Below are positions 1 through 20,447 of a DNA stretch of 20,447 bases, one piece after another (the first letter of the stretch is position 1; each line of letters opens with the position of its first letter). The notes below the pieces were generated by a model. It saw nothing but the letters and a program-made list of their open reading frames with translations, ran no database searches and was not told where the DNA came from. Origin of the DNA: Elusimicrobia bacterium CG08_land_8_20_14_0_20_44_26. GTDB taxonomy: Bacteria > CG03. Where the stretch lies: NCBI GenBank assembly GCA_002779055.1, contig PEXM01000020.1:1-20447 (forward strand), given 5' to 3'. A program made the position numbers and the translations under genes.

Positions 1-1088
1 GACCTTGCAAAAGACGTTTTCCCCGTTCCCGGGGGGCCGACAAAACAGAGAATAGGTCCTTTTATTTTCTTGTTAAGTTTGCACACCGCCAGATACTCAA
101 GCGTGCGTTCCTTTGATTTTGTAAGACCCCAGTGTTCCTCCTCAAGAATTTTTTCGACTTTTTTTATATCCATATTGTCTTCCGTTTTTTTATTCCAGGG
201 CATTGCCAAAAGCCAGTCGATATACGTTCGGACAACGGTCGCCTCGGGTGAAAAAGGCATCATTTTTGTCATACGTTCAATTTCCTCTTTCGCCGTCTTC
301 GTCACCTCTTTTGGCATTTTAGCGGAATTTATTTTTTTGAGATAATCCGAACATTCCTTGTTCGGGCCGTCCTTGTTCAATTCCTTTTCAATTGTTTTCA
401 TTTCTTCGGAGAGAAAATACTGTCTCTGGTTTTTCTGAATTTCCTGATGGACTTTTTCGTGGATGTCTTTCTTGACGGTAATAAATTCTTTCTCCCGCGC
501 GAGAATCTTTATAAGATGCATCATCAGCGCGGACGCATCGTCTTCTTCTAAGAACTTCTGCTTGTCGGCGACTCTGCCGGGAAGGTAGCCGATTACGAGG
601 TAAATAATCTTAAGAGGGTCATTTATGGCGAGAATGTCCTTGATTACTTCTCTCGGTATTTTGCCCGCCGCTTCTGCATACCGTTGAAATTCGGAAACGA
701 GAGAACTGAAAGCGGCTTCCATTTTCACGCCGAAATTAAATTTTAACTCAGCCGGCGTTATTTCCGCCGTAGCGAAAGAACCTAAATGTGAAAAAGTTTT
801 TATTTTTGCGCGGGATATGCCTTCAATAAGAATCTTGTAACCGCCGCCGGATTCCTGCACCGATTGAAGCACTGTCCCGACGCATCCCGTTTTGTAAAGG
901 TCGGTAAGTTCGGGGTCTTCCGTCTTCGGGTTTCTCTGCGTGATGAAAAATATTTGCTTGTCGCCCATGAGAGCGTTTTTGAGAGCTTCCTGCGATTTTT
1001 GCCGTCCGACATATATCGGGATCCTGTTAAAAGGGAATATAACGGTATCCCGCACTGCTATAACCGGCATCATCCGCTGTATCGTCAT
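1..1088 (-). CDS. lon: ATP-dependent protease Lon, N-terminal part (runs off window)
   Basis: Lon is a cytoplasmic AAA+ serine protease that degrades misfolded and regulatory proteins. The 362 visible codons hold the N-terminal substrate-binding domain ([13 protein letters not shown] near residues 8-20), the long helical linker ([17 protein letters not shown]), and the start of the AAA+ module with Walker A GPPGTGKT at about residues 351-358. That spacing matches E. coli Lon. The ATPase remainder and the Ser-Lys protease domain lie outside the window, so integrity cannot be judged. The ATG at 1088 overlaps the clpP stop codon as ATGA, which implies translational coupling. A second in-frame ATG pair lies at codons 6-7. 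The gene is last in a tig-clpP-lon run. The family assignment is certain; the exact start is likely but not proven. Confidence 0.96.
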
Positions 1089-1687
1089 CTCTGTATTCTC
1101 GATTTTACCACGTCATCCACGATTCCGTAATTTTTGGCTTCTTCCGCGCTCATAAAATAATCTCTTTCGGTGTCTTTCTCAATTTTGGACAACGGTTGTC
1201 CGGTGACTTTGGCGAGAATTTCATTTAGCCGTATTTTCATGCGGAGTATTTCTTTTGTCTGTATCTCCAAATCGGTCGCCTGTCCCTGAATACCGCCGAG
1301 CGGCTGGTGAATCATAATTCTGGCGTTCGGCAAAGCGTATCTTTTCCCTTTTTCGCCGCAGGCGAGAATTATCGCAGCCATAGACGCCGCCTGTCCTATG
1401 CAGTATGTCGCTACGGGGCATTTTATGAAATTTAATGTATCTAAAATCGCCATGCCGCTCGTTACGATGCCGCCGACATTGTTTATGTATATTGAAATTC
1501 CCTTGCTGTTGTTTTCAAATTCAAGAAAGAGAAGCTGCGCAATTATAAGATTTGCGGTGTCATCGTTTATCTGCGTTCCGAGAAAGATGATTCTTTCCCT
1601 GAGAAGTCGTGAATAAATATCATAAGCTCTTTCGCCTCTGCCGGTTTCTTCCACAACCATCGGAATGAGCATAGAAAATTCTTTCAT
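1085..1687 (-). CDS. clpP: ATP-dependent Clp protease proteolytic subunit ClpP
   Basis: ClpP is the barrel-forming serine peptidase that degrades substrates fed by a Clp ATPase. The 200-residue length is normal. The catalytic triad is visible: Ser102 in GQAASMAA, His127 in IMIHQP and Asp176 in ERDYF. The glycine-rich substrate strand reads [11 protein letters not shown] (residues 68-78), where most ClpPs have INSPGG, so the Ser-Pro pair is replaced by Asn-Val. AAGGAG lies about seven bases before the ATG at 1687 and comes from the repeat that separates tig and clpP. The stop overlaps lon. No clpX lies between clpP and lon, although tig-clpP-clpX-lon is the common order, so the ATPase partner must be encoded elsewhere. 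Confidence 0.97.
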
Positions 1688-1705
1688 TATATCTCCTTAT
1701 CAAGG

Positions 1706-1794
1706 TTACAAGGGTGGTGGGAGGGTAGCGTTCGCTTTTCCTCCTTACAAGGGTGGTGGGAGGGTAGCGTTCGCTTTTCCTCCTTACAAGGGCG
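1706..1794 (-). repeat. Two 39-bp tandem repeats (family A) between tig and clpP
   Basis: Two copies of a 39-bp unit lie at 1706-1744 and 1745-1783, followed by a broken third copy at 1784-1794. Read on the gene strand, the core is CTACCCTCCCACCACCCTTG followed by TAAGGAGG. They fill the gap between the tig stop and the clpP start. The same core occurs before tig and wecB, always in this orientation relative to the downstream gene. Confidence 0.9.
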
Positions 1795-1797
1795 CGT

Positions 1798-3000
1798 TCA
1801 TTTTATTTTACCCTCTTTAATTATAAAATCAAATATCTTGTCCGTCAATAGCGTGTTTTTAAGGCGATTGGCATTTTCTTTGCCGTATTTCTCTCCGAGT
1901 TTATTCTTAAAGTCGTCTTCCGTGAGCGTGATGTTTTCCTTTTCCGCAATTTTCCCGAGGAGAAGGGCGAGAGAAATGTTTTTCCGCGACAGGGTTTCTA
2001 TTTCCTTTTCCATACTTTCAATTTTCCGGTCAGGGTATTCTTTTTTTAAAGTGTCTGTCATGGAGTGTTTTTCCTCATCAAGCATTGAGCGGGGAATTTC
2101 CAGAGGATTTTTCTTTAGAATGTAATCGGTTATCTGTTCTCTGATATAGCGGGTGTTTTCAATTTCAAATTCCGCGATGAGGCGGTTTTTTAATACTTCC
2201 TCAAGTTCATTCAGGTTTTTGGCTCCGAAAAGTTGGGCGAATTTATCGTCGGCTTCCGGCAAAATTTTCTCTAAAATGTCCGTTATTTTTATACGGAACG
2301 TCATCTTTTTTCCGGCGAGAGAGCGAATCTCGAAATCCGCCGGCGCCTCAAATGTAATATCCCCGGGTGTGTTTTTTACGAGATTTAGAATGTCTGGCCA
2401 GAGACCCTGCATGAGTTTTTCTTTGCTTATTTCCGCAAGCAGATTTTTTCTGCTTATTCCCTTAACGGACCCTCCTGCTTCAAGGATTTCCATATCGTAT
2501 TTGATAAAAAGATTTTCCTCTGGTTTTTCTTTTTCCACACTCTTAAGCCGGGCGGCAGTTTCTCTCAGGTTTAAAACCGCTTTTTTTATGTCTTCTTCTG
2601 TGACCTCTTTGCTGTTTTTTTTAATTGGGATTTTCTTGTATCCTGAAACATCAAATTCAGGGATTACTTCAAGTTCAACGGAAAAACTCTCAGGAACATC
2701 TCCCGACCATTTAAATTCCATAAGCCTGGCGGGGCTTACAGCACGCAGAGAGTTATCGTCAGCCAATTGGCGGAGTTTCTCCGATATTATGAATTTTTCC
2801 CGCTCGTCTTTGAGTTCTCCCGAATATTCCTTCGTTAAAAACGTATCCGGGACTTTGCCTTTACGAAAGCCGGGGACGCTGACAGAACTTTTTAATTTAT
2901 TTAAGGCGTGCGAGAGAGAGCGTCTGCCTGTATTGTCGTCAATTTTAAATAAGACGCTCTTTAAAGTTTTTGACTTCTCAAGAATTTTTATTCCTTCCAT
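1798..3000 (-). CDS. tig: Trigger factor, ribosome-associated chaperone
   Basis: Trigger factor binds the ribosomal exit tunnel and shields nascent chains. The 400-residue protein carries the ribosome-docking loop VPGFRKGKVP (about residues 43-52). A middle FKBP-type domain covers roughly residues 145-235 and the helical C-terminal chaperone arms follow. The FKBP segment is divergent: the usual MIPGFE-like motif reads LMQGLWPD, so prolyl isomerase activity is doubtful. The start chosen is the ATG at 3000, because AAGGAGAGAAAT precedes it and MEGIKILEKSK fits the family N-terminus. The longer open frame upstream runs through a tRNA gene and is not real. An identical SD-ATG sequence 40 bp upstream opens an 8-residue leader ORF. 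The neighbours clpP and lon make this a quality-control operon. Confidence 0.96.
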   Translation of the reverse strand: MEGIKILEKSKTLKSVLFKIDDNTGRRSLSHALNKLKSSVSVPGFRKGKVPDTFLTKEYSGELKDEREKFIISEKLRQLADDNSLRAVSPARLMEFKWSGDVPESFSVELEVIPEFDVSGYKKIPIKKNSKEVTEEDIKKAVLNLRETAARLKSVEKEKPEENLFIKYDMEILEAGGSVKGISRKNLLAEISKEKLMQGLWPDILNLVKNTPGDITFEAPADFEIRSLAGKKMTFRIKITDILEKILPEADDKFAQLFGAKNLNELEEVLKNRLIAEFEIENTRYIREQITDYILKKNPLEIPRSMLDEEKHSMTDTLKKEYPDRKIESMEKEIETLSRKNISLALLLGKIAEKENITLTEDDFKNKLGEKYGKENANRLKNTLLTDKIFDFIIKEGKIK

Positions 3001-3080
3001 ATTTCTCTCCTTATCAGGGCGGTGGGAGGGTGGCGTCCATATTTCTCTCCTTATCAGGGCGGTGGGAGGGTGGCGTTCGC
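3001..3080 (-). repeat. Two 40-bp tandem repeats (family A) at the tig start
   Basis: Units 3001-3040 and 3041-3080 are identical except for their last few bases on the plus strand (tccat against ttcgc). On the gene strand each unit ends in CCTGATAAGGAGAGAAAT, which is the Shine-Dalgarno sequence of tig. The core CACCCTCCCACCGCCCTGAT is shared with the clpP and wecB repeats. Confidence 0.92.
3014..3040 (-). CDS. Possible 8-residue leader ORF upstream of tig
   Basis: Inside the repeat pair, a copy of the tig SD and ATG opens the peptide MDATLPPP, which ends at TGA 14 bases before the true tig ATG. Its SD and spacing are identical to those of tig, so ribosomes should load on it about as well. 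The peptide ends in three prolines before the stop, a context known to slow ribosomes. A regulatory role is inference; it may be only a by-product of the duplication. Confidence 0.4.
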   Translation of the reverse strand: MDATLPPP

Positions 3081-3107
3081 TTTCTCTCCTTTTCGCTCTT
3101 TCAATTT

Positions 3108-3189
3108 TGCCGGAGGGGAGAGTTGAACTCCCAAGGGTTTTCCCATACGGTCCTAAGCCGTACGCGTCTGCCAGTTTCGCCACTCCGGC
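3108..3189 (-). tRNA. tRNA-Leu (anticodon TAG)
   Basis: On the minus strand a cloverleaf folds with acceptor GCCGGAG pairing CTCCGGC and a D-arm containing CTGGCAGACG. The anticodon loop CTTAGGA (anticodon TAG) is closed by a TACGG/CCGTA stem. There is a long variable arm (TGGGAAAACCC) and a T-arm GGGAG-TTCAACT-CTCCC. The long variable arm and the TAG anticodon identify leucine. CCA is not encoded. The gene sits about 108 bases upstream of tig on the same strand and probably shares its promoter. Confidence 0.95.
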
Positions 3190-3250
3190 AGGAGTCCGCA
3201 CCCGCCTTAGTCGGACACCTTCGGCGGCAGCGGGCCGGACACGCAAAGCA

Positions 3251-3279
3251 ATTTTATATAAATATCCTATTTTTTGCAA
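3251..3279 (-). promoter_or_regulatory. Candidate sigma-70-type promoter for tRNA-Leu/tig/clpP/lon
   Basis: On the minus strand, TTGCAA (3274-3279) and TAAAAT (3251-3256) are separated by 17 bases and point toward tRNA-Leu. It is the best match in the intergenic gap. Assignment is by eye only. Confidence 0.4.
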
Positions 3280-3319
3280 ACAGCCGAATCGGAACTTCAG
3301 TACGTAATTGTTGCACACA

Positions 3320-3348
3320 TTGCAAATTGCGAAAATATTTCATATAAT
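3320..3348 (+). promoter_or_regulatory. Strong sigma-70-type promoter for the sppA operon
   Basis: TTGCAA (3320-3325), a 17-base spacer and a perfect TATAAT (3343-3348). The predicted start of transcription is near 3355, downstream of the GTG/ATG-like codons at about 3308. This supports the ATG at 3383 as the sppA start. Confidence 0.7.
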
Positions 3349-3382
3349 AACAAATACGATATGTTTAAGGGTGGAGGCAGGA

Positions 3383-4267
3383 ATGAAGGAAAAAATATTA
3401 AGTTATCTTTTGCCGGCGCTTCTGCTTTTTTCATCGGTAGCCGTTTTTTTCAAAGAAACAAGCGGCAGTAAAAGCGTCGCGCAACTGGCGGGTAAAGATA
3501 AGGTCGGTCTTATTAAAATTTACGGCATTATTTCTGTAGAACCGCCGAGGGGTGCGTCTTTTGTGGGACTTAGAGGCAGCGACAAATGGGTTCAACAGTT
3601 GAAATTCATGCGCAAAGAGCGCGTCAAAGCGGTTGTTCTGCGGATAAATTCGCCAGGAGGAACAATCGGCGCCTGTCAGGAAGTGGTGGAAGAGATTGAA
3701 AAAATAAAAAAAGACGGAATTCCGGTTGTGGCGTCTCTGGGCGATGTTGCAGCGTCGGGAGGTTATTACATCGCTTCTGCTTGCGATAAAATATTCCTGA
3801 ATCCCGGCACTCTTACGGGTTCCATAGGCGTTATGATGGGTTCATCCGACTGGAGCGAGCTTATGGACAAAATAGGCATCAAACCGGAAGTGATAAAAAG
3901 CGGAAAATACAAGGATATGGGAGCGTATTACAGGGAATTGTCCGAAGAAGAAAGAAAGATGATACAGAGTATGATAGACGGAACTTTTGAGCAGTTTTTG
4001 AGCATTGTATCAAAAGGCCGGAAAATACCGGATGAAAAATTAAGACCCCTTGCGCAGGGGCAGGTTTTTACGGGCGAGCAGGCGATTAAATACGGGTTTG
4101 CCGACAAAATAGGCAATATGAATTCCGCCATTCAGGAGGCGTCGAGTATGGCGGGAATAGTCGGAGAGCCCCGTGTGATTGAAAGTCCGGATATTTTTGA
4201 AAGATTTTTCAGCGCCGTATATGATATGCCCGAAACACTCAGCGATGCGTTGAGGAAAATATGGTAG
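3383..4267 (+). CDS. sppA: Signal peptide peptidase SppA, short S49-family form
   Basis: SppA is a membrane-anchored serine protease that degrades leftover signal peptides. The 294-residue protein starts with one transmembrane anchor (about residues 6-22). It shows the S49 motifs INSPGGT (substrate strand), DVAASGGYY with nucleophile Ser125, and KSGKYKDMG with the general-base lysine best placed at Lys177 by alignment to B. subtilis SppA. The length fits the single-domain Bacillus-type form, not the doubled E. coli form. The ATG at 3383 has GGAGG five bases upstream. The longer frame from 3308 would begin before the promoter's likely start site. The last seven bases overlap the next gene. Confidence 0.93.
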   Translation: MKEKILSYLLPALLLFSSVAVFFKETSGSKSVAQLAGKDKVGLIKIYGIISVEPPRGASFVGLRGSDKWVQQLKFMRKERVKAVVLRINSPGGTIGACQEVVEEIEKIKKDGIPVVASLGDVAASGGYYIASACDKIFLNPGTLTGSIGVMMGSSDWSELMDKIGIKPEVIKSGKYKDMGAYYRELSEEERKMIQSMIDGTFEQFLSIVSKGRKIPDEKLRPLAQGQVFTGEQAIKYGFADKIGNMNSAIQEASSMAGIVGEPRVIESPDIFERFFSAVYDMPETLSDALRKIW

Positions 4268-4848
4268 AGGCGCTATTGCCCCAGCCCCACGGGACGGCCT
4301 TCATCCAGAGTGCGGCGCAGGACTCTGATAGGTCCTTTTACAACTTTATTTTCCGTCCTGAAACCGCATGGAGCGTTTTCACCGCGCGCAGGTCCTTCGT
4401 TCTTTCTCTTTTTGTTTTTCTTGCATCCAGCATCGCGCAGGCCGTCGCTTTTGGCGCCGTAAACGGCGGTTTTTTCATTATGCTTCCGTTCATTTTTTTA
4501 CAATGGATTATTGCCGCCTCTGCGTATCATTTTTTTTCGTATATTTTGGGCGGCAGGGGCGATGTAGTATCTTTCTTTTGTTTGTGGGCGATGACGGATA
4601 TACCGCTCCTCTTTCTGCCGTCGGCAAGAATTTTAAGCCGCCTGTTTTTGAGAAACGGCGTTTTAATTTCGTTTTCATTCATCGCCGCGGTCTATGCGTG
4701 GAGTGCGGCGCTCAAAATCAAACTGCTTAAATTTAATTATCACATTTCATCGTATAATGCGTTTTTTGTTTTTCTTTTCCCCATTGTTGCTGCTGGCGTT
4801 ATTATTGCTTTATCCATTGTCTTATACGCATTGTGGCTCCTCATATGA
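4261..4848 (+). CDS. Yip1-family-like integral membrane protein
   Basis: The 195-residue protein has about five hydrophobic segments (roughly residues 45-66, 71-95, 103-120, 128-150 and 163-194) after a soluble N-terminus. The layout and the early RPETAW motif resemble bacterial Yip1/YIP1-like membrane proteins, whose function is poorly defined. It overlaps sppA by seven bases, and its stop overlaps the argC start as ATGA, so the three genes are translationally coupled. No catalytic motif is visible. The family call is by overall pattern only; a generic multi-pass membrane protein is the alternative. Confidence 0.75.
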   Translation: MVEALLPQPHGTAFIQSAAQDSDRSFYNFIFRPETAWSVFTARRSFVLSLFVFLASSIAQAVAFGAVNGGFFIMLPFIFLQWIIAASAYHFFSYILGGRGDVVSFFCLWAMTDIPLLFLPSARILSRLFLRNGVLISFSFIAAVYAWSAALKIKLLKFNYHISSYNAFFVFLFPIVAAGVIIALSIVLYALWLLI

Positions 4849-5855
4849 TACGCGTATCCATAGCCGGAGTCACTGGTTTTACGGGCGAAGAACTGCTGAA
4901 AATACTCGTTCGTCACCCGGAAGTCCAAATTAAACATCTTATATCCCGCCAGGCGGGGCAGAAAATCAGCGACACCCATCCATCCGTTTTATTTGACGGC
5001 GAAACCGAGAATCTTTCGGTCAACATAATTTCCGACACTGACGTTGTTTTTCTCTGTCTTCCCCATACGGAATCCGCCAGCGCGGCTTACAGGTTTTACG
5101 AGAGAGGGAAAGCCGTGATTGATTTGAGCGCGGATTTTCGCTTCAGAAATGCCACAAATTACAGGAACGTCTATGGCGTTGCGCACCCTTATCCGCGGCT
5201 TCTTTCAAAAGCCGTCTATGGTCTGAGCGAGTTTTACAGGGAAAAAATAAAAGGAGCAAAACTTCTCGCAAATCCAGGATGCTACCCGACGGCTTCTCTT
5301 TTTGCGATACTGCCGGCTCTTATGTCCGGAATTTCCTCCGAAAACGGGATTGTAATAGATGCCAAAAGCGGCATATCCGGCGCGGGTAAGAAACTCGCCG
5401 AGGAATATCTTTTTTCAAGTGTGTATGGAAGCACCCGCGCTTACAGCGTCGGATGCCACCGTCATCAGCCGGAAATAGAGCAGGAAATTCTGCTCATTAC
5501 CGGGAAAAAACCGACGCTTTCTTTCGTTCCTCATCTTTTGCCGCAGGAAAGAGGAATTATGGCGACCGTCTATATGAGGATGAAAGAAATTATCAGAGAA
5601 GAAGCGGTTCTTACCGCTTATCGGAAATTCTACAAAAACGAGCGTTTTGTAAAAGTTCTGCCGCCCGGCTCAATGCCTGCGACGGGAGATGTCTCCGGCA
5701 CGAACAATGTGAGAATCGGAATCGCCGTGGACAGGCGCGCGGGGACGCTCATTGTGATATCGGTTATAGATAATCTTATAAAAGGCGCATCGGGTCAGGC
5801 GGTGCAAAATATGAATATAATGTTTGGCTTTGAGGAATCGACGGCTCTTAAATAA
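4845..5855 (+). CDS. argC: N-acetyl-gamma-glutamyl-phosphate reductase
   Basis: ArgC catalyses the NADPH-dependent third step of arginine/ornithine synthesis, reducing N-acetylglutamyl phosphate to the semialdehyde. The 336 residues show the Rossmann motif GVTGFTGEEL (residues 8-17), the active-site Cys146 in NPGCYPTA, SGISGAG, and the histidine region GCHRHQPEIEQ. The start at ATG 4845 fits the family N-terminus (MIRVSIAG) and overlaps the upstream stop as ATGA. A GTG four codons earlier is possible but unlikely. argJ follows after a repeat-filled gap, so the two form an arginine module inside a longer operon. Confidence 0.97.
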   Translation: MIRVSIAGVTGFTGEELLKILVRHPEVQIKHLISRQAGQKISDTHPSVLFDGETENLSVNIISDTDVVFLCLPHTESASAAYRFYERGKAVIDLSADFRFRNATNYRNVYGVAHPYPRLLSKAVYGLSEFYREKIKGAKLLANPGCYPTASLFAILPALMSGISSENGIVIDAKSGISGAGKKLAEEYLFSSVYGSTRAYSVGCHRHQPEIEQEILLITGKKPTLSFVPHLLPQERGIMATVYMRMKEIIREEAVLTAYRKFYKNERFVKVLPPGSMPATGDVSGTNNVRIGIAVDRRAGTLIVISVIDNLIKGASGQAVQNMNIMFGFEESTALK

Positions 5856-5869
5856 GTGAAGAGTGAAGA

Positions 5870-5985
5870 GGGAAGAGTGAAGAGAAAACCCCCTCTCAAT
5901 CTCCCCCTTGGAAAGGGGGAGAAGACAGGGAAGAGTGAAGAGAAAACCCCCTCTTAGCTCTCCCCTTGAAAAGGGGGAGAGGAGA
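5870..5985 (+). repeat. Two 58-bp tandem repeats with hairpins (family B) between argC and argJ
   Basis: Two units start at 5870 and 5928. Each contains GAAGAGTGAAGAGAAAACCC followed by an inverted repeat. In unit 1, CTCCCCCTT (5901-5909) pairs with AAGGGGGAG (5913-5921) around a three-base loop. Unit 2 has a slightly imperfect version at 5960-5979. There is no T-run after the stems, so these are not standard terminators. Unit 2 ends in GAGAGGAGAGAG directly before the argJ ATG and supplies its SD. Confidence 0.9.
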
Positions 5986-5988
5986 GAG

Positions 5989-7137
5989 ATGAGAAAAAAA
6001 AGATTTCCTTCCGGATTTTTTATTGGTGCTGCGTCGGCGGGAATTAAAGATAATGATAAGGACGTCGGCGTCATATATTGTCCTTGCGGATTCCGGGCGG
6101 CGGCTCTTTTTACAAAAAACAGATTCAAGGCGGCTCCCGTCGTTATTAGCGAAAAACATTTGCCTCTCGGTAAAGTTCTCGTCGTCAATTCAGGCGTCGC
6201 AAACGCCGCCACGGGCGAAAAAGGGCTTCGGGATGCAATGGAAATTGCATCTTACGCGGGAAAGCAGTTTGACGCGTCTCCTGAAGAAGTCCTTATGGCT
6301 TCAACCGGAGTTATAGGAAAGATCCTCCCTCTTCAAAAAATAAAAGCGGGTATAAAAAACATAAAGGAAAGTTTTCTGAGTAAGCCGGTCTCGCCGGATG
6401 ATTTTGCGCAAAGCATTCTTACGACGGATACAAAGCGAAAGACGGTCTGGACGGAAAACTTCTGGGCATGCGCCAAAGGTTCGGGAATGATTTGTCCCGA
6501 TATGGCGACCTTTCTCTGTTTTATAGTGACGGACGCCGCTTTTCCGAAAGGAAAAGAAAAAAGCATTCTCAGGGAATGCGCACAGCCCTTTAACAGAATG
6601 ACCGTTGACGGGGAAATGTCCACCAACGACACCGTTTTTCTGCTTTCTTCCGGCATCAGAAATGTGCCGCGCGAGGCGTCAGCGCTCTCAAAGGAACTCC
6701 TTTATGTTTGCGCTCATCTCGCCGAAAAAATTATTGACGATGGCGAGGGCAGGCACAAAGTTATTGACATCTCCGTCAGGGGCGCGAAATCGTTTTATGA
6801 GGCGAAAAAGACGGCTCTGCATCTTGCAACCTCGCCTCTGATAAAAACGGCGTTTAACGGGGAAAGCCCGAACTGGGGAAGAATTTTATCCCGGGCGGGT
6901 TCCCTCAATGTTCGGATGAGGAGCGAAAAAGTGAGAATAACAATCTGCGGTGTAAAAGTGTTTGCCGCGGGGCAGGGAGGAGCGAAAAATTTTAATGTCC
7001 GCGCTCTTAAAGGGCGTCTCAAAAAAAAGAACGTATCCCTTGAAATAGATCTCGGCGCAGGCGTCGCCGGGTGCGTTTACAGAACGACTGATTTAAGTTG
7101 CGAATATGTTAAAATAAATGCGGGCTATTTGACCTAA
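5989..7137 (+). CDS. argJ: Glutamate N-acetyltransferase (ArgJ)
   Basis: ArgJ moves the acetyl group from N-acetylornithine to glutamate, recycling acetyl in arginine synthesis; some members also use acetyl-CoA. The precursor cleaves itself before a conserved threonine, here Thr174 in KGSGMICPDMAT, giving alpha and beta chains. The C-terminal YVKINAGY block is present. The usual NSGNANA motif reads NSGVANA (Val70). The 382-residue length fits when the ATG at 5989 is used; it has AGGAG just upstream. An open frame begins 27 codons earlier but consists only of translated repeat. Whether it is mono- or bifunctional cannot be told from the sequence. No argB or argD is in the window. Confidence 0.96.
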   Translation: MRKKRFPSGFFIGAASAGIKDNDKDVGVIYCPCGFRAAALFTKNRFKAAPVVISEKHLPLGKVLVVNSGVANAATGEKGLRDAMEIASYAGKQFDASPEEVLMASTGVIGKILPLQKIKAGIKNIKESFLSKPVSPDDFAQSILTTDTKRKTVWTENFWACAKGSGMICPDMATFLCFIVTDAAFPKGKEKSILRECAQPFNRMTVDGEMSTNDTVFLLSSGIRNVPREASALSKELLYVCAHLAEKIIDDGEGRHKVIDISVRGAKSFYEAKKTALHLATSPLIKTAFNGESPNWGRILSRAGSLNVRMRSEKVRITICGVKVFAAGQGGAKNFNVRALKGRLKKKNVSLEIDLGAGVAGCVYRTTDLSCEYVKINAGYLT

Positions 7138-7150
7138 AAGGAGTTGAAAT

Positions 7151-7723
7151 ATGTCGGAAAATAAAGTGTTGACGGTTAAAGAAGCGAGTGCCTCAAAAGA
7201 GTTCCAGAGAGTTGTTGAAACCGTGAAAAACGGCGGAATTATCATTTTCCCTACGGACACCGTTTACGGCATCGGCGCTTCGGTTAAATTCAGCGAAAGC
7301 ATTGATAAAATTTATAGGATCAAGAAAAGGCCGAAGAAAAAACCGATAGTAATTCTGATGTCTTCCTGGCGGGAGTCCTCTCATCTTGTGGGCAGGGTGA
7401 GCCAGAGGGTGAGGACGATGATGAAAGAGTACTGGCCGGGAGCGACCACTCTGATTCTCTCAGGCAGAGCCCGCCCCATTGCTTTGAGGGTTCCGAACCA
7501 CAAGTTCGCGCTGCAACTTCTCTCTGCTGTAGGGCCTATGGCGGTTACCTCCGCCAATATATCAGGTGAACCTGCTCCTGCGGTTTTTAGCGGCATAGAA
7601 AAAGATTTGCTCAAACAGGCGGATATCGTTATCAAAGACGAAAAGCCCCTGAAAGGCGTATCTTCCACGATTATAGACGTCACCTCGGGCGAGATTGAAA
7701 TTATCCGCGAAGGCAAGCTTTAA
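7151..7723 (+). CDS. ywlC: Threonylcarbamoyl-AMP synthase (TsaC/YwlC/YrdC family)
   Basis: This enzyme makes L-threonylcarbamoyladenylate from threonine, bicarbonate and ATP, the first step of the t6A37 modification of ANN-decoding tRNAs. The 190 residues form one YrdC domain with IIIFPTDTVYGIGA (about 30-43), KKRPKKKP, the WPGATTLIL block, and TSANISGEPAP. It is the short form without the C-terminal Sua5 domain. AAGGAG lies seven bases before the ATG. A 13-bp gap separates it from argJ and four bases separate it from the next gene, as expected for co-transcription. Confidence 0.95.
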   Translation: MSENKVLTVKEASASKEFQRVVETVKNGGIIIFPTDTVYGIGASVKFSESIDKIYRIKKRPKKKPIVILMSSWRESSHLVGRVSQRVRTMMKEYWPGATTLILSGRARPIALRVPNHKFALQLLSAVGPMAVTSANISGEPAPAVFSGIEKDLLKQADIVIKDEKPLKGVSSTIIDVTSGEIEIIREGKL

Positions 7724-7727
7724 CGGG

Positions 7728-8165
7728 GTGAAAAAGGTTCTTTTTGTGTGCACGGGAAACACCTGCCGCTCGGTAATGGCGGAAGGAATTTTTAATAAAA
7801 TTACCGGAGGAAATCACGCCGAATCGGCAGGCATGGCGGCAAATCCGTTGTATAACATTTTCGGGTCGCTGGCGGCAATAATGGACGAGGAGGAAATTCC
7901 GTACGCGAATCATGTTTCAACGCCTGTTTCCGCAGAACTTTTAAAGGAAGCGGATATTGTTCTCGCAATGGAGGCGGAGCACTTAGATTACTTAAAAAAG
8001 AATTTTCCGACTTATACATCAAAGGTTTTTCTTTTGACGGAATTTGCGGACGAAGAGGGAGACATACGAGACCCCATAGGGCAGCCGGAGACAGAATACA
8101 GAAAAACATTCGCAAGGATAGAAGAGCTTGTAAAAAAGGTCGTAAGGAAATTAGAATTGACTTAA
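7728..8165 (+). CDS. ywlE: Low-molecular-weight phosphatase, YwlE (protein-arginine phosphatase) type
   Basis: The 145-residue protein has the LMW-PTP phosphate loop C-x5-R as CTGNTCRS near its N-terminus (Cys8, Arg14) and the general-acid region DPIGQPE near residue 120. The threonine in CTGNTCR is the residue linked to phosphoarginine specificity in B. subtilis YwlE; tyrosine phosphatases usually have Ile or Leu there. The YwlE-like C-terminal DP-[FI]-G pattern agrees. The GTG at 7728 is chosen because MKKVLFVCTGN is the family start, although its SD is weak. Context (ywlC before, glyA after) matches the Bacillus ywlC-ywlE-glyA neighbourhood. No McsB kinase is visible, so the substrate remains inferred. 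Confidence 0.85.
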   Translation: MKKVLFVCTGNTCRSVMAEGIFNKITGGNHAESAGMAANPLYNIFGSLAAIMDEEEIPYANHVSTPVSAELLKEADIVLAMEAEHLDYLKKNFPTYTSKVFLLTEFADEEGDIRDPIGQPETEYRKTFARIEELVKKVVRKLELT

Positions 8166-8169
8166 TGTA

Positions 8170-8220
8170 GAGGAAACACCCCCTCTCAATCTCCCCCTTT
8201 TTAAGGGGGAGAAGTAGGGG
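8170..8220 (+). repeat. Family B hairpin repeat before glyA
   Basis: A perfect 9-bp stem, CTCCCCCTT (8191-8199) and AAGGGGGAG (8203-8211), surrounds a TTT loop. It is preceded by ACCCCCTCTCAAT, nearly identical to the flank of the argC-argJ repeat. It lies in the 84-bp gap before glyA. There is no T-run after the stem. Confidence 0.85.
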
Positions 8221-8249
8221 TTAACGCGTAAAATGCAGAGGTGAAGAAT

Positions 8250-9497
8250 ATGTTTGAGCATCTGAAAAAAGAAGATTCCGAAGTGTTTGAATCAATTAAA
8301 AACGAAGTGAAAAGGCAGGAAGAAAACCTGGAACTAATTGCTTCCGAAAATTATGTCTCACGGGCGGTTATGGAAGCCCAGGGTTCGCCTCTCACTAACA
8401 AATACGCTGAAGGTTATCCCGGCAAAAGATATTACGGCGGGTGTCGTTTCTACGATGAAATAGAAAAACTCGCTCAGGAAAGATGCAAGAAACTCTTTAA
8501 CGCCGAACACGTGAACGTTCAGCCCCATTCGGGGACACAGGCGAACATGGCCGTGTATTTTTCCGTTTTAAGTCCGGGGGATACGATAATGGGAATGCAT
8601 CTTTCTCACGGGGGACATCTTTCCCACGGTCATCCCACTTCATTTTCCGGCAGATATTTCTACACCGTGCCGATTGAGCTCGACAGAAAAACGGGAAGGA
8701 TTGACTATGATACCCTGATGAAGCTTGCCAAAAAAAATAAGCCGAAACTCATCGTGGCCGGGGCTTCCGCTTATTCAAGAATTATTGATTTTAAGAAATT
8801 CAGGGAAATATGCGACAGCGTGGGCGCGTATCTGATGTCAGACATCGCCCACATTGCCGGTCTCATAGCGGCAGGCATACATCCTTCTCCTTTTCCGTAT
8901 TCCGATTTTGTCACCTCAACAACGCACAAGACCCTCAGAGGTCCGCGGGGGGGTCTTCTTATGTGCAGGAAGGAATTTGCCGAGCTCGTTGATAAAAATA
9001 TTTTTCCGGGAATTCAGGGCGGCCCTCTGATGCACGTGATTGCGGCAAAAGCCGTGGCTTTCGGAGAGGCCCTGACGCCGGAATTTAAGCAGTACCAGAA
9101 ACAGGTCGTAAAAAACAGCAAGACACTCGCCGAAGAACTCATTAAAAAAGGTTTTGATATCGTCACCGGCGGCACGGACAACCATTTATTTCTTGTTGAC
9201 CTGAGAAGAAAGAACATAAAAGGTAAAGACGCACAGGAGATTCTTGAAAAGGTGTCAATCGCGACAAATAAGAACTCAATACCTTTTGACACTGAAAAGC
9301 CCTTCATAACGTCGGGAATAAGATTGGGCACCCCTGCTGTCACGACGCGCGGGATGAAGGAAAAAGAGATGCTGAAAATAGCGGATTTTATAGGAAGGGC
9401 GCTTGATGCGGCGGAAGATGAGGGGAAACTCAAAGAAATAAAAAAGGAAGTTCTGGAACTCTCAAAAAAATTTCCCGTCTATAAAATTAAATTGTAA
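8250..9497 (+). CDS. glyA: Serine hydroxymethyltransferase
   Basis: GlyA is a PLP enzyme interconverting serine and glycine with tetrahydrofolate, and a main source of one-carbon units. The 415 residues match the family length (E. coli 417). Motifs seen are [10 protein letters not shown] (28-37), [14 protein letters not shown] (51-64), PHSGTQAN (92-99), SDIAHIAGL with the PLP-ring aspartate (Asp198), and [14 protein letters not shown] with the PLP lysine Lys227. The ATG at 8250 is preferred over a GTG nine bases earlier because AGAGGTGA is then correctly spaced as the SD. The next gene begins immediately after the stop. Confidence 0.98.
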
Positions 9498-10484
9498 ATG
9501 ATTTATATTTTTTCCTTCCTGATTCCCGTTATTTTTATCCTTATTTTTGAGCCGTATATTCTCGGAATTGCAGAAAGTTTTCACATTTACGACCGTCCCA
9601 ACAGCCGTAAAATTCACACGCGTCTGATTCCGCTGTGGGGTGGCGTGGGCATCTGGCTGAGCGTCTGGGCGGCTCTTGCCGTGGTTTATATTTTTTCAGG
9701 CGCCGTCAGAAAGCTTGCTTTTGAAAACCTGTCCGCGATAAAAGGAATATTTCTCGGCAGCGCCATAATACTCGTCACCGGCATGGCTGACGACAAACGC
9801 GGGGTCACCCCGACCGTCAAACTTCTGGCGCAGCTCGTGGCGGTTCTCGTCGTTCTCATATATGGAGTCCAAATCAGCGGCATAAAGATACCTTTTCTGC
9901 ATTATGTGAAATTGACGCGTTTCACCTCAATAATAATAACGGCTTTCTGGCTTTTGGCTTTTACGAACATCATCAATCTTATAGACGGAATTGACGGCCT
10001 CGCCAGCGGCATATCGGGCATCGCGGCGCTCACATTTTCAATTGTGGTTCTGATAGAATCCAATTTCGGTCTTCTTCAGGACGGAAAGTTTTTTGCGATT
10101 TTTTCCCTTCTTATAGCAGGGGCGTGTTTCGGTTTCCTTTATTTTAATTTTCCTCCTGCGGGCGTCTTTCTCGGGGATTCGGGCAGTTTACTTCTCGGTT
10201 TTTTTCTCGGCATTGTGGCGATTCAGGGCATGCTTAAACTGACTGCGACCATTGCCCTCATAATTCCCGTTATTGTCGTGGCTCTTCCCGTGATAGATGT
10301 TTTCTTCGCCATCATAAGGCGCAAAAAAGCGCAGGTGCCGATAATGAAGCCGGATTCCGACCACATTCACCATCGTCTGCTTAAAAGCGGCTGGACCCCG
10401 AGGGAAATAGACCTGCTGCTCTATAATCTGACGCTGCTTCTGGCGATTGCCGCGATAATCATTACGGTTTTCTCGCTCAAATAG
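9498..10484 (+). CDS. wecA: Undecaprenyl-phosphate GlcNAc-1-phosphate transferase (WecA/TagO/MraY superfamily)
   Basis: This polytopic enzyme transfers a sugar-1-phosphate from a UDP-sugar to undecaprenyl phosphate, starting synthesis of surface glycans. The 328 residues contain about ten hydrophobic segments and the superfamily motifs in order: MADDKRG (catalytic Asp-Asp), NIINLIDGIDGLASG, VFLGDSGSLLLG, and the cytoplasmic HIHHRLL loop typical of WecA/TagO and not MraY. It directly abuts glyA and is followed by wecB, whose product interconverts UDP-GlcNAc and UDP-ManNAc, so UDP-GlcNAc is the likely substrate. Which glycan is made is unknown; no other glycan genes are nearby. Confidence 0.92.
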   Translation: MIYIFSFLIPVIFILIFEPYILGIAESFHIYDRPNSRKIHTRLIPLWGGVGIWLSVWAALAVVYIFSGAVRKLAFENLSAIKGIFLGSAIILVTGMADDKRGVTPTVKLLAQLVAVLVVLIYGVQISGIKIPFLHYVKLTRFTSIIITAFWLLAFTNIINLIDGIDGLASGISGIAALTFSIVVLIESNFGLLQDGKFFAIFSLLIAGACFGFLYFNFPPAGVFLGDSGSLLLGFFLGIVAIQGMLKLTATIALIIPVIVVALPVIDVFFAIIRRKKAQVPIMKPDSDHIHHRLLKSGWTPREIDLLLYNLTLLLAIAAIIITVFSLK

Positions 10485-10490
10485 TCGTGG

Positions 10491-10574
10491 GAAAACGAAC
10501 GCTACCCTCCCACCACCCTGATAAGGAATTAAGATTGACGCCACCCTCCCACCGCCCTTGTAAGGAGGGAAAAC
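10491..10574 (+). repeat. Two family A repeat copies overlapping the wecB start
   Basis: Copies with cores CTACCCTCCCACCACCCTGA (10502-10521) and CCACCCTCCCACCGCCCTTG (10541-10560) lie in the same orientation as the gene. They end in TAAGGAATT and TAAGGAGGG. This is the same element as at tig and clpP. The second copy lies inside the wecB reading frame. Confidence 0.9.
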
Positions 10575-11710
10575 GTAAAATAATTCTCACATTCGGCACT
10601 CGGCCTGAGGCGATAAAAATGGCGCCGGTTTATTTTGCCTTGAAGAAAGACCCGTCGTTTACGGTTAAACTTGTCCTCACCGGCCAACACACGGAAATGC
10701 TTGACGAAGCTCTTGAGGTTTTCGGTTTGCGGCCGGATTACAATCTCAACATAATGCTTGCGCACCAGACGCCTACGGATATAATGTCCAACGCTGTGAA
10801 AAAACTCGGCGTTATCTATGAGGAGGAAAAGCCGCACCTTGTCCTTGTTCACGGCGACACATCAACGACTCTTGCCGCATCCATCGCCGCTTTTTACGGA
10901 GGCATCCCCGTCTGCCACGTTGAAGCGGGGTTGAGAACGGGCGAAAGGAAAGAGCCCTTTCCCGAAGAGATGAACAGGATTCTTACGGATAGGTTAGCGG
11001 ATATTCTTTTTCCTCCCACAAGTCATGCGGCGGAAAATATTATCAAAGAAGGGCTGAAAGTGCCTTTAATGACGGTGACGGGAAATACCATTGTGGACGC
11101 CGTTTTGCTGGCGCGGGCGAAAAGGCGCGCCCTACTGCCGCGCGGAATTCGTCGGCTTGCGGCCCGGCCTTTCGTTCTTTTCACGATGCACAGAAGAGAA
11201 TCGTGGGGAGCCCCGATGGAGAGCGTATTTTTTCTTTTGAAAGAACTTTTCCGCAAAAAGGGATTTCCGGGTCTTGTTTTCCCCGTTCACCCGAATCCGG
11301 CGGTTAAAAAACCCGCTCTCAAAATATTTTCCGGCTGTGAAAACATTGTGCTTACAAAACCGCTCCGTTATAACGAACTTTTGTTTCTTCTTGCCAGATG
11401 CCTTTTCGTAATAACCGATTCAGGGGGCATACAGGAGGAAGCGGCGGTCCTTAAAAAAAGAGCCGTGCTCTTGCGTAGATTTACGGAGCGTCCTGAGGGC
11501 GTCGCGGCGGGTTTTGTGAAAATAACGGGGACAAATCCCGCAAAAATAGAAAAAGAAGTTCTGTTTCTGTTGAATAATCCCGGAGTTCTTGGTAAAATGA
11601 AAAAAATAAAGAACCCTTACGGAGACGGCAGAGCGGCTTTGCGAATTCGCGGGGCTCTGCGAAAATATTTTGGTCTCGCGGCGGGCGCGAAAATAAAGGA
11701 CTTTAAGTAA
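10535..11710 (+). CDS. wecB: UDP-N-acetylglucosamine 2-epimerase (non-hydrolysing), start altered by repeat
   Basis: WecB/MnaA reversibly converts UDP-GlcNAc to UDP-ManNAc, a precursor of surface polysaccharides. Family motifs are FGTRPEAIKMAPV at the N-terminus, VHGDTSTTLA, HVEAGLRTGERKEPFPEEMNR (key His, Glu and Arg), TMHRRESWG, and TDSGGIQEEA. Homologues begin one to six residues before the FGTRPEA strand, but here the matching codons are AAACGTAAAATAATT with no ATG, GTG or TTG. The best start is TTG 10535, with AAGGA six bases upstream, adding about 15 repeat-encoded residues to a 391-residue product. GTG 10487 is in frame but has no SD. Initiation at a rare ATA/ATT codon near 10580 is also possible. 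The family is certain; the start is not. Confidence 0.93.
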   Translation: MTPPSHRPCKEGKRKIILTFGTRPEAIKMAPVYFALKKDPSFTVKLVLTGQHTEMLDEALEVFGLRPDYNLNIMLAHQTPTDIMSNAVKKLGVIYEEEKPHLVLVHGDTSTTLAASIAAFYGGIPVCHVEAGLRTGERKEPFPEEMNRILTDRLADILFPPTSHAAENIIKEGLKVPLMTVTGNTIVDAVLLARAKRRALLPRGIRRLAARPFVLFTMHRRESWGAPMESVFFLLKELFRKKGFPGLVFPVHPNPAVKKPALKIFSGCENIVLTKPLRYNELLFLLARCLFVITDSGGIQEEAAVLKKRAVLLRRFTERPEGVAAGFVKITGTNPAKIEKEVLFLLNNPGVLGKMKKIKNPYGDGRAALRIRGALRKYFGLAAGAKIKDFK

Positions 11711-11731
11711 AAAACCGTTATAGATTGTTTT

Positions 11732-11948
11732 ATGTTTGATGGAGATAATGAGACATTTAGGCGATTCTATGTCGCACTACATCCTGTTTTATCACAGTTG
11801 CCGACATTTTTATGGAAGAAAAATTAGGAGATAAATTTATATGACCGAAACCTCAGATGGCAAACAGTCGCCTGCGCGCCATCCGTTATATGAAATTGTG
11901 GACTTCTGGCGCAAAATGATAAAATATAAAAGGATGAAACCTAACTAA
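11732..11948 (+). other. Two consecutive tiny ORFs (31 and 35 codons) between wecB and the oxygen-defence genes
   Basis: ATG 11732 to TAG 11827 encodes 31 residues (MFDGDNETFRRF...WKKN). TAGGAG overlaps its stop and precedes ATG 11841, which encodes 35 residues to TAA 11948 (MTETSDGKQSPARH...RMKPN). The second has an SD, though the spacing of about ten bases is long. I recognise neither. The 255-bp gap marks the switch to AT-richer DNA, so these may be gene remnants left at an insertion border. True coding is uncertain. Confidence 0.25.
11896..11925 (+). promoter_or_regulatory. Candidate promoter of the oxygen-defence cassette
   Basis: TTGTGG (11896-11901), an 18-base spacer, then TGATAAAAT with an extended -10 (TAAAAT at 11920-11925). 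It would start transcription about 35 bases before the flavin reductase ATG. It overlaps the second tiny ORF. Found by eye; moderate match only. Confidence 0.35.
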
Positions 11949-11965
11949 ACGAAAGGGGGAATTAA

Positions 11966-12478
11966 ATGAATTTCAAGACATTAGAAAAGATTAGTTATGG
12001 TATGTATATCGTGAGTTCCAAAAAAAATGATAAGATTAACGGACAGGTTGCTAACTCAGTTTTCCAAATAACCTCAACACCTGCTAAAATTGCCATCTCT
12101 ATTAATAAAAATAATTTAACTCACAGTTTTATTGAAGAAAGCAAGTTATTCTGTATATCTATTCTACCTACCGATTTTCCGTTGAAATTAATCGGGCAGT
12201 TTGGATTTAAATCAGGAAAAGAAATAAATAAGTTTGAAAATATAGAATATAAATTAACGAAAAACGGGCTACCGTATCTTAAAAATTCTCTTGTTTTTAT
12301 AGAATGCAAAGTTATAAATTTTGTTTCTGAAGGGACTCACACTATTTTTATAGGTGAAGTGATTGAGTCAGACATCTTAAATATAGGAGAACCTATGACC
12401 TATTCTTATTATCATGAAATAAAAGGAGGCGGTGTCTCCAAAAATGCGCCGCATTATATAGAAAAGGAGGAAAAGTAA
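11966..12478 (+). CDS. Flavin reductase-like FMN-binding protein
   Basis: The 170-residue protein matches the FMN-binding split-barrel flavin reductase family: [26 protein letters not shown] near the N-terminus, then [37 protein letters not shown], and a late GEVIES strand. This is the same domain that is fused to rubredoxin in the high-molecular-weight rubredoxin (Hrb) of Moorella, which reduces FprA with NAD(P)H. Here rubredoxin follows as a separate gene after two bases. The SD is a strong GGGGGA before ATG 11966. Codons are clearly AT-richer than in wecB. Its proposed job, passing NAD(P)H electrons to rubredoxin, rests on family and context. Confidence 0.88.
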
Positions 12479-12480
12479 AA

Positions 12481-12642
12481 ATGAAAAAATACAAATGTAC
12501 TGTCTGTAATTATATTTACGACCCGGAAAAAGGAGACCCTGAAAGTGGTATAAAACCAGGGACACCATTTGAAGAATTGCCTGATGATTGGGTTTGTCCT
12601 GTGTGCGGTGCAGATAAATCATTATTTGAAAAGGAGGAGTGA
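12481..12642 (+). CDS. rub: Rubredoxin
   Basis: This 53-residue electron carrier binds one Fe(Cys)4 centre in the cytoplasm. Both knuckles are present: CTVC (Cys6, Cys9) and CPVC (Cys39, Cys42), with conserved aromatic residues and the [20 protein letters not shown] and [11 protein letters not shown] blocks. It lies two bases after the flavin reductase and one base before fprA, and its own tail encodes the GGAGG SD of fprA. The context says it shuttles electrons from the flavin reductase to FprA and probably to desulfoferrodoxin. Confidence 0.97.
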
Positions 12643-12643
12643 A

Positions 12644-13825
12644 ATGCCTATCATGGAAATAAAACCTAATATTTTTGCCGTAGGCACAATAGATTGGGAC
12701 AGAAGATTATTTGATGAATTAATTCCACTTCCCGACGGGACAAGTTATAATTCCTATCTTATTAAAGGAAGTGAAAAGATTGCCTTAATTGATACGGTCG
12801 ACCCAATAAAAGAAGATGAACTTGTAGATAATCTTAAAAAATCGAATATAAATAAAATTAACTATGTTATTTCGAATCATGCCGAACAAGACCATTCAGG
12901 CGGGCTCCCAAAAATTCTCAGTGCCTATCCGGATGCGAAAGTTGTAACAAATCCAAAATGTAAAGATATACTAATGGACCTGCTTTTAATTCCTGAAGAT
13001 AAATTTATAACCATACAGAATGGCGAAACTTTATCACTGGGAGATAAGACACTTGAATTTATAATTGCTCCCTGGGTTCACTGGCCAGAGACAATGCTTA
13101 CATATTTAAGAGAAGATAAAATTTTATTTCCCTGCGATTTATTTGGTTCGCACTTGGCAACAAGTGAGTTGTATGTAACCGATGAATGCAAAATCTATCA
13201 GTCAGCAAAAAGATATTATGCCGAGATTATGATGCCGTTCAGGACAAATATAAAAAAGCACATAGAAAAATTAAATAATTATGAAATTGAAATAATTGCA
13301 CCAAGCCATGGCCCTGTTTACAATAAATCTGAGTTTATTATGAATGCCTATAAGGATTGGACTTCTGATAATGTAAAGAATGAGGTTATTTTACCATTTG
13401 TATCAATGCACAATTCAACAAGAAAAATGGTTGACTATTTTATATCTGCATTAATAAAAAGAAATATAACTGTAAAACCTTTTAATTTAGCAAAGACAGA
13501 TATTGGCGAACTTGCAATGTCACTTGTAGACGCATCAACCATAGTTATTGGTTCACCTACAGTTTTAACAGGGCCGCATCCGCAAGTTCTTTATGCTGTT
13601 TATCTTGCAAATGCGTTAAGACCGAAATTAAAATATGCATCAGTTATCGGCTCTTACAGTTGGGGCGGTAGAATGTTGGATATAATTAAAAGTATGATTA
13701 CAAATTTAAAAGTGGAACTAATTGAGCCGGTTATGATAAAAGGTTATCCAAAAGAAGATGACTTTAAATTATTGGATAAATTAGCGGATGAAATATTGAA
13801 AAAACATAATAATGAAGGGATATAA
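12644..13825 (+). CDS. fprA: FprA-type diiron flavoprotein (rubredoxin:oxygen/NO oxidoreductase)
   Basis: FprA reduces O2 to water, or NO to N2O, in anaerobes. The N-terminal metallo-beta-lactamase-like domain carries the diiron ligands His79, Glu81 and Asp83 (with His84) in HAEQDHSGG, then WVHWPET, CDLFGSH and APSHGP. The C-terminal flavodoxin domain begins near residue 250 (FVSMHNSTRKMVDYF) and has GSPTVLTGPHP and the GSYSWGG loop for FMN. The 393-residue length is normal for the two-domain form without fused rubredoxin. The start at ATG 12644 has GGAGG upstream. The flanking rubredoxin and flavin reductase form its likely reducing chain. Choice between O2 and NO as the physiological substrate cannot be made from the sequence. 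Confidence 0.96.
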   Translation: MPIMEIKPNIFAVGTIDWDRRLFDELIPLPDGTSYNSYLIKGSEKIALIDTVDPIKEDELVDNLKKSNINKINYVISNHAEQDHSGGLPKILSAYPDAKVVTNPKCKDILMDLLLIPEDKFITIQNGETLSLGDKTLEFIIAPWVHWPETMLTYLREDKILFPCDLFGSHLATSELYVTDECKIYQSAKRYYAEIMMPFRTNIKKHIEKLNNYEIEIIAPSHGPVYNKSEFIMNAYKDWTSDNVKNEVILPFVSMHNSTRKMVDYFISALIKRNITVKPFNLAKTDIGELAMSLVDASTIVIGSPTVLTGPHPQVLYAVYLANALRPKLKYASVIGSYSWGGRMLDIIKSMITNLKVELIEPVMIKGYPKEDDFKLLDKLADEILKKHNNEGI

Positions 13826-13916
13826 AAACTGTGAAAAAGACAATCTTGCGACCACGAAAGAAGTTTTTATCAGATTAAATGTGAGGAATGTTAAAAATTT
13901 GAAGAGGTGAAAAGAT

Positions 13917-14285
13917 ATGACAGTTCAAAAACAAATTTATAAGTGTAATGTTTGTGGCAATATAGTTGAAGTTTTGCATGCGGGTGCAGGGCAACTTGTC
14001 TGTTGCGGACAACCGATGGAATTGCTTAAAGAAAAAATGGAAGATGTCGGGAGAGAGAAACATGTGCCCGTTATTGAAAAAACAGAAACAGGAATAAAAA
14101 TAAAAGTCGGTTCTGTGCCTCATCCGATGGAAGAAAAACACTATATTGAATGGATAGAGATAATCGCCGATGGCAGAGTTTATAGAAAGTTCTCCGGGGA
14201 TAAACCAGAAGCAGAGTTTGAAATAAAAGCAGAAAAAATTGAGGCAAGAGAATACTGCAATCTTCACGGCTTGTGGAAATCATAA
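13917..14285 (+). CDS. dfx: Desulfoferrodoxin (2Fe superoxide reductase)
   Basis: Dfx reduces superoxide to hydrogen peroxide without making O2, using electrons from rubredoxin. The 122 residues show the N-terminal desulforedoxin-type centre I (CNVCG at 10-14 and CCGQPM) and the catalytic centre II ligands in [17 protein letters not shown] and the C-terminal [18 protein letters not shown] precedes ATG 13917. It lies 91 bases after fprA in the same AT-rich block and is probably part of the same operon. The gap holds no clear promoter. Confidence 0.97.
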
Positions 14286-14316
14286 AATTTGTATCACCCG
14301 AAGTCCGCGACTCTGC

Positions 14317-14344
14317 GGTTGCTTCGCAACCTTGCCCTTTTTTT
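14317..14344 (+). terminator. Probable intrinsic terminator after dfx
   Basis: Stem GGTTGC (14317-14322) pairs with GCAACC (14326-14331) around loop TTC, followed six bases later by a seven-T run (14338-14344). The stem is short and the T-run is displaced, but the position at the cassette's end fits. Confidence 0.45.
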
Positions 14345-14385
14345 ATCTCCCAATTTATATGAAGTGTCTTAAATATTTGCGCATT

Positions 14386-14513
14386 GTAGCGCGACCTTTT
14401 AAGGTCGTCTCTATAAAGCACGGCTAAAGTCACGCCTTAGGCGGATCTGCCTCTGGCATGACCGTGCCCTACGAGCTATCTACGAGCCTTGCCCCTACGC
14501 CTTGCCCTACGAG
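14386..14513. repeat. Degenerate palindromic and direct repeats in the dfx-TPR gap
   Basis: The 289-bp gap contains a 16-bp perfect palindrome CGACCTTTTAAGGTCG (14392-14407). It also has direct repeats of TGCCCTACGAG at 14465-14475 and 14503-14513, with a related CCTTGCCCCTACG between them. No gene is seen. It looks like a graveyard of dispersed repeat elements. Confidence 0.6.
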
Positions 14514-14527
14514 ATTATGGTAGAATA

Positions 14528-14536
14528 TGATATAAT
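14528..14536 (+). promoter_or_regulatory. Extended -10 promoter before the TPR gene
   Basis: TGATATAAT (14528-14536) is a perfect extended -10 element. No good -35 lies 17 bases upstream, which is normal for this promoter class. The TPR gene start follows 38 bases later. Confidence 0.5.
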
Positions 14537-14574
14537 AATAACTATTGAGGGGAATTTTGTCGGGGGAGGGGAAT

Positions 14575-15012
14575 GTGAAAGTTATAAAATTTGGAATGTG
14601 TGGTATTATTGCGGCTGCGTTCGCGGTTTTTGCATTTGTTTTGGACGCTTCGCAGATCCAGGAACTGATGAAGGAAGAAAAATGGACGGAGGCGAAAAAG
14701 ATCGCCGAGGCGAGTCTCACTGAAAACAACAATGACGCAAGCATTTACCTTACGATAGGTATTTGCGCCGTCAACCAGAGAAATTATAACGAAGCGGCGG
14801 GAAATCTCTCAAAAGCGCACATACTCAATCCGAAACTTTCTCTGCCTCTTTATTTGCTCGGCGTGATTTTTGAAGAAACAGGCAGTTTAGCGAAAGCCAG
14901 GGATTATTTTAAAGAGGCCTATAAAGTGGAAAAAGACAAAGAGAAAAGAAAAGATATATTGAAACACATTGAAGTTGTGGACGAAAAAATAGAAAAGGAG
15001 GAAAAGAAATGA
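14575..15012 (+). CDS. Exported TPR-repeat protein
   Basis: The 145-residue product begins with a signal sequence or membrane anchor (hydrophobic residues about 6-24). Two to three tetratricopeptide repeats follow: one around WTEAKKIAEASL, one at YLTIGICAVNQRNYNEAAGNLSKA, and one at LPLYLLGVIFEETGSLAKARDYFKEA. TPRs bind partner proteins. The GTG at 14575 is chosen because GGGGAGG is then properly spaced; an upstream TTG has no SD. The tail is lysine/glutamate rich. Its stop overlaps the next gene's start as ATGA, so it likely works with the CsgG-like lipoprotein at the envelope. The partner is inferred from coupling only. Confidence 0.85.
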   Translation: MKVIKFGMCGIIAAAFAVFAFVLDASQIQELMKEEKWTEAKKIAEASLTENNNDASIYLTIGICAVNQRNYNEAAGNLSKAHILNPKLSLPLYLLGVIFEETGSLAKARDYFKEAYKVEKDKEKRKDILKHIEVVDEKIEKEEKK

Positions 15013-15572
15013 GAAGAATATTTCTGTCCGCTTTTTTTATTTTGACTCTTTACGGCTGTGCAGGGAAACTGTCCTATAAAAAGGACTACGACTATAACGC
15101 AATAAGAAATATCGCCGTGGCGAAGTTTGAGAGTTCCCAGGAATACGAATCAGCCGGCGGAGCGGCGAGAGACACGGTGTCAAAATATCTTATAGAAAAC
15201 GGTTTTTCCGTCGTTGACGCGAATGTTTTTGACCGGCTTATTGAACAGGGCTCACCCCGCAGCGCCCGGATGTACGCCGAAATCGGCGGCCTTGCCGGAG
15301 CGGACGCAATCATTGACGGAAGCGTCTACCGGTACCTTCCCGAGAAAGAGGAGAGAATTTACTACACGAGCGGCGACGGGAAAATAAAATACGATACGGC
15401 TTTTTATAATGCGAAAGTCGCGGTTACGGCACGTCTCATAGACGTAAAAACGGGCGAAGTTGTCTGGGCGGGCAGCGATTATTACGAATCCTTTGACATA
15501 CAGACCACGATGGCGGGAGCCGTTTATACGGTAATGAGACCTTTAAAAAAACTTTTAACCGGGAGCAAATAA
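15009..15572 (+). CDS. CsgG-like envelope lipoprotein
   Basis: The 187-residue protein has a lipoprotein signal peptide with lipobox LYGC (Cys17). The mature part reads like the CsgG/TolB-N-type fold: IRNIAVAKFE, a helix before VSKYLIENGFSVVDANVFDRL, GADAIIDGSVYRY, and the strand VTARLIDVKTGEVVWAG. In CsgG this fold forms an outer-membrane oligomer. This copy is much shorter than CsgG (about 260 residues in E. coli) and lacks obvious transmembrane hairpins, so a periplasmic or peripheral role is likelier. A GNA1162/LPP20-type lipoprotein is the alternative. It is translationally coupled to the TPR gene. Confidence 0.8.
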   Translation: MRRIFLSAFFILTLYGCAGKLSYKKDYDYNAIRNIAVAKFESSQEYESAGGAARDTVSKYLIENGFSVVDANVFDRLIEQGSPRSARMYAEIGGLAGADAIIDGSVYRYLPEKEERIYYTSGDGKIKYDTAFYNAKVAVTARLIDVKTGEVVWAGSDYYESFDIQTTMAGAVYTVMRPLKKLLTGSK

Positions 15573-15651
15573 AAAAAATAAACGACACAAAAGGGGACAA
15601 AGGGGCTTTACAAAACAAATATGAGTCTGCTTTACTGAGTTCCTACAAAAT

Positions 15652-16311
15652 ATGATAAAAGATAATGTAAAAGCTTTGTTTGCGCAGCTTCCTGCCGGGG
15701 TTGAACTTGTCGCTGCGGTCAAGGCGAGGGATGCTTCCGAAATATCAGAGGCGGCAAAGGCCGGTGTCAGGATTATGGGAGAAAATTATGTTCAGGATCT
15801 TCTCAGGGTTTACTATTCTGTAAAAGAGCCCATCTTGTGGCATTTTATAGGGCATCTTCAGACGAACAAGGTCAGGCAGATCGTTGACAAGATTGACATG
15901 ATTGAGACGCTGGATTCAATGCGTCTGGCGAAAGAGATAGATAAAAGATGCGCCGCGATGGGGAAAGTTATGCCGGTGCTGGTGGAAATAAATATTGCGG
16001 AAGAAAGTGCAAAAACAGGGGTGCATTTTGACGACGCTGCGGATTTTGTAAGGTCTCTGAAAGTGTATAAAAATATAAGGGTGGAGGGCCTTATGACGAT
16101 GGGTCCCCGCACCGCATCCGGCGAAAAAATGAGGCCTTATTTCAAAAAGATGAAAGAGTTGTTTGAGAAAATAAAAAAGCAGGGTTTAGAAGGTGTGGAC
16201 ATGAAATATCTTTCTATGGGGATGACATCTTCTTATGTTGCGGCTGTGGAAGAAGGAGCTAACCTTGTGAGGATAGGAACAAAGATATTCGGGGAGAGAA
16301 ATTATGATTGA
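15652..16311 (+). CDS. yggS: YggS/PLPBP-family pyridoxal-phosphate homeostasis protein
   Basis: YggS-family proteins bind PLP and keep its free level and amino-acid pools balanced; they have no known catalytic turnover. The 219 residues form a single alanine-racemase-like barrel with the PLP lysine Lys24 in LVAAVKAR (usually LVAVSK), then GENYVQDL, WHFIGHLQTNK, GLMTMGP and the phosphate-binding LSMGMTSSY...VRIGTKIFGER end. No convincing SD precedes ATG 15652, and no better in-frame start exists upstream. The last eight bases overlap the Nudix gene. Confidence 0.94.
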   Translation: MIKDNVKALFAQLPAGVELVAAVKARDASEISEAAKAGVRIMGENYVQDLLRVYYSVKEPILWHFIGHLQTNKVRQIVDKIDMIETLDSMRLAKEIDKRCAAMGKVMPVLVEINIAEESAKTGVHFDDAADFVRSLKVYKNIRVEGLMTMGPRTASGEKMRPYFKKMKELFEKIKKQGLEGVDMKYLSMGMTSSYVAAVEEGANLVRIGTKIFGERNYD

Positions 16312-16837
16312 TAAAAAAACCGTTTTTAAATTTTGTCCCATATGCCGGGCCTCTTTGGAAGTTAAAAACATAGACGAAGCCGCTCGTCTTGTTTGCGCCA
16401 GCTGCGGATGGATAAATTATCGGAATCCTGTTCCCGTGGCTGTGGCCGCGGCGCTTAACGCGCGCAGGGAAGTGCTTATTATAAAAAGAGCCTTTGAGCC
16501 GGCTGCCGGTCGGTGGTCGCTTCCCGGCGGTTTTGTTGAATATAATGAGCATCCCGCGGATACCTGCATCAGAGAGCTTCAGGAAGAAACCGGCATAAAG
16601 GGGGAGATAATCCGTCTTTTGGGCATATATAATTTTAGCAGCAGAATTCACGGTTCTCTGCTTGTTGTGAGCTATGAGGTAAGGGCCTTAACCGAAGAAT
16701 TGAAACTCAATAAGGAAATCAGCGATGCAAAATTTGCTGAATATAAAGATGTGCCGTATATAACTTTTGCCAGTCACAGAAAAATTTTGAAGGATATTTT
16801 TGAAAATAATAAGAAAATTAGGAATGCGGGCATTTAA
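16304..16837 (+). CDS. Nudix hydrolase with N-terminal zinc ribbon
   Basis: The protein hydrolyses a nucleoside-diphosphate-linked substrate. Its zinc ribbon (CPIC at residues 11-14 and CASC about 20 residues later) and following RNPVPVAVAAAL strand resemble NudC-like or ADP-ribose-type Nudix proteins. The Nudix box is perfect: G-x5-E-x7-REL-x-EE-x-G-I starting at GGFVEYNE (about residue 75). At 177 residues it is shorter than NudC and lacks an SQPWPFPxS-type motif, so NADH pyrophosphatase activity is not supported; the true substrate is unknown. It overlaps yggS by eight bases. Confidence 0.92.
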   Translation: MIDKKTVFKFCPICRASLEVKNIDEAARLVCASCGWINYRNPVPVAVAAALNARREVLIIKRAFEPAAGRWSLPGGFVEYNEHPADTCIRELQEETGIKGEIIRLLGIYNFSSRIHGSLLVVSYEVRALTEELKLNKEISDAKFAEYKDVPYITFASHRKILKDIFENNKKIRNAGI

Positions 16838-16969
16838 CCTGCATTATTCATAATGAGAAAATTTCTGGTAAAAGTGTTTTTGGTAGGCGCAGGCTTTATC
16901 CTGCGAAATAGCGATGCAAATTTACGCAACCTAAAGGTTGCGTACTACCAGAGTATGAAATAATGCAGG
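16838..16969. repeat. Nested palindromic element (MITE-like), 132 bp
   Basis: The outer arms CCTGCATTATTCATA (16838-16852) and TATGAAATAATGCAGG (16954-16969) are inverted repeats with one base of slippage. Inside, TGGTAG (16881-16886) pairs with CTACCA (16945-16950). Within that are two perfect hairpins: CGCAGG/CCTGCG (16888-16905) and CGCAACC/GGTTGCG (16925-16942). The left arm starts right after the Nudix stop. A short frame inside it is not considered a gene. Confidence 0.8.
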
Positions 16970-17028
16970 ATAAAGCACTAAAGCGTCAATACTTTTGAGA
17001 GTATGGGTATTTTAGTAAAGGAAGTTTT

Positions 17029-17142
17029 ATGGGCGCAAGCGGGGTATTCTTTTATTTATTAGCAATAGCGGCGATAGGAACATTTGTCAGAATACCATTT
17101 AATTTGGACATTCCCCTATTGTGTCTTAAAACTCGGTCATGA
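17029..17142 (+). CDS. Small hydrophobic protein, unknown
   Basis: ATG 17029, preceded by AAAGGAAG at good spacing, encodes 37 residues with one hydrophobic stretch (about residues 5-20, GVFFYLLAIAAIGTF). I do not recognise it. It lies between the palindromic element and the two-TM/papain gene pair on the same strand. It may be a single-span membrane peptide or a fragment of a larger lost gene. Confidence 0.4.
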   Translation: MGASGVFFYLLAIAAIGTFVRIPFNLDIPLLCLKTRS

Positions 17143-17198
17143 AGATTGGCTAACCCGATAATTTTTGAATGGCTCTTTTGACTAAGGAGGCCTAAATT

Positions 17199-17525
17199 AT
17201 GGAACTTGCCTTAAAACTTTTAGGAATCTTGTTTGGGGTTTTGGCTAGAACGTTAGCGCCGTATTTGAGAAAGCTAAAGCAGGGCAAAATCAAGGAATTC
17301 AAAAATGGATATTGGTTATCGGCATTGGCTGCATTTATTTTAGGTTTGATTACCACATTGTTGATTTTTCCAAAGTTTGAGATTACACAAACAGGGCAGG
17401 GAGCAGAAGGTCTGGTTAAATTATTCTGTACCGCTTTTGGTTTTGGATTTGCGTGGAATTCTTTGGTGAATGAAACTGCCAAGTGGGGAGAAAACTTGCC
17501 TGCCGGTAGGCAGGAGGGAAAGTAA
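17199..17525 (+). CDS. Two-span membrane protein, unknown (holin-like size)
   Basis: The 108-residue protein has a hydrophobic N-terminus (residues 3-18), a second segment around 40-58 (LSALAAFILGLITTLLIF), and possibly a third weak one at 74-86. AAGGAGG precedes ATG 17199. The C-terminal LPAGRQEGK is encoded by the palindrome CCTGCCGGTAGGCAGG at 17499-17514, a dispersed element seen in many uncultivated-lineage genomes. The natural C-terminus has therefore probably been altered. The next gene starts directly after the stop. Size and topology recall holins, but no homology is recognised. Confidence 0.75.
   Translation: MELALKLLGILFGVLARTLAPYLRKLKQGKIKEFKNGYWLSALAAFILGLITTLLIFPKFEITQTGQGAEGLVKLFCTAFGFGFAWNSLVNETAKWGENLPAGRQEGK
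17499..17514. repeat. Short palindromic element inside the 3' end of the two-TM gene
   Basis: CCTGCCGGTAGGCAGG is an almost perfect inverted repeat translated in frame. The GGAGGG that overlaps and follows it is the SD of the downstream protease gene. Confidence 0.75.
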
Positions 17526-18308
17526 ATGTCTAAATTTGGATGCATTAAAGATAAGTTTGATGAGAGAGATTATTTAATGCGGGCGTATCTGCCGATTGTA
17601 AAGCTTCCTAAAAAAGTTGACTATACCTCAAAAATGTCGCCGGTAAGATACCAAGGAGATGAAGAAACCTGTGTTGGCTTTGCGGTTGCTTCGGGGATGA
17701 AGGAATATCAGGAGATTTTGGATTACAAAAAGTTGGTGGAACTTTCCCCGCGGTTTGTTTATAGCGAATGTAAAAAGATTGATGGCGCGCCGGGAGCAAA
17801 AGGTACCACTATCCGGGCAGCCATGTGGGTGCTTAATGCCAAAGGCGTCTGCCAGGAAAAATTCTGGCCGTATCAACCACATCAGAAAAATAAACCTAAA
17901 CGAGGCGCTTTTAGTAATGCGAAAAAGTTTTGCATTATGACTTATGCGCGCATACTTAATTTAGAGGAATTGCGTATGAGCCTGGCAACAAAAGGACCGG
18001 CGGTTTTAGGAATCCAGGTTTTTAAAGGAATACTTAAAACAAAAACCGGAATCGTGCCTTTGCCTAAGAAAAGCGAAATTGCCCTGGGCGGCCATGCAAT
18101 TTGCGCAGTAGGATACGACAATAAAAAGAAAGTTATCAAGTTTAAAAATTCCTGGTCTCAGAAATGGGGAAATAAGGGCTTTGGATATTTGCCCTATGCC
18201 TATATTGAGCGTTACATGATGGATGCATGGAGTTCAGTGGATATAGAGGATCTTGAGCCGCTCACTTTAGCGAGTGTGTTGAATTATAAGGCCAGGGCTT
18301 TAGTTTGA
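17526..18308 (+). CDS. Papain-family (C1) cysteine protease
   Basis: The 260-residue protein has all papain catalytic elements: oxyanion Gln43 and nucleophile Cys49 in YQGDEETCVGFAVA, His190 in GGHAICAVGYD, and Asn208 in KFKNSWSQKWGNKGFGYLP. The N-terminal KDKFDERDYL block before the VDYTSK strand is typical of bacterial C1 proteins with a very short propeptide. No signal peptide is visible, so it either acts in the cytosol or leaves through another route, for example with the preceding small membrane protein. GGAGGG from the repeat serves as SD. The end converges on the next minus-strand gene with only 21 bases between. Substrate unknown. Confidence 0.9.
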   Translation: MSKFGCIKDKFDERDYLMRAYLPIVKLPKKVDYTSKMSPVRYQGDEETCVGFAVASGMKEYQEILDYKKLVELSPRFVYSECKKIDGAPGAKGTTIRAAMWVLNAKGVCQEKFWPYQPHQKNKPKRGAFSNAKKFCIMTYARILNLEELRMSLATKGPAVLGIQVFKGILKTKTGIVPLPKKSEIALGGHAICAVGYDNKKKVIKFKNSWSQKWGNKGFGYLPYAYIERYMMDAWSSVDIEDLEPLTLASVLNYKARALV

Positions 18309-18310
18309 AG

Positions 18311-18353
18311 AACCGTCCCCATTTTTGGGTTAGTGAAAATGTAGGACGTCCCC
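18311..18353 (-). repeat. REP-like direct repeat GGGGACG x2
   Basis: On the minus strand GGGGACGTCC (ending at 18344) and GGGGACGGTT (18311-18320) are spaced 33 bases apart. The first lies inside the last codons of the membrane-protein gene. GGGGACG-type motifs are associated with REP/RayT elements in other genomes; that link is inference here. Confidence 0.5.
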
Positions 18354-18983
18354 TTTTTCCACAAACAAAAGAGGGAATATAATATCGCTGAAGCAGCAGG
18401 GAAACCACACGGCTATAAAAAGAAATACAACAACAACACAAGAGCCAACTCCCGTGATTACTCCGGCGCTAAGTATGTGAAAAAGCGAAGCCCATGTGCT
18501 TAAAAGAATATGCGCCGCGTGGGGAAACTTCGTCGAAGGAAAGAAATACGCAACGGCTATTCCGATAACCGCCAAAGGATTAACAATATACCACTCCTCT
18601 ATAAAACCCAGGTGTGTGCCCTTGTTTGGGAGCCCTAACAACCACTCGCCTATGTATGGAATAAGAGAATCGCTTATTGTGGCAATACCGACGGAACCAA
18701 TGTATCCTATTGCCAGAAGCCAAAATAATGGATATTTCTCCTTTAACTTTCCGCGCTTGTGTAGCTCATACATAGATGCAGTGACAAGGGCGCTCAAAAA
18801 AACATGACCAGGATGAAGCACATAAAAAATATTCAAGGCCGAGCCCGAACTTATTTTACTGAAAATAAACATTAAAATAATTCCTGAAACCGCGCCGCCG
18901 GCAGTAAAGGGAGCGTGACGAAGCATTTCTGTTTTAACTCTCAAAAACAAACCGTTTTTTCCACTACCCGAAAAATTATTCAT
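18330..18983 (-). CDS. Multi-pass membrane protein of unknown function, histidine-bearing
   Basis: The 217-residue protein has five or six hydrophobic segments (about 26-45, 55-72, 86-105, 132-148 and 160-207). Histidines cluster near membrane borders: HAPF (23), HPGH (57-60), HLGF (124) and HAAH (155-158), as would suit metal or heme binding, though no known transporter motif is recognised. Its C-terminus VEKGDVLHFH is encoded by a REP-like motif and may be a replacement of the original end. AAGGGA precedes ATG 18983. A 25-codon ORF overlaps its start by eight bases, suggesting coupling. Confidence 0.8.
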   Translation of the reverse strand: MNNFSGSGKNGLFLRVKTEMLRHAPFTAGGAVSGIILMFIFSKISSGSALNIFYVLHPGHVFLSALVTASMYELHKRGKLKEKYPLFWLLAIGYIGSVGIATISDSLIPYIGEWLLGLPNKGTHLGFIEEWYIVNPLAVIGIAVAYFFPSTKFPHAAHILLSTWASLFHILSAGVITGVGSCVVVVFLFIAVWFPCCFSDIIFPLLFVEKGDVLHFH

Positions 18984-19053
18984 ACGATATCCCTTTTATT
19001 TTTTCAACATATTTAACCGCCGAAAAAGCGGCGACGGCGCCGGATGAAACCAT
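18976..19053 (-). CDS. Tiny ORF coupled to the membrane-protein gene
   Basis: ATG 19053 encodes 25 residues (MVSSGAVAAFSAVKYVEKIKG...), ending at TAA 18976, so its last codons overlap the membrane-protein start. The composition is protein-like (helix with charged end). It has no clear SD and instead starts two bases after the stop of the upstream frameshifted ORF. It could be a small subunit or the remnant C-terminus of a lost gene. Confidence 0.35.
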   Translation of the reverse strand: MVSSGAVAAFSAVKYVEKIKGISYE

Positions 19054-19054
19054 T

Positions 19055-19208
19055 TTAGTATTTTCTTTTATTTTTCCACAGGCGCGTGGCGTTTTTTATA
19101 AATTTTTTTTGCTCAGTATGTGTGACGTTGATTCCGCCTTGTTCATCTTTTGGCAGAAAGCACTCAAATGCACACTCCCCGCTCCGCAAGTTTTTTTGCT
19201 ATTTCCAT
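19055..19208 (-). pseudogene. Small ORF split by one base (frameshift candidate)
   Basis: ATG 19208, preceded by AAGGGAG at ideal spacing, encodes MEIAKKLAERGVCI and then hits TGA at 19164-19166. Skipping one T at ATT-TGA restores a protein-like frame, ECFLPKDEQGGINVTHTEQ, continuing to TAA at 19055. The joined product would be about 50 residues with two cysteines as CIEC. The site ATT-TGA recalls the CTT-TGA programmed frameshift of prfB, but an ordinary indel or assembly error is simpler. I do not recognise the protein. Confidence 0.35.
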
Positions 19209-19259
19209 CGTGCATCTCCCTTACTTGCAAGGAACTTTTAAACAGATAAAAAGTTTTGG

Positions 19260-19331
19260 TGCCCCCAGGCGGAATCGAACCGCCACTGCCACCTTGAAAG
19301 AGTGGTGACCTAACCGTTAGTCCATAGGGGC
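19260..19331 (-). tRNA. tRNA-Glu (anticodon TTC)
   Basis: The minus-strand cloverleaf has acceptor GCCCCTA pairing TGGGGGC and a D-arm with CTAACGGTTAG. The anticodon loop CTTTCAA (TTC) is closed by CCACT/GGTGG, and the T-arm is GGCGG-TTCGATT-CCGCC. CCA is not encoded. It lies 48 bases downstream of tRNA-Lys and is probably co-transcribed. Confidence 0.96.
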
Positions 19332-19379
19332 TAAAATTTTTATAACCGGAGTTTTTCGCTCCCCGATTTTTAATTTTTT

Positions 19380-19452
19380 TGAGCCCGGATGGAATCGAAC
19401 CATCGACACCTGCCTTAAAAGGGCAGTGCTCTACCTATTGAGCTACGGGCCC
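19380..19452 (-). tRNA. tRNA-Lys (anticodon TTT)
   Basis: The minus-strand cloverleaf has acceptor GGGCCCG pairing CGGGCTC and D-arm GTAGCTCAATAGGTAGAGC. The anticodon loop CTTTTAA (TTT) is closed by CTGCC/GGCAG, and the T-arm is GATGG-TTCGATT-CCATC. CCA is not encoded. It is the first gene of the tRNA pair. Confidence 0.96.
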
Positions 19453-19460
19453 GAAGTATA

Positions 19461-19490
19461 ATGATAACTTTATTTGAATTGTTCTGTCAA
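19461..19490 (-). promoter_or_regulatory. Promoter of the tRNA-Lys/tRNA-Glu pair
   Basis: Minus strand: a perfect TTGACA (19485-19490), 18-base spacer, TATCAT (19461-19466). The -10 ends about eight bases before the tRNA 5' end, so the transcript would have almost no leader. Confidence 0.6.
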
Positions 19491-19532
19491 ATTTTCGGTG
19501 TCCCGAAAAATCCCCTCTGACTCCGGACAAAT

Positions 19533-19583
19533 CTCCCCTGGCCCCTCTTTTTCAAAGAGGGGAATACCTTTTTCAAAGGGGAG
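19533..19583. repeat. Nested hairpin repeat, family B relative
   Basis: The inner perfect stem CCCCTCTTT (19542-19550) / AAAGAGGGG (19554-19562) lies within an outer CTCCCCT (19533-19539) / AGGGGAG (19577-19583). It has the same CTCCCC/GGGGAG style as the argC-argJ and glyA repeats. It separates divergent transcription units. Confidence 0.7.
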
Positions 19584-19604
19584 AACCAGGGTTGTAACAG
19601 GTAA

Positions 19605-19633
19605 TTGAACATTGATGGGATATAATATAAAAT
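19605..19633 (+). promoter_or_regulatory. Candidate promoter of the surface-protein gene
   Basis: TTGAAC (19605-19610), 17-base spacer, TAAAAT (19628-19633). A TATAAT at 19621-19626 is an alternative -10. The gene start is about 15 bases downstream, so the leader would be very short, which weakens the call. Confidence 0.35.
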
Positions 19634-19647
19634 ATCGGAGAAAGAAA

Positions 19648-20447
19648 ATGAAAAAAACAATCGCGCTTTTATTTATCGCATTCAATTTAACGTCAAATTT
19701 GCATTCGGTCACCGTCAGCGAGGATTTCAGCGCAGATACATATAAAGACGCGGCGGGAACAAATGCCGAGTGGGATACTTCGGCCGGTGTCCTGAAACTT
19801 CCGAGATATACATCAAGCATTTTTGACGGCGACTCATCCACCATAACGCTCGCCACCTCTGCTGAGTTCGGCTGGCGGTTTTTTGTAAAAGAGCCGGGGG
19901 AGATAATTTCTCTCGGCAGATATTTCGCAAATCAGGGAATCGCCAATTCCGTCGTTCATATATGGAACGATGAGGGGGTTTGCCTTGCCACCGCAACAGT
20001 TCCGGATACGGCGGGCTGGTCGTGGTCAGACATTGCGCCGGTTGCCGTCTCAACAGGCGTTTATTACAGGGTTTCCGTTGTCTGTTCGGAGCGGGCCGCC
20101 GTTTTCAACATAGAGATTCCTTTTGAAAACGCGTATGTAAAATTGACCTCGGCGTGTTATTCGGGAGGGGCAACTGGTTTTCCTTCTTCCTGCGGCGGAG
20201 TTCTTTCCGGCACGCCGGATTTTCAATTCAGAACCTTTTATCGGACCTATGCTCAGGGAAGGTCAAAGGGTTATGACACGGGTGGGAATTACGCAAAATA
20301 TCTTTCTTATTCCGCTTCGGAGACGCTGAATTCAGGGACAATAAACTATTCTTTCAGTTTTTCGGCGGATAATTCTAACTGGTCGCAGTGGCAGAGCGAT
20401 ATAACCGATATTGATTCCAACAAGTATGTCCGGTGGAGAATAGAACT
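19648..20447 (+). CDS. Secreted surface protein with DUF4082-like domain, 5' part
   Basis: CGGAG seven bases before ATG 19648 and a signal peptide (KKTIALLFIAFNLTSNLHS, about residues 2-20) mark the start. The visible 266 codons run off the window. After VTVSEDFSADTYKDAAGT, a segment at about residues 70-145 (FGWRFFVKEPGEIISLG, VVHIWNDEGVCLATATV, WSWSDIAPVAVSTGVYYRVSV) resembles the DUF4082 beta-sandwich found in extracellular proteins. It is followed by SFSFSADNSNWSQWQSDI, which recalls repeats in large surface proteins. Cysteines are few. It is probably a large cell-surface or carbohydrate-related protein; its function is not known. Confidence 0.85.
   Translation, partial: MKKTIALLFIAFNLTSNLHSVTVSEDFSADTYKDAAGTNAEWDTSAGVLKLPRYTSSIFDGDSSTITLATSAEFGWRFFVKEPGEIISLGRYFANQGIANSVVHIWNDEGVCLATATVPDTAGWSWSDIAPVAVSTGVYYRVSVVCSERAAVFNIEIPFENAYVKLTSACYSGGATGFPSSCGGVLSGTPDFQFRTFYRTYAQGRSKGYDTGGNYAKYLSYSASETLNSGTINYSFSFSADNSNWSQWQSDITDIDSNKYVRWRIE

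Follow-up and report, generated by a model that had tools for sequence, protein, structure and literature searches.

The genome analysed here, that of an uncultured bacterium, seems to carry a non-autonomous insertion repeat, about 39 bp in length and specific to its lineage, that is associated with start codons and resembles the MIRUs of mycobacteria in its action, a reading to which we assign a probability of roughly 70%. Its unit, RACGCYACCCTCCCACCRCCCTKRTAAGGAG, measures 39-40 bp, consists of about 31 conserved nt plus local spacer, sometimes occurs in tandem, and encodes a mini-ORF ...ATLPPP(L)-stop, the stop of which meets a Shine-Dalgarno (SD) sequence.

Distribution of the repeat in the window and in the assembly

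In the window, i.e., the whole stretch of 20,447 nucleotides that was analysed, the core CCCTCCCACCRCCCT is present in six exact copies that are arranged as three pairs:

1711-1725 and 1750-1764, minus strand: cores of the clpP pair, spacing 39
3016-3030 and 3056-3070, minus strand: cores of the tig pair, spacing 40
10505-10519 and 10544-10558, plus strand: cores of the wecB pair, spacing 39

Both the three pairs and their common orientation had been claimed in an earlier note on this DNA and are borne out, all six copies being sense to clpP, tig or wecB. Shuffled sequences (n = 100) contained on average 0.44 core matches at up to 3 mismatches, and none of the 100 reached the seven matches of the window, the seventh of which (3368-3382, 3 mismatches) was treated as a chance match. 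Tandem Repeats Finder (TRF) lists the clpP and tig arrays in the window.

The earlier note had proposed recording the orientation and start distance of every copy throughout the genome. In the assembly (715 kb, 89 contigs, 64% complete), 14 copies were found at seven sites, namely clpP, tig, wecB, metK, a TPR-like gene, ribD, and probably cstA; the initial search had given 15 rows, from which C53:5074 was excluded (2 mismatches, no TAAGGAG behind). All 14 copies are sense to the downstream gene and all are located at gene starts (7/7 sites of this 64%-complete assembly). The core of the last copy ends 12-23 nt upstream of the start codon at six sites, the exception being wecB, where the insert begins just inside the ancestral start. 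Under a rough null derived from the gene map of the window, the probability per site is 0.021 if every position and orientation is allowed (seventh power, 2e-12) and 0.156 among intergenic or start-proximal positions (seventh power, 2e-6). The name cstA is taken from the orthologous ORF in the relative G003, as the ORF itself leaves its contig, C88, after about 15 codons. The TPR-like gene has a TPR_19 match below the gathering score, and its orthology is based on its position after pilQ and on similar first codons. At ribD, the copy is decayed: the SD and some of the frame are gone, and there is a frameshift.

An assembly or binning artefact might be suspected in a draft of 89 contigs that is 64% complete and in which 58 nt separate the cstA-like copy from the end of its contig. 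However, the seven different gene contexts, the distinct unit variants, and neighbour genes that are the same as in relatives make such an origin exceedingly improbable.

Absence from related genomes

At the places orthologous to the seven sites in six genomes of the same family (42 places), 41 could be read and none of these (0/41) contains the repeat, and it follows that the insertions are lineage-specific; the unread place is the coaD junction of G006 (L081). Neighbour genes agree with those of the relatives at tig|clpP, wecA|wecB, metK, coaD, and pilQ. In the relatives, stop and start codons overlap (ATGA or GTGA) at metK in 5/6, at clpP in 4/6, and at coaD|cstA in 4 of the 5 genomes read. 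A 22-nt motif was not encountered, at ≤1 mismatch, in any of the six same-family genomes; elsewhere, its three matches in genome contigs and one in viral contigs were rejected, being in unrelated context by eye, with L032 representing a hairpin. Of 60 other genomes, 58 lack the exact core, and G001 and G034 have one match each, in a different context. Phages and plasmids yielded nothing that matched the clpP array, and an Rfam scan of the window and L014 reported only tRNAs for the window and, for L014, only the FMN riboswitch preceding the ribD copy. The relative G003 possesses an unrelated palindromic family, a different repeat, at 27 places; of the 10 viewed, one is directly before the ribD start and the others appear scattered by eye.

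Unit structure and mini-ORF

The arrays upstream of clpP and tig comprise the following features:

1706-1792, minus strand: clpP array, two complete 39-nt units and a portion of a truncated upstream unit (TRF period 39, 2.2 copies, 100% matches)
1779-1801, minus strand: truncated clpP unit with mini-ORF MNAPL-stop
1693-1699, minus strand: TAAGGAG, likely clpP SD (clpP ATG at 1687)
3001-3091, minus strand: tig array, two 40-nt units with the flank duplication AAGGAGAGAAA
3014-3040, minus strand: mini-ORF MDATLPPP-stop of the second tig unit, with the unit 1 SD ahead of it
3007-3013, minus strand: TAAGGAG, likely tig SD (tig ATG at 3000)

The ATG of the truncated clpP unit (1801-1799) and the stop codon of tig (TGA, 1800-1798) overlap, and eight letters of this unit, ATGAACGC, also begin clpP in three relatives (G002, G004, and G005), where they overlap the tig stop as well. 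The earlier proposal that the ends of the repeats serve as SDs probably holds for tig (TAAGGAG, 3007-3013) but not for clpP, where the gene-proximal unit ends in TGTAACC, a stop followed by CC instead of GGAG, and where the likely SD is a further TAAGGAG starting 11 nt after the core; nor does it hold for copy 2 at wecB, behind which there is no canonical start.

Read in the frame of the core, 14/14 copies have PPP or PPPL and then a stop, and the three variable columns in codons 3-8 are all synonymous third positions. An ATG is available for the mini-ORF in five of the seven arrays and in none at wecB and ribD. The mini-ORF start position itself is ATG in only 4/14 full units (and in the truncated clpP unit), and it is ACG, GCG, or ATT in nine. 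Measured at six sites, the stop codon of the final unit ends 9-18 nt before the present start. Exact flank duplications exist at metK (16 nt), tig (11 nt), the cstA-like gene (10 nt), and wecB (9 nt), i.e., at 4/7 sites, and none of ≥7 nt occurs at clpP, the TPR gene, and ribD (3/7). Terminal inverted repeats or a palindrome were not apparent by eye in the aligned units.

One might also think of tandem duplications that arose separately at the individual gene starts, without any spread from site to site, in keeping with the tandem arrays and with spacers that are similar to the local SD. The core common to all sites already contradicts this, however; a conserved unit that is missing in relatives would hardly arise seven times, and the wecB and TPR-gene arrays have 50 identical nt in common, non-core spacer included, so that this origin can be considered extremely improbable.

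Insertion within wecB

The features at wecB are as follows:

10489-10575, plus strand: insertion of two 39-nt units, in frame within the ancestral coding sequence
10489-10497 and 10567-10575, plus strand: duplicated flanks GGGAAAACG
10487-10489, plus strand: GTG, putative ancestral wecB start
10522-10537, plus strand: TAAGGA of unit 1 and TTG (10535-10537), likely present wecB start
10561-10568, plus strand: TAAGGAGG of unit 2, not the wecB SD, as no canonical start lies behind it

Without the insert, wecB reads MGKRKIILTFGTRP, resembling MAKKIILTF or MRKKIILTF of the relatives. No in-frame ATG, GTG, or TTG exists between TAAGGAGG and the ATG at 10619, and a start at that ATG would remove the conserved GTRPE motif; therefore, wecB starts at TTG 10535 or GTG 10487. 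Probably, judging from the sequence, the present start is TTG 10535 behind the TAAGGA of copy 1, in which case unit 2 is likely translated (MTPPSHRPCKEGKRKIIL...). The database protein P0001 begins at the internal Met at 10619 and lacks GTRPE, an example of how repeats at start codons may create new N-termini or leader ORFs that are misread by gene callers. A search for copy-number variants by means of the wecB N-terminus found, besides the protein of the window, none above 64% identity (best 120 of 7999). Among the matches listed, the closest phylum-labelled ones are from Elusimicrobia MAGs, and the host is not mycobacterial.

How the repeat might act and spread

An insertion would leave the ancestral start codon upstream, and at several sites this displaced old start would open a mini-ORF with a length of 5-9 codons that reads M-[N/D]-ATLPPP-(L), the truncated clpP unit having MNAPL instead. 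A new SD, either TAAGGAG or a variant of it, would come with the insert and meet the stop of the mini-ORF, and ribosomes loading at the old start would end on this SD and re-initiate on the gene, which would keep the cost of insertion low. Units might then amplify in tandem and sometimes be copied between sites, either by transposition or by template switching primed by SD-like sequence. As only one genome carries the repeat, we infer mobility from the copies that this single assembly contains, and likewise infer that the mini-ORF is translated. The mini-ORF ending at an SD, the displaced ancestral start, the in-frame wecB insertion, and the resemblance to MIRUs had been overlooked in the earlier note.

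REP- and MITE-type palindromic repeats are dispersed, short, and multi-copy. The present repeat shares these properties, but its unit is not palindromic by eye, has a single orientation, and is found only at starts. A repeat of this type could insert without target preference, with only the copies at starts surviving because their SD renders them harmless; the mostly scattered distribution by eye of the palindromic family in G003 (10/27 places viewed) and a length of 39 bp that preserves reading frames would be compatible with this. Nevertheless, we regard it as unlikely, since plain intergenic insertions would be equally harmless, yet 0/7 sites are off-start or antisense (rough p 2e-6), and since wecB was hit within the gene, no more than a dozen bases from its start. 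As to the alternative posed earlier, targeting of ribosome binding sites or selection of insertions that kept a working SD, insertion at or near translation starts stands (7/7 sites, relatives empty), and either process may underlie it.

A shared cis-regulatory leader or attenuator that regulates the genes together, through base-pairing of CCCTCC with the SD (GGAGG) or through ribosomes stalled by the PPP mini-ORF, seems clearly less probable still. CCCTCC and GGAGG(G) are able to pair, the hairpins of six isolated unit variants ranging from -3.3 to -10.2 kcal/mol, and the synonymous-only variation in codons 3-8 and the PPP before the stop in 14/14 copies would suit such a function. However, the modelled probability that the SD is unpaired averages 0.30 at repeat sites (n = 6, ribD left out) and 0.32 at controls (n = 30, with 3/33 left out for want of an SD), Mann-Whitney p = 0.73, start sites having been chosen by reading and one control (win5988) being one base off; masking of the SD by the internal hairpin was thus rejected. 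Holding the mini-ORF region open raised the modelled SD accessibility from 0.22 to 0.60 at metK and from 0.25 to 0.51 at the cstA-like gene (in longer stretches, the C88 start being one base off) and changed it little at clpP, tig, wecB, and the TPR gene. This predicted release, compatible with a leader, is also what translational coupling would want. The target genes are unrelated housekeeping genes and share no pathway, and their orthologues in the family do without the repeat. Copy 2 at wecB is coding, as no canonical start follows its TAAGGAGG. The suggestion that the element tunes translation across many genes is not supported, given the unrelated targets, the control-like SD accessibility, and the decayed ribD copy.

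Going beyond the preferred reading of a start-codon-associated insertion repeat, we tentatively consider that the 39 bp constitute an unusually small mobile repeat targeted to start codons, a portable translational coupler that arose separately from MIRUs in a lineage related to Elusimicrobia. Its PPP-ending mini-ORF would run from the old start and pass ribosomes on to the SD of the repeat, and such an element could spread cheaply through essential genes. If true, there were at least two origins, in mycobacteria and here, of insertion repeats that hide at start codons by means of a mini-ORF plus SD, and this repeat would be a compact natural coupling module open to reporter testing.

Comparison with known repeats

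A literature search, with subscription journals mostly outside its coverage, found nothing on this exact repeat and only MIRU, TAACTGA, and Rickettsia palindromic element (RPE) analogues. The mycobacterial interspersed repetitive units (MIRUs), reportedly described by Supply and colleagues in 1997, form tandem units of about 50-100 bp in sense orientation that insert into overlapping stop and start codons. The likeness consists in insertion at the start codons of downstream genes, here at 7/7 sites that are empty in relatives. In contrast, the present unit is only 39-40 bp long, belongs to another lineage, and at one site is an in-frame coding insertion; moreover, its mini-ORF ends not in a -4 overlap but 9-18 nt ahead of the start, beside a repeat-borne SD. 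According to a review, MIRUs appear mobile, insert at start codons with minimal expected impact on expression, and contain an ORF that is coupled to the gene behind them (PMC12548453).

The TAACTGA direct repeats of marine Beggiatoaceae are dispersed, short, tandem, and mostly 'forward' just upstream of start codons, and the genes bearing them display no functional pattern, according to the portions of the report available (PMC4679880). As far as these portions go, dispersed tandem repeats in sense before the starts of unrelated genes are common to both, but TAACTGA repeats are heptamers with little SD character, and no unit of mini-ORF plus SD is described there. RPEs are short repeats in frame in unrelated protein genes; in the sections available they are about 150 bp long, palindromic, and not described as tied to start codons (PMC10969869). 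The wecB insertion resembles them in being in frame within a gene, and in-frame coding insertion, the rule for RPEs, is seen here at this one of the seven sites.

Distribution and Orientation of the Repeat

The six copies described in the earlier note are in place as three pairs (spacing 39, 40, and 39), and a search of the assembly containing the window (89 contigs totalling 715,001 bases, completeness 63.7%) identifies 14 copies at seven sites:

Sites of the repeat in the assembly
clpP (window): 2 full units, and one truncated unit left out of the count
tig (window): 2 units
wecB (window): 2 units
metK (contig C21): 3 units
TPR-like gene 3' of pilQ (contig C27): 3 units
ribD (contig C64): 1 unit, missing one base
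cstA-like ORF 3' of coaD (contig C88): 1 unit; the orthologue of this ORF in the same-family genome G003 is cstA

One of the 15 rows of the core search, on contig C53, was discarded as a chance match with two mismatches. A 13-nt query consisting of the Shine-Dalgarno (SD) end alone matches eight places, every one within the known arrays, including the truncated clpP unit.

The orientation check across this assembly places all 14 copies in sense to the downstream gene, as the earlier note had observed for its six. The distance separating the end of the final core from the start codon is 14 nt at metK, the TPR-like gene, and the cstA-like ORF, 15 nt at tig, 12 nt at ribD, and 23 nt at clpP. On the gene map of the window, the chance of a sense position between -20 and +15 of a start is 0.021 when placement is random and 0.156 when it is limited to intergenic or start-proximal DNA, and seven such sites would arise by chance at about 2e-12 and 2e-6, respectively, all of which are rough odds, as gene starts were picked by reading, the window served as proxy for the genome, and the interval was set post hoc, relative to the inferred empty sites.

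Empty Sites in Related Genomes

Orthologous places (tig|clpP, tig start, wecA|wecB, metK start, ribD, coaD|cstA, and pilQ|TPR-like gene) were compared in six same-family genomes, and the repeat is present at none of the 41 readable places of 42. Nor does a 22-nt motif, with at most one mismatch, occur in any of the six. In these relatives, the start codon and the stop before it overlap as ATGA or GTGA at metK (5/6), clpP (4/6), and cstA (4/5), and once the arrays are removed in silico, metK and the cstA-like gene show a junction of this kind. Flank duplications are encountered at metK (16 nt), tig (11 nt), the cstA-like gene (10 nt), and wecB (9 nt); at clpP, the TPR-like gene, and ribD, the search yielded no exact duplication of 7 nt or longer.

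Upstream of ribD, G003 carries a different palindrome, situated between a riboswitch terminator and ribD, which is the place of the ribD repeat in our assembly. Palindromes like CCCCCACC..GGTGGGGG occur at 27 places in G003 (loci L097-L106), some nested in each other by eye. Genome G001 has a single exact 15-nt core, CCCTCCCACCACCCT, followed by ACAAGG (locus L016, 1501-1515, minus strand), in an unlike setting adjoining what seems to be a damaged copy of the 5' end of a tRNA gene; it may be distantly related to the repeat or match by chance.

Consequences at wecB

The wecB insert comprises 78 nt and keeps the frame. Without it, the gene begins GTG GGA AAA CGT AAA ATA ATT (MGKRKIILTFGTRP), resembling the MAKKIILTF and MRKKIILTF of relatives. 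A TTG lies 15 nt past the core of copy 1, copy 2 lies within the gene, and no in-frame ATG, GTG, or TTG exists between copy 2 and the ATG at 10619. Translation likely starts at this TTG (10535), after the TAAGGA of copy 1, or else at the ancestral GTG (10487); from 10535, wecB encodes 391 residues that match Epimerase_2 almost in full. P0001, the WecB protein in the database (363 residues, MAPVYF...), begins exactly at the internal Met at 10619 and therefore is devoid of the GTRPE motif. Loss of the canonical start to the insertion probably explains this choice of start.

Spread and Mini-ORF

The wecB and TPR-gene arrays have 50 identical nt in common, non-core spacer included, and units were therefore probably copied between sites. 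Units of one site are nearly identical, as expected of tandem amplification, and no inverted repeats were seen in the unit. If the SD-like sequence primed copying, this would account for orientation, position, and SD-bearing flanks.

In the reading frame that the old start codon sets, translation of the unit would give [start]-N/D-A-T-L-P-P-P-(L)-stop. All 14 copies have a stop (TAA or TGA) in the core frame; in most units it overlaps or just precedes the SD-like GGA(G), exceptions being clpP unit 2 (CC after the stop) and ribD (SD lost). At six sites, the stop of the last unit ends 9-18 nt before the gene. The start is ATG in metK-1, TPR-1, cstA-1, and tig-2, as well as in the truncated clpP unit (MNAPL); nine other units have ACG, GCG, or ATT at this position, and the ribD unit is frameshifted. 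As the first letters of the TPR-like gene and of clpP in some relatives match the left edge of the repeat (ATGGACGCC; ATGAACGC), the first ATG of these two arrays looks like the ancestral start, now displaced. Codons 3-8 vary in three columns, each a synonymous third position, a number too low to prove coding constraint.

Functional Considerations

The earlier note's proposal that the element could tune translation across many genes finds little support, since the targeted genes share no common pathway, SD accessibility equals that of controls (mean 0.30, n=6 with ribD excluded, vs 0.32 at 30 starts from the window and relatives, three further controls having no SD; p=0.73), and at ribD neither the frame nor the SD of the repeat is preserved. 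When the mini-ORF region is held open in the model, the SD is freed at metK and the cstA-like gene, with little change at clpP, tig, wecB, and the TPR-like gene. A low-cost passenger fits better than shared regulation. The PPP-stop is a possible candidate for an EF-P-requiring pause.

MIRUs are longer than the repeat described here and belong to another host lineage; among the matches listed, the nearest phylum-labelled ones to wecB are Elusimicrobia MAGs. In one review, MIRUs are portrayed as repeats with apparent mobility whose insertion at start codons couples an internal ORF to the gene through a -4 nt overlap (PMC12548453). Our repeat appears to work in a similar manner, although its arrangement is SD-mediated instead of relying on the -4 overlap. 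Single features are also common to TAACTGA repeats (PMC4679880) and Rickettsia palindromic elements (PMC10969869).

Further features were observed in the window:

5869-5984 and 8159-8216: second repeat family, a 58-nt tandem unit with hairpin CTCCCCCTT..AAGGGGGAG, preceding argJ and glyA (Pfam ArgJ, SHMT)
19530-19590: C-rich hairpins that by eye resemble those of the 58-nt family, seen likewise at G003 loci
11966-14285: oxygen-defence cluster, possibly foreign in origin (flavin reductase, rubredoxin, ODP-type, and desulfoferrodoxin ORFs), with a GC content of about 33% over 12001-14000 vs 41-50% in other 1-kb steps
18309-18360: a short repeat containing GGACGTCCCC(T)TTTT, present too upstream of ribD in the same-family genomes G004 and G005
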